The position numbers and the translations under genes are program-made. 64,000 nt of DNA from Candidatus Poseidoniales archaeon (GTDB taxonomy: Archaea > Thermoplasmatota > Poseidoniia > Poseidoniales > Thalassarchaeaceae), in NCBI GenBank assembly GCA_012960975.1, contig DUAE01000001.1, positions 101,544-165,543 on the forward strand. The letters run 5' to 3'. The notes under the pieces were generated by a model. The model did not search any database. It saw only the letters and a list, made by a program, of their open reading frames with translations, and had not been told where the DNA came from. This document shows, in pieces, positions 1-64,000 of this stretch; the first letter of the stretch is position 1, and each line of letters starts with the position of its first letter.

Positions 1-362
1 TCTTTGGACCGGTTTTGACAGTTTTCGTTTACGAGGACGACAAATTCGACGAGGTTTTGACAATGTGCGATACTGCTTCGCCATACGCACTTACAGGAAG
101 CATTTTTTCGAGTAACGAAGATAATATCCAGAAGGCATTCGCCGCACTCCGCTTCACCGCAGGAAATTTCTACATCAACGACAAGCCAACAGGTGCAGTA
201 GTCGCTCAGCAACCGTTCGGTGGAGCTCGTGCATCTGGGACCAACGATAAGGCAGGAGGGCCACTCAATTTGTTGCGATGGATCAGTCCTCGCTCGGTCA
301 AGAGAACTCTCGATACGCCACAGACTTGGGATTATCCGTTCTTACAACCTGATAACTCTTGA
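1..362 (+). CDS. 1-pyrroline-5-carboxylate dehydrogenase-like aldehyde dehydrogenase, C-terminal part
   Basis: Partial gene: the reading frame is open from base 3 and the start lies left of the window. The visible ~120 residues are the C-terminal end of an aldehyde dehydrogenase, with the FGPVLTVFVYED stretch, then GNFYINDKPTGA and QQPFGGARASG, which are characteristic of the glutamate-semialdehyde (P5C) dehydrogenase branch (ALDH4/PutA C-terminal domain). This enzyme oxidises P5C to glutamate with NAD+ in proline catabolism. The catalytic cysteine region is outside the window, so activity cannot be judged. The next gene downstream is a sodium:solute symporter, but that gene has its own TPP riboswitch and need not be a proline transporter. 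Confidence 0.85.
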   Translation, partial: FGPVLTVFVYEDDKFDEVLTMCDTASPYALTGSIFSSNEDNIQKAFAALRFTAGNFYINDKPTGAVVAQQPFGGARASGTNDKAGGPLNLLRWISPRSVKRTLDTPQTWDYPFLQPDNS

Positions 363-397
363 AATCAGGAATGTTGAATAAGTTGATTATTGACAAG

Positions 398-484
398 AAC
401 TTGCAGGGGAGAATTTTGCTGAGAGGTCACTTTCGGGTGACGACCCGTTGACCTGATCTGGGTAATGCCAGCGGAGGGAGAAAT
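398..484 (+). promoter_or_regulatory. TPP (thiamine pyrophosphate) riboswitch
   Basis: The leader of the symporter gene carries the conserved TPP aptamer core. CTGAGA lies at 419-424, an extra hairpin with stem GTCAC/GTGAC follows at about 427-441, then ACCC, and the near-invariant block CCTGATCTGG..TAATGCCAGCG at about 452-473. The 5' GGGG at about 405-408 can pair with the CCC at about 443-445 as helix P2. P1 is weak or variable. The 3' end of the aptamer runs into GGAGGGAG (473-480), four bases before the ATG at 485, so ligand binding probably hides the ribosome binding site. That translational mechanism is inferred; the aptamer identity is seen directly. Confidence 0.93.
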
Positions 485-1912
485 ATGGAAACAAATATAG
501 CATATTTATTGATGATTGTAACACTTGGTTTTTTTGGCTATGTTGGCTACCAAGTAACGACGAATGAACAAATTGACGGAGATTCTTATCTATCTGCCCG
601 TGGTTCACAAAACTCGATTCGAATCGGTTTGAGTCTCTTCGCATCTGGCATGGGTATTTGGGTTCTTTTCGGCCCCTCTGAGGTGGGTTACTACGGTGGT
701 TTTTGGGATGTTACTGGTTATGCGGTTTCAGCTGCTACGCCTTTTCTTTTACTCGCTTATGTTGGTCCAATAATCCGCGAGCGTTTGCCGTCGGGGGTTA
801 CTCTTGCGGACTATGTTCGCATGCGACTCGGCCGGCCTATGCAGGTTTATGTTGGTCTCATTTCAGTGCTATACATGTTCACTTTTCTGTTTGCAGAATT
901 TACTGCAATCGGCAAAGGGATGGGTTTGCTAGCAGGGGTTGAACCTATCATTCCGATTCTAGCTGTTGCGATAGCTACTGCGGGATACACAGCCTATGGT
1001 GGATTGCCGGCATCTCTGGCTACCGACCGGATTCAAGCATGGATTGTTCTGTTTTTGATAGTCTCCTTGCTGCTATTCCTCTTTGGCGGCGATATAGGTG
1101 GACTGCTCAGTGATGCCAAAGCGTATACTCCGGAAGATATTCAGTGGGAATGGTATCATGGAAGCATGTCAGATATGAGCACTTTCGAGTCAGGTTTGGC
1201 TCTGGTGATTGCGATAACTGCAGCTGAAATGTTTTCTCAAGGCAATTGGCAGCGCGCTTGGGCATCAGAATCTGACGAGGCGCTGAAGCAAGGTGCTTGG
1301 ATGGCAGCAGCACTAGTTCTTCCATTGGTTTTCGTGATGGGAGTTCTCGGTGCTGCTGTTGCCGGGCAAGGTGCAGTTGAAGACCCAGCTGCCGCATTTT
1401 TCTATCTCATAGAAGACGCTGGTCCACTATTCATTGCAGCATTTATCGTGCTCGCGGTGGCGTTAGTTGCTTCGAGTGCAGATACTTTGCAAAATGCGAT
1501 TGTCGCTTCAATTTCTCGAGATCTATCTGATGGAAATATGGGAATTAAAGGTGCGAGGATTTGGACTATTACACTGATGATCCCAGCAATTTTTCTCTCT
1601 ACCGGGCCAACTATTGGAATCTTCGAAATTTTCCTTTTCGCTGATCTTCTGGCAACCGCTACCGTCGCCCCAGTTTTGCTAACTCTTTGGGATAAAGTGT
1701 CGGCTAAGGGGGCACTTTCCGGAGCACTTTCAGGTTTACTCTCAGTGGTGATTTATGGTACTGTAACAGCTGATGTTTCAGCAGGATTCAATTATATTCT
1801 TCATCCAACAAATGAGCTAGGACTCGCGAATCTCCGGGTCTTTCTCGCAGCACTTATCGGCTCAGCATTCGTTACAGTGGTAGGTTCTTACGCCATGCCC
1901 GATGAGTCCTAA
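485..1912 (+). CDS. Sodium:solute symporter (SSS family) under TPP riboswitch, candidate thiamine or thiamine-precursor transporter
   Basis: 475 residues, a normal length for SSS/SLC5 permeases, with about 13 hydrophobic segments and SSS-like stretches such as the TAYGGLPASLATDRIQAW region and the LVASSADTLQNAIVASISRD region near residues 325-345. The ATG at 485 follows a strong Shine-Dalgarno (GGAGGGAG) that lies inside the riboswitch. Sequence alone does not fix the substrate. The upstream P5C dehydrogenase would hint at proline (PutP-like), but a TPP riboswitch in the leader argues for thiamine or a precursor such as HMP. A zinc-ribbon ORF starts 3 bases after the stop, probably in the same transcript. 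Confidence 0.9.
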   Translation: METNIAYLLMIVTLGFFGYVGYQVTTNEQIDGDSYLSARGSQNSIRIGLSLFASGMGIWVLFGPSEVGYYGGFWDVTGYAVSAATPFLLLAYVGPIIRERLPSGVTLADYVRMRLGRPMQVYVGLISVLYMFTFLFAEFTAIGKGMGLLAGVEPIIPILAVAIATAGYTAYGGLPASLATDRIQAWIVLFLIVSLLLFLFGGDIGGLLSDAKAYTPEDIQWEWYHGSMSDMSTFESGLALVIAITAAEMFSQGNWQRAWASESDEALKQGAWMAAALVLPLVFVMGVLGAAVAGQGAVEDPAAAFFYLIEDAGPLFIAAFIVLAVALVASSADTLQNAIVASISRDLSDGNMGIKGARIWTITLMIPAIFLSTGPTIGIFEIFLFADLLATATVAPVLLTLWDKVSAKGALSGALSGLLSVVIYGTVTADVSAGFNYILHPTNELGLANLRVFLAALIGSAFVTVVGSYAMPDES

Positions 1913-1915
1913 TCA

Positions 1916-2110
1916 ATGTCAGATTCGAACGATGATCCGCTGATGCCGGTCGTTTGCGCTCCTGAACACCCTGACCCTGACTTCGTTTCTCCTTGTGCGA
2001 AGGATCACATGACGGTGATTCTAGGGCTTTGTCCCAATTGTGGGTCTGATGTGAAGATTGAGATGAAAAATTGTCCTGAATGTAACTACAAACTGGGATA
2101 TAAGGATTGA
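1916..2110 (+). CDS. Small zinc-ribbon protein
   Basis: 64 residues, starting three bases after the symporter stop, so very likely co-transcribed and under the same riboswitch. The C-terminal half has CPNCGS and CPECNYKLGY, a CxxC-CxxC pair typical of a treble-clef or zinc-ribbon knuckle. Two further cysteines (VVCAPEHPD and SPCAKDH) lie in the N-terminal half. No membrane segment or enzyme motif is visible. I do not recognise the family beyond the zinc ribbon. Its tight linkage suggests either a helper of the transporter or simple read-through packing. Confidence 0.6.
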   Translation: MSDSNDDPLMPVVCAPEHPDPDFVSPCAKDHMTVILGLCPNCGSDVKIEMKNCPECNYKLGYKD

Positions 2111-2313
2111 ATGACCTTTTTCCTCCTTGTTTTAACTTTCAATAGTTCACTTTAATCTGAAAAATATACCTTCACCTCCGACGAGTTCAAGGATATACCC
2201 TTTCTAGGAAGCGTGTGCAATCAGATAGGTTAGCGGCTTTTCGGAGCATAATACTACAACCATGGCCAATATGGGGGCCTACATGGTCGCGGCGGCACAA
2301 ATTGAATGGTAAT

Positions 2314-3009
2314 ATGTTTCGGCTCGAGATATTTATTTTTGGTCTCCTCGCCGTCGCAATACCATATTTTTCATCGAATTTATTCGCCGGTGCAAACGGC
2401 GTGACCTTTTGGGACCCTGAAATCGCTCTCGACCGACAAATTCCAGTCATCGGCTGGATGATTGTCCCTTACATGGCGTTGTATCTATATTATCCAGCAG
2501 TCTTAATATTCAATCAGCCTGATGACCGTTCCCGCCTTGAAATGATTGCTGGAGTCCAAATGCTTTCGGCTCTGACAATTTTTTGCTTGTTTTTCTTTGT
2601 ATTTTTCCCTGCAGAAATTGATATGCGCAGCGATATCCCACAATCAATTCTAGAGGGTAATGGCTGGAAATCAACTCTTTTCGCTACAATTCATGCGACG
2701 GACCAGCCGTTCAATGCTTGGCCGAGTCTACATATTGTCCACTCATATTTCCTCGGCCGAGTGGTCACGAGATGGGTTCTGCAAGCGTGGCCGACAAGCA
2801 ATATAGCCAAAGTATTCGTGGGTGTAATCTGGATTGAATACATTCTGCTTTGTATTAGTATTCTGACCACAAAACAGCACTATCTTTTCGATTTAGCTAC
2901 TGGATTAATTTTGGCGATTTTTGCTTGGCGATTTATTCTACCAATCATGGAACAAATTGCAAATCTAACTGACGACCAACTCGATCTAAATTATGGGTCA
3001 GGCAAATAA
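2314..3009 (+). CDS. PAP2-superfamily membrane phosphatase or phosphotransferase
   Basis: 231 residues from ATG 2314. The frame stays open upstream to a GTG at 2215, but the added ~33 residues are not membrane-like and no ATG occurs there, so 2314 is preferred. The protein has about six hydrophobic segments. The PAP2 signature is present as FNAWPSLHIVHSY (motif with PSLH) followed by TTKQHYLFDLATG (H...D motif). This matches the inositol-phosphorylceramide-synthase-like PAP2_3 branch, which acts on lipid phosphates or phosphoalcohols at the membrane. The substrate is unknown. It converges with the phosphate transporter downstream, with 13 bases between stops. Confidence 0.75.
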   Translation: MFRLEIFIFGLLAVAIPYFSSNLFAGANGVTFWDPEIALDRQIPVIGWMIVPYMALYLYYPAVLIFNQPDDRSRLEMIAGVQMLSALTIFCLFFFVFFPAEIDMRSDIPQSILEGNGWKSTLFATIHATDQPFNAWPSLHIVHSYFLGRVVTRWVLQAWPTSNIAKVFVGVIWIEYILLCISILTTKQHYLFDLATGLILAIFAWRFILPIMEQIANLTDDQLDLNYGSGK

Positions 3010-3022
3010 ATGAAATTCTTTC

Positions 3023-5230
3023 TCAAGAATATACGATTGGAATGAACGAATTCGCTGCATCTTCACATGCGTTCGCTACATCGTCTAATCTTTGCAATAC
3101 TCTGTACATGTGCATCGCGGCTAGTGCATCGTCGTCACCGTGTGTGAATACGAACCCTGCTGCGTCCCGTTCAATTTCATCTGCTTCATGTTCGAGTTGA
3201 TTGACTTCGGCAATCAACACACCCAGAACATCTTTCTCTTTACGAGTGAATCCAGATACGCTGAGGTTCTCTAATTGTTCTACTGTATCCTCATATTTTT
3301 GTACGGTCGCTAGAACTGCATGAGCCATTATTACAAGTTTTTCTTGAGATTCTTTATTTTCGTATAGTTTTCTAAATGATAATTGTTCTGCAACGTTTTG
3401 AGCATAATCTGCAATCCTATCTTGCTTGCTTACCATGGCTAAGAAGGTGTTCCGTCCGATTGTCATTCTGACATTTGAACCAATTTCAGCTCGAACGGTA
3501 TTCTTCAGTTTATCAGCTTCTAATTCTGCTTCGGCCGTTAATCGAATTTGTTCAGAAGGGTCTTCTCCAGATACTGCAGTTGAAACAGCATCCAACATTG
3601 CAAAAACGGTTTTTTCGACTGCTACTGCATGGTCGTGAAATAATTCGAACGGAGTAGTACTAGATTCACCATCTGCGCTTGAAAGAGCACGGCCAGGTGT
3701 ATCGGATATTACGAACGATTGGGTAATCGGCTTGATGACTTCTGGCTTAATCACTATTAGGAGTGTAATTCCAATTGAGAGTAGTGTGACGATTACTACG
3801 TTAGTTGGGCTGTTGTTGAATAAGATTAGGATGGTCACCGAGCCTATTCCGGCAACGGGAAGGCTCGCTATCCAACTCGCAGCTATTTTTCCGAATACTC
3901 GGAAATCAACCGCAGCGGCTCCACCAGCTAATCCTACTCCTACGACTGCTCCTACAAGAGTATGTGTCGTTGAGATTGGTACTGCAAGAAAAGGCATCGA
4001 GAAGATTAGAACGGTCGTTGCTGCGCCGAATTCAGCTGCGAATCCACGCGAAGGAGTAATGTGAGTGATTTTCTTACCGATAGTATCCATTACCTTGTAC
4101 CCCCAAGTTGCGACACCGATGGTAATTCCCACTCCACCGAGCAGAAGGAGTCCAATTGGGACACCTACTTGATCTGGAGAGAGAACCCCTGTCGCCGAGG
4201 TGGCAATGTCGAAGATCGCAGCCATTGGACCTATCGCGTTTGCCACATCGTTAGCTCCGTGCGCAAACGCGACATAACAAGCGGTGATAATCTGTAACCA
4301 GATGAAAACACGCTCAACTCCCTCGTATCCTTCTTCCTCGAATTTGTATCTGCGCAAGATGACCCAAAGAGCGAAACTTGCGAGACAACCTATTGCTAAA
4401 GCGGAGAGTAAAGAGTTCATAGGAATCCAAGCACCTTCAAGCATCGGGTTGAATGTTGTTCCATCATCTGCAGGTAACCAATCAGCTTTGTTGATGTGTC
4501 CCGCACTGTCCATATTTGAGTAGAATCCTTTGAGTGCCTTGAATTGAAGAGCCAAACCTAGGACGAAAAAGGTAGGTAGAGCTAAAAATGGTGCTATTTC
4601 TTTCGTTCGTTGCAAGGGATCTGTATTATTCATTATGAATTTCTTAATTAGCATGAACGATAAGTAGGCAAGAATTCCTCCTAACAAAGGCGAAGCGACC
4701 CAACTTAGGACAATTTCGAATACTTTGTCCCAATTAACAGAAGATGGTTGAATGAACAACCCCATGCCGATTACTCCACCGACGATACTGTGTGTGGTCG
4801 ATACCGGTAAACCATATTTTGTTGCAATAGTCAACCAAATTGCAGCGGCTAAGAGTGCAGCCATGAATCCATACATCAATTGTTGACTTAATTCGTAAGA
4901 AAATCCATCCGGGCCGAAATCTAAAACTCCCTTTCGAATCGTATCGGTAACGTGGCTGCCGAAGAATACTGCACCTAGAAATTCGAAGACAGCAGCGACG
5001 ATAATCGCGCGACGCAAAGTCAGAGCACCACTGCCGACACTCGTCCCCATTGCATTAGCAACATCGTTAGCTCCGATATTCCATGCCATATAGGCAGCAA
5101 TTATTCCAGCCATACTGATAACGAGAATCAGACCGGTCTCCATCGAGTTGAGCGAGCAACAATCAGTATTTGGTTGTTTAACAAACCCGATATTCTTCCA
5201 TAATTTATTTCCATCAGTATTTTTGAGCAT
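3023..5230 (-). CDS. PiT-family inorganic phosphate transporter fused to a C-terminal DUF47/PhoU-like domain
   Basis: 735 residues. The first ~500 form a PiT permease with its two inverted signature repeats, NIGANDVANAMGTSVGSGAL near residue 50 and AHGANDVANAIGPMAAI near residue 325. The last ~210 residues (from about FELFHDHAVAVEKTVFAML) are a helical DUF47 domain (PhoU-like, TIGR00153 type), which in most genomes is a separate neighbouring gene. The product should import phosphate with H+ or Na+, the DUF47 part being regulatory. The ATG at 5230 adds ~29 polar residues; an ATG at 5143 (METGLILVISMAG) starts at the first membrane helix and may be the real start. Confidence 0.9.
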   Translation of the reverse strand: MLKNTDGNKLWKNIGFVKQPNTDCCSLNSMETGLILVISMAGIIAAYMAWNIGANDVANAMGTSVGSGALTLRRAIIVAAVFEFLGAVFFGSHVTDTIRKGVLDFGPDGFSYELSQQLMYGFMAALLAAAIWLTIATKYGLPVSTTHSIVGGVIGMGLFIQPSSVNWDKVFEIVLSWVASPLLGGILAYLSFMLIKKFIMNNTDPLQRTKEIAPFLALPTFFVLGLALQFKALKGFYSNMDSAGHINKADWLPADDGTTFNPMLEGAWIPMNSLLSALAIGCLASFALWVILRRYKFEEEGYEGVERVFIWLQIITACYVAFAHGANDVANAIGPMAAIFDIATSATGVLSPDQVGVPIGLLLLGGVGITIGVATWGYKVMDTIGKKITHITPSRGFAAEFGAATTVLIFSMPFLAVPISTTHTLVGAVVGVGLAGGAAAVDFRVFGKIAASWIASLPVAGIGSVTILILFNNSPTNVVIVTLLSIGITLLIVIKPEVIKPITQSFVISDTPGRALSSADGESSTTPFELFHDHAVAVEKTVFAMLDAVSTAVSGEDPSEQIRLTAEAELEADKLKNTVRAEIGSNVRMTIGRNTFLAMVSKQDRIADYAQNVAEQLSFRKLYENKESQEKLVIMAHAVLATVQKYEDTVEQLENLSVSGFTRKEKDVLGVLIAEVNQLEHEADEIERDAAGFVFTHGDDDALAAMHMYRVLQRLDDVANACEDAANSFIPIVYS

Positions 5231-5343
5231 ATTTTCCAGTATTTTTTACACCTTGGCTTCAAATGAAAGTGCTATACAATGACGATAATTGCTGACCACT
5301 AAATGCATGGCATTCAAATAGTATGCTCGCCGCGACTCGGCTC

Positions 5344-5535
5344 ATGGCACAAGGAACAGTCAAGTGGTTCAATCACGTGAAGGGATTCGGATTTATAGAA
5401 CAGGAAGACGGCGAAGATCTATTCGTTCACAAAACTCAGGTGGAGGGCCGCATCGATGAAGGCGACTCCGTTGAGTTTGAAATCGGCGAAGGCCCGAAAG
5501 GACCTAACGCTGAGAGCGTTAAGAAAACTGAGTGA
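5344..5535 (+). CDS. Cold-shock domain protein
   Basis: 63 residues from ATG 5344 ([10 protein letters not shown]). The frame also opens at 5323, but homologues begin at the later methionine. RNP1 is present as GFGFIEQ and RNP2 as DLFVHKT, so this is a complete five-strand cold-shock domain that binds single-stranded nucleic acid. Length and motifs are standard for CspA-type proteins, which occur in mesophilic archaea including marine groups and were probably acquired from bacteria. It stands alone between the divergent phosphate transporter and the convergent DsbD-like gene. A short hairpin follows the stop. Confidence 0.93.
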
Positions 5536-5551
5536 ATAATCATCCAGTGCT

Positions 5552-5580
5552 AGCGGAAAACCGCTGCTTTGATTTCTCCT
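5552..5580 (+). terminator. Possible terminator after the cold-shock gene
   Basis: A 5-bp hairpin AGCGG-AAAA-CCGCT at 5552-5565 lies 16 bases after the csp stop and is followed by a T-rich stretch (TGATTTCTCCTTT). Archaeal termination mainly needs T-tracts, so the hairpin may be incidental. A second AGCGG occurs just downstream, which could allow alternative pairing. Confidence 0.3.
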
Positions 5581-5703
5581 TTAGCGGAGCCTTTCTTCAA
5601 AATATGTCAAAATGCTCTAACACATTGCTCTAAATTGCATAATCTCATTGTTTCAACTCTCAAGCAGAGTAAGATTATTGATGCATAGGCTTGAATTTAG
5701 TCA

Positions 5704-7152
5704 TTAACCGATTATTGAGGTGACGGTTTCGGGCTGTGTTAGATAGATGAGCAGCCCGATTCCTGCGAACATCATCATCCAAGCGCCGGTCGCCTTGACA
5801 ATTCCAGTCGTTCGGCGAAGGAAACCAATCATTGCTTGCCGGCCAGCACCGACCAGAGCAGTTACGAGAATCATCAGGAAGGTGACTGAAATGATTAGTC
5901 CCGAAAGGCCGGCGATGAAGGCGGTATTTCCTACAACTGTCAGCCATGCGATGAATGGGAATACCGCCGCTGCAGTACAATCGACAGACGCGGCGGAATA
6001 ACCAATCCCCCATAGATACATATTGCGGCGAGGGGTGAAATTTTCGTCTTCTTCTTTTGTTTGATATATGTCGAGAATTTTTTGAACGCCAGAGAGTAGG
6101 TGGCTAGTCCAACCAAGCAGCATTAATCCTCCTAAAACGACGAGTAGCCAAGCGATTGCGATTGCAACCGAGTGAAGAATTCCCGACAGATTAATAATCT
6201 CAGATAGTCCGAATATGATGAATCCAACAACACCGAAGAAAGTTAATTGGCCGAGGGCAGCGAAACCACCGACCTCAATTGAGCCAGGCATTTTACCGCT
6301 TAATTTTCCAGCTTCGCGTAATTCATCTTCGCGCATGCCAAGGCTGAGATAATAGGTAATGTATGAAGGTAAAACTGGGAATGCACAAGGTGAGAAATAT
6401 ACCAAGATTCCGAGGAATAAACCTATGATGAAAACGCCTTGTATTGAGCGATCTGCTTTCTCAATCCCAATACGCAATGATTGTGCCTTACCTTCACTTG
6501 CCTTCTCTATTGCATTGTCGAATTCATTCCAACCATCCAATGGCGTTCCGGTGTTTTCTTTTGCGACCACGAAACCTTCGTGGTCGATAACTAGAGCAAG
6601 AGGAAGCGCTTGGGCTGAATAATACTCAACTAGGTCCCCTCGAGCACCATCTTCGAGAAGAATAGAATCACTAGCACCATTGGCTACAGGCCAAGGCATG
6701 TGGCGATTAGATGACTGATCGCCAAATGTAGAATTAATTTGTTCAAATGATTCGTAGCCATACCAAGATGCGATGGAAATCGCTACAACTGGATAATCTC
6801 CACCAATGGTCTGCCAATCATCTAAATTTTGATCGATATGCTCCTGGACATAATGGCAATTTGAGCAATCGACTGCCATGAAATCGAGAACGACTACACT
6901 ACCTCGTAAATCACTCAATCGAATATATCCATCGCGAAGCGGAATAGTATCATCGATTCCGTCCCGCTGCATTGTTAGAACTTCAAAATCTGCAACGGGC
7001 TCAATTTCATCAGTAGTCCCGTATGCAGAAGACGATAGGTCGAAGAGAGTTAGGGATGAATAACCAATGATACAGAACAGAACAATTGCTACACCGAAGG
7101 CTTGCCATGTCGGTTTTTGTTTCAGGATATCAAAATCCAAACCGGCTACCAT
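5704..7152 (-). CDS. DsbD/CcdA-like transmembrane thiol redox protein with N-terminal extracytoplasmic redoxin domain
   Basis: 482 residues. A membrane anchor at about 20-40 is followed by a redoxin/TlpA-like domain with DFMAVDCSNCH, giving a CxxC pair at C96/C99. The C-terminal half is a CcdA/DsbD membrane domain with FSPCAFPVLPSYITYYLSLG and, in the second half, YSAASVDCTAAAVFPFI, the two conserved membrane cysteines. Such proteins carry reducing power from cytosolic thioredoxin across the membrane, for cytochrome c maturation or repair of extracellular disulfides. Here donor membrane domain and acceptor redoxin are in one chain, with the redoxin at the N-terminus. It would suit the cysteine-rich surface proteins and Sco proteins seen elsewhere in the window. 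Confidence 0.85.
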   Translation of the reverse strand: MVAGLDFDILKQKPTWQAFGVAIVLFCIIGYSSLTLFDLSSSAYGTTDEIEPVADFEVLTMQRDGIDDTIPLRDGYIRLSDLRGSVVVLDFMAVDCSNCHYVQEHIDQNLDDWQTIGGDYPVVAISIASWYGYESFEQINSTFGDQSSNRHMPWPVANGASDSILLEDGARGDLVEYYSAQALPLALVIDHEGFVVAKENTGTPLDGWNEFDNAIEKASEGKAQSLRIGIEKADRSIQGVFIIGLFLGILVYFSPCAFPVLPSYITYYLSLGMREDELREAGKLSGKMPGSIEVGGFAALGQLTFFGVVGFIIFGLSEIINLSGILHSVAIAIAWLLVVLGGLMLLGWTSHLLSGVQKILDIYQTKEEDENFTPRRNMYLWGIGYSAASVDCTAAAVFPFIAWLTVVGNTAFIAGLSGLIISVTFLMILVTALVGAGRQAMIGFLRRTTGIVKATGAWMMMFAGIGLLIYLTQPETVTSIIG

Positions 7153-7261
7153 GATGCTTGCTAACCATGCCTGCTTTTTCTATTCGGCGGGAAGAAGGGC
7201 TTAATCGATTTTGTAAATTTGATATGTAAAGACTAAATTATTGCCTTTATTTCGGTTATTT

Positions 7262-8065
7262 ATGGTCGGAGTGAGCATAGACGACATCAATTTCTTTCAA
7301 CGAAATGGTGTAGTTGTGATTCGCAATCTATTGGATGCCAATCAGGTCGAGGAATTAGCTGAAGCAATCGATTGGAATATCGATAACCCAAGTCACCTTG
7401 GCCAGACTGCCAGTCGTAACACAGATCCTGGCCATTTTTTTGAAGATTTTTGTAATTGGCAACGTATTCCTGCGTATAGGAATATTATCTTTGATTCAGA
7501 CATTGGAAGTATCGCAGCAAGTCTGATGGGCAGTGAAGAAGTCCGGCTCTTTCATGACCATATGCTTGTTAAAGAACCGGCAACAAAACAGCCTACTCCG
7601 TGGCATCAGGATCTTCCCTATTACAATATTGAAGGTACACAAAATATCAGTTTCTGGATTCCTGTTGACCCTGTATCTAATGAAGCGACACTCGAATTTG
7701 TGGCTGGCTCAAACGATGGCACATGGTACATGCCCAAGACCTTCTTGACCGAGTCGGCAAAGTGGTTTCCAGAGGGTAGTTTGGCAGAAGTTCCTGAAAT
7801 TGATAGTGAGCCGGGTTTGCATGAAATACTCAGTTGGGAATTGAAACCCGGCGATGCAGTCGCCTTCCACATGTTGACTCTACACGGTTCACGAGGTTCG
7901 ACTAATCGGCGCCGTGCATTTTCTGTCAGAGTAATGGGAGAGGATATTCGACACGCACCTCGTGAGTGGCGAACTTCCCCTGAATTTGAAGGATTGAGGG
8001 ATGAGCTCGCAGTTGGAGTAAAGATGGATCATCCACTCTTCCCTGTAATTTTTATTTCTGATTAA
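7262..8065 (+). CDS. Phytanoyl-CoA dioxygenase (PhyH) family Fe(II)/2-oxoglutarate oxygenase
   Basis: 267 residues from ATG 7262; an in-frame TTG at 7241 would add seven residues. The PhyH fold signature is visible: FFQRNGVVVIRNLL at the N-terminus, the metal-binding HxD pair in TPWHQDLPYYN, FWIPVDP, and the distal LHGSRGSTNRRRAFSVR region that supplies the third histidine and the oxoglutarate-binding arginine. These enzymes hydroxylate small molecules; the substrate cannot be read from the sequence. Its 3' end overlaps the convergent deoC gene by 14 bases. Confidence 0.88.
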   Translation: MVGVSIDDINFFQRNGVVVIRNLLDANQVEELAEAIDWNIDNPSHLGQTASRNTDPGHFFEDFCNWQRIPAYRNIIFDSDIGSIAASLMGSEEVRLFHDHMLVKEPATKQPTPWHQDLPYYNIEGTQNISFWIPVDPVSNEATLEFVAGSNDGTWYMPKTFLTESAKWFPEGSLAEVPEIDSEPGLHEILSWELKPGDAVAFHMLTLHGSRGSTNRRRAFSVRVMGEDIRHAPREWRTSPEFEGLRDELAVGVKMDHPLFPVIFISD

Positions 8066-8765
8066 GAAGATTATCTAGAACTGAACTCGCTCCAACTCGG
8101 AAGCGGGAGTTTCCTGCGCTGATGATTGAGGGGTCTTGGGCGTTGACAAGATTCGTTAGTCGAGCTATATCGCCACTCGTTTTGATTCCACCAGATAGTT
8201 TCATTCCACGCTTTTCTTTGAAAGTCAATTCGTGGCGCATGATTTCGTAAGCGAAAATTTCAGCCGCTTCGTCGCTACAAGGGCCACGCTTACCGGTGCA
8301 GGTCTTGATGAAATCAGCACCGGCTGCGAGTGCCATTCGTGCAACTGCGCGCATGTTGCGCTCGTCTAATAGTGGAGTTTCAAGAATAACTTTCAGCATG
8401 GCTTTACCTGCTGCATCTCTCATTGTAGTAAGTTTAGCGAGTTCAATCTCATTTGGGAAATCTTCTGCATCTCGTGGCTCAAGAACTACATCAATTTCAT
8501 CTGCACCACTGTCAGCAGCAGCACGGATATCTTTACCGATTTCATCCAAATTTTGTGAACCCACCGGAAATCCTCCTACTACTACAGTGAGAATTATTCC
8601 TGAATCGAGCAGTGGTTTGACTTGCTCGGCATGCTTGGCGAAGACGCACACTGCACCGACGCGGGCTGTATTCGCTCGAGCCACGAATTCAGTCAATTCA
8701 TCCTCGCTCGCCTCATGATCCAGCAAAGTGTAATCGAGGCAATCGATTACAGCGCGCACGTTCAA
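8052..8765 (-). CDS. deoC: Deoxyribose-phosphate aldolase
   Basis: 237 residues, class I aldolase of the DeoC family, which cleaves 2-deoxyribose-5-phosphate to glyceraldehyde-3-phosphate and acetaldehyde. Visible marks are the IDCLDYTLLDHEAS start, VVVGGFPVG, ADEIDVVLEP, KVILETPLL, and the Schiff-base lysine in ADFIKTCTGK followed by MKLSGGIKT with the second catalytic lysine. No ATG start exists: the frame begins with TTG at 8765, with GTG at 8759 as an alternative. It lies 9 bases downstream of serC on the same strand, so the two are probably co-transcribed. Confidence 0.92.
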   Translation of the reverse strand: MNVRAVIDCLDYTLLDHEASEDELTEFVARANTARVGAVCVFAKHAEQVKPLLDSGIILTVVVGGFPVGSQNLDEIGKDIRAAADSGADEIDVVLEPRDAEDFPNEIELAKLTTMRDAAGKAMLKVILETPLLDERNMRAVARMALAAGADFIKTCTGKRGPCSDEAAEIFAYEIMRHELTFKEKRGMKLSGGIKTSGDIARLTNLVNAQDPSIISAGNSRFRVGASSVLDNLLNQK

Positions 8766-8774
8766 GTAGACACC

Positions 8775-9911
8775 TCAGGAATGCCGCGCTTCGAAGCCAT
8801 GCATGAATTCAACCAATGCCTCTACTGATTCGATAGGACAGCCATTGTACATGCTAGCCCTAATCCCACCTACTGAGCGATGACCTTTCAGGCCACCAAG
8901 ACCTGCTGCTGCAGATTCAGTAAGGAATACTGATTCCAATGCCTCATTCGCACATCGCCAAGTCACATTCATCACCGAGCGGGATTCATTATTTGCGTGT
9001 GGTACCCAAAAATTGGTTCGGTCGATTTCGCCATACAAAAGAGCAGATTTAGCCCGATTACGTGCAATTGAACCCTCGAGACCGCCATTCTCTTCAAGCC
9101 ATTTGAAGACGCAATCGAGAACGAATATTCCGAAAGTGTTTGGAGTGTTGAACAGTGACCCCTTCGAAGCATGAACTGAGTAATCGAGCATAGTAGGAAT
9201 TTCGTTCAAGTTAGAGTTTACCTGTGCCCGAGCCAGAGCCCAAGGCGAGAGAATCACCAGCGTAACACCCGAGGGCCCGAGGTTCTTTTGAGCCCCCGCA
9301 TAGATCAGATCGTGAGCCGAAACATCGAGCTGAACTCCCGCGATATCAGAGGATGCATCGAGTATCAGTGGCTTTCCGCTCGAGTCGGGAAGATGGTGAA
9401 ATTGTGTTCCCATCAGCGTGTTATTCGATGTGTAATGCATGTAGACTGCGTTCTCGCGAATGGTATAATCTCCGTCGTTTGGAACAGATCGGAAACCGTT
9501 CTCAGAATCATCCCATTGCGCCGCTGCTCCACCAATGCGCTTCGCCTCCTTCAATGCCTTTTGCGACCAACCTCCCGTGACGAGAAAATCCGCTGCCTCC
9601 CCCGGGGCTAACAGGTTTAGAGCGCTCATGTAGAATTGCAGCGAAGCGCCGCCTTGAAGAAATAGAATCGTATAATCTTCTGGAACTGACAGCACTCTTC
9701 GGATTCGCTCCATGGCGCTGTCGACAACCGCTTGGAATGTGGGGCTTCGGTGGCTAATCTCGCACAGTCCGAAGCCACTACCGTGTAAGTTTGGTAATGC
9801 TGCTTGAACTTCTTCGACGACCGAGAGTGGTAGAACTGCTGGGCCAGCACCGAAGTTGTGTATGCGTGAGTGGCTCACACTCTTAGGGCGTGTGTTAGGG
9901 TCTTTCAGCAC
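8775..9911 (-). CDS. serC: Phosphoserine aminotransferase
   Basis: 378 residues, PLP-dependent class V aminotransferase. SerC hallmarks are HNFGAGPAVLPLSVV at the N-terminus, FLQGGASLQFYMSALNLL, the PLP lysine in LIYAGAQKNLGPSGVTLVI, and VGGIRASMYNGCP at the C-terminus. It converts 3-phosphohydroxypyruvate and glutamate to phosphoserine. The start is a GTG at 9911; another GTG at 9878 lies closer to the conserved HNFGAGPA. A SerK-like serine kinase and a SerB-like HAD phosphatase occur elsewhere in the window. It is divergent from pdxT. Confidence 0.93.
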   Translation of the reverse strand: MLKDPNTRPKSVSHSRIHNFGAGPAVLPLSVVEEVQAALPNLHGSGFGLCEISHRSPTFQAVVDSAMERIRRVLSVPEDYTILFLQGGASLQFYMSALNLLAPGEAADFLVTGGWSQKALKEAKRIGGAAAQWDDSENGFRSVPNDGDYTIRENAVYMHYTSNNTLMGTQFHHLPDSSGKPLILDASSDIAGVQLDVSAHDLIYAGAQKNLGPSGVTLVILSPWALARAQVNSNLNEIPTMLDYSVHASKGSLFNTPNTFGIFVLDCVFKWLEENGGLEGSIARNRAKSALLYGEIDRTNFWVPHANNESRSVMNVTWRCANEALESVFLTESAAAGLGGLKGHRSVGGIRASMYNGCPIESVEALVEFMHGFEARHS

Positions 9912-9961
9912 TTCTGCGAAGCAAGGGTTGGATTGAAGCCGGATGCTTCTGCCGACAAGTC

Positions 9962-10564
9962 GTGATTCGCATTGGATTAGTCATGCTACAAGGCGCGCGC
10001 CATGTCCACATGGCGGCACTAAATGCAGCAGCAGAATCGTCAGGTATCAATATCGAAATCCACGAGTTGCGCAAGGCAGCGGACCTTTCACAGGCTAAAC
10101 CGGATGCACTCGTGTTTCCTGGTGGTGAATCTACGACGATGCGACTGACTGGCAACGATGCTGCATCCAGACTTTTGCCAGCAATTTTCGATTGGATTCG
10201 CACCGACCCTACCCGCCCGGTCCTCGGGACCTGCGCGGGTGCAATTCTGCTGTGTGATCCTCGTGACGGCGGCGAGCCGTTAATCGCCGCCGAAATCGAC
10301 CGAAACGCCTTCGGAAGTCAGGTCGATTCATTCCAGAGCGCGCTCAAATCAAGCCTGCTTGCCCGCGACTTCCCAGGCGTCTTCATCCGCGCGCCGCGAT
10401 TCACAAATGTGGGCGATTCGTCAGAGGTCGTAGCTACCCTTGGTGAAGAGGTTGTAGGGGTGCGTTTTGGTAATCGTCTGGCTCTTACTTTCCATCCCGA
10501 ATTATCAAATGATAATGGATTCCATCAATGGTTATTAGAGACTACAAAAGAGGTAACTGCATGA
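9962..10564 (+). CDS. pdxT: Pyridoxal 5'-phosphate synthase glutaminase subunit PdxT
   Basis: 200 residues of the class I glutamine amidotransferase family. The nucleophile is C91 in GTCAGAILL, and the H178/E180 pair sits in LTFHPEL. The PdxT-specific FPGGESTTMR motif is near residue 52. PdxT makes ammonia from glutamine for PdxS in the DXP-independent vitamin B6 pathway. PdxS is not in this window. The start is GTG at 9962. Its TGA overlaps the ATG of the following radical SAM gene as ATGA, indicating translational coupling. An odd gene neighbour for PdxT, which usually pairs with pdxS. Confidence 0.93.
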   Translation: MIRIGLVMLQGARHVHMAALNAAAESSGINIEIHELRKAADLSQAKPDALVFPGGESTTMRLTGNDAASRLLPAIFDWIRTDPTRPVLGTCAGAILLCDPRDGGEPLIAAEIDRNAFGSQVDSFQSALKSSLLARDFPGVFIRAPRFTNVGDSSEVVATLGEEVVGVRFGNRLALTFHPELSNDNGFHQWLLETTKEVTA

Positions 10565-11718
10565 CGTTTCAAGTGCGTTTACCGAACATTCCTGAGTTAG
10601 CCGAGGCGGCAGATGTTAGTGATACCGAGGGTTGTATTCAATGCCAGATGGGTAGCAAGTTGGTGCTCTTCATCACCGGCCATTGTCATTGGATGTGCGA
10701 CTATTGTCCACTCTCCGAAAATCGCCGTGAAATTGACTTCATGTATGCAAACGAGCGCCGTATAGAAATTGGCGATTGGGGAGCTGTGATAGAAGAGGGG
10801 CGAGCCATGAACGCAACCGGTGCTGGAATTACTGGAGGTGATCCAGTTATGGCTCGAGAAAGGGTTCTGGAGGCTTGTCGGGTGCTCAAAGCGGAGTTTG
10901 GAAATGACTTCCATCTTCACATGTACACGAGTATTCCGTTCAAGACTGAATGGGCTGCAGAGTTTGCAGAGGCGGGCTTAGATGAGATTCGCTTCCATTT
11001 TTTGGATCTTAAGGCTGAGAAATACCGTGAAATAATGGCTGCGTGCGTCGAATCAGGGATGTTAACCGGCGTTGAGATTCCGGTTGAGCCTGACAAGGCG
11101 GATAAGCTGATGGAATTACTTGAGACGATGCGCGGGATGGCTGTGCAATTCCTCAATTTGAATGAGTTGGAGATTACCGTTGGCAACCACGACAATATGG
11201 AGGTTCGTGGATTCAATTTGTCGACTGAAATCACTGCTGGGGCTGCTGGTTCGTCTGAGTTATCGATTCGTATGCGCGACCGTGTTATGGCTGCAGCTAT
11301 CGGTGCACCTGATCCTGAAGACGGCAAGATCCGAGAACCATATCTTTACCATCTGAAGTTCTGCACTGCCACATACAAGGACAGTGGGCAATTACGAAGG
11401 AGGTTTTTGCGACGTGGCGAAAATACTATCTCGCCTCATGAGATACTCACTGAGGATGGCACGCTGGTGTTCGGGGCCATCGATTGTCTTCCTGAAGATG
11501 CCGAAGGCTGGTTGGATGAGATTCACGAACAAACAAGTCTACCTCGTCGATTCATGTTCTGGGACGAAGACAATGGCCGCATCGAGTTGCCTCTGGTAAT
11601 GGCTGAGGAATTGTCTGAAGTAATCGATGCACCTATCGCTTTAGTCGAGGTCCACCCTACACACGAGCGAATGGAGATGACTGTCGTCTACCTCAACGTC
11701 GCCAACGGCGAAAATTAG
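10561..11718 (+). CDS. Radical SAM protein, COG2108-like (related to pyruvate formate-lyase activating enzymes)
   Basis: 385 residues from ATG 10561, coupled to pdxT by a 4-base overlap. The radical SAM cluster motif is CHWMCDYC (CxxxCxxC) near residue 40, preceded by another cysteine pair (GCIQCQMG) that could bind a further metal. GITGGDPVM is the glycine-rich SAM-binding motif. The overall pattern resembles the archaeal COG2108 family, whose reaction is unknown. A HLKFCTATYKDSGQLRRR stretch near residue 265 adds one more cysteine. Ends with TAG. Function in vitamin B6 metabolism is only suggested by the coupling. Confidence 0.8.
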   Translation: MTFQVRLPNIPELAEAADVSDTEGCIQCQMGSKLVLFITGHCHWMCDYCPLSENRREIDFMYANERRIEIGDWGAVIEEGRAMNATGAGITGGDPVMARERVLEACRVLKAEFGNDFHLHMYTSIPFKTEWAAEFAEAGLDEIRFHFLDLKAEKYREIMAACVESGMLTGVEIPVEPDKADKLMELLETMRGMAVQFLNLNELEITVGNHDNMEVRGFNLSTEITAGAAGSSELSIRMRDRVMAAAIGAPDPEDGKIREPYLYHLKFCTATYKDSGQLRRRFLRRGENTISPHEILTEDGTLVFGAIDCLPEDAEGWLDEIHEQTSLPRRFMFWDEDNGRIELPLVMAEELSEVIDAPIALVEVHPTHERMEMTVVYLNVANGEN

Positions 11719-11733
11719 TCTGAATGAATTTTC

Positions 11734-12135
11734 TCATTCTGCCATGTTCGTAGGAACATCACCATACTGGTTAGCGTGAGGTTGGCCAGCGTCTACTATG
11801 AACCACATGATGAACAAGACGAAATTGACTAGTGGAATAACAAAAAGGAGTATCATCCAACCACTCTTTCCAATATCGTGCAAGCGGCGTATGCAGGCTG
11901 TGAAACCTGCTGGAATAAATGCTAGAGTCAAAAGCGAGATTCCAACTCCACCGAGCAGGCCATCGATAACTCCTAGACCTACTGCTGCGAGGATGCTAGA
12001 GAGGTAAAAGAACCAAAATTCTGAGCGAGAAGCTCGTCCAGAAATTGTAATAGATTTCTTGAAGCAAGTCTTTACTGCATCCATAAATTGCATCGTATTG
12101 GCTGAGCGTCCTGTGATTTCGGGTTGTTCCATCAT
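11734..12135 (-). CDS. DUF805 family small membrane protein
   Basis: 133 residues with three hydrophobic segments. Typical DUF805 signatures are GRASRSEFWFFYL near residue 37 and IRRLHDIGKSGWMILLFVIPLVNF toward the C-terminus. The family is widespread in bacteria (YhaH-like) and has no assigned function. It converges with the radical SAM gene, 15 bases apart. No partner gene is adjacent on the same strand, so it is probably monocistronic. Confidence 0.88.
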   Translation of the reverse strand: MMEQPEITGRSANTMQFMDAVKTCFKKSITISGRASRSEFWFFYLSSILAAVGLGVIDGLLGGVGISLLTLAFIPAGFTACIRRLHDIGKSGWMILLFVIPLVNFVLFIMWFIVDAGQPHANQYGDVPTNMAE

Positions 12136-12257
12136 CCTTTTTGGCTACTCGCCATTAGTAATTAAGTTTGAGGCGGCATTGGATTATTCAATTAGAGAAT
12201 GAATAAATCCGTAGCCTTTCCGTCGAGTTAATCAACCCTGAACATCAGTCCTCTGAC

Positions 12258-14102
12258 ATGCCTGTGCGCCGAGCCGATGCGTCCTCCTTCGGGGTGAATC
12301 CATATCGTCGGCTTTCAGCATCTCAAGTCATCACTTGGCAAACCTGTCCCCGCCTTTGGTACTACACTTATGTTCCAAAACTGAAGGGGCCTCTTCCCCC
12401 TCAAATTTTGCGAGGAAATGCTGTAGAAGAGTGTGTTTCTCGCGTTATTCGCGAATCCCCTGTTTATATCGATGCGGCGGCTGGAAATCGTCTTCCTTCG
12501 CCGCTTAATTCTGAGGGAGCAGTCGATTGGGATTCAGATGAAGGTTGGGCCGGTCCGGGTTTGATTGCGCGTCAGCGCGAATTTTGGCCACAAAATCGTG
12601 CGGATTTTGAAGAGTGGGCACTGGCACGAACTAATGCCCACTTCGATCGCTGTTGGGAATCGGCGATTCAGGATTGGAAATCAAGTGTGAATCGCATTGG
12701 TTCGGCAGATGATATCGACCCAGCTGAAGGTCGAGCGATGATTGCTGCCGGTCTGAAATTACACCTCGACCAAGTCGAGGCTTGCCTAAATGCAGGTGGT
12801 GGCCCGGGATTGGAAGATTGGCGTAGCGGCAAAGGTCGTGAGGAATTTCCAGCTCCCGATGGATTTCCGCGAGATTGGGATGAGGTGCATCCTGGAGCGG
12901 AAACATCGGGTGATGCGATGACTTGGGTAGAGGCATGGGAGGTTGCGCGACCGTGGTTCGTTGACCCGGATGGCGCGAGTTTTACTGAGACCACTTGTCA
13001 TCCACAAGCTTGGTTCCAGGGCGAGTATGATTTGGTCTATCGATGGACTGGGAAAATTCGAATTATTGATTTGAAAGCATCTGTTGGAAAAGGAGATCGT
13101 TCAGGAACTTATCTCGAGCAATTGCGACTATATTCATGGATATGGTGGGAGACTCATGGTCGGGTAGATGAGGTTGAGTCACTCGAAATATGGTATCTTG
13201 GACCTGGCACAATCAAGGATGTTCCTCGACCGAGTAAAGCCGAGATGGAAGCATACGATATCGAGTTGAAAGAACTCTACGATTTGTTGCATGCTTCGGT
13301 TCCATCTATTGATGATTGTCCAACAAAACCTGCTCCGCTCCGCTACTTCGATGTGGGTGGAAAACCCTCTAACCCTCCTGTTTCTTCAGATCCTCTGGCT
13401 CGGTGTAATCGCTGTGATTTGCGAGGAATTTGTCCTAATGTGGAACATGATATGGCATTACCGAGCGAGACTCGTTTGGAAAAGTTCGGCCATGGCTGGC
13501 CGATTACTCCGATGGGTGAAATCAAAACTCGGCACACGGTGATTGGTGAAGTTCGTGAATTGCGTGGGCCGACGCTCGCTGATGATGGCTCAATTGATTT
13601 AGAATTCAGATTGGTCGATGGTTATGAGCGAGCGAAGGTCAAGCCATATCGATATGGTGGACCGAGCAATGTTACGCGCACTATACAAAATGACTCGCGA
13701 GTGAAAATTGAAAATGCATTGGCTTCGATTTGGCGTAGTGAATTGAATATCGAATTAGATAGAGAGGCGATAGTCAGTATAGCAGGCGAAGATGAAGAAG
13801 CTGCTATGATTGAGGTTGAGACTAGAGTCAATGTAATTGGCCGAATTTGGTCGATAAACGCTTTTCCTAATGGAAAAGGGGTTTCTCGCTGGGCGATAAC
13901 GATGGTTGATTCCAGTGGCTCGGCTGGAGTCGTTGCATTCAAGCAATTCATTCCAATTATTGCCGCCGGTCTTTCGCGTGGAGATATGATTGCGATTTTG
14001 AATGGTGAGATCGGTGAGTTCAACGGTCAAAAACAGGTGAGAATTGGCCCGGGTGGGCGAGTTGTTTTGTTGAAACCAGCTGAAGATTTACCTGATTTTT
14101 GA
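12258..14102 (+). CDS. PD-(D/E)XK nuclease of Cas4/Dna2 type with Fe-S cysteines and a C-terminal OB-fold
   Basis: 614 residues. The N-terminal ~400 are a RecB-family nuclease: RRLSASQVITWQTCPRLWYY supplies the first cluster cysteine, GEYDLV and IIDLKAS are the catalytic acidic and lysine motifs, QLRLYSWIWW is the conserved QxxxY region, and ARCNRCDLRGICPN supplies three more cysteines, the arrangement seen in Cas4, AddB and Dna2. The C-terminal part (from about residue 515, VNVIGRIWSINAF) looks like an OB fold of RPA type. There is no helicase domain and no Walker motif, and no CRISPR array nearby, so a DNA repair or replication nuclease is more likely than a Cas protein. Confidence 0.8.
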   Translation: MPVRRADASSFGVNPYRRLSASQVITWQTCPRLWYYTYVPKLKGPLPPQILRGNAVEECVSRVIRESPVYIDAAAGNRLPSPLNSEGAVDWDSDEGWAGPGLIARQREFWPQNRADFEEWALARTNAHFDRCWESAIQDWKSSVNRIGSADDIDPAEGRAMIAAGLKLHLDQVEACLNAGGGPGLEDWRSGKGREEFPAPDGFPRDWDEVHPGAETSGDAMTWVEAWEVARPWFVDPDGASFTETTCHPQAWFQGEYDLVYRWTGKIRIIDLKASVGKGDRSGTYLEQLRLYSWIWWETHGRVDEVESLEIWYLGPGTIKDVPRPSKAEMEAYDIELKELYDLLHASVPSIDDCPTKPAPLRYFDVGGKPSNPPVSSDPLARCNRCDLRGICPNVEHDMALPSETRLEKFGHGWPITPMGEIKTRHTVIGEVRELRGPTLADDGSIDLEFRLVDGYERAKVKPYRYGGPSNVTRTIQNDSRVKIENALASIWRSELNIELDREAIVSIAGEDEEAAMIEVETRVNVIGRIWSINAFPNGKGVSRWAITMVDSSGSAGVVAFKQFIPIIAAGLSRGDMIAILNGEIGEFNGQKQVRIGPGGRVVLLKPAEDLPDF

Positions 14103-14109
14103 GTGGACA

Positions 14110-14310
14110 TCATCCGCCACTAGAAACTACGACGAGTTCAAGGCGGATATCTTCACTAATTTCTGATGTATGAGGTACGATTGAATCGCCGAAAACTGCA
14201 AGAACTGTCGAAGAAGGAATTTCGAGTTGTTTGAGAACTTCTCTGATTGTAATCGGCTCGTCACTCTCGACTACGAGCAACTCATCACCATGCTCTACCT
14301 CGATTCGCAT
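14110..14310 (-). CDS. ThiS/MoaD-like beta-grasp sulfur carrier or SAMP-like modifier
   Basis: 66 residues from ATG 14310. The protein starts MRIEVEHGDELLVVESDEP and ends LELVVVSSGG followed directly by the stop, so it has the free C-terminal diglycine needed for thiocarboxylate formation or conjugation. The size and beta-strand rhythm fit the ThiS/MoaD/Urm1 fold. The frame stays open to 14451, but that extension is the reverse complement of the tRNA-Ser gene and is not real. In archaea such proteins serve tRNA thiolation, molybdopterin, or SAMPylation. A second GG-tailed protein (MoaD) occurs at 43.6 kb. Confidence 0.75.
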   Translation of the reverse strand: MRIEVEHGDELLVVESDEPITIREVLKQLEIPSSTVLAVFGDSIVPHTSEISEDIRLELVVVSSGG

Positions 14311-14364
14311 GGTCACGGGGTGGCGAGTCAGGCTTATGACCGAATCGCAGGTGGGCGGCACACT

Positions 14365-14450
14365 GCCGAGATCGCATAGCCCGGTATTGCGGTAGATTCG
14401 AAATCTACTGTCCATTGGACGCGGGGGTTCAAATCCCTCTCTCGGCGCCA
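14365..14450 (+). tRNA. tRNA-Ser (CGA)
   Basis: 86-base type II tRNA. Acceptor GCCGAGA pairs with TCTCGGC at the 3' end, followed by discriminator G and an encoded CCA (14448-14450). The anticodon stem is GTAGA/TCTAC with loop TTCGAAA, giving anticodon CGA (serine, UCG). The long variable arm TGTCC-ATT-GGACG and T arm GGGGG-TTCAAAT-CCCTC are clear. The 5' half together with about 17 bases upstream is repeated in degraded form at 15131-15186. Confidence 0.96.
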
Positions 14451-14454
14451 TAAT

Positions 14455-15099
14455 TTACAAGGTAATTATCCACATTTTCATACCATCTAAGAAATACTGG
14501 ACAGCTGTAGTGACGATTAGTAGTCCCATTATACGAGTAAAGACTCTAGTACTGTTTTCTCCGATTGAATTTTTCATACTTGAGGCAATCCAAAACATGG
14601 ACATAGAGAAAGCCATTACAATGATAATCGCCAAGGCTACTGTTGCAATACCATTTGTAGTTCCCATGAGGATTACCAGTGTAATTGATCCTGGACCTGC
14701 TAACATTGGCATACCTAGAGGCACTAGACCAAAGTCAACAGGTTCATCCAAATCAATCTCTCCTCCTGTCGTGATAGATATCACTTTTCGAGAGGGTTTT
14801 TGCCCCTCCTTTAGCATGTTCATACCAACTATACCCAGCATCAGTCCTCCAGCAACACGTAGGCTGTACAACTCAACTCCGAGATGCTCCAGTAGCCCTT
14901 CTCCAGCCATTAAGAAAGTCAATAAAACAAAACTCGCAAAGATGCATGCTCGTGTGGCAATAGATTTCAACTCCTTTTTGTCTAAATCTTTTCCCAATGC
15001 TAAGAATATAGCTATCGATGCTGGCGGATCAACTATCACGATGAGGGGGGCGAGAACAAGGGAGAATGCAAACAAATCCATGGGCGGGCGCGATTGCAT
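14455..15099 (-). CDS. MarC family integral membrane protein
   Basis: 214 residues with six hydrophobic segments. MarC/UPF0056 features are LAPLIVIVDPPASIAIFLAL near the N-terminus, GLMLGIVGMNMLKEGQ in the middle, and VPLGMPMLAGPGSITLVILM. The family is widespread in bacteria and archaea; some members are linked to amino-acid export, but the transported compound is unknown. ATG 15099 is used; ATG 15081 is also possible. The gene sits exactly between an intact tRNA-Ser and a broken copy of its 5' half, which suggests that the segment arrived by insertion or by a tRNA-associated duplication. Confidence 0.88.
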   Translation of the reverse strand: MQSRPPMDLFAFSLVLAPLIVIVDPPASIAIFLALGKDLDKKELKSIATRACIFASFVLLTFLMAGEGLLEHLGVELYSLRVAGGLMLGIVGMNMLKEGQKPSRKVISITTGGEIDLDEPVDFGLVPLGMPMLAGPGSITLVILMGTTNGIATVALAIIIVMAFSMSMFWIASSMKNSIGENSTRVFTRIMGLLIVTTAVQYFLDGMKMWIITL

Positions 15100-15130
15100 A
15101 ACCTATTTGAATATGACAGGATGAATCATT

Positions 15131-15186
15131 CAGGTTGGTGGCACGATGCCTAATCACATAACCCGGTGTTGCGGTAGATTCGAAAT
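15131..15186 (+). pseudogene. Degraded partial copy of tRNA-Ser 5' half with its upstream flank
   Basis: Aligns with 14348-14404. The shared part starts with CAGGT about 17 bases before the tRNA and continues through the D arm (CATAACCCGGTGTTGCGG versus CATAGCCCGGTATTGCGG) into the anticodon stem and loop, GGTAGATTCGAAAT. Similarity stops abruptly after the anticodon loop, where unrelated sequence of the pepE-like 3' region begins. There is no 3' half and the acceptor strand is mutated, so it cannot fold as a tRNA. Confidence 0.8.
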
Positions 15187-15196
15187 ATTTCTGCTA

Positions 15197-15925
15197 TTAC
15201 AGTATAGTAAGTTCATCTGAAAGAATTACTCCAGGATTTACCGTGAATACCTCTTCTCCTTTACGAATGATTGCGGCTTTATTTCCGAGAAGTTCATGGC
15301 GCCCGTTTTCACAGCGCAAAAAACTGCCTTCATAGAGCCCAATCACAGGCAAATCATGAGTTTCGTGATACTCACTAATTCTCCTTGCTCTAGTTTCTCC
15401 GAAGTGTTTCTCAAAATCTCCTTCTTCGCTTTCGCGGAACCAAATTCCCCCTGGGTGGTAATGTGGATTGATTTGGAAGGGTATGATATTGAATGTTTCA
15501 AACGATGGAACCAGGGTGATGGGCATATCGTTCGTCGTTTGCATAGTTGGGCAGGCGGCATTTGAGCCAGCGCTCACACCTGCATATGGTATTCCTCTCT
15601 CCAATATTGCTTCACGAATTGGCTCAATCAATCCGCGTTCATGTAATTCTCGGACGAGTAGCCATGTATTTCCACCACCAACGTAGATTCCATCCATAGA
15701 TTCGATGGCGGTGAGATGATCATCAAATTCATGTAATCCAATTAATTCGTAATCTGAATCACCGGCATATTCCCGCATTCGATTAGTGTATCCATCATGG
15801 TCATGGCCAGCAAATGGTACGAAAACAACCCTCTTACATCCAGAAAAATGTTCAGCCATCAGTGCTCTGTACATCGTTCTTCGTTCTTGTGTACCGATTC
15901 CACCACTGCCGAGGAGTGCTTTCAT
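15197..15925 (-). CDS. Dipeptidase E-like peptidase (S51 family)
   Basis: 242 residues, close to the usual length of PepE-type peptidases. Visible S51 marks are the GSGGIG start, IYVGGGNTWLLVREL near residue 80, and the nucleophile motif GVSAGSNAACP near residue 115. PFQINPHYHPGG matches the conserved region with a catalytic-site histidine. Dipeptidase E cleaves Asp-X dipeptides; the related cyanophycinase family is the alternative. It ends 9 bases before the PAC2 gene on the same strand and is probably the last gene of the translation cluster transcript. Confidence 0.85.
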   Translation of the reverse strand: MKALLGSGGIGTQERRTMYRALMAEHFSGCKRVVFVPFAGHDHDGYTNRMREYAGDSDYELIGLHEFDDHLTAIESMDGIYVGGGNTWLLVRELHERGLIEPIREAILERGIPYAGVSAGSNAACPTMQTTNDMPITLVPSFETFNIIPFQINPHYHPGGIWFRESEEGDFEKHFGETRARRISEYHETHDLPVIGLYEGSFLRCENGRHELLGNKAAIIRKGEEVFTVNPGVILSDELTIL

Positions 15926-15934
15926 TCACTCGCC

Positions 15935-16696
15935 TCAAGCATAGAAATTTGATTCAGGAGCCGGCTCGATATTAGATAATGTATCCTCGATCGAGCCGCT
16001 TAATTCCATAGTGGCCAGCAATTTTTTTGCCGTCTCTTCAGTGGTATCTAAATCCAAATCAAGAGGTAAATCCAATCCAGCTTCAATCCAATTAGCCAAT
16101 CTATCTGCTGCTAATACATCCATGCTTGATCCGATTGTTTCCGCCACCAGTGCCACCGCTGGGACATCGTGCAGCGGTGAAAGTGAAATCAATAATCCGG
16201 CAAGTCCAATCATTCCAGATTCGGGCTGAGTTCTGCTGACAGAAATATCGTTTGCCTCAAAATTTTTCCGAACATTTTCATCGGCACAGATGACGTGAAC
16301 CCCACGATCTTCAGTGCCGGCGGCTAATCCTGCAAGAATTAGGACTTGAGGAGATTTTGAAACCTTTGCCAATTCGAGGATTGCATTAGCGACTTCGAAT
16401 TGGCCGGTGGCGGTCATCGGTTGCAAATCGCCACCGATAGTAATCACCGTGCACCCATCAGGAAGTAGAACTGAGTGAATTTCCAATCTAGGAGGTGCGA
16501 CCAAGCCCTCTTTTGAGAGTGTAGCATGTGGGGGGAAATCGGGGTGCAAAATCCATCCAATTGTTCTACTTGGGTGTTTTGTAACGAGTGCATCAACGAC
16601 TAATTTTCCGACGTTTCCAACGCCAGGGACTGCTTCTAAAATCGCTGTATGCGCTGGTAATTTATCGCCGATTAACCAATGTATTTGTGTTCTCAT
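15935..16696 (-). CDS. PAC2-family protein (archaeal proteasome-assembly-chaperone-like, COG2047)
   Basis: 253 residues. The N-terminus has the family pattern EAVPGVGNVGKLVVDALV, then TVITIGGDLQPMTATGQFEVANAILELA and LILAGLAAG. SGMIGLAGLLISLS and AVALVAETIGSSMDVLAA complete the PAC2 fold seen in archaeal COG2047 proteins. Eukaryotic PAC2 helps build the 20S proteasome; the archaeal role is proposed but not settled. It overlaps the nop10 stop by 4 bases, a classic archaeal gene order (aIF2alpha-nop10-PAC2). Confidence 0.9.
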   Translation of the reverse strand: MRTQIHWLIGDKLPAHTAILEAVPGVGNVGKLVVDALVTKHPSRTIGWILHPDFPPHATLSKEGLVAPPRLEIHSVLLPDGCTVITIGGDLQPMTATGQFEVANAILELAKVSKSPQVLILAGLAAGTEDRGVHVICADENVRKNFEANDISVSRTQPESGMIGLAGLLISLSPLHDVPAVALVAETIGSSMDVLAADRLANWIEAGLDLPLDLDLDTTEETAKKLLATMELSGSIEDTLSNIEPAPESNFYA

Positions 16697-16914
16697 TCCT
16701 CTTCATCCTCGAAAACTTTCCGAGGGGATGGTAATGCTTCAATCCATTCATCACTACCTGCGTTCACACGCTGTCTTCGCCGAGCACCTTGCGGGTCTTC
16801 CGGCGAGAATTTCAACGGTGCTGCTGCAGTAGTTCCAGCATCGCATTTTTTGCATGTTGCATCGAGTCCAAACTCTCCGCATTCGGTACACTTCTGTAGT
16901 TTTGTGCGAACCAT
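16693..16914 (-). CDS. nop10: Nop10, H/ACA ribonucleoprotein subunit
   Basis: 73 residues. A zinc ribbon CTECGEFGLDATCKKC (cysteines at about 9, 12, 21, 24) is followed by the Nop10 signature PLKFSPEDPQGARRRQRV. Archaeal Nop10 is usually about 60 residues; here a short acidic tail ending FEDEEE is added. It binds Cbf5 in the box H/ACA complex that makes guide-directed pseudouridines in rRNA. Its position between aIF2alpha and PAC2 is a conserved archaeal arrangement. Confidence 0.93.
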   Translation of the reverse strand: MVRTKLQKCTECGEFGLDATCKKCDAGTTAAAPLKFSPEDPQGARRRQRVNAGSDEWIEALPSPRKVFEDEEE

Positions 16915-16978
16915 TCCATCCCTCCTGACTTGCCTTGGTGTTTTAGGGTGTATGAAGTATTGTGTTTGTTGAAAGATA

Positions 16979-17788
16979 TCATAGCCTTTCGATGGTGAGA
17001 GTGCCTTCCACCGACTTCATTTTTTCTTCTGCTGCCTTCTGTGCTGCTTCCCAGATACTCTCTGCTGAAGCGAAGTCTGGTGCTTTGATATCGATTCGAT
17101 AATGAGGCGCGCCATCATAATGACATGTGAGTGTAATTTCATCCTCACCAACCGCAATTGATTCAGCAGCGAGGAGTGTGTCGCGAATTGCATGAACTCC
17201 TTCGGGCCCCCAGACTTCGATGTCGAATTTACCTCGGATTTCGACAAAAGGTGGAATGATATTCTCGACGGCGAGGTCCGTAACAACCTTCATCCAATCT
17301 CCTGTGAAATCATTATCGATTAATGCAGTTTCATTGATGGCGCACTCTTCTAGTGCGCCGTAGAGAGTGCCGAAGATTTCAGTCATTTCATTTGAGATAG
17401 CATCAACTTTAGTTTCGTCCCAACCAATTCGTTCAGCAGCGACGCGCATTATTTGTGTTGCACGTCCTTGATTTTTCCAAGCTTGCAAGGTGTCCTTGCG
17501 TCGCTCTGCTGAAACTGATTTTATTGAAAGGTCTACTCGCTGCCGATCTTTTTTCACTCGAGTGACTTTAGCGATTACCCGCTGACCTTCTCGAAGGTGA
17601 GCGCGAATATTTTTGACCCATCCTGAAGCGACTTCACCAATGAAAACGAAACCTTCTCGTTCACCGTAACCACCTAAGGTAAGATAAGCACCATTTTCAC
17701 GAAGTGATTTGACGGTACAAACGAGAAGTTCACCTTCTTTCGGCCATGCTTCATCTGAGCTACTCAAGTTGTATTCGCCCCCTCTCAC
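16979..17788 (-). CDS. Translation initiation factor aIF2 subunit alpha
   Basis: 269 residues, normal for aIF2alpha. The N-terminal S1 domain covers residues ~15-90 (ELLVCTVKSLRENGAYLTL, GFVFIGEVASGWVKNIRAHLREGQRV), then a helical domain and a C-terminal alpha/beta domain that contacts the gamma subunit. It stabilises Met-tRNAi binding in the ternary complex. The GTG start at 17788 overlaps the S27e stop as GTGA, so the two are translationally coupled. Upstream on the same strand are S27e and L44e. Confidence 0.96.
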   Translation of the reverse strand: MRGGEYNLSSSDEAWPKEGELLVCTVKSLRENGAYLTLGGYGEREGFVFIGEVASGWVKNIRAHLREGQRVIAKVTRVKKDRQRVDLSIKSVSAERRKDTLQAWKNQGRATQIMRVAAERIGWDETKVDAISNEMTEIFGTLYGALEECAINETALIDNDFTGDWMKVVTDLAVENIIPPFVEIRGKFDIEVWGPEGVHAIRDTLLAAESIAVGEDEITLTCHYDGAPHYRIDIKAPDFASAESIWEAAQKAAEEKMKSVEGTLTIERL

Positions 17789-17955
17789 TCGAGGACGTCA
17801 ACTACGGTGCTACCAGAAATGTCTGCTTTACCACCAGCAGGGCGAGCTAATGTCGCACCGCAGATAGAGCAGGAAATCGAGGTCGACGCCCTGTCGAATA
17901 GAATTGTTTCGTGACCGCAGTCGCGGCAGCTTACACGTAGAAAATTTCCACTCAT
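17785..17955 (-). CDS. Ribosomal protein S27e
   Basis: 56 residues, MSGNFLRVSCRDCGHETILF followed by SCSICGATLARPAGGKA and ending VVDVLE. The CxxC-CxxC zinc ribbon and the GGKA stretch are typical of S27e (small subunit). It is easy to miss because of its length. Its TGA at 17785-17787 overlaps the GTG start of aIF2alpha. It lies 13 bases after L44e, as in other archaeal rpl44e-rps27e-aIF2alpha operons. Confidence 0.95.
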   Translation of the reverse strand: MSGNFLRVSCRDCGHETILFDRASTSISCSICGATLARPAGGKADISGSTVVDVLE

Positions 17956-17968
17956 TTCTATCCCTCAA

Positions 17969-18250
17969 TCATTTGTCTATAAGTTCGAACTTACGAGCTC
18001 GCTGTCCAGCCGGGGAGTGCGCCTTACCTGTCTCCGAACATCGGAAAATTAGGTTGACGCGCTTTGTTGGCTTCTCACCTGATGGCTTAGGTCGAGGGAA
18101 TCCACGATATCCTGCGGTGACTCTACGGAAACGGCGTTGACCCCACTTCAACTCCGAAGCACGTCGCTTCTTGACGCGCTCGACCGTGTGTATGGTATGC
18201 TTACCTGCAAACGGACTGTAGCGCATGACCTTTCGTGGCATTTTGACCAT
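17969..18250 (-). CDS. Ribosomal protein L44e lacking most zinc-binding cysteines
   Basis: 93 residues from ATG 18250, chosen because GAGGTG lies six bases upstream; the frame also has a GTG at 18259. L44e features are GKHTIHTVERVKKRRASELKWG, QRRFRRVTAGYRGFPRPKPS and KPTKRVNLIFRC. In most archaeal L44e the N-terminal YCxxC and C-terminal CxxC pairs hold zinc. Here the first pair is changed to S12 and A15 (YSPFAGKHT) and the second retains only one cysteine (CSETGK), so the zinc site is lost. First gene of the translation cluster. Confidence 0.93.
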   Translation of the reverse strand: MVKMPRKVMRYSPFAGKHTIHTVERVKKRRASELKWGQRRFRRVTAGYRGFPRPKPSGEKPTKRVNLIFRCSETGKAHSPAGQRARKFELIDK

Positions 18251-18367
18251 GTTTAGCACCTCATTCGCCTTACGACGAGGCGGGCGACCGAAGGCCCGTA
18301 TATGAAGTCTGTCGAAAGATTCACTTCGCTGTCAAACGGTGGTCGATGTCTTCGCCGAACAAAATAG

Positions 18368-19033
18368 ATGAATGATTATCTCCTGCCATTGGCCGTGATA
18401 ACCCCTGCGATTCAGATTTGGATAGGTCTATCTGTCCTAATCTCAGGAATATCAATGGGCCGGATGGGACCATCTTTTTCTCGGAGCAAATTTTCGTTTC
18501 CTTTGATTTTACTGGGTTTTTTACTCATGGTGGTCCACTCATCCCCAGTTCCTTCGCCCGAGTCTATATTTGTCACCACCTTACGAAACACTGCGATTTG
18601 GACTTTTATCTCCAGTCTCGGTATTACTCTAGTATTGATTGGCGCGCCGACATATTATAGAGTACGACCGATGCAATTAATCAGTGGCTGGATTCTTGTT
18701 GGAATCGCTTGGATGTTGTATCTGGATTATTCAGCACCGTTGACTTGGTTGGAATTTTTCGTCCCACTCGCAGTAGTACCAGGGATATTGTTACCTATCG
18801 TGATATTCGCCTATGCAGTTCAATTTGCTGAGAGGTCTATGTCTATTTTGGAAGAGGCGCCTGAGTTGAATCAAAAAGAGAGAGATTTTGTCACTTCTAT
18901 AATCTCTCGAAATCTTCGACGCTCTGAAGCTGCGACATCAGGAGAACAAATTAACGATCGCCCTGGTGAAATGTTATCCAAATCCTCAAGTAGAATTGAT
19001 CGCAATTCAGGAGGTGAATCTAATGAGTCCTGA
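18368..19033 (+). CDS. Hypothetical multi-pass membrane protein
   Basis: 221 residues from ATG. About five hydrophobic segments fill residues 5-165 (for example PLAVITPAIQIWIGLSVLI and VVPGILLPIVIFAYAVQFAE), followed by a polar, serine-rich cytosolic tail of about 55 residues. I recognise no family. It is divergent from the L44e operon, and its end overlaps the next small membrane-protein gene by 11 bases, so the two are probably expressed and function together. Confidence 0.7.
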   Translation: MNDYLLPLAVITPAIQIWIGLSVLISGISMGRMGPSFSRSKFSFPLILLGFLLMVVHSSPVPSPESIFVTTLRNTAIWTFISSLGITLVLIGAPTYYRVRPMQLISGWILVGIAWMLYLDYSAPLTWLEFFVPLAVVPGILLPIVIFAYAVQFAERSMSILEEAPELNQKERDFVTSIISRNLRRSEAATSGEQINDRPGEMLSKSSSRIDRNSGGESNES

Positions 19034-19367
19034 ATTGACTGAAATAGTTTTACTGTTTTTTGGTGGAATCGCTATCTCTAGCTTTTGGTTGCTTATCAAT
19101 TTGGTCGTCTCATATCATCCATATCACAATCCGGCGGTTCCATTTTTCTCAGTATTTATTTCCGGTGCGATTGCGATTTTCTTCACCGCAGCGCTATCAG
19201 AGAATATTTCTACTATTGAAGCAACAAGAATTGCATTAACAAATGGGGGGTCTGGATTGCTTCAAATCTTGCCTTTTGCCTATGTAGTATTCCTTTTCTT
19301 CCTTCTCAAAGCATCCTTGCGACGTCGTCCACAAGATCCACTTCTGGCACTTCTCGATGAAGAATGA
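19023..19367 (+). CDS. Hypothetical small membrane protein
   Basis: 114 residues from ATG 19023, supported by GGAGGTG about 8 bases upstream; the frame extends to 18966 but that region is already coding in another frame. Three hydrophobic segments are visible: LTEIVLLFFGGIAISSFWLLI, VFISGAIAIFFTAAL and ILPFAYVVFLFFLL, followed by a basic RRRPQD and short acidic tail. No known family recognised. Overlap and a strong ribosome binding site inside the upstream gene suggest translation coupled to the 18368 gene. Confidence 0.7.
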   Translation: MSPELTEIVLLFFGGIAISSFWLLINLVVSYHPYHNPAVPFFSVFISGAIAIFFTAALSENISTIEATRIALTNGGSGLLQILPFAYVVFLFFLLKASLRRRPQDPLLALLDEE

Positions 19368-19381
19368 GCGGTATCAGAAAC

Positions 19382-19396
19382 ACCCTCTTTGAGGGT
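19382..19396 (+). other. Perfect 6-bp hairpin between membrane-protein genes and rpl37e
   Basis: ACCCTC-TTT-GAGGGT forms a perfect hairpin 14 bases after the upstream stop and about 50 bases before the L37e start. No T-run follows, so it is not a typical archaeal terminator. It may be a processing or stability element, or chance. Confidence 0.3.
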
Positions 19397-19447
19397 AACT
19401 ATCATAACAAGCCGGTCGGTCGCCGCGCCATCCAATAGGTGGTCATC

Positions 19448-19630
19448 ATGTCAAAGGGTACTCCAAGCATGGGTAAGCGACAAAAGTCGACTCACATTCG
19501 TTGCCGCCGTTGCGGCCGTCACGCATACCACAAAAAGAAGCATGTTTGCGCATCTTGTGGATTTGGTGAAACTGCAAAACTCCGCAAGTACGCTTGGGCA
19601 AAACGCAACCGTTCAATGGGAGCAAAATAA
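19448..19630 (+). CDS. Ribosomal protein L37e
   Basis: 60 residues from ATG 19448 ([19 protein letters not shown]). [20 protein letters not shown] gives the complete CxxC-CxxC zinc ribbon, in contrast to the L44e in this window. The lysine/arginine-rich tail ends RNRSMGAK. L37e binds 23S rRNA in the large subunit. The frame opens at a GTG nine bases earlier, which is not conserved. It precedes purF by 56 bases; rpl37e-purF adjacency is common in euryarchaea. Confidence 0.95.
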
Positions 19631-19686
19631 GAGATTTTTCTCCAAAGGGCTAAGACCCGACTAACGAAGGGGCAATTGGTTCGGCT

Positions 19687-21198
19687 ATGTGCGGTATCAT
19701 CGGCATCGTTGGACAGCCCGGCTCAAATGTTGCTGCAGATATTTACGATGGACTACTAGTTTTACAACATCGTGGCCAAGATGCGGCAGGTATTGTCACA
19801 TTCGATAATGGCAATCTGTACCATCGTCGAGCAAATGGATATGTCAGGGATGTTTTTCGTAAGCGCCACATGAAATTGTTGGAGGGTTCAGTAGGAATCG
19901 GTCATGTACGATACCCTACCGCAGGAACTTCTTCAGTTTCCGAAGCTCAGCCATTTTACACCAATACTCCATTTGGTGTGAGCCTCGCTCACAATGGTAA
20001 TCTAAACAATACCAATGAGATACTTTCTACATTGTTGGAATATGATCATCGTCGAATCAATACGAGTTCTGATTCAGAAGCTCTGCTTAATTTGTTAGCG
20101 GCTGAAATCCAACGTTCATTGAACGGTCGACCAGGGGGAATGGATGCGCTAAGTGCAGATGACATTTTCCGCGCTGTCGAGAGGACTCATATTCGTGCGG
20201 ATGGAACATATTCTGTTGTGACGACAATCACTGGTTGGGGGCTTGTCGCATTCAGAGATCCCCATGGAATTCGTCCACTATGCATGGGAATACGAGAAGT
20301 AGACGGTTTTGTCGAACGCGCCATAGCTTCCGAAAGCGCTGCTTTAATGGCGCTCGGCTTCACACTTGAGCGAGATGTTGAACCTGGTGAAGCAATCGTA
20401 ATTCGCTCAGATGGTTCATATTTTTCCAAACAATGTCACGCTGAACCAAAATATCGGCCATGCATTTTCGAGCATGTCTATTTTGCACGACCTGATTCAA
20501 CTATCGATGGAGTTTCAGTTCATGGCGCGCGCTTGAGAATGGGTGCTTCTTTAGCGCGCCGAATAACCGAGAAATATCCCGATCATGAAATCGATTCAGT
20601 TATTCCTGTGCCGGATAGTGGTTGCATCGCAGCTCTTGAATTAGCCCGGGAATTGGCTGTACCTTATCGTGAAGGATTTGTCAAAAATCGTTACATTGGT
20701 CGAACTTTCATTATGCCAGGCCAAACTCAGAGATTAAATTCTGTTAGGAAGAAATTGAATACGATTGACTCTGAATTTTCCGGTAAAACAGTTCTTATCG
20801 TCGATGATAGCATAGTACGTGGAAACACCTCTCGACGAATTGTCGAAATGGCGCGTGAATCAGGTGCAAAAAAAGTCTACTTTGCCTCAGCAGCCCCTCC
20901 TATTATTCATCCTAATGTGTATGGAATAGATATGCCAGCAAGACAGGAATATGTCGCTTACAATCGCACCATCGACGAGATTTGCGAGGTGATTGGTGCG
21001 GACCATTTAATCTATCAGAATTTGGAAGATTTAGTCAAGGCTTGCCTCGGAGAGTCCGATACTCATCTCGCAACTTTTGATTGTTCATGCTTTGATGGCG
21101 TCTATGTTACTGGCGGAGTATCTGAAGAATATTTGGCGCGGATTGAAGCGGCGCGAAATGATGGCGCTAAGAAAAAGAAGAAATCTGCTGAAGCTTGA
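19687..21198 (+). CDS. purF: Amidophosphoribosyltransferase
   Basis: 503 residues. The N-terminal glutaminase nucleophile is C2 (MCGIIGIVG), followed by LQHRGQDAAGIVT, GIGHVRYPTAG and SLAHNGNLNNT typical of PurF class II amidotransferases. The C-terminal PRTase domain has the PRPP loop VLIVDDSIVRGNTS near residue 370. It catalyses the first step of purine synthesis, PRPP plus glutamine to phosphoribosylamine. A lysine-rich C-terminal tail (KKKKKSAEA) is slightly longer than usual. Confidence 0.97.
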   Translation: MCGIIGIVGQPGSNVAADIYDGLLVLQHRGQDAAGIVTFDNGNLYHRRANGYVRDVFRKRHMKLLEGSVGIGHVRYPTAGTSSVSEAQPFYTNTPFGVSLAHNGNLNNTNEILSTLLEYDHRRINTSSDSEALLNLLAAEIQRSLNGRPGGMDALSADDIFRAVERTHIRADGTYSVVTTITGWGLVAFRDPHGIRPLCMGIREVDGFVERAIASESAALMALGFTLERDVEPGEAIVIRSDGSYFSKQCHAEPKYRPCIFEHVYFARPDSTIDGVSVHGARLRMGASLARRITEKYPDHEIDSVIPVPDSGCIAALELARELAVPYREGFVKNRYIGRTFIMPGQTQRLNSVRKKLNTIDSEFSGKTVLIVDDSIVRGNTSRRIVEMARESGAKKVYFASAAPPIIHPNVYGIDMPARQEYVAYNRTIDEICEVIGADHLIYQNLEDLVKACLGESDTHLATFDCSCFDGVYVTGGVSEEYLARIEAARNDGAKKKKKSAEA

Positions 21199-21237
21199 AT
21201 CGAGCATTCGCTCGGCAGACTGAAAGTATTTGTCTGT

Positions 21238-22788
21238 TTGAGTCGACTTGTGAATCCGACAATCGATGTCTCACAAGTCGTCGAACTTTCTGAGATTGCA
21301 TCTTGTGGGTGTGCCCTCCCTGGTGGGCTGCTTGCGCTAGGTGGTTCGGATAATTCAGGTATTTCTACTGGTTCTGTTTCGTTGATTCATTCTGAGGGGC
21401 AATGTATTGGGCGGCAAAATTTTGAAGGAAAAATAATCGCTGTTATCAGTTTGGAAGACAAGGTTTTCATCGCTTCCAGCACCGGTGGAGTGAGCGCGTT
21501 TAGCCTAGATCTGGAGAGTTTAGTTTGGTCGGTCGAGGTTGAGGCAGGCTGCGATTTAATGGTGGCTGCTGGAGAGGATATCGTCCTCGCCGATGGAGCC
21601 GGAGCAGTCTGGAGGATACTTCCAAATGGAGAGGTTTTGAGGAAGAATACCATTGGTGAAATAACCCATCTTTGTTCATCTAATGATGGTGAGGTGGTTG
21701 GTATTGGGCTTTCAGATGGGCGTGTTGTGATGATGGATTCTAGCGAGAATATTCTCCAAGACTCTTTAGCTGCAGATGATGATATCGAAACAATTTCAGC
21801 TATGTCATTCCGTTCTGACAACACACTCATAGTTGCTAGAAATTCACTAGGAATGGCACTAGATGAGCGATTTGAGAATCGCATTGAGTGCTGGAATGTG
21901 TCTCAAGGACTTCTTCAAACAACTGAATTATCTGCTCCTGCGACTACAATTCTGCCCACCGAATTTGGTATCGTCGTCGGATGTTTCAATGGTGAACTTC
22001 TAGAAATCGAAATCGGCTCGGAACCGACGATATTACACAAATTTGACTATTCAATCACAACTATTTCTCGATGGGAAAACGACTTATTAATCGGCTCTTG
22101 GTTTGATATTGCAAGATACACGCGAAAAGACAACAAAATTATCTGGAGTCTTGAACATATTGGAATTATCGAGCAAATAATCTCTCTCGATAACGGCTGT
22201 GTTGGCGTGATTGGCGATGATAGAAAACATGCCACACCTGCTCCATTATTCATAATAGATCCCGACAGCGAACTTAAAACGGTTGAAGAAATTCATGATT
22301 ACGACGAAATAGAATTTTCTGGTAAGGTGCAGGCCAGTGTGGAATTTTCTGGTTCCCTGAGTAAAGAGGAGGAAGTCGCAGCCGAAGAGCGACCAATTTT
22401 TCCAGAAGATGCTTCCTCAATCCTTGGCGATTTATCAGAAGAACTTGAAATTGTAATCGAAGAGACGGTAGTAGAAGTCGATATTCTAAAGGATTTATCT
22501 GAATCTGCACGCTCACTAAATATACCGCCGATTGCAGACGTTGGAGAAGATAAAACCATTCAATCTGATGTTGACGGAACTGCCACTATCCTGCTTGATG
22601 GAACAAGTTCTTACGATCCGGATGGTGAAATAATCGGCTGGGCTTGGGAGGATAATAACGGTAGATTAATCGGTAAATCTGCTCAAGTTAAGGTGAGATT
22701 ACCCAAGGGTGTTCATGCATTTCATTTGACGGTAAGCGATAATCGTGGTGCTTCGAACAAGGCAACTTTCACAGTTCAAATTCTCTAA
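21238..22788 (+). CDS. Beta-propeller-like protein with C-terminal PKD domain
   Basis: 516 residues. The first ~370 have repeating short strands of WD/PQQ-propeller style (for example VFIASSTGGVSAFSLDLESLVWSV as one blade). An acidic linker with EEEVAAEERP follows, then a PKD domain at about 425-516 (ADVGEDKTI, LDGTSSYDPDGEIIGWAWE, HLTVSDNRGASNKATFTV). The only starts are TTG 21238 and GTG 21250, and no signal peptide is visible, which is odd for PKD domains that normally work outside the cell. Either the start is misread or this is an intracellular member. Function unknown. Confidence 0.7.
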   Translation: MSRLVNPTIDVSQVVELSEIASCGCALPGGLLALGGSDNSGISTGSVSLIHSEGQCIGRQNFEGKIIAVISLEDKVFIASSTGGVSAFSLDLESLVWSVEVEAGCDLMVAAGEDIVLADGAGAVWRILPNGEVLRKNTIGEITHLCSSNDGEVVGIGLSDGRVVMMDSSENILQDSLAADDDIETISAMSFRSDNTLIVARNSLGMALDERFENRIECWNVSQGLLQTTELSAPATTILPTEFGIVVGCFNGELLEIEIGSEPTILHKFDYSITTISRWENDLLIGSWFDIARYTRKDNKIIWSLEHIGIIEQIISLDNGCVGVIGDDRKHATPAPLFIIDPDSELKTVEEIHDYDEIEFSGKVQASVEFSGSLSKEEEVAAEERPIFPEDASSILGDLSEELEIVIEETVVEVDILKDLSESARSLNIPPIADVGEDKTIQSDVDGTATILLDGTSSYDPDGEIIGWAWEDNNGRLIGKSAQVKVRLPKGVHAFHLTVSDNRGASNKATFTVQIL

Positions 22789-22789
22789 A

Positions 22790-23428
22790 TTATTCAGCAT
22801 ATATCTGAACTGAAGAAACATGCCAAACGATTCTTGCGTTCCGCTCCCATGAATCTGAATCCGACATTCCATCTAAGTGGACGGTTGAGCCTGCTCCCAA
22901 AAATGCCGGGTCAACCGTGAGATTTGTTCCCCACGGATTCACATCATCATCTCCTGCAAAAATGTCCCATTTGTAAAGTAAAACCTCGTGGTTCACCTGC
23001 TCTTCTTCGTACATTCTATACTCGAATGAAACCGCTCTGGCTGCATAATCATCGACCTGAAATACACAATGATGCAAAGGTCGAGAAACGCTGGTATTGG
23101 CTTCAATTGTCATGTTTAAGACACAAACTTGCCCCACCAAACTACCTGAGCTATCGCCATTGTCATTATACCCCAAAATCAAAGTGATATTTCTTGGTTG
23201 CTCATTGATGTCGTGAACGACATCGACCAATGTGAATCTTAAACCTGCATCGCCATTTGAGTTTAGATCTGATGAATCAGGAACGCCATCCCCGTCTGCA
23301 TCGGGTAAACCTAATTCATAATCGCTGAGAATTTGGTCTGATAGGCTGAGGCCGAGCAAAATACCGAGAATCACAGCGATTACGAGCGCGACCTGAACGT
23401 TGCGCTCTGAGAATGCCTCATCTACCAT
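22790..23428 (-). CDS. Membrane-anchored extracellular protein with thrombospondin type 3-like calcium loop
   Basis: 212 residues. One N-terminal membrane segment (VQVALVIAVILGILLGLSL, about 11-29) works as signal anchor. The region DADGDGVPDSSDLNSNGD at about 43-60 is a TSP3/dockerin-like calcium-binding loop. The rest is a beta-rich extracellular domain with two cysteines (QVCVLNMT, HHCVFQV) that may form a disulfide, and a WxxN-containing end. No enzyme motif is seen. It converges with the propeller-PKD gene, one base between stops. Typical of the surface proteome of this lineage. Confidence 0.7.
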   Translation of the reverse strand: MVDEAFSERNVQVALVIAVILGILLGLSLSDQILSDYELGLPDADGDGVPDSSDLNSNGDAGLRFTLVDVVHDINEQPRNITLILGYNDNGDSSGSLVGQVCVLNMTIEANTSVSRPLHHCVFQVDDYAARAVSFEYRMYEEEQVNHEVLLYKWDIFAGDDDVNPWGTNLTVDPAFLGAGSTVHLDGMSDSDSWERNARIVWHVSSVQIYAE

Positions 23429-23498
23429 GATGGTCGAGGCTACCGCCTTGATTTTAACGCATTGATGAATTGATTTGAAAGTCGCTTCGATATGTGCT

Positions 23499-24413
23499 TC
23501 AAAGTGCAGCGAGTGCTATCTTTAGTGCTGGAACTGCATCTTCCCAATTTGCGACGATGCCATAATCTGCAACTCCGAAAATTGGAGCATCAGGATCTTT
23601 ATTGATTGCTACAATGAATTTTGAAGAGCGCATTCCAGCTAGATGCTGAATCGCACCAGATATTCCAACGGCGATGTAAAGAGAAGGCGTAACCGTTTTT
23701 CCGGTTTGCCCGACTTGCATGCTGTGAGGCATACTCCATTCATCGACTACTGCTCGACTTGCGCCGACTGCAGCTCCAATTATGTCTGCAACTTCTTCTA
23801 GGTGTCTGAAGTTCTCGATTGAACCTATTCCGCGACCTCCGGAAATGATGATGTCCGCTTCTGCTACATCGAGGCGCTCACTTGCTTTCGCAATCGCTTC
23901 CATTACTGCAATTGTGACATCTGCACTCTGATCCACCACGTTAACTGGAGCGCTTGCCCCTCCTTCAGCTGCATCGAATGCATTCGGGCGGAGAGTGATT
24001 ACACAATCTCCTGTAACAGTTGATGTTTCGACCGCTTTGCCGGAATAAATTGGTCGAGTAATTGCAATGCCATCTGCTAAATCGGTCGCGTCCTGGACTA
24101 TTGGAATGCCGCGCTTAGCAGCGATTCGTGCAGCGACTTCGCGACCGATTGGACTTGCAGATGCAAGAATAACTCCATTGCATACCGAGTTGATTGCTGA
24201 GGCCCATGCGCCACCATCGAATGTTGAGAAACAATCTCCAACGACCGAGATAACCTTCTCTACACCTGCGATAGTTGCTGCTTCGGCTGCTCCGATGCCA
24301 CCCGGGCAAATGACAGTAGAGCCGTTGCCGAGAGAAGACGCTGCGCCTACGAGTTGAGCTGTGGTTGGGTGAAGCGAATCACCTGCTGATTCTGCTATAA
24401 TTGTGAATGTCAT
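23499..24413 (-). CDS. etfA: Electron transfer flavoprotein subunit alpha
   Basis: 304 residues. The C-terminal FAD-binding domain is clear: DIIISGGRGIGSIENF, GASRAVVDEWSMPHSMQVGQTGKTV, YIAVGISGAIQHLAGM and IVAINKDPDAPIF. With EtfB it collects electrons from acyl-CoA dehydrogenases, two of which are encoded nearby (25.8 and 32.6 kb). AAGGAGGAG precedes the ATG. etfB lies 13 bases upstream on the same strand. An ETF:quinone oxidoreductase is not in the window. Confidence 0.96.
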   Translation of the reverse strand: MTFTIIAESAGDSLHPTTAQLVGAASSLGNGSTVICPGGIGAAEAATIAGVEKVISVVGDCFSTFDGGAWASAINSVCNGVILASASPIGREVAARIAAKRGIPIVQDATDLADGIAITRPIYSGKAVETSTVTGDCVITLRPNAFDAAEGGASAPVNVVDQSADVTIAVMEAIAKASERLDVAEADIIISGGRGIGSIENFRHLEEVADIIGAAVGASRAVVDEWSMPHSMQVGQTGKTVTPSLYIAVGISGAIQHLAGMRSSKFIVAINKDPDAPIFGVADYGIVANWEDAVPALKIALAAL

Positions 24414-24426
24414 ACGTTTCTCCTCC

Positions 24427-25188
24427 TTAAATTACGTTTGCCTCATCTCGAAGTTTCCCGACGACGACCGAAACTGACTCCGCTCCCTCGAACTTCTGTC
24501 CTGCTGCCTTCTGGGTCGGCGGGGTGTGACCCGAAATTGATACTGATGCAGTGCCGAGATCAACGCCTAAATCCGCGGCGCTGATAACTTCGATTTGCTT
24601 CTTCTTTGCCATCATGATACCACGAACATTTGGTCGGCGCATCTCAGTGGTTCCTTTATCGAAAGCGAAAATGCAAGGTGCCGTAACGGCGATGCGCTCG
24701 CTACCAGATGAACTTGGGCGCATTGCTGAGAAACCATCGCCATCTGCTGTAACTTCAGAAACCAAAGTGACGCAAGCCGCGTCCATTAATTCAGCAACGC
24801 CTGGTCCAGTTGAACCAGCGTTCGTATCGGAAGCTTGTTTACCACAGAATACAACATCTGCACCGATGTTCTGAACAGCGGCTGCAAGAAGAGATTGAAC
24901 CTGAGTCGAGTCGAGTGCGGAAAGATCAGCGACATCGATGCGGACAAGATTGTCTGCACCGACAGCAGCCGCGTCGGTCAGCATCCGATTACATCGGTCT
25001 GGGCCCGCGGTAACCACGGTGATAGTGCCGTCGACAGCAGCAGAAAGTTGTAATGCAGACTCGAGAGCGTATTCATCATAAGGGCTCATTGACCACTTTG
25101 AGACAGCGTTTTCATCGACCTTTCCATCGGTGACAGTAATCTTCGCAGTAGTGTCTGGGACTTGTTTCAATAATACGGCGATATTCAT
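24427..25188 (-). CDS. etfB: Electron transfer flavoprotein subunit beta
   Basis: 253 residues, normal for EtfB. Features are MNIAVLLKQVPDT at the start, WSMSPYDEYALESALQL, DVVFCGKQASDTNAGSTGPGVAELM (AMP/nucleotide region), and RRPNVRGIMMAKKKQIEVI, the recognition loop that contacts partner dehydrogenases. It is first in the etfBA operon, and its 5' side faces a decayed surface-protein remnant on the other strand. Confidence 0.96.
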   Translation of the reverse strand: MNIAVLLKQVPDTTAKITVTDGKVDENAVSKWSMSPYDEYALESALQLSAAVDGTITVVTAGPDRCNRMLTDAAAVGADNLVRIDVADLSALDSTQVQSLLAAAVQNIGADVVFCGKQASDTNAGSTGPGVAELMDAACVTLVSEVTADGDGFSAMRPSSSGSERIAVTAPCIFAFDKGTTEMRRPNVRGIMMAKKKQIEVISAADLGVDLGTASVSISGHTPPTQKAAGQKFEGAESVSVVVGKLRDEANVI

Positions 25189-25246
25189 GCTTAATGCACC
25201 TCTAACGGCTCGTCGAGATGAGTCCCCTCTATGAATTAAACGCTGA

Positions 25247-25753
25247 ACACCCTTTGGCTCCTATCAAAGTGAACCAGGTCAGTCAGCTTGTGTTCTGACA
25301 GATTCAGGATATTTCACGAATATTATTTCTGCTTCTGAGCAGATTAGTTGTCAACCGGGGGGATATCAACCATTGACAGGTCAATCATTATGTCAATCTG
25401 CTGATCGAGGTCATTATGTTGATTCCTATGCAGCTATCGAGCCGTTTCCATGCCCAATAGGAAGTTATCAAACATCGATTGCGGCTACCGAATGTATTCT
25501 TGCATCGAAAGATTATTTTGTCCCCTCGACAGGAATGATATCACAGCAAGCATGCCCCAGTGGTGAATCACAACCTCTCGTAGGTCAAGCTTCTTGTAAT
25601 CTTAATTTGGAAAAATCCGGTATTCCTACATTTGCATTAATTGGTGGTGTTGCAGTTTTTGCACTCATTGCAGTTGTCACCTTGATGCGATCTAGTTCTA
25701 AGCCCCAAGGCAAAATGGTTAGTAAGAAACGTAGAAAAATGAAAAAGAAGTAA
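25247..25753 (+). pseudogene. C-terminal remnant of a cysteine-rich repeat surface protein
   Basis: Open frame of ~168 codons from just after a TGA at 25244 with no ATG or GTG near its beginning; the first usable codon is a TTG at 25373, inside the repeats. It shows repeats of the type CQPGGYQPLTGQSLCQ, PCPIGSYQTSIAATEC and ACPSGESQPLVGQASC, like the GCC2/ephrin-receptor-type Cys repeats of giant extracellular proteins. Then follow one membrane helix (TFALIGGVAVFALIAVVTLM) and a basic KKRRKMKKK tail. This is the normal C-terminal end of a large secreted anchored protein whose N-terminal bulk and signal peptide are missing. Confidence 0.7.
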
Positions 25754-25797
25754 TGATACCAATTTGGTCGCCGAAATCAATATTCAATAATATCACT

Positions 25798-26979
25798 TCA
25801 GAGTTCACGAGTGAAGGCCTGAATACCGGTAATGTGCCGACCAAGAATCAGGTTGTGAATATCATGAGTTCCTTCGTAAGTCTTGACTGATTCTAGGTTA
25901 GCCATATGGCGCATGATGCAGTATTCATCCAAAATTCCGTTCGCACCATGTATGTCACGAGCGACCCTAGCAATATCGAGAGCAATGTCTACATTGTTCA
26001 TCTTAGCTAGTGAAATCTGTTCTGGAATCCATGTTCCAGCATCTTTTTTCTGGCCGAGATGATAAGCGAGCAGTTGTGCTTTAGTTATCTCACGAAGCAT
26101 CCAAGATAACTTGTTTTGAACCAATTGATAGGCAGCGATTGGATGAGTGAATTGGATTCGGCTGCTAGCATAATCTCGCGCCGAATCGAAGCAAGCCTGA
26201 GCTGCTCCAATCGCTCCCCATGAAATTCCAAAACGAGCGTTGTTGAGACACGAAAACGGTCCACGAAGTCCTTGAACTCCAGGCAGAATCCTATCTTTGG
26301 GAATCTTACAATCGGAGAATACCAATTCGCTGGTCATGGATGCTCTAAGGGAATATTTTCCTTTCATTTCTGGTGCTGAGAATCCTTCGTCATCTTTCTC
26401 GACGATGAATCCACGGATTACCCCATCAAGTTTAGCCCAAACGACTGCAACCTGCGCTAAGGTGCCGTTTGTGATCCACATCTTGGCACCATTCAGCAGA
26501 TAGTGGTCACCCATATCCTCTGCTTTGGTAATCATATCGCCAGGATTTGAGCCGTAATCCGGCTCGGTTAATCCAAAGCAGCCAATCCATTCGCCGCTGG
26601 CCATTTTTGGTAAGTAGAATTTTTTCTGTTCCTCACTACCAAAGTCCCAAATTGGATACATAGCTAAAGAACCTTGAACGCTTGCAAATGAGCGCAACCC
26701 CGAGTCTCCACGTTCCAATTCACGGCAAATAACTCCGTATGCAGTGTAGGAAAGTCCAGGGCAGCCATAACCTTCCAGTGGTGCACCGAGAACGCCCATC
26801 TCACCCAGAGCCACTCTCCACTCGTCTGGGAAAATTCCATCTGCACATGCTTTCTCGATATTCGGTAATACTTCCGCATTGACAAAATCACGAACCATAT
26901 CACGAACCATTTGTTCTTCTTCGGTCAAAAGCGCATCTACATCGTAGAAGTCGAGCGCCTCATATGCCATAGTAATCAT
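25798..26979 (-). CDS. Acyl-CoA dehydrogenase, glutaryl-CoA dehydrogenase-like
   Basis: 393 residues. FAD and substrate motifs include CFGLTEPDYGSNPGDM, LNGAKMWITNG and the C-terminal YEGTHDIHNLILGRHITGIQAF, which is characteristic of glutaryl-CoA dehydrogenase and holds the catalytic glutamate. RASMTSELVFSDCKIPKDRILPG is also GCDH-like. GCDH oxidises and decarboxylates glutaryl-CoA to crotonyl-CoA in lysine and tryptophan breakdown, passing electrons to ETF, encoded just beside it. ATG 26979; ATG 26970 also possible. Confidence 0.9.
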   Translation of the reverse strand: MITMAYEALDFYDVDALLTEEEQMVRDMVRDFVNAEVLPNIEKACADGIFPDEWRVALGEMGVLGAPLEGYGCPGLSYTAYGVICRELERGDSGLRSFASVQGSLAMYPIWDFGSEEQKKFYLPKMASGEWIGCFGLTEPDYGSNPGDMITKAEDMGDHYLLNGAKMWITNGTLAQVAVVWAKLDGVIRGFIVEKDDEGFSAPEMKGKYSLRASMTSELVFSDCKIPKDRILPGVQGLRGPFSCLNNARFGISWGAIGAAQACFDSARDYASSRIQFTHPIAAYQLVQNKLSWMLREITKAQLLAYHLGQKKDAGTWIPEQISLAKMNNVDIALDIARVARDIHGANGILDEYCIMRHMANLESVKTYEGTHDIHNLILGRHITGIQAFTREL

Positions 26980-27047
26980 TCATTGGCGCCTTCATAGTCC
27001 AAATGAATGTTACTGATTCGACCCGTATGGTCGCAAGAACAATAATT

Positions 27048-28277
27048 TCACTTCTTCTTGTTTTTGGTCTTTCGATTATTGATGCGCTTAGCATCTCGTT
27101 TCTCTTCTTCAGAGCCAATTTTCATCGTCACCCAATATTGTAATTTTGGTGAGAATGAGACTGCGATTGTGAAGATCATCATAAGTATGACTAATGGAAT
27201 TGAAATCTGGATGATTATGCCGAGCAACCCATCGATTGACCCCCTTTCTTTGGATGGGTGATATTCGATTAAAGTTCCTCTACTTGTGACAATCCAACCG
27301 CTATCCTGTTGGGTGCCCCAAGTTCCAACAATTCTGTCTCCAGAAATTGTCGTGTCGAATTTCTGAGCATCTTCGTTATCGAGCCAAGGATAAGTTGCAT
27401 TTTTTGAAATATCGTGCTCAATTAACCCGAATGGAGCGATCACGACTAGAGATCGGTCTCCATCTTGGTGAGTTAGTTGCATAAATCTGCCATTGACTCC
27501 AACGATATCATTGATTGACATTTCTGTTGCTGTCGCACCTTCTGTGCTCAAATGAATCAATGCAATTTGTTTACTCGTAGTAGTCGCCACACATGTCGGC
27601 TCGTAATTTGTAGGACATATCACATCAATCCAAGGATAACCAACTCCTCCAATCCAAGTTAATACGTGGTCTCGGTCGATAATTCCGATTCCATCGACAG
27701 AAGATGAAACTACACAAATCATCAATTCATCATGGCATTCGATTCCGGTGATTAAACTGCTTCCTCTACCGGCAATTTCATGCACTTCTAATCCACCACC
27801 TCCCTCGGCACGTACTCGCCAAAGCCAACCGTTATCTCCGCCTACATAAGCCCAAGATCCGGCGGTGTTCCAAGCGACTGCAGTCAATTCGGTTTGGCCT
27901 AAATTTAGATGCTCGCCAGCCAGTGTTACCGAATGATCATCCTTCGCATAACGAAGGATGGTACCATCATCTCCAACTATGAGAGCGGTTCCTCCACCTG
28001 GATGCCAGCTCGCATCGTTCAAATTTTGTGATTCCGACCAAATTAATTCAACTTGCACGGTCGGAATCGAAGCTAAAATCATCCCAACATATCCGTCTGC
28101 TCCATGAAGCAAAACAAGTTTTCCATCAGGATCTATCGCCGCACCTTCAATTCCCAGATCAGTATCACTAAGAATTACTATTTCATCCATTACGATGGGA
28201 GATTCTGCTGCTGTGCTTGGAACTAACATCATTAGTAAAATCGCAACTATACCAACGCAGATAATACGCTCTCGCAT
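27048..28277 (-). CDS. Secreted beta-propeller-like protein with C-terminal membrane anchor
   Basis: 409 residues. Signal peptide at 1-24 (ICVGIVAILLMMLVPSTAAES). The body has propeller-like blades (ASWHPGGGTALIVGDDGTIL, AVAWNTAGSWAYVGGDNGWL) resembling WD/YCF48-type repeats. A membrane helix near residues 355-380 (LLGIIIQISIPLVILMMIFTI) and a long basic tail ending KTKNKKK anchor it, a layout shared with the Cys-rich remnant at 25.7 kb. Likely exposed on the cell surface. Function unknown. Confidence 0.75.
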   Translation of the reverse strand: MRERIICVGIVAILLMMLVPSTAAESPIVMDEIVILSDTDLGIEGAAIDPDGKLVLLHGADGYVGMILASIPTVQVELIWSESQNLNDASWHPGGGTALIVGDDGTILRYAKDDHSVTLAGEHLNLGQTELTAVAWNTAGSWAYVGGDNGWLWRVRAEGGGGLEVHEIAGRGSSLITGIECHDELMICVVSSSVDGIGIIDRDHVLTWIGGVGYPWIDVICPTNYEPTCVATTTSKQIALIHLSTEGATATEMSINDIVGVNGRFMQLTHQDGDRSLVVIAPFGLIEHDISKNATYPWLDNEDAQKFDTTISGDRIVGTWGTQQDSGWIVTSRGTLIEYHPSKERGSIDGLLGIIIQISIPLVILMMIFTIAVSFSPKLQYWVTMKIGSEEEKRDAKRINNRKTKNKKK

Positions 28278-28449
28278 GGCAGGCCGAGTCGAGATTATCG
28301 TTTAGCCATGTAGTATATGACTTCAGTCAACTTTATCGGTTATTATGATGAAATTGAGTAGTTTGGGGAATTAGAAATCTTGTATTTGCAAAAGTTTTGT
28401 TGAGTTATCACTGGTAGTATTGAAGAAGCCGTTGACGCGCGCAGACTCT

Positions 28450-28962
28450 ATGGAGAGATTCGACGTCAAGCGCGGAGTAGTCAAAGATGTGACAGCAAAT
28501 GGAGGATTGACAGTTCTTGCTGGCAAATTTTTCGAAAATGTTAACAAAACTGGAGACAATTCTTTTGAGGGTTCACACGATATCATGACTTTAATCTCTG
28601 GTCATTACAATGAAGCAGGTGCGCTTATGCTCGATGTGACAAATGTTCCGCCAAACTTCGATGATCCAGAGGCGATGAAAATCGCAATGGATAGTCGAAA
28701 GCGCTTCACCCAATTCCTCGATGACTCGACAGGATATAATTCCAAGAAGCGTGGAGATAAGGCGAAGGAATGGGCAAAAAAGGCGTCGAAAGCTAAGTTG
28801 GCGATAAAAGCCGCTCGACATTTCATGGAAATGTCATCAAACATATCCGATGAGGATGCTGCAACGGCAGAGTCTTTGATTGAAGAGATTGAGGCCGCTC
28901 TTGCAGACAATAACAATACTCGTGCAGCAAGCCGCGGCGAAAAACTTGGCAAGCTGTTTTAA
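28450..28962 (+). CDS. Hypothetical soluble protein upstream of tyrS
   Basis: 170 residues from ATG 28450 (MERFDVKRGVVKDVTANGG); the frame also opens at a TTG at 28420. The N-terminal ~75 residues look like a small alpha/beta domain (GLTVLAGKFFENVNKT, HDIMTLISGHYNEAGALMLDV). The C-terminal ~95 are strongly helical and charged (KAKEWAKKASKAKLAIKAARHF, ATAESLIEEIEAALADNN), possibly a coiled coil. No family recognised. It ends 12 bases before tyrS, so the two likely share a transcript. Confidence 0.65.
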   Translation: MERFDVKRGVVKDVTANGGLTVLAGKFFENVNKTGDNSFEGSHDIMTLISGHYNEAGALMLDVTNVPPNFDDPEAMKIAMDSRKRFTQFLDDSTGYNSKKRGDKAKEWAKKASKAKLAIKAARHFMEMSSNISDEDAATAESLIEEIEAALADNNNTRAASRGEKLGKLF

Positions 28963-28974
28963 TTTGGTGAAAAA

Positions 28975-30096
28975 ATGACAGATTCTGGCCCGCTCTCGTC
29001 TCTCGACGATGCAGGTCGTGAGCGTGTCGAAAGAATGTTTCGAGGCTGCGAAGAAATCATTGGTGTAGAGCATATTGCCTCCGTTATTGGCAGTGGTGTA
29101 AGCCACGCTGGTGATGATATCATTCGTGGCTATATCGGACTCGAACCGAGTGGTAAAGCCCATCTTGGATGGGTGGTTATTGCCGATACAATCCGTAATT
29201 TGCTCGATGAGGGCGTAAATGTTCTGATTTGGCTAGCAGATTGGCATGCTTGGGTGAACGATAAGTTCGGCCGCGATATGGAAAAAATTAGCCTCGCGGG
29301 CGATTATATGACCGAAGTCTTCCGAGCTCTGCTTGATTTTCCTGAAGAAGGTGACGGGGCAGGCCAACTCCGATTTATGCGCGCTTCAGAATTAATGTCA
29401 TCTGGAATTTATTGGGAGCGTGTATTACGATGCTCAAAGAATATGAGTTTGAACCGAGTTCGTCGGACTTTCAGTATCATGGGCCGTGACGAGGACTCCT
29501 CTGATCACGATTTATCCGCCTTTTTCTATCCAGCTATGCAGGCAGCGGATATTTTCGAATTGAATATCGATGTCGCATTCGGGGGAATGGACCAACGTAA
29601 GGCACACATGTATATGCGCGAGGTTGCAGATAAGAATCACTGGACGAAAGCGACATGTGTCCACACACCGATGCTTTCTGGATTGAAAGGTCGTGGCGGT
29701 GGAAGGATGGATTCTTTTGACCATAAAATGTCAAAATCAGATCCAAATAATGCAATCTTATTACATGATAATCCAAAGAAAATTAGTAAAAAGTTCCGAA
29801 AGGCATTTCTTGAAGTTGGAAATGACGATTCCCCAGTTTTCGAGATTGCAAGGCACATTGTTCTACCAAAGTTCGGGGAACTGAAAGTCGAACCTAATCC
29901 TGAATATGGCTCGCCATCTACCTGGAATGATATCGACACTTTTGTAGCAGCGGTTGGTAAAGGTGAGATTCATCCATTCGATGCAAAGATGGCAGTGGCA
30001 TATGGCCTTTCTGAAGTCCTAGCTCCAATTTCTACACATTTTGAAGAAAAGTCCGATTTACTTGAACAAATGAATAAAATGACTGGCTCTCAGTAA
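28975..30096 (+). CDS. tyrS: Tyrosyl-tRNA synthetase, archaeal/eukaryal type
   Basis: 373 residues. Class I motifs: GLEPSGKAHLGWVV (HIGH equivalent) and KMSKSDPNNAI (KMSKS). YPAMQAADIFELNIDVAFGGMDQRKAHM is the tyrosine-binding and class signature region of the archaeal/eukaryal TyrRS. There is no bacterial S4-type C-terminal domain, as expected for archaeal TyrRS. It charges tRNA-Tyr. A short hypothetical gene precedes it by 12 bases. Confidence 0.96.
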   Translation: MTDSGPLSSLDDAGRERVERMFRGCEEIIGVEHIASVIGSGVSHAGDDIIRGYIGLEPSGKAHLGWVVIADTIRNLLDEGVNVLIWLADWHAWVNDKFGRDMEKISLAGDYMTEVFRALLDFPEEGDGAGQLRFMRASELMSSGIYWERVLRCSKNMSLNRVRRTFSIMGRDEDSSDHDLSAFFYPAMQAADIFELNIDVAFGGMDQRKAHMYMREVADKNHWTKATCVHTPMLSGLKGRGGGRMDSFDHKMSKSDPNNAILLHDNPKKISKKFRKAFLEVGNDDSPVFEIARHIVLPKFGELKVEPNPEYGSPSTWNDIDTFVAAVGKGEIHPFDAKMAVAYGLSEVLAPISTHFEEKSDLLEQMNKMTGSQ

Positions 30097-30183
30097 AGTC
30101 TTTTCAGATTCAGTCCTACGTTTTCATGCCGTAGTAGGTATCATAACCCTCTCGCGCCGCGGCCGAGACACGAGAGTGGTCAT

Positions 30184-31743
30184 ATGGCAGAGGTTGGAAT
30201 TGACGATATCGCGATTCATTTTCCGCGATTATATTTCGATATGAAAGATTTCGCAGAATTCCGTGGAGCGGATTTTGGTAAATTAAACAAAGGTCTCGGA
30301 CTTGCTGCAATGGCGATTCCTGATGTTCATGAAGATACTGCGACGATGGGTGCGAATGCATGTGCTCGCTTGATTGACAGAAACAACCTCAATCCGAAAA
30401 AAATCGGTCGCATTTATTTGGGGACGGAATCAGCTCTCGATGGTGCGAAACCTACTGCAACTTACATCATGGATATGCTTGAGCAAAAATACGAGCCGAA
30501 GTTCGGTAAGGATTGCTTCCGTAACTGCGATGTTGTTGATTTAACCTTCGCATGTATCGGCGCAGTCGATGCAATGCACAATACCTTAGATTGGGCTGCT
30601 CGCGGTGGCGAGGAGCAAGACCGAATTGGAATCGTTGTTTTTGCAGATAATGCAAAGTATGATCTCGGCTCATCTGGAGAATATACACAAGGAGCCGGTG
30701 GTGGAGCGATTCTCATCCGTCATAATCCTCGATTAATTGAGATTCCAGATAATTGGGGTGTCTCTACTATGCCTGTGCATGATTTCTTCAAACCTCGAAG
30801 AGAAGTCGACATGAAAACCGTGGTCACAAATGTTCTGGATTTAGCAGAAGAAACTGGTGAGAAACTAAAAGTGGGTTTAGTTGATAGAATTCTAAATATT
30901 TTACCAACTTCGAGTAAAAAAGACAACATCATGTTCGAATCTGAAACTTTGAGTATTCACAAAGACACCCCGATTTTCGATGGGCAATTTTCAAATCGTT
31001 GTTATTCAGAATCAGTAAAATCCGCTTTCATTAATTTTCGTGCTGAAGCCATCAGAACTGGGCGTTATGACCCAGAAAATGACGAAATTTTGACAAATCA
31101 ATGGAAGCGAATCATTGTTCACCTTCCATATGCTTTCCAAGGCAAGAGAATGTTCCCAGATTTGTTCCGTCACGACCGCCGACATCTTCCAATGTGGGAT
31201 GATTTTGTTTCCGAGTTTGGTGACGAACCATTTTTCGAGGATTTTGCAGACACTCCTGAAGGTTACGAACAATTTCAAAAAGCCAATGATGGATATCGTA
31301 GATTGATTTCAAAAACTCCACAATTCAAAGAATTTGTCGAAGCACGTATCGAGAAAACCCAACGCGCTTCGAGCTTAATCGGAAACCAATATACTGGCTC
31401 AATTTTCCTTGCTCTGATGTCAACCATGGAATCAGATTTCGCAGATGACGAAACAATGATAGGAAAGCGTGTCGGTCTTTGTGGATACGGTTCTGGAGCA
31501 AAAGCCAAGGTTTTCGAAGGAATTGTACAACCAGAATGGAAAGAAATCGCAACGCGATTCAAATTATTCGATCGACTCTCACACCGTACACCAATCGACA
31601 AGGAAATTTACGAGAGGCTACATCGAGGTTCACAGAAGGAATCAATCGTTGCGCCGAGCGCCGAGTTTGCACTAATCGAAATTGGTGGTGTTGGCAAACT
31701 CGAAGGTCATCGTCACTATGCTTGGGTCCCAAAATCTGCATGA
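30184..31743 (+). CDS. Hydroxymethylglutaryl-CoA synthase
   Basis: 519 residues. The catalytic cysteine is C124 in VDLTFACIGAVDAMHNTLDW. Other thiolase-fold marks are IYLGTESALDGAKPTATYI, the AGGGAILI region, HLPYAFQGKRMFPDLF with the catalytic histidine, and LCGYGSGAKAKVFEG at the end. It condenses acetyl-CoA and acetoacetyl-CoA in the mevalonate pathway to archaeal isoprenoid lipids. At 519 residues it is much longer than typical archaeal enzymes (about 350) and closer in length to eukaryotic and some bacterial forms. ATG 30184 follows GAGAGTGGTCAT, without a strong SD. Confidence 0.93.
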   Translation: MAEVGIDDIAIHFPRLYFDMKDFAEFRGADFGKLNKGLGLAAMAIPDVHEDTATMGANACARLIDRNNLNPKKIGRIYLGTESALDGAKPTATYIMDMLEQKYEPKFGKDCFRNCDVVDLTFACIGAVDAMHNTLDWAARGGEEQDRIGIVVFADNAKYDLGSSGEYTQGAGGGAILIRHNPRLIEIPDNWGVSTMPVHDFFKPRREVDMKTVVTNVLDLAEETGEKLKVGLVDRILNILPTSSKKDNIMFESETLSIHKDTPIFDGQFSNRCYSESVKSAFINFRAEAIRTGRYDPENDEILTNQWKRIIVHLPYAFQGKRMFPDLFRHDRRHLPMWDDFVSEFGDEPFFEDFADTPEGYEQFQKANDGYRRLISKTPQFKEFVEARIEKTQRASSLIGNQYTGSIFLALMSTMESDFADDETMIGKRVGLCGYGSGAKAKVFEGIVQPEWKEIATRFKLFDRLSHRTPIDKEIYERLHRGSQKESIVAPSAEFALIEIGGVGKLEGHRHYAWVPKSA

Positions 31744-31843
31744 CAAATTGAATGTACAGTGTTCAATTATTCTTGCCTACATATTTTATTTTTCTCAAAC
31801 TTTATTTCTATGTGCTATCTAAAGGAAAACAATTGGAGGAGTA

Positions 31844-32608
31844 ATGATGAAAATTCGACTTCACCAATTTTTATCTAAGTGTGGTGTATTTACATCTAAA
31901 AATGAAGTAAAGAATTCAATTTGGAATGGTGAAATTTTGGTGAATGGAACACCAATGAAAGATATTAAATTTCAATTCAATCCGGCGAAAAAAACAATTA
32001 CATATCGTGGCAATGAATTGAATTTGCCCATAGAAAACTTTTATTTTTTGTTTCATAAACCAGCTGGATATATTTGCTCAAGATTGAATGATCAAGAAAA
32101 GCAATTCGGTAAAAAATCTGTTTATGAATTTTTCAGAAATAATGTCGAGTCGACCGTCTATGAATCACTCATCACAGTAGGTCGGCTCGATGAGGAAACA
32201 ACAGGGTTCCTATTGTTTACAACCGATGGAATGATGGTCTCTAAAATCACAAATCCTGAAATGCAGATTCAGAAAACATATCGTGTGCAAACAGAAAATC
32301 GAATAACAGAAGAAAGCATGGAACTCATCAGAGACGGTGTTCACATTTCAATCGATGATGAAGGGTTTACAGAATCATATATGACTAGACCTGCTAATAT
32401 TCGTTTGTCGAAGCCAAATATTGCAATTTTAACCATAGATGAGGGTAAAAAACGTCAGATTCGCAGAATGTTTGGAACTCTCGGCAATCATGTAATACAA
32501 TTGCATCGTTTATCGATAGAGGATATGAACCTCGCTGATTTCAATTTGAAATCTGGTCAATTTCGCCAAGTTTCAAAATCTGATATTGAATCTTTGATTA
32601 TTTCTTAG
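31844..32608 (+). CDS. RsuA/RluB-type pseudouridine synthase with N-terminal S4 domain
   Basis: 254 residues. The S4 RNA-binding domain occupies ~1-60 (RLHQFLSKCGVFTSKNE, GEILVNGTPM). The catalytic motif is TVGRLDEETTGFLLFTTDG, whose first aspartate is the nucleophile, and EGKKRQIRRMFGTLGNHV is the conserved C-terminal motif. Bacterial relatives modify 16S (U516) or 23S (U2605) rRNA. This family is bacterial and uncommon in archaea. The gene is visibly more AT-rich than its neighbours, sits in an AT-rich gap, and has an unusually strong GGAGGAG before ATG 31844, all suggesting transfer. Confidence 0.9.
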   Translation: MMKIRLHQFLSKCGVFTSKNEVKNSIWNGEILVNGTPMKDIKFQFNPAKKTITYRGNELNLPIENFYFLFHKPAGYICSRLNDQEKQFGKKSVYEFFRNNVESTVYESLITVGRLDEETTGFLLFTTDGMMVSKITNPEMQIQKTYRVQTENRITEESMELIRDGVHISIDDEGFTESYMTRPANIRLSKPNIAILTIDEGKKRQIRRMFGTLGNHVIQLHRLSIEDMNLADFNLKSGQFRQVSKSDIESLIIS

Positions 32609-32621
32609 AAATAAACCGTAA

Positions 32622-33794
32622 TTATGGCGAAATTGATCGGCTGATTACTATTCGTTGAACTTCTTGGGTTCCTTCGTAAATTTGAGTAATTTTCGCATCG
32701 CGGAAGAACCTCTCAACTGGAAAATCCGTCGTATACCCATATCCACCAAGGATTTGGACCGCTCGTTCAGCTACCCACATTGCGGTATCCCCCGCGAATA
32801 ATTTCGCCATACTCGCTTCCATCGAATGTCGTGGTGCACCTTGTTCGTAATGTCGTTGTTTAGCCCATGCTGCTTTGTAGACCATGTGACGAGCTGCCTC
32901 GGTTTGCGTAGCCATGTCAGCGAGGTAATTACCTATGCTTTGGTGAAGGGCAATCGGCTTACCAAAAGCCTGTCTTTCGTGTGCATAATTAAGTGCGGAC
33001 TCATATGCACCCTGGGCAATTCCTAGTGCTTGAGCAGCGATTCCAATCCGAGAATTATCTAAAGCATTCATCGCTATTGGGAAGCCTTTTCCTACTTCCT
33101 TCAAGACATTTCCAACAGGAACTTTGCAATTATCTAGCAGTAGAACACAGGTATCTGAAGAACGTATTCCAAGTTTATCTTCCTTCTTTCCTACATTAAA
33201 TCCTTCCATACTCGATTCAACGATAAAAGCAGTAGTTCCTCCGTGCTTTTTGACACCATAATCAGGGTGATCTACATCCTTTGCGAATAGAACAAAAATT
33301 CCAGCGCTCTGTCCGTTAGTCACCCACATTTTTTCTCCATTCAAGATATAATGTAGACCATCATCGCTGAGTTTCGCTCGACAGCTAAGTGCTGCCGCAT
33401 CGGTACCAGCACCTGCCTCAGAAAGTGAATAGGCGCCAATTTCTCCTGCTGCTAATCGTGGTAGGTAGCGCTGCTTCTGGTCGTTATTTCCATGTAGAGC
33501 TATGGTCTTTGAACAAAGCCCGACATGAACGCAGAACATCACGGCAAAAGAGGGATCTACTCGTGAAAGTTCTTCGACGATTATCGCCTCTGAAATATCA
33601 TCAACTGGATTGCCATTGTATTCTTCAGGAATTGTTACGCCTTGTAAGCCGTATTCACAAAAAGCCTGCCATTCATCGAGTGGTGGCCGTTGCTCTCTAT
33701 CTCTCTCAAGGCATGTAGGCGCGAGAATTTCCTCAGCAAAATCTCGAACCATCTCGCGAATCATGCTTTGTTCTTCTGTTTCTTGAAAATCCAT
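32622..33794 (-). CDS. Acyl-CoA dehydrogenase (short/medium-chain type)
   Basis: 390 residues. ACAD motifs: YSLSEAGAGTDAAALSC (flavin/substrate), LNGEKMWVTNG, RSSDTCVLLLDNCKVPVGNVL, RIGIAAQALGIAQGAYE, and the C-terminal QILGGYGYTTDFPVERFFRDAKITQIYEGTQEVQRIVI with the catalytic glutamate in YEGT. It oxidises a saturated acyl-CoA to the enoyl-CoA and reduces ETF. Distinct from the GCDH-like paralogue at 25.8 kb. Convergent with the RsuA-like gene, 13 bases between stops. Confidence 0.93.
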   Translation of the reverse strand: MDFQETEEQSMIREMVRDFAEEILAPTCLERDREQRPPLDEWQAFCEYGLQGVTIPEEYNGNPVDDISEAIIVEELSRVDPSFAVMFCVHVGLCSKTIALHGNNDQKQRYLPRLAAGEIGAYSLSEAGAGTDAAALSCRAKLSDDGLHYILNGEKMWVTNGQSAGIFVLFAKDVDHPDYGVKKHGGTTAFIVESSMEGFNVGKKEDKLGIRSSDTCVLLLDNCKVPVGNVLKEVGKGFPIAMNALDNSRIGIAAQALGIAQGAYESALNYAHERQAFGKPIALHQSIGNYLADMATQTEAARHMVYKAAWAKQRHYEQGAPRHSMEASMAKLFAGDTAMWVAERAVQILGGYGYTTDFPVERFFRDAKITQIYEGTQEVQRIVISRSISP

Positions 33795-33915
33795 GCTGTT
33801 CCCTGATTATGCCGAATAGGTAGGCGTTGTTAATCTCTTGTAACGGCAATGATTGCTAAGAATTATCATCGAATAGTTCAAATGAGGCTGGTGATGCCGC
33901 CGTGTCTGAATTAAC

Positions 33916-34413
33916 ATGGCTGATGGGGATTATTCGGAATTTGCGATTGCACATGGGCGCCGATATACTCTCGAACACCTTTGGTTACAGGTCCTTGATG
34001 AGAAGAAATCTAATTCTCAAGTCAAGATCGGAGTTAGCGAATTTATCCCTGCTGAATACGGCGAAATTCACCGAGTCGTATTGACTAGACCTGAAGATGA
34101 TGAAGAATTCAAGACCGAACAAACAGAAGGTGTCCAAGATGATGATGAACCCGCTCACATGGCGAGTGGAGATGAGGTTGGAGTAGATGATCTGTTGATT
34201 ACTCTCATGACCCCTTTAGAACGTCTGTTAATTAATGCTCCATTTGCTTGTAAAATCATCGATTTGAATGGAGACATTGAAGATAATGCTGATCTGGTAA
34301 ACGATGAAGCATATGGTGATGGCTGGTGCGTAATCGTCCAGCCATTCGATTTCGATGAAGAACAATACCTAACTCAAGAAGAATACATCGAATATCTAAA
34401 CGAACTCGAGTGA
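33916..34413 (+). CDS. GcvH-like protein without the lipoyl-lysine
   Basis: 165 residues. The GcvH fold is recognisable: YTLEHLWLQ (YxxEHxW), QVKIGVSEFIPAEYGEI (vGITdyaqxxLGdi), APFACKIIDLN (aPvsGeivevN), ADLVNDEAYGDGWCVIVQP (PeLVNxxPyGxGWl). At the position of the lipoylated lysine (ESVKA in GcvH) there is L101 in a TPLERLL context. An acidic insert of ~25 residues (about 60-88) separates the halves. It therefore cannot carry lipoate at the usual place. A GcvT-like gene lies 28 kb away, not adjacent. Function unknown; perhaps a structural or regulatory paralogue. Confidence 0.72.
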   Translation: MADGDYSEFAIAHGRRYTLEHLWLQVLDEKKSNSQVKIGVSEFIPAEYGEIHRVVLTRPEDDEEFKTEQTEGVQDDDEPAHMASGDEVGVDDLLITLMTPLERLLINAPFACKIIDLNGDIEDNADLVNDEAYGDGWCVIVQPFDFDEEQYLTQEEYIEYLNELE

Positions 34414-34444
34414 ACCGAGAATCATTAGTATAGGATATTTTTTG

Positions 34445-35671
34445 TCAAGGCCAGACTAACACTGGCCAGGATTCGAAATCATCTTTTTGCCAATCAATAT
34501 TTTCGAGCCAATCCAAGACTTCTGATTCTTCAGCTAAATCTAGCTCGATTTGCTTTCGGTGTAGCCAGCCTTTTAATCGACCTAGTTTCCTACTCGGCTC
34601 GAGCCCAGTAACCTGTGCCAACTTATTCCCATCAACTATTGGGGAGTTTCCCGCTTGTAGTTTTGGAAGATTCGATAATCTAGAGCGAATCTTTTCAGCA
34701 TTGTGGTAGTGAAGAAGTGCAGATTGAAAATTTTCAGGCAATGCTGCACGGAATCTTCGAAGTTCTGTTAAATCTGTACTCGGTATTTTTGATTTATTAT
34801 TGTGGAGGAAAGTGATTAATCTCATTTGGTCTTTAGAGAGTTTCAATGATTTTCTGAGGGAAGCAGAAACTTCGTCGCCAGATCTTGAGTCATTTGAGCA
34901 GATTTTTGCAAGTGCGGTAATCTCATCTCCCAAAATATTCTGAATTTGGCTTGATTCAATATCAGATAATATCACATTGAGGACACCTAAAGAATCCATC
35001 AAGGATACGATTTCATCTCTATTTGGTTTGGATAAAATTTGTAATAATTCACTACCTATTCTTTCGCGAGAAACCTTGTCTAGCATTTTTAGGTTGGATG
35101 AAATTGCTTTGGTAAGTTCAGAATTCATTTGACGGGTGCCATGCTTTTCTGCATCAAGAAAACGAAACGCTCTCATGATTCTCAATCCATCTTCTCCTAA
35201 TCGATCTGATGCATTGCCAACAGTGCGTAAAATTCCCGCTTCTAAATCAGCTGCACCGTTGAATAAATCAATTAATTTCCCTTCAGAATCAATTGCCATA
35301 GCGTTAATTGTAAAATCCCGTCGAGACAAATCTCCTTCAATACTGTCGCCGAATTCAACATTATCAGGCCGTCGTCCATCACCATAACTTCCCTCACTTC
35401 GAAGGGTGGTTACTTCCCAAGTCTGTTCACCTGTGTCTAATCTGACCATTATAGTACCAAATTCTTCACCTACGGCTATTGATCTAGGAAATATTTTCTT
35501 TACTTCTTCAGGTGTCAAATCTGTAGCGATATCCAAATCGGTCTTCGGTGAATCGATTAATGCATCACGAACCCAACCTCCGACTATCCAGGCGCACCCA
35601 ACCTGCCGTAATCTCTCCAAAACGGTAAAATCGTCCGAACTGAGTTTACCCAAGTCGACCTCCATGACCAT
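34445..35671 (-). CDS. CCA tRNA nucleotidyltransferase, class II (bacterial type)
   Basis: About 408 residues from ATG 35671 (MVMEVDLGK); ATG 35713 would add 14 and leave only 26 bases to the divergent gene. Class II head motifs: IVGGWVRDALIDSPKTDLDIATD with the two catalytic aspartates, EVTTLRSEG, DGRRPDNVEFG, DLSRRDFTINAMA, and the template motif EDGLRIMRAFRF. This is the bacterial/eukaryal class; archaea normally use a class I enzyme. All tRNA genes in the window encode CCA, so the enzyme would repair ends rather than build them. Poly(A) polymerase is the main alternative. Confidence 0.88.
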   Translation of the reverse strand: MVMEVDLGKLSSDDFTVLERLRQVGCAWIVGGWVRDALIDSPKTDLDIATDLTPEEVKKIFPRSIAVGEEFGTIMVRLDTGEQTWEVTTLRSEGSYGDGRRPDNVEFGDSIEGDLSRRDFTINAMAIDSEGKLIDLFNGAADLEAGILRTVGNASDRLGEDGLRIMRAFRFLDAEKHGTRQMNSELTKAISSNLKMLDKVSRERIGSELLQILSKPNRDEIVSLMDSLGVLNVILSDIESSQIQNILGDEITALAKICSNDSRSGDEVSASLRKSLKLSKDQMRLITFLHNNKSKIPSTDLTELRRFRAALPENFQSALLHYHNAEKIRSRLSNLPKLQAGNSPIVDGNKLAQVTGLEPSRKLGRLKGWLHRKQIELDLAEESEVLDWLENIDWQKDDFESWPVLVWP

Positions 35672-35739
35672 TCCACTCACCGATTCGCAATCATACCTTC
35701 GGGCATCATACATATGAGTAAATCACTCTTCGGTGGCAT

Positions 35740-36147
35740 ATGAAGGTCGAATTGGTCCCCCTCGAGTTACTTCGGCCGCATGAAGAAATTATAATAAAAA
35801 AAGTCAACCAACTCGAAAAAATGACTCATCGATGGAATGCATATACCAAACCCCTTCTGCTCGATCGAAAAACTGGAACAATTCTCGATGGGCATCATAG
35901 ATATGAGGTCGCACAGAGATTGAAGTTGAAGTGCGTACCTTGTGTGATGATTGATTATCTCAATGATGATTCAATCGAATTAGAAATTTGGCCAAATTGT
36001 GGTCGTGAAACTATAACGAAGCAAGATGTAATCGATTCTGCTTTGAGCGGAGAATTATTCTCGCCAAAAACCAGCCGTCATCGTTTGTCTGACCATCTAC
36101 CTCCAATCGCAATTTCACTATTTCGCTTACGCGAGCCAGCGGTCTGA
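35740..36147 (+). CDS. Short SerK-like serine kinase (ParB/Srx fold)
   Basis: 135 residues. The ParB-like core has PLELLRPHEEI, KPLLLDRKTGTILDGHHRYEVAQRL (DGHHR at 50-54) and PCVMIDYLNDD. Near the end, SGELFSPKTSRHRL matches the conserved GExxSPKTTRH signature of the archaeal SerK family, ADP-dependent kinases that convert free serine to O-phosphoserine. Known SerK proteins are about 240 residues, so roughly 100 middle residues are absent here. The retained DGHHR and SPKTSRH motifs suggest it still binds nucleotide. Not a plasmid-partition ParB. Confidence 0.75.
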   Translation: MKVELVPLELLRPHEEIIIKKVNQLEKMTHRWNAYTKPLLLDRKTGTILDGHHRYEVAQRLKLKCVPCVMIDYLNDDSIELEIWPNCGRETITKQDVIDSALSGELFSPKTSRHRLSDHLPPIAISLFRLREPAV

Positions 36148-36176
36148 ACAGTCAACAGATTATTGATTAGTCTAAT

Positions 36177-37208
36177 TTAATGTCTAGATTCGATATCCTC
36201 GATGAAAAATCCAGCAATCTTAGAAATGAATTCATCATCCGAATTTTTGAGATTATTGATAATTTCAATTGTCGTTTCATCTACCTTTGTGCTTCCGATT
36301 AATTCCTCGATTAATCGTGTTCGAAGAGAACTTTCTCTAGAAGTGTCAGCGATGATGGAATTTCGTAACTTATTTGCATCGATTGAATAATTTCGACGTA
36401 AAGAACCAACTATCAATGTTTCATTTTGAGTTGTTTCCAAGCATTGTGTAAATGCACCTAGTTGTTTCCAATCTTTACCTTCTATGGCAGAAATAACTGC
36501 CTTGGTTAATCTGAAATCTCCATCTTCCATCCAATTTGGAATTTTTGAAGAGATTATCTCATTGTTCGATGAATTTTCAATCAGAAAAATGATTGCATCT
36601 TTCCGAGCGAGATGATTATTTTCGACAATATCGATGAGTAAATCATCTAACTCACCTTCAATTGCATCCGGGTGATTTCGAAGTAGAGAAACAGCGTCGG
36701 CCTGAACTTTTTTCGATGGATCAATTAATCCTATATACAGTAAATCTCCATCAATTTTTTCCATTTTGCTCATCGATTGTATCGCCATCGAGCGGATTCC
36801 ACTCGATTCATTCTCCATCCCATCGCGGTTCACTTCTTCGAGGTTTGCAGCGATGGAAAATTTAGTTGCCCAAGCGGCATTGCGAACTACTGCAACTTCG
36901 TCTTGGCAAAGTTTAGATAAAATTGGTTTACAAGATTTTCCAGCACGATTAGCGATTCGAGCTGCACACATTCGAAATCCCACTCTTTCAGATTCCGCTA
37001 ATCGCTGTATCAATTCAAGATCCTTGGGCCGAGCCCAAATACCGATGGCTTGTATCGCCTTTACACGAAACCATTCATCAGAATCATCCAGTAATGGTTC
37101 GAAGGCTTGAATTGCGACCGGGTCATTAATTTCGAATAATCTTCGAACCGCTCGACGTCGATGTCGAACATCAGCGCTACGAAGATTGCGCATCGCTGCT
37201 CTTACCAT
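36177..37208 (-). CDS. HEAT-repeat protein
   Basis: 343 residues of alpha-helical repeats in the HEAT style: VRHRRRAVRRLFEINDPVAIQAF, DSDEWFRVKAIQAIGIWARP, ESERVGFRMCAARIANRAG, DEVAVVRNAAWATKFSIAANLEE. Repeats decay toward the C-terminus. No enzyme domain, signal peptide or membrane segment is visible. HEAT proteins act as scaffolds or as lyase-like partners of bilin enzymes; nothing here points to a specific partner. It lies 38 bases downstream of the PCMT-like gene and is probably in the same operon. Confidence 0.8.
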   Translation of the reverse strand: MVRAAMRNLRSADVRHRRRAVRRLFEINDPVAIQAFEPLLDDSDEWFRVKAIQAIGIWARPKDLELIQRLAESERVGFRMCAARIANRAGKSCKPILSKLCQDEVAVVRNAAWATKFSIAANLEEVNRDGMENESSGIRSMAIQSMSKMEKIDGDLLYIGLIDPSKKVQADAVSLLRNHPDAIEGELDDLLIDIVENNHLARKDAIIFLIENSSNNEIISSKIPNWMEDGDFRLTKAVISAIEGKDWKQLGAFTQCLETTQNETLIVGSLRRNYSIDANKLRNSIIADTSRESSLRTRLIEELIGSTKVDETTIEIINNLKNSDDEFISKIAGFFIEDIESRH

Positions 37209-37246
37209 GATTTAACGAGTGAAGTCGGTGGCATGAACGCTTTGAT

Positions 37247-38248
37247 TCAAGGCACTAAATCTCGGTGTCCACCGGCCATTCCTACTTCCTCATCATCAGG
37301 TGAGCCGGGAGCTGCTAAATCCATTGAGAAAAGTTGCCCGAAAACCGGCCAAATCGGTGCTAACCATTCCATTTCTGACATGATTAAATCCATCACAGGA
37401 TGTTCAAGAATTTCATCTTCGGTGGCATCTTCTGGGAGAATTGGTAAATCGATTGGAAGGTCTCTCAATGCAGCGACTAAATGTTCAACATTTTCAATCA
37501 ACTCATCATCTAATTCGATGAGATCGATAAGTAGAGCAACAGCATCTTCTAGATGATCAGCCAATAAATTTGCATCGAGAGGATCCCTTTCAGCTTCACC
37601 TAAATCCATAGGTCCGAAAACTACTCCGCCAAGATCCGTATCGAACCAATCATTCCCTTGTTTTTCTCGTTTTAATAATCGTTGATGAACTGGACCGCCA
37701 AACGGCCCCAAAACGAATCCTCCCTCGTCTACCATGACTTCGAGGGAAATCGGCATTTCTTTTACCGCGCCGGTGATTAAAACTCGGTCTACGCCACGAT
37801 CCATTTCATCTGGATTATCTAAGGCTGCAGGCGATAATACTCGCATCAATCCTCTCGCAGAGTGTTTCTCGAGTCGTCGACTCGTGTGCTCGCGAACCTC
37901 GGTGTGTGGTTCGACGATTGAGACCATTCCATCAGGTCCGAGCACTTCATCAAGAATCGCTGAGATGTAACCACCTTTCGAACCCATCAGAAGCACGTGT
38001 TGTCCTCTACGTAGTTCGAGGTGGTGCAACAGTGTCAGAATCATGTGTGGAGCAGAAATCGTCTTCGCTGCTCCAACTTCTGTTATCAGGAAAGGTACCG
38101 GACTATCATACCAAAACGGTTCGGCAGAAAGGTCGGTAAAGTCCCGGACATCGACAATTTTCATCGCATCGGAAACGCGAGAATCAATGGGAACTCCCGC
38201 TGCTTTGAGTCTTTCAAGCAAATCGTCGATTTCAGCCAACCACGCCAC
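37247..38248 (-). CDS. Protein-L-isoaspartate methyltransferase-like protein with C-terminal extension
   Basis: 333 residues, GTG start at 38248. The PCMT-like part covers ~1-215: VSDAMKIVDVRDF, ISAPHMILTLLHHLELRRGQHVLLMGSKGGYISAILDEVLG, where the usual SAM-loop GxGxGY is altered to GSKGGY. The C-terminal ~115 residues are acidic and helical (ADHLEDAVALLIDLIELDDELIENVEHL), not part of normal PCMT (~210 residues). It may repair isoaspartate or bind SAM for another purpose. Upstream of the HEAT gene on the same strand. Confidence 0.75.
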   Translation of the reverse strand: MAWLAEIDDLLERLKAAGVPIDSRVSDAMKIVDVRDFTDLSAEPFWYDSPVPFLITEVGAAKTISAPHMILTLLHHLELRRGQHVLLMGSKGGYISAILDEVLGPDGMVSIVEPHTEVREHTSRRLEKHSARGLMRVLSPAALDNPDEMDRGVDRVLITGAVKEMPISLEVMVDEGGFVLGPFGGPVHQRLLKREKQGNDWFDTDLGGVVFGPMDLGEAERDPLDANLLADHLEDAVALLIDLIELDDELIENVEHLVAALRDLPIDLPILPEDATEDEILEHPVMDLIMSEMEWLAPIWPVFGQLFSMDLAAPGSPDDEEVGMAGGHRDLVP

Positions 38249-38308
38249 TTCCGAACAGAAGGTTCAACCACTAATCATTTGAATACAACGCTCGCCCGTT
38301 CTCCCGTG

Positions 38309-38384
38309 GGGCCCGTGGTCTAGGGGTTATGACGTTGCTCTTACAAAGCGAAGATCACCGGTTCAATTCCGGTCGGGCCCACCA
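38309..38384 (+). tRNA. tRNA-Val (TAC)
   Basis: 76 bases. Acceptor GGGCCCG pairs with CGGGCCC, then A and encoded CCA. Anticodon stem TTGCT/AGCGA with loop CTTACAA gives anticodon TAC (valine, GUA). T arm ACCGG-TTCAATT-CCGGT is perfect. Confidence 0.96.
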
Positions 38385-38454
38385 TTAATTTTCATCCATA
38401 AGCTGGTGGATACTGTATTGAGAACCGGTTTCACTTGTGCATTTGTTCGATATC

Positions 38455-38691
38455 TCAAACTTTCCGATTCACTATTATGAACAAAAGTCCGAATTCTTTT
38501 GATTGAATCTCTGCGGGAGGCATTTTTAATCGGAGTAACAGAGCCGGAATATCGTATTTGCTTTCAAGATCATCACTTAACAAGTGGATAATCTCATTTT
38601 CAGGGACTTCTTTGATACAATCTCTGAGCAATTTGATTGGGATTGGGCATTTCTCCCCGCGCACATCAAGAATATGTGGGGACTCTTTCAT
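38455..38691 (-). CDS. TusA/SirA-family sulfurtransferase
   Basis: 78 residues. The TusA signature is HILDVRGEKCPIPIKLLRDCI with the persulfide-carrying cysteine in CPIP, followed by HLLSDDLESKYDIPALL. It carries sulfur as a persulfide, in tRNA thiolation or related pathways. In this window possible partners are SufS and the two GG-tailed carriers, but none is adjacent. It stands alone between tRNA-Val and the divergent CinA-like gene. Confidence 0.87.
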   Translation of the reverse strand: MKESPHILDVRGEKCPIPIKLLRDCIKEVPENEIIHLLSDDLESKYDIPALLLRLKMPPAEIQSKEFGLLFIIVNRKV

Positions 38692-38815
38692 GTATTCACC
38701 TACAAATCTAATCCAAAGGCATCTACTCCATAATTCTGTTTGTTATCTATTTTTTTGTCGAAACTGACAAAATGTTCGGTGAAAGAGTCAAGAAGGTCGC
38801 CCATGAGCCAGTAGC

Positions 38816-39496
38816 ATGGTTGACGAGGCCTCAGGCCTAGCCTCTCGTGTCACTCGACGCCTACGTCGGCGTGGTTGGACCGTATCCACTGCTGAGTCGT
38901 GTACTGGTGGACTTCTCGCATCTCTGATTACCGATATATCAGGTGCAACCCAATGGTTTCAGCAGGGTTGGGTAGTCTATTCTAATGAAGCAAAGATGCG
39001 CGAACTCGGTGTCGAAAAATCAGCTTTCGATCAGGATGATGCGGGCGCTGTTTCACACGAGGTCGCTGTTCAAATGGCTCGCGGTGCCAGATATCAATCG
39101 GGTTCAGATGTAGCCATTTCGATTACTGGAATAGCCGGACCTGGGGGCGCGACTGTGGATAAGGAAGTCGGGCGTGTTCATGTAGCGGTAATCGCCCGGG
39201 ATTATTTTTTGGTCAGGAGAATGGATTTTGGTGATAATGACCGTTTGGATAACAAAAAATCCTTCGCAGTTTTCGCACTTCGCTTAACACTAGAGGCTCT
39301 CGATCGAGTCGATGGCCAAGATGGACGAACAGAAGAATCTCAAGACAACGGAGATGTTGAGAATATCGATCGATCAAAATTAGAGCCTTCTTCAGAAGAG
39401 TGGGAAGGTGGGCTAGCTTGGGATGGAGGTCAATCCACTGTAGCTGAAGAGATTCAGAAAGTCGACCTCGCAGCCTTAATCGATTGGGATGAATGA
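38816..39496 (+). CDS. CinA C-terminal-domain nicotinamide-nucleotide amidase (PncC-like)
   Basis: 226 residues. PncC marks: STAESCTGGLLASLITDISGAT, FQQGWVVYSNEAKMRELGV, AVSHEVAVQMARGA and AISITGIAGPGG. It hydrolyses NMN to nicotinate mononucleotide and ammonia in the pyridine nucleotide salvage cycle. After about residue 165 there is a non-conserved acidic extension (TEESQDNGDVEN, SSEEWEGGLAWDGG) not found in the stand-alone enzyme. The stop lies 49 bases upstream of the DP1 gene. Confidence 0.9.
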   Translation: MVDEASGLASRVTRRLRRRGWTVSTAESCTGGLLASLITDISGATQWFQQGWVVYSNEAKMRELGVEKSAFDQDDAGAVSHEVAVQMARGARYQSGSDVAISITGIAGPGGATVDKEVGRVHVAVIARDYFLVRRMDFGDNDRLDNKKSFAVFALRLTLEALDRVDGQDGRTEESQDNGDVENIDRSKLEPSSEEWEGGLAWDGGQSTVAEEIQKVDLAALIDWDE

Positions 39497-39545
39497 GCGA
39501 TTCATAACGATATTATCATGAGCGTACTCAGTTGACCTCAATTGG

Positions 39546-41165
39546 ATGGCGTCGGCAGACTGGGCGGAACGGCAGCAGATATTGCTTGCAGCCGGCATTC
39601 TGGTAACCGGTCAAGAGACTAAAAAAAAGATTGAAAATTTACCTGATTTGACTCCACTTATCGAGGCAGCAACCTCGTCTCAAGTTCATGTTTTGTCATC
39701 AAGGTCGATAGATGAATTACTGATGTTGGTACCATCCTCTGAATCGATAGAAATTTCAACTCAGGTAGCAAAATCAGCTCAAGCAACTTTGCCAGCTCCT
39801 GACAATCCCTCTCCTATTGGTCGTGTTATTGCTCCAATTGATTCACCGAAAATCACCCCAGCTCCTCGGCCACATGGATTGTCGCACTATAGCTTGGCAG
39901 ATTTCCCTATGCTCGCGACTGATGTTGATTCAGAAATCGAAATTCATTTTGATATTACAGGTAATTCGGTTACCGAAGGAAAGATGGCCGACATGAGGTC
40001 GTGTTTTTCAGATCGATTAAAAAAAATTCGTAACATGATGTTGACAGGAGGTGTTTTGCCACGTCGTCCGATATCGAATGGAGAGGCGTGGCGAAATCGA
40101 CAACGATATTCATCGAATGAATATGAAGTGACGATCATTGGATTGGTCAATGGCCCGAGATGGACAAAAAATGGAAATTTAATGTTCATGGTAGAGGATG
40201 AAACCACTCAGATTCAATGTTTTCTAAAACCACCTGCTGGAGCGAATCCATTGCACGCTGCCCTCGATGGACTGATGAATGATGATGTAGTCGGTGTGAG
40301 CGGCCATTTTGGTGGAGATCAAACTGATTTATTTTTCTGCTCTAACATTCATTTACCACCATTAAAACCACGTGCAAAAACTGCTGCGAGCGCCGACCAA
40401 GCAGTCTCAGCAGCCTTCCTTTCCGACACTCATGTCGGCAGCAATACTTTCCTTGAACCACAATGGCAGAAAATGATACAGTGGTTCAAAACCGATTCAT
40501 TAGCGAAAACAATTCGATATTTTGTTCTGAGTGGTGATGGAGTAGATGGTGTCGGAATTTATCCAGGACAAGATCGTCACTTGGCAATTAAAGATCTGTT
40601 CGATCAGTATGGAAAGTTGGCAACTCTTCTCGAAGAATTACCCGATTGGATTGACATTATCATACTACCAGGTAATCACGATGCCGTTCGACCTGCCGAA
40701 CCACAACCAGCTCTAACTGCTGAGGTTCAGCAATATTTTTCGGACGCAGTTTTTGTAGGAAATCCTTGTGATTTTAGCCTTCACGGTGTTCGTATCCTAT
40801 CATATCACGGTAAGAGTATCGACGACTTCGTCGCCGGACTGCGCTCGGTAACATATGCGAAGCCAGAGATGGCGATGCGGGCGATGTTAGAGCGCCGGCA
40901 TCTCGCACCGTCTTGGGGTGGTAAAACTCCACTTTCACCAGAGCCAGAGGATAGTATGGTCATTGGAACGGTTCCGGATATTTTCGTCACCGGTCATGTT
41001 CATGGGCAATTCGTCAGCGATCATAAGGGAACAACAATCGTTCATAGTTCGACTTGGCAAGACCAGACCGATTATCAGCGAATGTTAGGATTCCAACCGA
41101 AGCCTTGTATTCTAACCGTCATTAATCTGCATACTCACGCGAGCGCATCAATTCCATTCGCTTGA
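39546..41165 (+). CDS. DNA polymerase D small subunit DP1
   Basis: 539 residues. The C-terminal calcineurin-like phosphoesterase domain has all exonuclease motifs: AAFLSDTHVGS, FVLSGDGVDGVGIYPGQ, IILPGNHDAVRPAEPQP, SYHGKSIDD and VTGHVHGQF, so the 3'-5' proofreading exonuclease of PolD should be active. An OB fold precedes it (VTIIGLVNGPRWTKNGNLMF, about residues 197-250). The N-terminal ~130 residues include a small helical domain and a flexible Pro/Ala linker. PolD is the euryarchaeal replicative polymerase; DP2 is not in the window. ATG 39546. Confidence 0.96.
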   Translation: MASADWAERQQILLAAGILVTGQETKKKIENLPDLTPLIEAATSSQVHVLSSRSIDELLMLVPSSESIEISTQVAKSAQATLPAPDNPSPIGRVIAPIDSPKITPAPRPHGLSHYSLADFPMLATDVDSEIEIHFDITGNSVTEGKMADMRSCFSDRLKKIRNMMLTGGVLPRRPISNGEAWRNRQRYSSNEYEVTIIGLVNGPRWTKNGNLMFMVEDETTQIQCFLKPPAGANPLHAALDGLMNDDVVGVSGHFGGDQTDLFFCSNIHLPPLKPRAKTAASADQAVSAAFLSDTHVGSNTFLEPQWQKMIQWFKTDSLAKTIRYFVLSGDGVDGVGIYPGQDRHLAIKDLFDQYGKLATLLEELPDWIDIIILPGNHDAVRPAEPQPALTAEVQQYFSDAVFVGNPCDFSLHGVRILSYHGKSIDDFVAGLRSVTYAKPEMAMRAMLERRHLAPSWGGKTPLSPEPEDSMVIGTVPDIFVTGHVHGQFVSDHKGTTIVHSSTWQDQTDYQRMLGFQPKPCILTVINLHTHASASIPFA

Positions 41166-41196
41166 TTCCTTTTGCTTGTCTTGCGAGTAAGAAAAA

Positions 41197-42765
41197 TTAT
41201 TTTTTTTCTTTGTTTTCTCTGCTTCGACAATCTTCTGTTTGACATTGAATCGTATCAAAATAGTCCGAATTATCTGAGGTTTCGGCAATTGGCACGAGTG
41301 GTGCTAATTGTCCATTGGCTACGAAAAGGCTCGGACCTGAATTGAGGAAATACATCGAACCCATTCGAGTTCGAGAATCTTCAGGAGTTGCATTGGTTTT
41401 GGTTGCACATTCACCAGTGCAACCATCAGCAAATGCAACGTATACTCGACCTTCTCGGTCGATGTGTAAATCATTGAAATCCAATAAATTTCTGTTCGAT
41501 CCACCAATATCTCGACAATCACCACTGTTCAAACATATCGCACCGATTTGCACTGGATCAGCCGATACACGGGTGGTATAGAATACTGGGCTTGGGTCGA
41601 GAGCGTTTAGGCTATAGGTGATGTACAGATAATAACTGACGTTTCCATTTGCATAGTGAGGATTTCCATTCCATGGATTTCCATCTAAGTCGGTTTGGTT
41701 CAACTCACTACTATTTTCACTACCGAGATAAGTGATGGCAATACGCCCTGCGTCTCCTGCATCGATTTGTGGGAAAGTTGTCGAAATAACTTCAACTGGG
41801 CTAATTCTAATACTTTCTTGTTCCCATGACTCTCCTGAATCAGTACTCCTCGACATGTAGACTCCTTCATCTGCGCCTGTCCAGATGTGATATGCATTGG
41901 ATTCAGCGTCGGTTGCGACCTCTGAATTTTTTCTTGGATTGGGAGTTCCAACATCCTCTCCCATCGTTCGATCAAACCAAGTCAAACCATTGTCATCGGA
42001 AACGATGACTGTGGGTGTTTCGACCCGGGGCGTGACGTAGACGGTACCATCGGGTGCAGAAGTGATGGCTCCATGGAGTCCACCGTTGGTGGTGGCTAAT
42101 CCGAAAATCTGGCCACCGGCCTCAAATGAAGCACCACCATCAAAGCTGGTGAAACAGAAGATGCCTGCGAGTTTGTTGTAACAATAGTACACAGCCGTTT
42201 CATAGAATGTTTGGGACAATTGACCACCGATTCCATAGCCGCTGCTCGTCCAAGGGCCCGATGCCAGTTTGATGTGATCATTGATTGGAGTCGTACCTGA
42301 GTCGTGTGCATTGCCCAACCAGGTTTCGCCATCATCATCGCTCCAACATATCCAAGATGTTTCCAAACCCTGCATCTGCACGTTGAATATTCGATCAGTG
42401 ATCGGATCTACCCATCCCCATGGATCATTGGTTTGGAACGCACACATGGGGCCTGAGACATTCTCCCAAGATTCGCCGTGGTCACAAGAACGCATGACCT
42501 TCTCAAAGGCGATGAAGAAAATGCAGCCACTCGACGTGATCCCGAGGCTAGGTTCTGCTCCATCCTCGCCGACACTACTGAAAGTGAATTGCATCGGAAT
42601 CATTGGGATATCGAGGCTGATTCCATCGGATCCTGATACATAGGTTCCGCTTGGTAATTCCTCTTCTTGCTGAGGACTAGGTGGGCCATCGTTTTGTACA
42701 CAGCCAGAAAGTGCTACTGTTAACATCAAGATGCCGACGAGTAAAGCCACACTTCGCATAGTCAT
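41197..42765 (-). CDS. Secreted lipoprotein with BNR/sialidase-like propeller
   Basis: About 522 residues from ATG 42765 (MTMRSVALLVGILMLTVALSGC); the frame opens at a TTG at 42825 that overlaps the upstream stop. The lipobox LSGC puts a lipid-modified cysteine near residue 22. BNR (Asp-box) repeats are visible: SCDHGESW, SDDDGETWLG, SFDGGASFE, SDDNGLTWFD, STDSGESWEQ. Such propellers occur in sialidases, but no catalytic arginine triad is evident. Cysteine pairs in the C-terminal third (AICLNSGDCRDIGG, DGCTGECATK) suggest disulfides. Likely surface-bound; binding partner unknown. Confidence 0.8.
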   Translation of the reverse strand: MTMRSVALLVGILMLTVALSGCVQNDGPPSPQQEEELPSGTYVSGSDGISLDIPMIPMQFTFSSVGEDGAEPSLGITSSGCIFFIAFEKVMRSCDHGESWENVSGPMCAFQTNDPWGWVDPITDRIFNVQMQGLETSWICWSDDDGETWLGNAHDSGTTPINDHIKLASGPWTSSGYGIGGQLSQTFYETAVYYCYNKLAGIFCFTSFDGGASFEAGGQIFGLATTNGGLHGAITSAPDGTVYVTPRVETPTVIVSDDNGLTWFDRTMGEDVGTPNPRKNSEVATDAESNAYHIWTGADEGVYMSRSTDSGESWEQESIRISPVEVISTTFPQIDAGDAGRIAITYLGSENSSELNQTDLDGNPWNGNPHYANGNVSYYLYITYSLNALDPSPVFYTTRVSADPVQIGAICLNSGDCRDIGGSNRNLLDFNDLHIDREGRVYVAFADGCTGECATKTNATPEDSRTRMGSMYFLNSGPSLFVANGQLAPLVPIAETSDNSDYFDTIQCQTEDCRSRENKEKK

Positions 42766-42821
42766 TCGCACTAACGGCGGCGTATGTATCTTATCGAACT
42801 TTGAACTAACTGACAATTTCG

Positions 42822-43505
42822 TCAATCAATAGTATTAGGAAAGCTTTCATTAAAAATTGTCGACCATATTTGAGTCAGATTCCTGTCTTCGATTATCGGC
42901 ACTTCTGCTGCGATGAACGCATCTTTTGCTCGTTCTCTAGCTGGGTTAAATCCGATGAAATGAGATCCTGGAATTTTCATTGATAAATCGGTACTAGAAT
43001 CACCGACCGACCAAATTTTAGTTGTATCGAATCCATTGATTATTGCTAATTTTGTAACCATTAGGCCTTTGTCATGTGAATTGACCTTAGATGGAGCAGC
43101 ACCGAGGAGGTATCCTTCATCATCCCAAGAAAAATCGTTTGCCGCCCAATCATCGACCTTGAGCATATGTGCAATTGTACCGATGAACCTAGCCACTCCT
43201 GAGGAAACGATGGCAACATATATTCCTCGATTTTGTAATTCTTCGATTACTGCTCGTGCACCAGGCATTAGTTTGACTCCAGAAAAACAACGCATAATTT
43301 CGTCTAAATGAATTTCTGGTTGTAATTTCAACCACATTCCGACGTCATTAGCCATAAATTCATCATCGGTAATTTCTTTGTTGAGAAATTTTTCGAGCAT
43401 AGCATAATTTTCTGTTCCAAAATGATTGTGAATCATTTGCCAAGATGAGCCACAGTTAACGAGGACACCATCACAATCGAATACCACTGCCTGAACTTCG
43501 CTCAT
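42822..43505 (-). CDS. HAD-superfamily phosphatase, phosphoserine phosphatase-like
   Basis: 227 residues. HAD motif I VVFDCDGVLVNCGSSW, motif II AIVSSGVARF, motif III lysine in SKVNSHDKGLM, and motif IV SVGDSSTDLSM. The helical cap between motifs I and II matches subfamily IB (SerB-like). It may dephosphorylate phosphoserine, completing serine synthesis from SerC, or act on another small phosphate. The final TGA overlaps a TTG of the next lipoprotein frame, which is probably not used. Confidence 0.8.
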   Translation of the reverse strand: MSEVQAVVFDCDGVLVNCGSSWQMIHNHFGTENYAMLEKFLNKEITDDEFMANDVGMWLKLQPEIHLDEIMRCFSGVKLMPGARAVIEELQNRGIYVAIVSSGVARFIGTIAHMLKVDDWAANDFSWDDEGYLLGAAPSKVNSHDKGLMVTKLAIINGFDTTKIWSVGDSSTDLSMKIPGSHFIGFNPARERAKDAFIAAEVPIIEDRNLTQIWSTIFNESFPNTID

Positions 43506-43587
43506 GCTTACTTGGGTGCAAAGACTTTGGTTTAGATTATACTAATCGAACGGATGCATTCATTGGTAGGATTGGGTTGCATTATTC

Positions 43588-43851
43588 GTGAGTGATGGGT
43601 ATACGGTGAAGGCTGTCAAGGTCAAGATGCTTTTTTTCGGTCCTCTTGCTGAAAATTTAGGTGAGAGGGAAGTTGTAACCACTCTCGAGATGGGGACAAC
43701 TTGCAATCAGTTGATCGAATTATTCGAGTTAAGCAATGTCGTAGCGGATGGTGTGGCGGTTGCAATCGATGGTCAGATTGGTGCAGACCGCAATTCAGCA
43801 TTGAAAGATGCAAGCGAAATTGCCTTTCTTCCACCAGTTTCAGGCGGTTAA
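43588..43851 (+). CDS. MoaD/SAMP-like sulfur carrier
   Basis: 87 residues from GTG 43588; GTG 43606 or ATG 43627 would fit the usual MoaD start (VKVKMLFFGPLAENLGE) better. The protein ends EIAFLPPVSGG with a free diglycine directly at the stop, the classic MoaD/SAMP1 end. This carrier is adenylated and thiocarboxylated for molybdopterin or 2-thiouridine, or conjugated to proteins. A separate GG-tailed protein occurs at 14.1 kb. tatA follows 55 bases downstream. Confidence 0.9.
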   Translation: MSDGYTVKAVKVKMLFFGPLAENLGEREVVTTLEMGTTCNQLIELFELSNVVADGVAVAIDGQIGADRNSALKDASEIAFLPPVSGG

Positions 43852-43906
43852 GGGGTGATTGAGCCGAAGCCTTTGAACGGGAAAGCCGTCACCTCGACTC
43901 GATAGC

Positions 43907-44116
43907 ATGGCATTAGGCGCAACTGAAATCATCATTCTTTTCATCGCTGCACTGTTCCTTTTCGGAGCAAAGAAGATTCCTGAATTAGCCCGTAGTGCTG
44001 GACAAGCAAAAGGTGAATTTGAGGCTGGACTAAGGCAGGGTATGTCCAAATCTACCGCTGAATCAGATATGGATCGTGGTGGAAAAACCGAATCGTATGT
44101 TGCTGAAGAAGAGTGA
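43907..44116 (+). CDS. tatA: Twin-arginine translocase subunit TatA
   Basis: 69 residues. One N-terminal helix (TEIIILFIAALFLFGAKKIPELAR) with the FGxxKxPELAR hinge, then an amphipathic helix (AGQAKGEFEAGLRQG) and a polar acidic tail. This is the standard TatA/E layout. It forms the pore that moves folded proteins across the cytoplasmic membrane. TatC is not in the window. It converges with nob1, 6 bases between stops. Confidence 0.93.
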   Translation: MALGATEIIILFIAALFLFGAKKIPELARSAGQAKGEFEAGLRQGMSKSTAESDMDRGGKTESYVAEEE

Positions 44117-44122
44117 TTTACT

Positions 44123-44617
44123 TCAGCGTTTTTTCCGAATTCGTAGCCTTGCTCCACAATCTGGGCAATCTCCAAAATCTTTTTTTCCAGAACTCGTTGA
44201 TTCTGGAATTGGTTGAATGGATTTACATCCGCTGCAGATTAATTGCCAATCCCACATCGCTCGAATGCCTTCGGTAGTTACAGATATCCATTTTAACCCG
44301 GATTTTTCTGCGAGATTTTGTAGACGATAATCATCGCTGACCAACACCGCTTGAATTTCGATAACCAGTGCGAAAATTGATAAATCAGTCTCTGAAAGTC
44401 CTGCCATATCTCCACTCAATCTAGCAATTTCTGTCGCTTGTGCAACAGAATTTTTCGAAGGTTCTCGCCATTGTAATTCAACCGAATCGATAACTATCTC
44501 CCTATCGGGTGCGATTCGTTGTAATTCCACACGTTGGCTCGGTACTGCAAAGCAGCCTCGCATCCGATTCATCGGCCAAGCTATCAGCGCTGCCGTATCC
44601 AGAACCTCTTCGACCAT
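44123..44617 (-). CDS. nob1: Nob1-like PIN endonuclease with zinc ribbon
   Basis: 164 residues from ATG 44617 (MVEEVLDTAALIAWP); the frame opens further upstream at a TTG, not used. PIN-domain acidic residues are in VLDTAAL, LSETDLSIFAL and VLVSDDYRLQNLA, and a C-terminal zinc ribbon is formed by LICSGCK and GDCPDCGARLRIRKK. Nob1 cuts the 3' end of 16S rRNA precursor (site D). The order and length match archaeal Nob1. Confidence 0.93.
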   Translation of the reverse strand: MVEEVLDTAALIAWPMNRMRGCFAVPSQRVELQRIAPDREIVIDSVELQWREPSKNSVAQATEIARLSGDMAGLSETDLSIFALVIEIQAVLVSDDYRLQNLAEKSGLKWISVTTEGIRAMWDWQLICSGCKSIQPIPESTSSGKKDFGDCPDCGARLRIRKKR

Positions 44618-44723
44618 AGTATAGCGAATCCGCCGGCACATATCAGGGGTCGGGTTCAGCAATCCTTTGCTGTCTAAATCAGAAAACCTTCATGCAGGAA
44701 GCAAAGGACGAACGCTTGTTAGC

Positions 44724-45332
44724 ATGGCTTCTATGACTAGTGTTTACGATTCTATCCTCGAATGGGCAGATGGTTTAGGGCTTGCTGGACTTGCAATAAT
44801 TTCATCGACTGAGGCGGCATTTCAGCCGATTCCGCCGGATTTAATAGTCTGGCCGATGGTTCTTGCTGCCGATTCAAATGTCGCAATTCTTGCAATTGTT
44901 CTCGTCGCAACAATAGCCAGCGTGATTGGTGCAATTGGTGGATATGGTATCGGGATGTACGCTGGAACTTGGATTCTTGAGCGATTTGTTTCCGAAAACA
45001 CAATTGCAAAATTAAATGCATTAATTGAGAGATACGGCGCCGCTGGAGTTTTCATCGCCGCAGTTTCACCGATTCCATACAAGGCTCTAGCTTGGATAGC
45101 TGGCGCTGGAAAAATGGATTTCCGTCTTTTCATAGCAGCTGGGTTATTTGGCAGAGGTATCAGGTTTGGTTTAGCAGGAGTTTTGTTAGGAATTTACGGT
45201 GAATCTATGAAATCATATTTAGATTGGAAGACCTTTACAGCGATTTCTTTAATCGGTGCAGTTTTGATAATCCCGTTATTTAATTGGTGGCAAAACCTTG
45301 CGGTTTCTAAAAATGAAGATTCTATCGCTTGA
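44724..45332 (+). CDS. DedA/VTT-domain membrane protein
   Basis: 202 residues from ATG 44724 (MASMTSVYDS); a TTG 57 bases earlier is not used. The VTT/DedA core is visible: STEAAFQPIPPDLIVWPMVL with the conserved E and proline-rich loop, GGYGIGMYAGTWIL, and YGAAGVFIAAVSPIPYKALAWIAGAGKMDFRLFI with the conserved arginine/proline region (FxRxxPxxK-like as VSPIPYKAL). DedA proteins are thought to flip polyprenyl or phospholipid head groups. Divergent from nob1. Confidence 0.88.
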   Translation: MASMTSVYDSILEWADGLGLAGLAIISSTEAAFQPIPPDLIVWPMVLAADSNVAILAIVLVATIASVIGAIGGYGIGMYAGTWILERFVSENTIAKLNALIERYGAAGVFIAAVSPIPYKALAWIAGAGKMDFRLFIAAGLFGRGIRFGLAGVLLGIYGESMKSYLDWKTFTAISLIGAVLIIPLFNWWQNLAVSKNEDSIA

Positions 45333-45424
45333 AACACACGACAACCCAAGCCGTCTTGATTGAATTTTATGGCTGCCTTTTGACCGTTTCGATTATGAAG
45401 GGGTCGCGGCTCGGCGGCTTTGTC

Positions 45425-45502
45425 GCTCCTGTGGTGTAGTACGGTCCATCATTCCGGGTTTTCATCCCGGCGACCCGGGTTCAAATCCCGGCAGGAGCAC
45501 CA
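45425..45502 (+). tRNA. tRNA-Glu (TTC)
   Basis: 78 bases. Acceptor GCTCCTG pairs with CAGGAGC, then A and encoded CCA. Anticodon stem CCGGG/CCCGG with loop TTTTCAT gives anticodon TTC (glutamate, GAA). T arm CCGGG-TTCAAAT-CCCGG is perfect. Confidence 0.96.
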
Positions 45503-45561
45503 TTTACCAGGATACTAAGCGATACACAGCGTTTTCTCATAATTTGGTTGGATGAAATTGC

Positions 45562-46059
45562 TCAATTTGCAAGATTTGTAATCATTGCATCGATAGTATC
45601 AGGATTTGCATCTTTGTTGCGGCCCGATACGCAGGTGCGCCCAATCACATCGGCGCCGATGTAGGAGAATTGCTGGCGCATAGCCATGATCACATGCTCA
45701 CCACCGCCACCACTGTGAGTAGCTAGGCCGACTGGCTTTCCTGTGCACATTTTTCTGAAATTTTCCCAATCCCTTGAGATCCATGCCATTGCATTGTTCA
45801 GAGTAGGTGGCATCGAACCGTTATATTCTGGTGCAACAATAATCCATGCATCTGCCCGAATCATTCTATCTATTAGATCGGAAATATCTGGTATTTCATC
45901 AGGACTTTTTGAACGAGCCACGGTAAACATAGGAAGGTCCATTTCAGCTAAATCGATGACTTGGCTCGAATGGCCTTGATTCGATGCGGCTTCTGAAAAT
46001 TTTTCTGCTAATTCTTTGTTCTCACCAGATGTTGCACTGATTATCAGGAATTCACTCAT
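45562..46059 (-). CDS. NADPH-dependent FMN reductase-like flavoprotein
   Basis: 165 residues. Flavodoxin-like marks: FLIISATSGENKELAEKFSEAA (phosphate-binding loop), AWIIVAPEYNGSMPPTLNNAMAWISR (PEYNxSxPxxLKNAxDW), and PVGLATHSGGGGEHVIMAMRQ. It reduces FMN or quinones with NAD(P)H, a family often linked to oxidative stress tolerance. A single gene; 47 bases separate it from the thioredoxin gene upstream on the same strand, so it may share that transcript. Confidence 0.88.
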   Translation of the reverse strand: MSEFLIISATSGENKELAEKFSEAASNQGHSSQVIDLAEMDLPMFTVARSKSPDEIPDISDLIDRMIRADAWIIVAPEYNGSMPPTLNNAMAWISRDWENFRKMCTGKPVGLATHSGGGGEHVIMAMRQQFSYIGADVIGRTCVSGRNKDANPDTIDAMITNLAN

Positions 46060-46106
46060 AGTTCTGCGAGAGGCTATGCTACTTCAACAGCAACCACTTG
46101 TATTTT

Positions 46107-46481
46107 TCACTCAGTTTCAGTTTTTTTTTCTTCTTCAATCGCAGCACGGACTTCATTCATATTGAGATTTTGCAGTTGAGTAACCAAATCTTTCAGAGCC
46201 TCTTCGGGAAGTGCTCCTGGTTGAGAAAATACTCCGATTCCTTCTTTGAAAGCAATTGTTGTAGGAATCGATCTAACATTGAAATAACCAGATAGTGATT
46301 GTTCAGATTCCGTATCGATTTTTCCGAAAACAACGTCTGGGAATTCTTCAGACACGCGCTCGTATACAGGTCCATAAGCCTTGCAAGGGCCGCACCATTC
46401 TGCCCAAAAGTCGAGGATGATTAACTCATTGTTTTCGATGATTTCTGCGAACTCGGGTTCAGTAATATTGACTGTTGCCAT
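46107..46481 (-). CDS. Thioredoxin
   Basis: 124 residues from ATG 46481 (MATVNITEPEF). Active site WCGPCK at C30/C33 within IILDFWAEWCGPCKAYGP, and the cis-proline in RSIPTTIAF. The C-terminal ~15 residues (EEEKKTETE) form a charged tail beyond the standard ~108-residue thioredoxin. Cytosolic, no signal peptide. The frame extends upstream to a TTG, not used. It could supply electrons to the DsbD-like membrane protein. Confidence 0.95.
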   Translation of the reverse strand: MATVNITEPEFAEIIENNELIILDFWAEWCGPCKAYGPVYERVSEEFPDVVFGKIDTESEQSLSGYFNVRSIPTTIAFKEGIGVFSQPGALPEEALKDLVTQLQNLNMNEVRAAIEEEKKTETE

Positions 46482-46561
46482 GGTCGATTCGCTCGACCTG
46501 ACCCATTTCAACCCGTGGGCGATCAAATCAACTAATCTGTATGATTCCTATGTCAAATTAT

Positions 46562-47011
46562 TCAATCGACTTCACAGATAGAAATTGGAATATTTTGAGC
46601 AGTCGCCATGTTAATGATAATTCTTGTCCATTTGCTGGTCGCAGAAGGCAGAGCTAAGACATGACTGGCCGAATCGAGAATTTTTGCAGTCAATGAATTT
46701 GCAGCTTCTGGTCGCCCACTATCTTGTAACCCCCTATCTGGGTCATCCCATTCTTCAGTGAAAACTGCGATTGCAACAGAATTATTGTCTGCCCAACGTT
46801 CAGCCATGTAATCAACTCCTGATGCCCCACCTACGATAATTAAATCAGGATATCCATTTTCTTCAATCCAATTTTCAATTACTTCTTCAAATACTTCAAA
46901 ATCGTAAAACCTACTGCTTCCGACAATTGCTAGATTAATCACATTTCCATCTTCATTCAGGTCACGTTTTCCCAACGTATTGACCACTTCTTGTCCTGAC
47001 GACGCTACCAT
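46562..47011 (-). CDS. DUF2493/YspA-type SLOG-fold protein
   Basis: 149 residues. The SLOG (YpsA-like) pattern is visible: NLAIVGSSRFYDFEVFEEVI, LIIVGGASGVDYMAERWADNNSVAIAVFTEEW, GLQDSGRPEAANSLTAKI. SLOG proteins bind nucleotides or nucleotide-derived signals and are frequent in phages and in conflict systems, but no nuclease, TM effector or toxin is adjacent. Start ATG 47011 gives ~25 extra residues before the conserved core; a later start is possible. Function unknown. Confidence 0.8.
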   Translation of the reverse strand: MVASSGQEVVNTLGKRDLNEDGNVINLAIVGSSRFYDFEVFEEVIENWIEENGYPDLIIVGGASGVDYMAERWADNNSVAIAVFTEEWDDPDRGLQDSGRPEAANSLTAKILDSASHVLALPSATSKWTRIIINMATAQNIPISICEVD

Positions 47012-47167
47012 TAGTTGCCCTCAGATTGGTTGTTGACCATAAAGGTCGTCTAATAAATTCTAGAGATTTTGTTAAAATGGAATAATAATTTTGAATCAAG
47101 GAGAAGTTTTGATTTATTCGCGCCCTCTTCTTGATAGTTAGTAAGCCGTCCGCAGACTCAGGGTGAG

Positions 47168-48400
47168 ATGATGAATCACGATGTTGAAGCTATTCGAACA
47201 CACTTTCCAATCCTTGAGAGAGTTTTACCAAATGGTAAGCAATTAGTCTATTTTGACAATGCTGCAACGACCCAAAAACCACTTGTAGTTATTGACGCAA
47301 TGTCGGATTTTTACAAAAATTACCACGCGAATGCACATCGCTCAAACCACACACTTGCAGACGAATCTACCACGGCACTCGAAGAGGCACGTGACAAACT
47401 TTCGTCATTTTTTGGCGCTAGCGAGAGTTCTATGATCTATACTGGTGGTGCTACCGAGGCGATGAACCTAATCGCTTATGGCTGGGCTCGGTACAATCTC
47501 GAAGAAGGCGACGTAGTGGTTACAACTGAAATGGAACATCACGCAAATATCGTTCCTTGGCAAGAATTATCGAAGGATATCGGTATCGAGTTGAGATTCG
47601 TTCCTTTCGATACCGAAGCTCGTAAATTGGATTATGGGGCACTCGAAGTTGCTGCACAAGGTGCATCATTAGTTTGTGCTGGCCATGTTAGCAATGTTCT
47701 CGGTGTTCGTAATGATGTTGAGCGCATAATCAAAATTGCCCACAGTAATGGTGCACGAGTTGCCTTGGATAGTGCTCAAGGTGCACCACACGAAAAGATT
47801 AATTTTGATGAACTTGGCGCAGATTTCTGTGCCATTGCCGGTCATAAGATGGCAGGTCCAACTGGCATTGGTTGCCTACTTGTCAAAGCCGACGCATTAG
47901 CAGAAATGGGGCCATTCTTGACCGGTGGAGCAATAATCACAACCGTCACTACTGAAGGCACTCAATTTCAAGACGGATATGCTATGTTTGAGACAGGTAC
48001 TCCTCGTATGGCTGAAGCGATAGGTTGGCGAGCAGCAGTTGAATGGTTAGAAGAGAATATAGATTTTAATGATGCACATCATCATATTCATGACATTGCA
48101 TCATGGATGTCTAGTGAAATGGAAAAAATCCCAGGTATCACTATTTTCGGTGCTCCTGGTAGAGATGATGGAGTTGGAATTGTGTCTTTCTTGCATGAAT
48201 CAATTCTAGCTCAAGATATGGGTTATTTACTCGACGCTGGTGGTTTTGCAATACGGACTGGAACACACTGTGCTCAGCCCTTGCTTGAGGCGATGGGAGT
48301 CGTTTCGACAAATCGTGCTTCAATCTGGATATACAATACGATGGCAGAAGCCGAAGCATTCATTGTTCATCTACGCGATATTGTCGATAGATTTGCATAA
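47168..48400 (+). CDS. sufS: Cysteine desulfurase SufS
   Basis: 410 residues. YFDNAATTQKP, ANAHRSNHTLADESTTALEEAR, the PLP lysine in AIAGHKMAGPTGIGCLL, and the persulfide cysteine in RTGTHCAQPLL place it in the class II (SufS/CsdA) desulfurases. It removes sulfur from cysteine for Fe-S clusters and other carriers. GGTGAG precedes ATG 47168. It leads the SufS-SufE-SufT gene set, read in one direction with short gaps. SufB, SufC and SufD are not in the window. Confidence 0.96.
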   Translation: MMNHDVEAIRTHFPILERVLPNGKQLVYFDNAATTQKPLVVIDAMSDFYKNYHANAHRSNHTLADESTTALEEARDKLSSFFGASESSMIYTGGATEAMNLIAYGWARYNLEEGDVVVTTEMEHHANIVPWQELSKDIGIELRFVPFDTEARKLDYGALEVAAQGASLVCAGHVSNVLGVRNDVERIIKIAHSNGARVALDSAQGAPHEKINFDELGADFCAIAGHKMAGPTGIGCLLVKADALAEMGPFLTGGAIITTVTTEGTQFQDGYAMFETGTPRMAEAIGWRAAVEWLEENIDFNDAHHHIHDIASWMSSEMEKIPGITIFGAPGRDDGVGIVSFLHESILAQDMGYLLDAGGFAIRTGTHCAQPLLEAMGVVSTNRASIWIYNTMAEAEAFIVHLRDIVDRFA

Positions 48401-48465
48401 TATTATTCATCGGTTTTCGAGCCATCGTTCTAAGCATTAAAAATAGAGGGTATCTGGGATTGATT

Positions 48466-48894
48466 ATGCCGGATGAGCGTTGGCCTGAGAATGTCGATGA
48501 AATCATCGAAGAATTTGCTGATTGCTTCGATTCAATGGAGCGGTTTGAATTATTATTCGAATATGCAAAAAAACATCCTTTCCCTCTACATATCGATGAT
48601 TGGACTGATGAAAACATGGTTCATGGTTGTCAATCTCGGGCACATGTGACTTGCGTTACAGATTCAGAAGGTAAAATTCGCGTTAGTGGCGGTGCGGATG
48701 CTCAAATCGTTCAAGGCTTAATGGCAATCTCCTCTTTCGTTATCAACGGCCAATCACCAAAAGCTGTTGCTGAGCATAATCCAAAGTATATTGAAGCGAT
48801 GGGATTGAGCCAAATATTAACTCCAAGCCGTGCGAACGGATTTATGAATATGATATCAAAAATCAAAAAATCCGCTCGAGCAATGTTGGAGTGA
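48466..48894 (+). CDS. sufE: SufE-like sulfur acceptor
   Basis: 142 residues from ATG 48466 (MPDERWPENVDEII); an upstream TTG is unlikely. The SufE fold and sulfur-accepting cysteine are in MVHGCQSRAHVTCV; also FDSMERFELLFEYAKK and VNGQSPKAVAEHNPKYIEAMGL. SufE takes persulfide from SufS and boosts its activity. SufE is a typical bacterial partner and rare in archaea. It sits 65 bases after sufS and 12 bases before the sufT-like gene. Confidence 0.93.
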   Translation: MPDERWPENVDEIIEEFADCFDSMERFELLFEYAKKHPFPLHIDDWTDENMVHGCQSRAHVTCVTDSEGKIRVSGGADAQIVQGLMAISSFVINGQSPKAVAEHNPKYIEAMGLSQILTPSRANGFMNMISKIKKSARAMLE

Positions 48895-48906
48895 TGAGGG
48901 ATAAAT

Positions 48907-49209
48907 ATGGTGTCAGAATCTGATGTGCGCGAGGCCTTGTTTGAGGTCGAAGATCCGGAAATGAAAATTTCTGTCATCGATTTAGGATTGATATACAAAG
49001 TTGAAATCGATGGCGAACACACAGAAATCGATATGACTCTAACAAGTCCTGGTTGTCCGATTGCACCTGAATTAATGGCGGCAGTTCATCGAGCAGCACT
49101 TACTACTAATGGCATTGAAAGCGTCCATATTAATCTGATATTTTCGCCGCTTTGGGACCCAAAGATTCACGCAACTGAAGATGGTCAATTTGAACTCGGT
49201 ATATTCTGA
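48907..49209 (+). CDS. SufT-like DUF59 (MIP18 family) Fe-S assembly protein
   Basis: 100 residues. DUF59 marks: VREALFEVEDPEMKISVIDLGLIYKVEI (DPE-x-VDLGLI), TLTSPGCPIAPELM with the conserved cysteine, and FSPLWDPKIHATEDGQ. Proteins of this family help load Fe-S clusters onto targets (SufT in bacteria, MIP18 in the eukaryal CIA system). Overlap of roles with SufS and SufE is indicated by gene order. It converges with folD, 8 bases between stops. Confidence 0.93.
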   Translation: MVSESDVREALFEVEDPEMKISVIDLGLIYKVEIDGEHTEIDMTLTSPGCPIAPELMAAVHRAALTTNGIESVHINLIFSPLWDPKIHATEDGQFELGIF

Positions 49210-49217
49210 AAATAGAT

Positions 49218-50123
49218 TTATTCTAGAGTCATTTCCGCCGCACGAACAGTGTTAGACATCAACATAGCAATTGTCATCGGACCAACTCCTCCGGGTACTG
49301 GAGTGATGTATCCAGCAATTTCAGCAGCAGCTGGATCAACATCGCCAGCAAGGCGGCTTCCGCTATCTCGTGATTCATCGACAACTCGATTGATTCCAAC
49401 ATCAATTACAGTCGCCCCGGGCTTGATCCAATCGGCCTTTACAGTCGCTGGTCGACCGATTGCTGCAACGATGAGATCTGCTTCTCGGCAGATTTTAGCA
49501 GCATCTTTGGTTCGTGAATGGGCTATGGTCACGGTTGCATCAATACCCTTCTGAGCGAGGAGCAGAGCGAGGGGCATTCCAACTATGCGGGAGCGTCCGA
49601 TAACTACAGCTTTAGCTCCAATCAGGTCGATTTCCGCATCAGCAATCATCGCCATTACGCCGGCTGGAGTGCACGGTAGAAGTCCATCTGATTTCCCCAT
49701 CACAAGACGTCCTAAGTTCATTGGATGAAAACCGTCGACATCCTTTGCTGGCTCAATCTCTTCTGTGATTGCTAATTCGTCCGTACCAGCGGGAGTGGGG
49801 CTTTGGACAAGAATCCCGTGAACAGTATCATCAGTATTCAGATCAGTAACTACCTGCATCAATTCTAGTTGAGAAACATTTTCGGACAGGTCGATTCGGG
49901 TGCTACGAATTCCAGTTCTTTCACATGCGTGTTCTTTGTTTCTCACATATACATGACTGGCCGGGTCATTACCAGCTAGAACGACCGCGAGATGCGGCTC
50001 AATACCTTGTGATTTCAGAGATGCGACACGCTCGGCTAACTCGGCTTCAATACGCAAGCCGAGCGATTTCCCATCGAGTAGAACTGCACTCACGTTCAAT
50101 GCGTACACTCTCTCATCCTTCAT
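49218..50123 (-). CDS. folD: Bifunctional methylenetetrahydrofolate dehydrogenase/cyclohydrolase
   Basis: 301 residues. FolD motifs: VLAGNDPASHVYVRNKEHACE with the catalytic lysine in the YxxxK arrangement, GILVQSPTPAG, KDVDGFHPMNLGRL, VVIGRSRIVGMPLALLL (NADP loop) and ITPVPGGVGPMTIAML. It interconverts methylene-, methenyl- and formyl-tetrahydrofolate, supporting purine and glycine/serine one-carbon flow; GcvT in this window acts on the same cofactor pool. FolD indicates tetrahydrofolate rather than methanopterin use. ATG 50123 with a TATA-like box upstream. Confidence 0.95.
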   Translation of the reverse strand: MKDERVYALNVSAVLLDGKSLGLRIEAELAERVASLKSQGIEPHLAVVLAGNDPASHVYVRNKEHACERTGIRSTRIDLSENVSQLELMQVVTDLNTDDTVHGILVQSPTPAGTDELAITEEIEPAKDVDGFHPMNLGRLVMGKSDGLLPCTPAGVMAMIADAEIDLIGAKAVVIGRSRIVGMPLALLLAQKGIDATVTIAHSRTKDAAKICREADLIVAAIGRPATVKADWIKPGATVIDVGINRVVDESRDSGSRLAGDVDPAAAEIAGYITPVPGGVGPMTIAMLMSNTVRAAEMTLE

Positions 50124-50177
50124 TGTTAGGGATAGCCTGACACTCTACTAAATCTCCTATTCAAAGAATTAAAACCC

Positions 50178-50190
50178 TATTTTATAATTA
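50178..50190 (-). promoter_or_regulatory. folD: Putative TATA box for folD
   Basis: On the minus strand AATTATAAAATAG lies about 55-67 bases before the folD ATG, in an AT-rich gap between tRNA-Thr and folD. With the usual ~25-base spacing the transcript would start near 50155 and have a leader of about 30 bases. The same AT-rich tract could also serve as terminator for the tRNA-Thr read toward it. Confidence 0.4.
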
Positions 50191-50243
50191 ATAAAAACCC
50201 TCAATTTATTTACTAATTCTACGAGCCGTGGAATCGAATTAGT

Positions 50244-50320
50244 TGGAGCCCCAGGAGGGAGTCGAACCCCCGACCGTCTGATTACAAATCAGGTGCTCTA
50301 CCGGGCTGAGCTACTGAGGC
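50244..50320 (-). tRNA. tRNA-Thr (TGT)
   Basis: 77 bases on the minus strand. Acceptor GCCTCAG pairs with CTGGGGC (one G-U), discriminator T, then encoded CCA. Anticodon arm CCTGA-TTTGTAA-TCAGA gives anticodon TGT (threonine, ACA). D arm GCTCAGCCCGGTAGAGC and T arm GGGGG-TTCGACT-CCCTC are clear. Confidence 0.95.
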
Positions 50321-50416
50321 TTAAGCGGCGACGAGAACCTTCAGCACTTGAACCCTACACCTAGTGAGGTTGCGTGCAGCCGACGGATTGATGGATGAAA
50401 GGTGCCACGCAGAGCC

Positions 50417-50836
50417 ATGTCGGAGGGTGAAACGAGTTCTTCTTCCCGGGGATATCGCCGGATGAACCTAATTATTTCAGCATGGGTATGCCTCGTCATC
50501 GGTCCGGGAATTATTCTCTATTCCGAAAATTCCCCTCTCCTCCTCGCCTTCGCTGCGCCGATTGCAATCGCTGGAATTTTCCTCCTCCTAATCGGTTTAC
50601 GATTACCTAACGAGGAGGATGTCGATCCGGCTGAGATAGCGGCATGGGAACCTGATGCAACGATGCTGCCTGAAGCGGGTAGGGTGATGTATCGCATCGA
50701 TACGACTCTGAATGAACCGATTCGAACCTCAATATTATGCGGACAATGTGGCAATTTAGAGTGGGTTGAAGGTGGTAAACCTAAATTTTTTGATTGTATA
50801 TTTTGTGATGCGAAACTTTGGGAAGAGGAAGAATAA
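50417..50836 (+). CDS. Two-helix membrane protein with C-terminal zinc ribbon
   Basis: 139 residues from ATG 50417 (MSEGETSSSSRGYRRMN); an upstream GTG at 50402 adds five. Two hydrophobic segments, IISAWVCLVIGPGIILYSE and LLLAFAAPIAIAGIFLLLIGL, are followed by a soluble domain with a zinc ribbon, LCGQCGNLEWVEGGKPK and CIFCDAKLW (CxxC-CxxC). No family recognised; the layout recalls small lineage-specific membrane proteins in marine archaea. Same direction as pheS but with a ~70-base gap. Confidence 0.7.
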   Translation: MSEGETSSSSRGYRRMNLIISAWVCLVIGPGIILYSENSPLLLAFAAPIAIAGIFLLLIGLRLPNEEDVDPAEIAAWEPDATMLPEAGRVMYRIDTTLNEPIRTSILCGQCGNLEWVEGGKPKFFDCIFCDAKLWEEEE

Positions 50837-50907
50837 TGATTTCCACTCAATGTATGAGCGGCAATCGTCAAGTGTGAAATCCGACTCGAAACGCCCGAGG
50901 AATCAAA

Positions 50908-52398
50908 ATGTCACTCAACAATAACCAACGTCGGATGCTGCGCGTAATGCACGGCGATGCTGAACGTACTTGGTCGTTGAACGATTTGTTGGCTGCAACT
51001 GGATGGAGCGATCAAGTTCATGTCGCTGGTGCTGGAAAAGAGTTAGCAGAGGATGGGTTAGCTGAGATTTTAGAGTCACAATCGTCGATGGTTTATCTTG
51101 GTAAAGAGGGTGCATCAGCAGTTGAAAACGGCCTGTTAGAAGCGCGTATTTGGAAGTGGTTTGAGGCAGTAGACGACTCAAACCGAAATATGGCAGGGCT
51201 TTTTTCTGCAGGTTTCGAGCGTCATGAGGCTGGACCAGGAGTCGGCTTGTTGAAGGCACTCGGCATCAGTATCCAGAGTGGTGTTTTTGTCGCTGAAAAT
51301 AAAAAATCGGTAGCAAAAACTATCACATCTCGCACCGAATTTATCGAATCCATTGGTAAAGGAGTATATCTAGAAGAACTCGATTCGGAAATGATAAAAC
51401 ATTTCTCAAATCGAAAAAATTTAATTTTTATTGAAGAAAATACGACTCGCACCTGGACTTTAACTAATGCTGGAAAAGATATTGGCGAGTCAGAGTTAGT
51501 CGATGTCGAATTAATCGGAGAGGTCACACCAGAATTTTTGCAAGGAGAAAATTGGCGCGATGTGAAATACAAGGCTTTCGATGTCGATGCTCCCGCTCCA
51601 ATTCCGATGGGTGGCAGGCCTCATCCAATGCAATCTCTAATCGAGAGAATTCGCTCGGTCTTCCTCGAGATGGGTTTTTCTGAAATCGAAGGAGATTATG
51701 TCCAATCTGCCGGATGGAATATGGATGCACTCTACATTCCTCAATCCCATCCTGCGCGAACTATGCAGGATACTTTCTATCTCTCTAATCCTGAAAAAAT
51801 TGAACTCGATGAAAAAACCCTGAACATATGGTCGGCTGTACACGAACATGGCCATGATACTGGGAGTCGAGGATGGGGCTCTACTTTTGATAAAGAAGAA
51901 TCACAAAAGGCTTTGCTGCGCACTCATACGACAGTCAACACCGTCAAATATATCTCCCAAAATCCAAATCATGCATGCCGAGTTTTCGGAATAGGCCGGG
52001 TTTTCAGACAAGAAACGATAGACCGTACTCATCTTCCTGAATTTCATCAAATCGAAGGTATTATTCACGAACCTGACGCAAATCTTTCGATGTTAATTAC
52101 AACCTTGAAAACCTTCTACACGAAAATGGGCTATCCAGATGTAAGGGTTCGACCTGCATACTTCCCGTATACCGAGCCGTCTGTTGAAGTCGAAGTTCTA
52201 TGGCGAGGGGAGTGGCTCGAATTGGGTGGTTCAGGAATTTTTCGACCAGAGGTTACCGAGCCACTTGGAACTGAATGGCCGGTTTGTGCTTGGGGGATGG
52301 GTCTCGAGCGGCTCGCTATGCTCGTGCTAGATCTGAACGATATTCGCGAACTCTACCAGCCTGACCTTGAGCGTTTGAGTCGAATGCCGATTCTTTGA
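50908..52398 (+). CDS. pheS: Phenylalanyl-tRNA synthetase alpha subunit, archaeal/eukaryal type
   Basis: 496 residues. Class II synthetase motifs: HPMQSLIERIRSVFLEMGFSEIEG, QSHPARTMQDTFYL (motif 2 region), FRQETIDRTHLPEFHQIEGI, and the motif 3 CAWGMGLERLAML. The N-terminal ~200 residues include winged-helix-like DNA-binding folds, typical of archaeal PheS. The enzyme is an alpha2beta2 tetramer; pheT is not adjacent and not in the window. Its last ~80 bases overlap, antisense, the 3' end of the YHYH protein frame. Confidence 0.96.
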   Translation: MSLNNNQRRMLRVMHGDAERTWSLNDLLAATGWSDQVHVAGAGKELAEDGLAEILESQSSMVYLGKEGASAVENGLLEARIWKWFEAVDDSNRNMAGLFSAGFERHEAGPGVGLLKALGISIQSGVFVAENKKSVAKTITSRTEFIESIGKGVYLEELDSEMIKHFSNRKNLIFIEENTTRTWTLTNAGKDIGESELVDVELIGEVTPEFLQGENWRDVKYKAFDVDAPAPIPMGGRPHPMQSLIERIRSVFLEMGFSEIEGDYVQSAGWNMDALYIPQSHPARTMQDTFYLSNPEKIELDEKTLNIWSAVHEHGHDTGSRGWGSTFDKEESQKALLRTHTTVNTVKYISQNPNHACRVFGIGRVFRQETIDRTHLPEFHQIEGIIHEPDANLSMLITTLKTFYTKMGYPDVRVRPAYFPYTEPSVEVEVLWRGEWLELGGSGIFRPEVTEPLGTEWPVCAWGMGLERLAMLVLDLNDIRELYQPDLERLSRMPIL

Positions 52399-53674
52399 AT
52401 GCAAATCTGGTCACTGAAGCCATTACGAGCACCGATAACAGAATCGTGCCGCTATTCGGTGGTAATGATTTCAACCAAGGTACTGAAAAAACTCCTTTTT
52501 CTACTGATTGGTCACCACTTGGTGGCGGACCATTTTCACATCCGGGTGGTGGCGGACCAATTCCTGGCCCCCATGTTTCTCCATGGCCGGAGCAATCAGG
52601 ATCATCTCCATCATCATCAGATGGTAATTCACTACCATAGCAATTGATGAAGTAAGGGAAACCAATGCCACCTTCTCCATTAATCATAGTAGTATGGTAA
52701 TGATATATGCCCTCAGGCCAGTCTGGAGTTGCACTAAATATTCCATTACAAGCATCCAATGTTCCAAGGTCCTGAATATATTCATAGTCATCAATTCCAC
52801 CAGAACCATCTGCTCCATCCTTAAGTCGATATGAAGAAGTCATTTCAACAACATCTCCATCCTCATTCCATCCAGTGTAACCATAAATTGAATTCCCATC
52901 AAATGCAAATCCTACAATCTTTGAATGTGTATTCAAAGTTCTTTGAGAGTCTAAATTGTAATCATACATTGTTTCCCCTTCTGCTGCGTGCCAATGTATA
53001 CAATTTGCATCAGCATGGTAATGATATTCGCCTCCTGGTCCTGAATGACCATGACATACCCCAAGATCTACTGGCTGTTCACCTTCTTCTTGTTGATATG
53101 CGCCTTCTTCTAAAGCAACTGCATCACCACCTGGTCCATCTTCTGGACCATATATTGCTACTCCTGTAACTGTGAATGCAATAGAACCTCTAATAGCTGC
53201 CATGACACAACCATCTGAACTAACTGTGGGATTACAGTTAGGGTCATCAGTCGGTGTCAATGGTATGGTATAACTCATAGATTGGGCAGTTGCACAGCAT
53301 CCAAGTGTAGACTCGAAATCATGATTTGGTAAGCCATTGGTACTAATTGTAATATTCTGGTCCTCAATAACAAAACTTAGATCGCACATATGATTATCTG
53401 GTTCCTCTGTACTATAATCGTCGACAACAGGAACCGGTTCCTCGTCACACAGTAAAGTTTCTGACCACCAAGCAGAAGAACCTGTTTCTGGGGTAGGATC
53501 ATCATCATACTCACAACCGCCATCATCTTGTGTCGCAGCGCTATCGAAGTTATTTGCAGATTCATCAGTACAGCCTGCTACTGTTTCCTCATCATATTCA
53601 CAAGAACCATCGTCTTCAGTTGCAGTACTATTGAAATTATTAGCCTCAGAATCAGTACAACCCTGAGATGGTTG
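52316..53674 (-). pseudogene. YHYH-domain surface protein, downstream part of a frame cut by TAG
   Basis: Open reading of ~452 codons directly after an in-frame TAG (53675-53677). The first start codon is ATG 53389, which would discard ~95 codons holding two GCTD calcium-type repeats and the beginning of the domain. The YHYH signature is LGVCHGHSGPGGEYHYHADANCIHWHAAEG, and EGIYHYHTTMINGEGGIGFPYFI. A C-terminal membrane helix is SGTILLSVLVMASVTRFA, after a Gly/Pro-rich acidic linker. The end overlaps pheS antisense by 83 bases. Most likely one protein with the upstream ORF, interrupted by a nonsense change or sequencing/assembly error. His-rich motifs suggest metal binding. Confidence 0.72.
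53489..53662 (-). repeat. Two tandem GCTD-type protein repeats (87 bases each)
   Basis: Two consecutive 29-codon units lie at 53576-53662 and 53489-53575 on the minus strand. Each starts GCTD, continues A-NNF, and has a DDG-C-Y motif (GCTDSEANNF/EDDGSCEY and GCTDESANNF/QDDGGCEY). This matches the Asp-rich, two-cysteine repeat found in many marine secreted proteins. They sit between the TAG and the first ATG of the YHYH frame, and no ATG, GTG or TTG start precedes them after the TAG. Confidence 0.85.
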
Positions 53675-54361
53675 CTAGGCCGGTTCTGTAGGTTCTGTAG
53701 CGTTAATCCAAATTGTTTGTGTTGCAACCGTATCTTCCCAAGTGCCACAGGTTGCTTGGGTTATTATCGTCATATTCGAATTAACTTCGTCAAAACTCAA
53801 TGTAAATCGGCCGCTATCATCAATCGGTAAACTTAGGCTGAAGTTACCGATGTCACCATCACTCCAAATCAGTTCACAGGTATTGATAGCGGGATGAACA
53901 ACCGTGCCTTGTATAGATGCGCTATCACCTTTTTCGACTGTGATTTCATTCTCATTGACAATCATCACAGTCGCATCTTCAGCAGGGTAGTGAATCGTAA
54001 ATACTGAGGTCCAACGGGATTCTTGACCGATCGAATCTAAAGCAATTATTTTCAAAGCGTGTTCTCCGACAGATAATTCAGAAATATCAAAAATAAGTGT
54101 GCCGTTTTCGTCTGGTACGACTTCGAGTGATTGACCATCCATTGTGATGGTGAGAGCTAGGCTCGGCATATCTTCGTCAGAAATGGATAATTCGATTGAA
54201 TCAGCGCTTCCAATCAATATTTGATTTGGAATACTTCCATCGATTATAGGTGCGAGGTTTTCTTTACTACCGTCTAGGTCGAAGACTAAAGCGCCGAGTA
54301 TTACGCTACCAATCATCAATGCAGCGAGGAATATTGACTTCGCTTGGCCACCTGCATCCAT
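53675..54361 (-). CDS. Membrane-anchored extracellular protein with Ig-like domains (upstream part of the YHYH protein)
   Basis: 228 residues from ATG 54361 (MDAGGQAKSIF); a TTG 39 bases earlier is unlikely. Signal anchor at 6-25 (AKSIFLAALMIGSVILGALV). Two beta-sandwich-like stretches follow, the first with LTITMDGQSLEVVPDENGTL and the second with IQGTVVHPAINTCELIWSDG and ATCGTWEDTVATQTIWIN. The frame ends EPTEPA-TAG, and the same frame continues without a stop into GCTD repeats and the YHYH domain. The linker style is the same on both sides of the TAG, so this is probably the N-terminal part of one larger protein. Confidence 0.72.
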   Translation of the reverse strand: MDAGGQAKSIFLAALMIGSVILGALVFDLDGSKENLAPIIDGSIPNQILIGSADSIELSISDEDMPSLALTITMDGQSLEVVPDENGTLIFDISELSVGEHALKIIALDSIGQESRWTSVFTIHYPAEDATVMIVNENEITVEKGDSASIQGTVVHPAINTCELIWSDGDIGNFSLSLPIDDSGRFTLSFDEVNSNMTIITQATCGTWEDTVATQTIWINATEPTEPA

Positions 54362-54403
54362 ATTAATCCCAAGAAGGGATGATATTTGAATCAAATCCAA
54401 CCC

Positions 54404-55465
54404 TCATTCATCGACGAGAGTTTTCACATCTTTGAGAAAGAGAGTAACATCCCAATTTGTTCCGCTCCATGCAACGCGTTTTCGCAATTCTTTATCGAGA
54501 ATAAAAGTCACAGTCGAGTGGCCAACACCATAGTCAGAAAGTGATTGTTCATGAGGGTCTTCTATTGGAGTCGTTTCGTCATTTTCACCCTCGGTAACAC
54601 ATGTCAACATATCTTCACCTCTTTCGTATCCATCATCACACATGCAATGTGCTCCTCCACTTTCGCCCATTACCCAACCTCGGCCATTACAATCAATTCC
54701 TGGTGGCATTTGCGAGAGGTTTCCTCCATCTGCAATCCACGCGAGGTTAGTTTGCGAACCGAAAAGTGAATCTAGATGAGATTCATTTAGTACCGACCAA
54801 TTCCACGAATCTGAGTCCCATGCATATAGTTGCCAATTGGTTTCAGAATCAAGAGTAATATTTTCCGATTCGAGCGCGAGGTCTGAAAAATCTGATTTTG
54901 TTGCACTCGAAGCTATTTCTGAATAAAGCAAATCAATAGATGTCGTTGAGTTGTCGGGATACATAACAACAACTCGATTTGTCGAACCTTCGGGTGGTTC
55001 ACTCGCATTGATATGGTCATTATCTACAACGATATTCCATTCATCCCAAACTTTGACAAGGGTTGAAGCACGATCTGCTGAGAGATGATCCCATTCAAGT
55101 CCCATGATTTCCATCCAAGCCGCAAACCGTTCGGGAGTGTCTCTAGCGGGGTCGATAGTGATTGAGATAATGATTACATCATCCGAGTACTCACCGAGAT
55201 TTTCATCGACCCAATCTAGATTTGCTGAAAGCGCTAAACAGACATCAGGGCAAGATGTGTATAGGAATGCGACAACGACAACCTTTCCCTCATATTCTGA
55301 AAGTGTGATGATTTCTCGATTCTGATTCAATAATGAAAAATCTGGTGCATCAGGAGGATCATTGTATTCGATTCCATTGAATTTTTTCCCCACATTATCA
55401 TCTAAACAACCAGTGAGTGATGGTGAAATAATCATGAATATTGCTAGTAATTGTAAAATTTTCAT
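54404..55465 (-). CDS. Sco1/SenC-family lipoprotein with EGF-like insertion
   Basis: 353 residues from ATG 55465 (MKILQLLAIF); lipobox LTGC gives lipid-modified C20. The Sco thioredoxin fold has the copper-binding CxxxC in LYTSCPDVC (C72/C76) and the distal copper histidine H316 in SDYGVGHSTVTFILDKE. Between them, after about residue 150, ~150 extra residues are inserted, including an EGF-like Cys cluster (DCNGRGWV, HCMCDDGYERG) near 250-285. Sco proteins deliver Cu to CuA of cytochrome oxidase or act as thiol reductases. Starts 2 bases after the second Sco gene. Confidence 0.88.
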   Translation of the reverse strand: MKILQLLAIFMIISPSLTGCLDDNVGKKFNGIEYNDPPDAPDFSLLNQNREIITLSEYEGKVVVVAFLYTSCPDVCLALSANLDWVDENLGEYSDDVIIISITIDPARDTPERFAAWMEIMGLEWDHLSADRASTLVKVWDEWNIVVDNDHINASEPPEGSTNRVVVMYPDNSTTSIDLLYSEIASSATKSDFSDLALESENITLDSETNWQLYAWDSDSWNWSVLNESHLDSLFGSQTNLAWIADGGNLSQMPPGIDCNGRGWVMGESGGAHCMCDDGYERGEDMLTCVTEGENDETTPIEDPHEQSLSDYGVGHSTVTFILDKELRKRVAWSGTNWDVTLFLKDVKTLVDE

Positions 55466-55467
55466 TT

Positions 55468-56190
55468 TTATTCTTCCATCAATATTAGTATGTCTTCCAT
55501 TACGAGTTCGGCGTTCCAATCAGTATCACCCCACCAAACTCGTTGATTCATTTCTTTGTCAAGAATTATTGTTCCTGTAGTATGGTCTACCCAGTAACTG
55601 AGAGGATGGTGCATAACTTTGAGATCCTCACTTTCGGTTTGCGTTTCTTTTCCACAACCGACGTCATCGACTTCTTCACCTTCTGGCGTATCCGCACATA
55701 TGTCAAAACCATCGGCGACTCCATCACCATCAAGATCTGAATCATATGTTTTGAGCCCGACATCAAAATTAACCCAAACGGGCTCAAGAACTTCTAGCCC
55801 TCCTGTAAGGTGAGGCCAATTGAGGCCTCTGTCACTCGCATAATTTGCAAGAACGCTTGTATTGTCAGTCCACGGGTCTACGGTGATACTCAAGATTGCT
55901 ACATCATTTTCGTAATGGTCGCCAAGTTCTTGTGAAATGTAAGCAAGATTTGCACTTACGATAGGGCAAATATCTGGGCATCGAGTGAATAGGAATGCGA
56001 TTACAACTATTTTACCTTCAAGAGAAGAAAGAGTGAATTCTTGACCATTTTCGTCGATTAAAGTAAAATCTTCTGCATGAACTGCAGGAACTATATCTTC
56101 GCCGTAGAAAATATCAATTTCTTCCTCTCCAAGGCATCCTGCATTCAGGATGCATAAAGTCAAAATCACTGCAATAATTGAATCCTTCAT
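55468..56190 (-). CDS. Sco1/SenC-family lipoprotein with calcium-loop insertion
   Basis: 240 residues; lipobox NAGC (C19). Copper motif in LFTRCPDIC (C71/C75) and histidine H203 in YWVDHTTGTIILDKE. Between them is a thrombospondin type 3-like insertion, DSDLDGDGVADGFDICADTP (150-169), plus two cysteines. This insertion is at the equivalent place to the EGF-like insertion of the neighbouring Sco, showing paralogues that gained different modules. ATG 56190 overlaps the upstream TGA as ATGA, so it is translationally coupled to the cupredoxin-like gene. Confidence 0.9.
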   Translation of the reverse strand: MKDSIIAVILTLCILNAGCLGEEEIDIFYGEDIVPAVHAEDFTLIDENGQEFTLSSLEGKIVVIAFLFTRCPDICPIVSANLAYISQELGDHYENDVAILSITVDPWTDNTSVLANYASDRGLNWPHLTGGLEVLEPVWVNFDVGLKTYDSDLDGDGVADGFDICADTPEGEEVDDVGCGKETQTESEDLKVMHHPLSYWVDHTTGTIILDKEMNQRVWWGDTDWNAELVMEDILILMEE

Positions 56191-56750
56191 TCTTCTTCCT
56201 CAGATTTGTTCACAATTTCTTCATTGCCAATATTTTTTGCAATCCATATTAATGCTGACGCACCAAATAATAGTATCGCAATTTTCGGGAGAATATTTTC
56301 TAATCCATTATCCGAAGTGTCATTCGGTGCAACCCCTCCTCCTGGGAGAGAAAAATTTGGACTCGTATCGGTGTGGTTATCTGTCATAATCTGCAAAGTA
56401 ATTGTTTGCCAGAGTGAATCATTAGAATAAATTTCAATTTCATATACTCCCGGTGACCAAGATAAATTATCTAACCATAAACCACATTCATCATTTGTAT
56501 TCGTTGAGTTAGATGGACCTGCCGTACAATTCCAATCTAAATTCGAATCAGTAGGATGAGGTAATCTCACATCTCGGCTGTAATCTACTGTATTATACAG
56601 TATGATACTACTATTTTCAGAAATATCATAGTTTGATGGTTGTACACTACCATTTCTCATAATAAATGAGGAAATATCTGCACCATGGGCTGCAACTGTC
56701 GGAGTGAGTAAGATCGAGACTATTAAAATCGAAAAAATTCGACCGCCCAA
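56187..56750 (-). CDS. Cupredoxin-like membrane-anchored protein with N-terminal His after signal cleavage
   Basis: 187 residues. Signal peptide ~1-20 (RIFSILIVSILLTPTVAAHG); cleavage after AA would leave His as mature residue 1, as in CopC-type copper proteins. A beta-sandwich follows, with SFIMRNGSVQPSNYDISEN and WSPGVYEIEIYSNDSLW and two cysteines (WNCTAG, DECGLWL). A C-terminal membrane helix (ILPKIAILLFGASALIWIA) and acidic KSEEEE tail anchor it. Many N-x-S/T sites suggest N-glycosylation. Overlaps the Sco gene downstream by 4 bases. Copper binding is inferred from context. Confidence 0.6.
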   Translation of the reverse strand: MGGRIFSILIVSILLTPTVAAHGADISSFIMRNGSVQPSNYDISENSSIILYNTVDYSRDVRLPHPTDSNLDWNCTAGPSNSTNTNDECGLWLDNLSWSPGVYEIEIYSNDSLWQTITLQIMTDNHTDTSPNFSLPGGGVAPNDTSDNGLENILPKIAILLFGASALIWIAKNIGNEEIVNKSEEEE

Positions 56751-56759
56751 TTCCTCACC

Positions 56760-58703
56760 TCATTCGCTGCTTTCTTCAGCAGTCCATAGTGGGGGGTAAT
56801 CAAATTCGGGATTGTAATCTTCATCGAATTGAACGACGTAAATTCCACTGACCATTTCTGAAATGTAGACAAATCCGCGAGGGTCATATTGTAATCCCCA
56901 ATCGAAAGGTATCATGCAGGAAGCCCAGCAATCTGCCATATCATACCCCATCGCTTCGATTGGATCTTCAATCCAAGTTGGTCCGGCTGGAAGGTAATAT
57001 CCTACGGTGTGTGTCGGAGCTAATTCCTGAATCGCTTGGAATCCTCGGTCAGGTTCTGGAACTCCGTTTTCCCATACGATTTCATCCCATATTTTTCCGT
57101 GGTCGGTAGCCCATGCGCCAGCGTGGTAATGGGTGAAGTAAACCTCTCCAGCAGGTCCTGTATCGCCATTGTGTGGGCTGTAAATATATCCGCCAGGGAT
57201 GTAGTGTTGAGGATGGGTACCGTTGCTTGTCATGCCTTCTCCGGGCAATCTCCACTTAGATACTAGGAATGGTTTCTCAGGGTCGGTAGTGTCGATTGTC
57301 CAAATATATCCAGTATGATTATCATTTGAACCATATTCAGGTGCGATATAGGTATAATGCCGCCAATTTTGTCCATAAACGGGGTCCTCATATCCTGTCC
57401 CGCAGTTTGCTGGCCAAGTTTCCACCGGATCTAATTGGCTAATGCCTGAACAGACCAGATGGTCACTAGCAACTGCATAATGGATGTTATCATTTCCTTG
57501 GCTTGAATCCAACCATTCTTCTGGTGACATGTTTGCATGGCCGCCTCCTTCTGGCCCATACCAGCCTGAATCTGCTGAGGGGCACCCCATCCATCGGCCG
57601 ACTTCAGGCGGCCATGAAATACCATATGGATCTGCTATAGTCGGCGGGTTAGAAACATCGACGAGGCGCAGACCGCCACCCCAATATGAGATCACTAACA
57701 TTTTCTGTTTAGTGATTGGATGGGTGAAAAATACGTTATCGTGATTGAAGACAGTTCCACCACAAGTGGTGTCCGGTTCTGGAGTATATGCTCCCCATGG
57801 TACGATTTCACGACTTGAGTTTTGAGCGCTATTATCTTGGCCCGGTAACCATGATTCGAATCCCATCGGGACATAGAATACTTTAGTTCCCTTGACAGGT
57901 CCACCACCAGCGACCATTTCTGGATAAGGATCTGCTCCAAACAGGAATAGACTACATTCTTCGCGAGGGTCGAGAGCTCCATCCCAATCACAATAAACAT
58001 TCAAATCTTGATTGTGAAAACCTGCTGGTGGCTCATTCCATTCCGCAACCTTAACCGGGCTGGTTTTGTCTTTGACATAAATCACATCGAGGCGATTTGC
58101 GCCGCTGTTAGCATCGTCATCATTTGGAATCGGATCGAGTTCTGAATTCGTCAATTCGTGATTAATCAATACCCAATTATTGTCTTTTGTGACCTTGATG
58201 TCAATAATTCGAGCAACCTCAGCATAATATGTCGACATCAGTTTGATATTGTTTGGTTCACTGATGTCGAGAATCTCAAATTGATTGTAACTGGAAACAT
58301 ATGCGAAACATCCACCTGATCCATCTGCGTATAATTTACAATCTTCATCGAAATTACCTTCGATGGTAATTTCAGAATTGTCTCCAGGCGTCGGCCCGAT
58401 ATTTTTGAATTCATCAGAGCAAGGCCGACCCTGAGTGTCGTCAAATCCTGGTGGGGGTTTGACATTTCCATCACAATTCAGATTGTGATAATCGATTAGT
58501 TTTGCATTAGGTGTATTCAATCGGTGTGACAGTAAATCGATGTGAGAATGGTTATCATCTTCGATTTCGACTACAGGGTCAATCCAATCCCAAACCGAGT
58601 CATCAGCACCGTCTGGCTTGAACACAGCAATACAACCTGAAAGCGGTGCTGTCACCATTATGGTGACCATCAAAAGAAGTGGAATCGAGTATAATCTGGC
58701 CAT
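56760..58703 (-). CDS. Large LVIVD-repeat lipoprotein, beta-propeller
   Basis: 647 residues from ATG 58703 (MARLYSIPLLLMVTIMV), preceded by GAGGT; ATG 58709 is the alternative. Lipobox LSGC. LVIVD-type blades: FEILDISEPNNIKLMS, LRLVDVSNPPTIA, IWTIDTTDPEKPFLVSKW, GIYVVQFDEDY. Histidine-rich loops stand out: YSPHNGDTGPAGEVYFTHYHAGAW, FNHDNVFFTHP, GFHNQDLNVYC. About 14 cysteines suggest disulfides. The function of LVIVD proteins is not established. It lies 9 bases from the cupredoxin-like gene and 65 bases after the second propeller gene, all one strand. Confidence 0.82.
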   Translation of the reverse strand: MARLYSIPLLLMVTIMVTAPLSGCIAVFKPDGADDSVWDWIDPVVEIEDDNHSHIDLLSHRLNTPNAKLIDYHNLNCDGNVKPPPGFDDTQGRPCSDEFKNIGPTPGDNSEITIEGNFDEDCKLYADGSGGCFAYVSSYNQFEILDISEPNNIKLMSTYYAEVARIIDIKVTKDNNWVLINHELTNSELDPIPNDDDANSGANRLDVIYVKDKTSPVKVAEWNEPPAGFHNQDLNVYCDWDGALDPREECSLFLFGADPYPEMVAGGGPVKGTKVFYVPMGFESWLPGQDNSAQNSSREIVPWGAYTPEPDTTCGGTVFNHDNVFFTHPITKQKMLVISYWGGGLRLVDVSNPPTIADPYGISWPPEVGRWMGCPSADSGWYGPEGGGHANMSPEEWLDSSQGNDNIHYAVASDHLVCSGISQLDPVETWPANCGTGYEDPVYGQNWRHYTYIAPEYGSNDNHTGYIWTIDTTDPEKPFLVSKWRLPGEGMTSNGTHPQHYIPGGYIYSPHNGDTGPAGEVYFTHYHAGAWATDHGKIWDEIVWENGVPEPDRGFQAIQELAPTHTVGYYLPAGPTWIEDPIEAMGYDMADCWASCMIPFDWGLQYDPRGFVYISEMVSGIYVVQFDEDYNPEFDYPPLWTAEESSE

Positions 58704-58768
58704 GGGCATACCTCTTATGTTTAATCGCGCTCTCAGATAGCAATTCAATGCAACGGTCAATGGTGTGT

Positions 58769-60514
58769 TTATTCAAGGGGTAATCCATAGGGTTTGTCTA
58801 TGTCGAGTTGAACTATGTAAAGTCCGGTCGTGATACAGGAAAGGTAGGTGTAGCCTTTGTGATATTCTGCCGCCCAGATGAAAGGTGTCCAGCCAAAATC
58901 GTAGTAAGCGCTGTCGAGAGGTTGGCCGTCTATGCCGTGTGAGATATGGTATCCTATCGTTGCTTCAAAGTGTATTTCAGTACGATTCCCATCGATATCT
59001 AATCCGCGTAACATCAAGGTTTCAATATCAACAATCCATAATCCTGCATGATAACTCGAAAGATAAATTCGCCCGTCCCACGCCCCGCCCAGACTATTGT
59101 CGGGGAAACCCGGCAATCCTGTTTGGAAGATTTCAGTATCGGCGTTGTGAGGGCTGAATAAGAGCCATTCCTCACCGCCGGGAATATGATGGTCGTCTGC
59201 GAATGGAATTTCCCAGCCATGAATCAATTTAGGCAAGAATGTCAATTTCCCATTCGTAACTTCGTAATCTGTGGTGTCGATTAGATATCCCATTCCTGTG
59301 CCGATAGTGGTTTCGAGAACTTCGGTCGCAAGGAAAGTCAAGTGCATTTTTCCTGCAGGGTAGCCGAGATGACTTGCATCGACCATATCGTCAATTGGTT
59401 CGGCATAGTGAATGTATGATGCACGCCCTCCATTTTCATTTCCAGTTGTACCGCTATCGGGTTCGCCATCATTGTCGAGGTCGGCGAAATCCATCCATTG
59501 CCCGACCTCGGGGGCACGCCAGGTGCAGCCTAGTTGAGTCCCAAATGAACCTCTGCAGGCAGCAGCGTGCAAGGTGTATTGAACGAAATCATTGGTAGGA
59601 TGGGGGACATCGGAGACATCGAAGATTCGAAGTCCAGCTTCCCAATATGCACCATAGATGAATGTCTTACCAAATCGTGGATCATTAGCATCTTCACCCG
59701 GCCATGTTTGAACTGTCATATCGTGAATGTAAATCCAACCACCTCTGGTAGATTCCCAGCTAACTTCGGCTTCACCAACTTTTACAATAAGTGGATTATC
59801 GCCGAATCCTGCAAAATTTAAGTGAGCAATTGTAATGCCTCCACAAGCATCACCTTGGCCTACATCACAGGCTTCGTACTCTGGATTTGCAACGAAAATA
59901 TACCATTCATTATCGATCATATGGGTGTAAAGATTGTGTGGCCCACTAGGATGGTCTGCATCATACCAAGAATCAACCCATTCAGGATTTGATTTATCGG
60001 TCACGTCGACGAGTGTGACTGTGACTTGAGCCGGATCTTCCCATGTGCCAACATTCGGATCAGCCGCTCCCGGATCAACGATTTGATTCTGTACGATTAC
60101 ATATTCACGTCCATTGTATTCAAGATATTTTACATCAAGAACCTGCGTATTTGGATCGTAATAAACTCCGGTTACAGTGGTGTTTGAAGGATTGGTAACA
60201 TCGACGATATGCATCTCTGACCAACCTGCAATATATGCATAGGTTTTGCCATCTGGGGATTCTGCAACTTGAATTTCAGCATTACCAGGGGCTGTCAACT
60301 CATTGAATGAGACCGGTTGAATATTTTCAGTATACATCACATGTTGACTAGCATTGCGATGGTCATGTTCTTCATCTTGCAACAATGGATCTAACATTTC
60401 TGAAATGCCTGGATTCGAAGAGGATTTTTCGCCAATGAGTAGGATTGATGCGATGCTTGCTATGAGCAAACAGAAAACTAAACCGCCGGCAAGAGCAACT
60501 TTACGACTATCCAT
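58769..60514 (-). CDS. LVIVD-repeat membrane-anchored beta-propeller, paralogue
   Basis: 581 residues. N-terminal signal anchor (VALAGGLVFCLLIASIASILLI, 6-27). LVIVD-type blades: MHIVDVTNPSNTTVTGVYY, VTLVDVTDKSNPEWVDSWY, LRIFDVSDVPHPTNDF, LWIVDIETLML, GLYIVQLDIDKPYG. Motifs shared with the neighbouring propeller: LFSPHNADTEIF, YLSSYHAGLW, GPHNLYTHM. An acidic calcium-like loop DLDNDGEPDSG occurs near residue 345. The pair is probably an ancient tandem duplication. Head of the minus-strand surface cluster, with 56 bases to the divergent cupredoxin-like gene. Confidence 0.82.
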   Translation of the reverse strand: MDSRKVALAGGLVFCLLIASIASILLIGEKSSSNPGISEMLDPLLQDEEHDHRNASQHVMYTENIQPVSFNELTAPGNAEIQVAESPDGKTYAYIAGWSEMHIVDVTNPSNTTVTGVYYDPNTQVLDVKYLEYNGREYVIVQNQIVDPGAADPNVGTWEDPAQVTVTLVDVTDKSNPEWVDSWYDADHPSGPHNLYTHMIDNEWYIFVANPEYEACDVGQGDACGGITIAHLNFAGFGDNPLIVKVGEAEVSWESTRGGWIYIHDMTVQTWPGEDANDPRFGKTFIYGAYWEAGLRIFDVSDVPHPTNDFVQYTLHAAACRGSFGTQLGCTWRAPEVGQWMDFADLDNDGEPDSGTTGNENGGRASYIHYAEPIDDMVDASHLGYPAGKMHLTFLATEVLETTIGTGMGYLIDTTDYEVTNGKLTFLPKLIHGWEIPFADDHHIPGGEEWLLFSPHNADTEIFQTGLPGFPDNSLGGAWDGRIYLSSYHAGLWIVDIETLMLRGLDIDGNRTEIHFEATIGYHISHGIDGQPLDSAYYDFGWTPFIWAAEYHKGYTYLSCITTGLYIVQLDIDKPYGLPLE

Positions 60515-60570
60515 CCTTCGCTGCGAGAGTAGAAGTCATGTTGAAGCCATCGGCAGGCTGCCAAGAAAGT

Positions 60571-61176
60571 ATGTGGTTGACCAGAGGCTTCGTGCTGGCG
60601 TTGGTTTTTGTTCTGATAATGCCAATCCCAATCGCTGCTCATGAAACTAAGGAATTCACGATTATTCTCCATGATTCTGGACACACACCCGAAGATGTCC
60701 GTGCGGGGATTGTCTTTGATTCCGATTCCTTGTTTTTTCGAAATGAAGATACTAGGGAATCGGCTGAACATCGAATTTTTATTGACGCCGATGGCGACGG
60801 TTCCTTCGAAGGTGTGGATGATATCACAACTGGGTGGCTACAAACCAGTTGTGAATTGAATGAAACCGGTGTTCGAGTCGACTCAAATTGTCAGGTTGCC
60901 GTGTTGATTAGTTTAGCTGTCGAAGATGGGTTACTCCCAGGAAACATATCGGCGATTCATCAAATATTGTTCGAAGGTGAACAGATAAACATCCCATTTT
61001 TTGTTGAATTAAGTCCCGATATTCATACCGATTCTAATGGTCTACCAACCGGTTCCGAAAATTTACCAGAAGATATTAACTCAAAACAATCAGTATTAGA
61101 ATTCTTAATTTTCACATCAGCACTTGTTGGATTTTTTGTCGCTGCTGAATTACTAAAATCAGATGAAGAAGAATGA
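60571..61176 (+). CDS. Second cupredoxin-like membrane-anchored protein, divergent from the cluster
   Basis: 201 residues from ATG 60571 (MWLTRGFVLALVFVLIM); ATG 60538 leaves only 23 bases to the divergent gene. The signal peptide ends PIPIAA, so mature protein would begin HETKEF, again with an N-terminal His. The body EFTIILHDSGHTPEDVRAGIVF, SLFFRNEDTRESAEHRIFIDADGDG follows a cupredoxin pattern with an extra Ca-type DADGDG loop. A C-terminal helix (FLIFTSALVGFFVAAELL) and KSDEEE tail mirror the protein at 56.2 kb. Copper binding is inferred. Confidence 0.6.
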   Translation: MWLTRGFVLALVFVLIMPIPIAAHETKEFTIILHDSGHTPEDVRAGIVFDSDSLFFRNEDTRESAEHRIFIDADGDGSFEGVDDITTGWLQTSCELNETGVRVDSNCQVAVLISLAVEDGLLPGNISAIHQILFEGEQINIPFFVELSPDIHTDSNGLPTGSENLPEDINSKQSVLEFLIFTSALVGFFVAAELLKSDEEE

Positions 61177-61227
61177 CCTCTTTCAACGGTCGAACATAAG
61201 AACCCCGCCTGATTCGGCAGGGCTAAA

Positions 61228-61304
61228 GGGCGCTTAGCTCAGCTTGGAAGAGCACCTGGTTTGCAACCAGGTGGCCGGGGGTTCAAATCCCCCAGCGTCC
61301 ACCA
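61228..61304 (+). tRNA. tRNA-Ala (TGC)
   Basis: 77 bases. Acceptor GGGCGCT pairs with AGCGTCC, discriminator A, encoded CCA. Anticodon stem CCTGG/CCAGG with loop TTTGCAA gives anticodon TGC (alanine, GCA). T arm GGGGG-TTCAAAT-CCCCC is perfect. Confidence 0.97.
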
Positions 61305-61334
61305 CCTTTGTTAGCAAAACCACAGATTTTCAAA

Positions 61335-62447
61335 TCAAACGTTTTGTTGTAAAAGCATTTGATTCAGAATTTTCAACAAACCTCTCAGGGTAACTTCACT
61401 GATACCAGATACTTTGCAAACTTCACTTTGAGTTCTAGGTGAAGTGCTGTCTTGCGAGGCTTTGTAGAGCATACATCCAGCGATTCCAGAAGGTTTTTTC
61501 CCTTGCCATGACAAATCTTCCTTCACCGAATCCCAAATGTCTCGGGTTTGACCGAGGACATATGGTGGCAAACCAAGATCTGAATGAAATTTCTCAAAAT
61601 ATTCTTCTGGACCAGTGATATGATGCGTATTCATTGTCCGAGCAACCAACCGTATGGTTCTTTTCAATTCCTTCTGTTCCACTTCACTAATCATGTCGAA
61701 TGCTTCAGCTATAACATCGATTCTGCGTGGGATTTGTGCTTGGCGCGCAGCAATGTAAACACAGGCCGCAGATACACCACGAATACTTCGTCCAGTGACG
61801 AGGCCTTTATCCACAGAGTGACGGTAAAGTGAAGCCGCTTCTTGCTCTATTTGCTTCGGCAAATCCCCTCTGTCACGAATAAATTGCATTGCTTGAGTTA
61901 GATTTCTACTTCGCGAATCTCGAGTTTTACTTCTCTGGTCTATACGCTGTCTCCGGCGCCATTCACGCAAACTCTGACCAGTCATTCCATAGCGCGCCGC
62001 ACCACCTGAAGTCAAATCTGCACGACTAATTTCAGTCGAGAGTCCTTTGTCGTGCAGTGTAAGGGAAGAGGGAGCTCCAACACGACTTCTATCAGCGCTG
62101 TCGGAGTGATTTACCCATTCGGCACCAGGGTCAATCATATTTTCAGCAGCCACGTATCCACAATCTGCGCAAAGCGTCTCTCCACGTACTGAATCAGTGT
62201 CCCATGAATTCGATCCACAAATTTCACACACTCCCGATATTGCATCCGTGCCCCGCGCCTTAGATGGGCGTTTTAGCACCGATAATGGTTTGCGCCGCTT
62301 TGTTGATTTAGACGTACTCTTAGGAGCGTCGTTCCGTTGTGCAGTATATCGACTCATCTTCTCAACCCGTGGTTGTATAGTGACACTCATCACTTTTAAA
62401 CCCTTTGCTTTCTTGTTTCTTCTATTCCCCATATTCGTTTTCTCCAT
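61335..62447 (-). CDS. tfb: Transcription initiation factor B (TFB)
   Basis: 370 residues. The N-terminal zinc ribbon is CEICGSN...CADCGYV near residues 72-96. Then comes the B-finger region with RADLTSGGAARYGM and two cyclin folds: AMQFIRDRGDLPKQIEQEAASLY, SIRGVSAACVYIAARQAQIPRR, and WQGKKPSGIAGCMLYKASQ. The basic N-terminal ~70 residues (many K/R/S) are longer than in most TFBs. It recruits RNA polymerase to TATA/TBP. Start ATG 62447. Confidence 0.94.
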   Translation of the reverse strand: MEKTNMGNRRNKKAKGLKVMSVTIQPRVEKMSRYTAQRNDAPKSTSKSTKRRKPLSVLKRPSKARGTDAISGVCEICGSNSWDTDSVRGETLCADCGYVAAENMIDPGAEWVNHSDSADRSRVGAPSSLTLHDKGLSTEISRADLTSGGAARYGMTGQSLREWRRRQRIDQRSKTRDSRSRNLTQAMQFIRDRGDLPKQIEQEAASLYRHSVDKGLVTGRSIRGVSAACVYIAARQAQIPRRIDVIAEAFDMISEVEQKELKRTIRLVARTMNTHHITGPEEYFEKFHSDLGLPPYVLGQTRDIWDSVKEDLSWQGKKPSGIAGCMLYKASQDSTSPRTQSEVCKVSGISEVTLRGLLKILNQMLLQQNV

Positions 62448-62503
62448 TCATCTATGCTGATAATATGTTTTCAGCCGACTAGATAGTTGTTATTGAATTC
62501 AGA

Positions 62504-62514
62504 GTTATTTAAAC
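62504..62514 (-). promoter_or_regulatory. Putative TATA box between tfb and gcvT
   Basis: On the minus strand GTTTAAATAAC lies about 57-67 bases before the tfb ATG, fitting an archaeal TATA box with a leader of about 35 bases. The element is nearly symmetric (TTTAAA core) and is also about the right distance (77 bases or more) upstream of gcvT on the other strand, so it may serve both. Confidence 0.35.
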
Positions 62515-62590
62515 TCACAGATTTTTTTCTTTATTTTTTAGAAAATAATCCTTCGTCACCTTCTTGCACCGTCGTCATTCAGAGTCGGTC

Positions 62591-63742
62591 GTGTCTGGTG
62601 GTGTGCTCACTCGAACTGCCCTTTTTCAGAACCATGTCGAAGCCGGAGCAAAACTAGTTGACTTCCACGGCTATGAACTGCCGATTTGGTATACTTCTCT
62701 TCAAAATGAGCATCTAAAATGTCGTTCGGCCGCAGGCCTCTTCGATGTTTCCCATATGGGCTTTTTTCGGTTTTCTGGCAAGGGTGTTCTAGAATGGTTG
62801 AATGGTATCGGTACCCAGAATTTTTTGAATTTTCCAGTTGGTAGGTGTGGTTATACTCATTTTTTGGATCATAATGGATTTATCATCGATGACATGATTT
62901 TCGCCGTTGAATCCGAATCGTCAGTACTTGGTGTTCCAAATGCAACAATGATCGGAACTATGTTAAATTGGTTCACTGATTTGCTTCCTGAAGATAATTC
63001 AATAGAACTCGAAAATCTCTCCAATGAAACCAGTATTTTGGCTTTACAAGGCCCCGCTACACCAGCAATTTTGTCTGATGTATTAGGAATGGGAAATGTC
63101 CCCGGTCGATTCAAATGCCAAAAAATTTCTGAGAATTCTCATGACATTTCTGGTTGGATTCAAGGTACCGGATATACGGGGGAGCGTGGTGTTGAAATTT
63201 TTGTTTCCAACGCTGATGCACCGATTCTTTGGGACGCATTGCTGAATGGAGGCGTAGCGCATGGTGTCACTCCCGTTGGATTAGGTGCGCGGGATACGCT
63301 GCGACTCGAGAAAGGGTATTTACTGTCAGGACAAGATTTCCTCTGGCCCGGACTCGAGATTACACCTGATGCGCAATTACCTGATGGCTACTTGGCTCGT
63401 GATACTGCAGAAACAGCAGTACCGTTTGGAATTAGCCTTGAGCACGATTTCATCGGCCGTGCGCGCGTTGAATCATCTATGAAAACCGGCGCGCACTGGC
63501 ATGGTTTACTCACTCTTGAGCGAGGTCCATCTCCCCGACCAGGTCATGAAGTACTTTCGAGCGAGGAAGAAAATTCTAAACTGGTTGGCTATGTTACGAG
63601 TGGTGGTCCTGCCCCAAGTTTAAGCCGAAGTGGGATCGCAATGGCATATCTTGAAGGGGTCGAAATAGGTGATGAATTATGGATTCAAGCAAGTTCACGA
63701 AGGCGTGTGAAAGTAAAAGTTGTAAAACTACCATTTGTTTGA
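62591..63742 (+). CDS. gcvT: Aminomethyltransferase, glycine cleavage T protein
   Basis: 383 residues from GTG 62591; GTG 62603 is also possible, and the frame opens at a TTG at 62564. GcvT signatures: HGYELPIWYTSLQNEHLKCRSAAGLFDVSHMGFFRF, GYTHFLDHNGFIIDDMI, QGTGYTGERGVEIFVS, and GARDTLRLEKGYLLSGQD, the folate-binding core. It moves the methylene group of glycine to tetrahydrofolate. Length is standard. The GcvH-like protein 28 kb upstream lacks the lipoyl lysine, so a true GcvH and GcvP must be elsewhere. Confidence 0.92.
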   Translation: MSGGVLTRTALFQNHVEAGAKLVDFHGYELPIWYTSLQNEHLKCRSAAGLFDVSHMGFFRFSGKGVLEWLNGIGTQNFLNFPVGRCGYTHFLDHNGFIIDDMIFAVESESSVLGVPNATMIGTMLNWFTDLLPEDNSIELENLSNETSILALQGPATPAILSDVLGMGNVPGRFKCQKISENSHDISGWIQGTGYTGERGVEIFVSNADAPILWDALLNGGVAHGVTPVGLGARDTLRLEKGYLLSGQDFLWPGLEITPDAQLPDGYLARDTAETAVPFGISLEHDFIGRARVESSMKTGAHWHGLLTLERGPSPRPGHEVLSSEEENSKLVGYVTSGGPAPSLSRSGIAMAYLEGVEIGDELWIQASSRRRVKVKVVKLPFV

Positions 63743-63763
63743 CTTAAGATAAGGGATGATTTG

Positions 63764-64000
63764 ATGTTTACTAAATTACCCAAACTCCACGAAAAGGGTT
63801 GGGAGAATCTCACCCAAGAAGAGAAATTTTATTTCGCTACGAATGCAACATTTGCATTTTTCTTAGGACTAACTTTTGTAGCTCCAGGTCAGTCTTTCAT
63901 CGGGGGTTTATGCTGCCTCACATTCTTCGGTTCGGTTGCCTCTACTGTGGTACTTGGGAATGTAGTAAATCCTGAAACTGCTGTGAATCTGGCTCAGTTC
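63764..64000 (+). CDS. Membrane protein, N-terminal part (runs off window)
   Basis: 79 visible codons from ATG 63764 to the window end, same strand as gcvT, 21 bases downstream. MFTKLPKLHEKGWENLTQEE is polar, then FATNATFAFFLGLTFVAPG and FIGGLCCLTFFGSVASTVVL are two hydrophobic segments. Not enough is visible to name a family. Confidence 0.6.
   Translation, partial: MFTKLPKLHEKGWENLTQEEKFYFATNATFAFFLGLTFVAPGQSFIGGLCCLTFFGSVASTVVLGNVVNPETAVNLAQF

Follow-up and report, generated by a model that had tools for sequence, protein, structure and literature searches.

A GcvH-like protein without the lipoyl lysine, divergently paired with an acyl-CoA dehydrogenase across the Poseidoniales

Introduction

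What does a protein with the fold of the glycine cleavage H protein (GcvH) do when the lysine that should carry lipoate is missing? The question is raised by an open reading frame in Candidatus Poseidoniales (Marine Group II), an order of archaea that are abundant in the ocean and have no cultured isolates (PMC6336850). The ORF, here called the H-like gene, lies at 33916..34413 on the plus strand of a 64,000-nucleotide stretch of DNA (the window) from the family Candidatus Thalassarchaeaceae (MGIIb); its start codon is ATG and its product has 165 aa. A first-pass annotation made from the letters of the window had described the product as GcvH-like, with leucine at the lysine position, and had proposed either a degenerated paralogue or a new, lipoate-free role.

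Results

The GcvH fold is kept and the lipoyl site is lost

The H-like protein matches the Pfam GCV_H profile with an E-value of 5.8e-12 (46 bits against a cut-off of 22.2), and the same domain was found in 31/31 members of its family. Its score against the NCBIfam gcvH equivalog TIGR00527 is 45.5 bits, far below the cut-off of 115.85. Comparison of the family with 14 true GcvH of the group gave a probability of 99.8% (hhalign), and at the level of profiles the family is homologous to GcvH (PF01597/TIGR00527). An AlphaFold model of the protein (mean pLDDT 68; low at residues 1-8 and 61-81, and below 50 in the latter) has the H protein of T. thermophilus as its top match in the PDB (1onl; E 1.5e-7, TM 0.81 by target length), and every one of the first 22 matches is either an H protein or the GcvH-like 5a35. 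In this model a hairpin of residues 93-98 and 103-107 takes the place of the lipoyl hairpin. Invariant residues across 31 diverse members are E8, F9, R15, Y17, H21, W23, G39, G49, L56, N118, E122, Y133, G136, W137 and Y157. Both the Pfam match and the structural match bear out the first call of a GcvH-like ORF, whose coordinates were right.

HMMER alignment to 1onl and hhalign alignment to the 14 true GcvH agree in placing LMTPLERLLINAP of the H-like protein onto VESVKSVSEIYAP without a gap, so that L101 occupies the lipoyl-lysine site, as had been claimed. None of 70 aligned orthologues has a lysine there, and so the lipoyl lysine of the ESVK hairpin is missing; the ten commonest residues are E, D, Y, N, S, F, L, H, G and Q. 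The nearest lysine is found at position +2, where the 70 sequences have K in 30, R in 25, T in 9, V in 3, S in 2 and A in 1, and [DE][KR] directly follows the site in many members. A search of the same alignment revealed no conserved lysine column (the best reaches 51/70) and no invariant Lys or Cys column. An alternative alignment that puts a conserved lysine at the site, which the annotation had named as the case against its own reading, is ruled out by hhalign, HMMER and the columns of the orthologues, and the lack of the lysine in relatives is complete (70/70).

The pocket of H proteins includes Glu14 (of HEW) and Asp67 in pea numbering. Their equivalents in the window protein are L22 and L105. 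Across the 70 orthologues the first position is L, V, I or M and the second is L, A, S, T, V, N, P, R or I, never Glu or Asp at either. We infer from these alignments that the protein would not be lipoylatable at the usual place.

Residues 58-86 (codons at 34087..34173, plus strand) form an acidic linker that is disordered in the model. The acidic insert of about 25 residues seen in the first pass is thus present; it is not a defining trait, since relatives keep it (22-36 aa) only in the window's family, whereas a 3-aa turn stands in its place in the other family of the order. It is best read as a family-level elaboration and not as the functional core.

The H-like gene is an old paralogue under strong purifying selection

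Orthologues of the H-like gene are present in 95 of 98 Poseidoniales genomes, in 19 genera and in both families, the second being presumably Poseidoniaceae (MGIIa); this count is of orthologues proper, the raw count of 97/98 matches including true GcvH. Genomes without the gene (G002, G024 and G056) also lack the orthologue of the dehydrogenase described below, a shared absence that could be one assembly gap because the two genes are adjacent. Between close pairs, dN/dS is 0.01-0.08 (16 pairs with estimable dS). The gene is under strong purifying selection, which rules out a pseudogene. A separate gcvH-grade match was found in 94/98 genomes of the order, and those of the proteins that were read keep ESVK. 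The genome of the window likewise encodes a normal gcvH, the second copy for which the annotation had advised a search, and a GcvP, both elsewhere and apart from the H-like gene.

In a tree of 111 rows, the H-like proteins all fall in a single clade (100/100), whose stem measures 1.73 changes per site and which excludes every true GcvH sampled; the order's own true GcvH form a separate clade (99/95). The paralogue is thus no younger than the order; with so long a stem, its source GcvH cannot be named. Outside the order, no score in a 390-genome sample of the phylum approached the family level. The sister order within the class yielded only lysine-bearing GcvH and no H-like gene, and the lysine is present in the GcvH matches read from there and from other families of the phylum. 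On the strength of this phylum sample and these lysine-bearing proteins, a wider H-like family was rejected. The best loci from 84,980 species genomes are titled as marine or uncultured euryarchaea or related archaea, bar one odd title. A contig titled 'Nitrospiraceae bacterium UBA2166' (L272) has the H-like gene and the divergent dehydrogenase and is probably a mis-titled or mis-binned archaeal contig.

The gene stands back to back with an acyl-CoA dehydrogenase

Head to head with the H-like gene lies a gene for a 390-aa acyl-CoA dehydrogenase of the short-chain type (32622..33794, minus strand; best PDB match 4l1f). The H-like gene is divergent from one such dehydrogenase in 147 of the 147 loci with both genes, across 114 distinct spacers and both families; these loci are the ones with room on the proper side, and some genomes are counted twice through two collections. 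The description of the H-like gene as 'encoded alone' is therefore correct as to the lack of an operon partner and wrong as to this divergent pairing. Other immediate neighbours of the pair differ between the two families.

Full-length copies of the dehydrogenase across the order are 72-96% identical to that of the window. In the sister order the dehydrogenase (72-76% identity) has other neighbours and no H-like gene accompanies it, so the basic chemistry can do without the H-like protein. Most simply, the H-like gene would be a newcomer at the dehydrogenase, the alternative being its loss in the sister order. Genome G019 has two copies of the partner dehydrogenase (C23:236-1399 and C26:43167-44330, 81% and 79% identical to the window's); the former lies at the start of its contig, where its partner is only partly readable.

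The spacer between the two genes is 121 bp long in the window (33795..33915) and 83-144 bp across loci. Two TATA-like elements lie in it: GAATAGTTCAAA, some 45 bp ahead of the H-like ATG, and TTGTTAA, some 38 bp from the start of the dehydrogenase gene. Of the 95 spacers from the window's family, 67 have GAATNRTTNAAR at 42-50 bp before the start of the H-like gene, where shuffling predicts 0.05, and 65 have TTGTTAA at 35-40 bp from that of the dehydrogenase (0.8 expected). Matching places in the other family show CATAT in 11/19 spacers (2.8 expected) and TTAAY in 13/19 (5 expected). The motifs were chosen by eye from the same spacers, so these counts are descriptive and not an independent test; the fixed distances are the stronger point. 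To judge by their sequence, the elements resemble two archaeal core promoters placed back to back.

Co-evolution of the two proteins was assessed by mirror-tree analysis. The partial r was 0.49 for the H-like protein and the dehydrogenase versus 0.44 for a control gene, the CCA-adding enzyme, with a third value of 0.42; no specific signal was found.

The wider neighbourhood

Electron transfer flavoprotein (ETF) subunits, a possible electron acceptor of the dehydrogenase, are encoded at 23499..25188 on the minus strand. In five sampled genomes of the window's family the distance from the ETF genes to the pair is about 5-8 kb, against tens of kb in the other family. In several genomes of the window's family, some 5-8 kb likewise separate the pair from the segment 23499-26979, which joins the ETF subunits to a second acyl-CoA dehydrogenase paralogue. 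All 14 genomes tested have ETF, whether or not they have the H-like gene, which rules out the idea that the H-like protein replaces ETF.

On the other side of the H-like gene, 34445-36147 encodes a CCA-adding enzyme (minus strand) and a ParB-N-like small protein (plus strand), again divergent and kept in both families in different surroundings. Conservation of back-to-back promoters may thus be common here. An HMG-CoA synthase of 519 aa (30184-31743; Pfam HMG_CoA_synt_N/C), longer than typical archaeal enzymes, adjoins the pair only in the window's family. Upstream genes once taken for a thiolase and a DUF35 protein are a W/Y-type class-I tRNA synthetase and a DUF5611 protein.

Discussion

We tentatively favour, at somewhat less than even confidence, a lipoate-free pseudo-H protein that would serve as a putative accessory or regulatory partner of the dehydrogenase. 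This reading is preferred because of the missing lysine in all 70 orthologues, the lost pocket, the low dN/dS (0.01-0.08), the adjacency in 147/147 loci, the separate gcvH and GcvP and, in the window's family, the ETF near the pair. Counted against it are the mirror-tree result, the possible assembly gap, the second divergent pair and the dehydrogenase that stands alone in the sister order. In outline, the protein descends from an old GcvH copy that the ancestor of the Poseidoniales already had; it has kept the fold and lost the lipoyl lysine and the pocket residues, and its gene stands back to back with the short-chain acyl-CoA dehydrogenase, a position that it has retained. Both genes are probably co-transcribed from the divergent promoter, to judge from the elements in the spacer. 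The protein, small and acidic, may then assist or regulate the dehydrogenase or its electron-transfer step, presumably through protein contact and with no role as a swinging-arm carrier. A more ambitious version, which we regard as rather doubtful, makes the former lipoyl-carrier fold a dedicated partner subunit of the acyl-CoA dehydrogenase, free of cofactor: a pseudo-carrier by which short-chain acyl-CoA oxidation is controlled or supported throughout the order. As for the new, lipoate-free role first proposed, order-wide conservation, the 0/70 lysine count and selection support it at the sequence level.

The main rival holds that the protein is a lipoate-free GcvH paralogue whose function is unrelated to the dehydrogenase, the pair being held together in compact genomes only by a shared divergent promoter. 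Two elements resembling core promoters, at fixed distances from both starts, would make separation costly, and the other divergent pair nearby is likewise conserved. The absence of a specific co-evolution signal fits this rival too, as do the genes downstream in the other family, which are housekeeping ones (OPRTase-like, Dph2, Cdc6, S6e and aIF2-gamma, recognised by eye). Separate promoters could evolve, however, and the junction is unbroken in 147 loci while other neighbours have been reshuffled; we consider the explanation a serious one and still rather unlikely.

Other accounts would tie the protein to lipoyl metabolism or keep it as a carrier. A pseudo-H regulator could compete with GcvH for GcvP or GcvT, for dihydrolipoyl dehydrogenase or for lipoate-attachment enzymes, in keeping with an overall fold that in the model is that of GcvH and with a true GcvH, a GcvP and one protein of the LplA/LipB/biotin-ligase family in the same genome. 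Yet among the loci read, none of the conserved neighbours was recognised as a glycine-cleavage gene, and the hairpin tip and pocket that those partners read are not kept, which makes such a regulator improbable. Still less probable is a carrier modified or ligand-bound elsewhere, for instance at the +2 lysine: the [DE][KR] after the site speaks for it, but lysine is found at +2 in only 30/70, Arg, Thr, Val, Ser or Ala taking its place in the others, and the alignment has no invariant Lys or Cys column. A functionless gcvH duplicate in decay would account for the lost lysine and the long stem branch; an open frame with conserved motifs in 95/98 genomes and a dN/dS of 0.01-0.08 make it hardly credible. 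The term 'degenerated paralogue', in the sense of decay, is contradicted by the same order-wide conservation and selection, and by an absence of the lysine that is uniform (0/70).

With GcvH the H-like protein shares the fold, the motif order R-x-Y..H-x-W, the hairpin, NPxLVNxxxYxxGW and a C-terminal EYxxxL. It differs in lacking the lipoyl lysine and the pocket Glu and Asp (HEW has become HLW), in its N-terminal EF-x-[IV] signature, in the acidic linker of one family, in a gene that does not lie with gcv genes and in its score under the curated gcvH cut-off. It scores only 23.1 bits, against a cut-off of 144, with TIGR03077 (not_gcvH), a model for GcvH-like proteins other than GcvH.

GcvH relatives recruited elsewhere are already known; here the fold is that of GcvH, yet the protein is not GcvH. 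Simiate/Abitram may also lack the lipoyl lysine. This parallel is only a lead, drawn from its description as a eukaryote-only GcvH relative (FAM206A), probably descended from GcvH and absent from bacteria and archaea (PMC3859600), and as an actin-binding protein (PMC3986562). LbpA of the sHdr sulfur-oxidation system is likewise a GcvH-like protein recruited to another pathway; it keeps the lysine in 95/95 aligned sequences and sits with hdr-like genes (PMC6067878). The H-like protein, in contrast, has no conserved lysine, and its gene is not beside hdr-like genes. GcvH-L of SirTM operons (PDB 5a35; structural match E 3.8e-4) is another GcvH-like protein outside glycine cleavage, reportedly lipoylated and ADP-ribosylated and encoded in a macrodomain-sirtuin operon. 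The H-like protein differs by its missing lipoyl lysine, and no macrodomain-sirtuin neighbourhood was recognised here. A search of the open-licence literature found no description of a lysine-less GcvH family in archaea, or of one tied to an acyl-CoA dehydrogenase.

A near-universal core protein of the Poseidoniales, which domain searches label 'glycine cleavage H protein', is almost certainly not one, and counting it as GcvH misleads a reconstruction. Should it indeed serve the dehydrogenase, it would give the prokaryotes a clear example of a prosthetic-group carrier that has become a pseudo-carrier, in a small soluble pair open to expression and testing. One sister-order genome (L170, G100:C3) encodes a second GcvH-like protein of its own, of an 'ESGKW' type on an exceptionally long branch (1.88), in which the lysine is kept.
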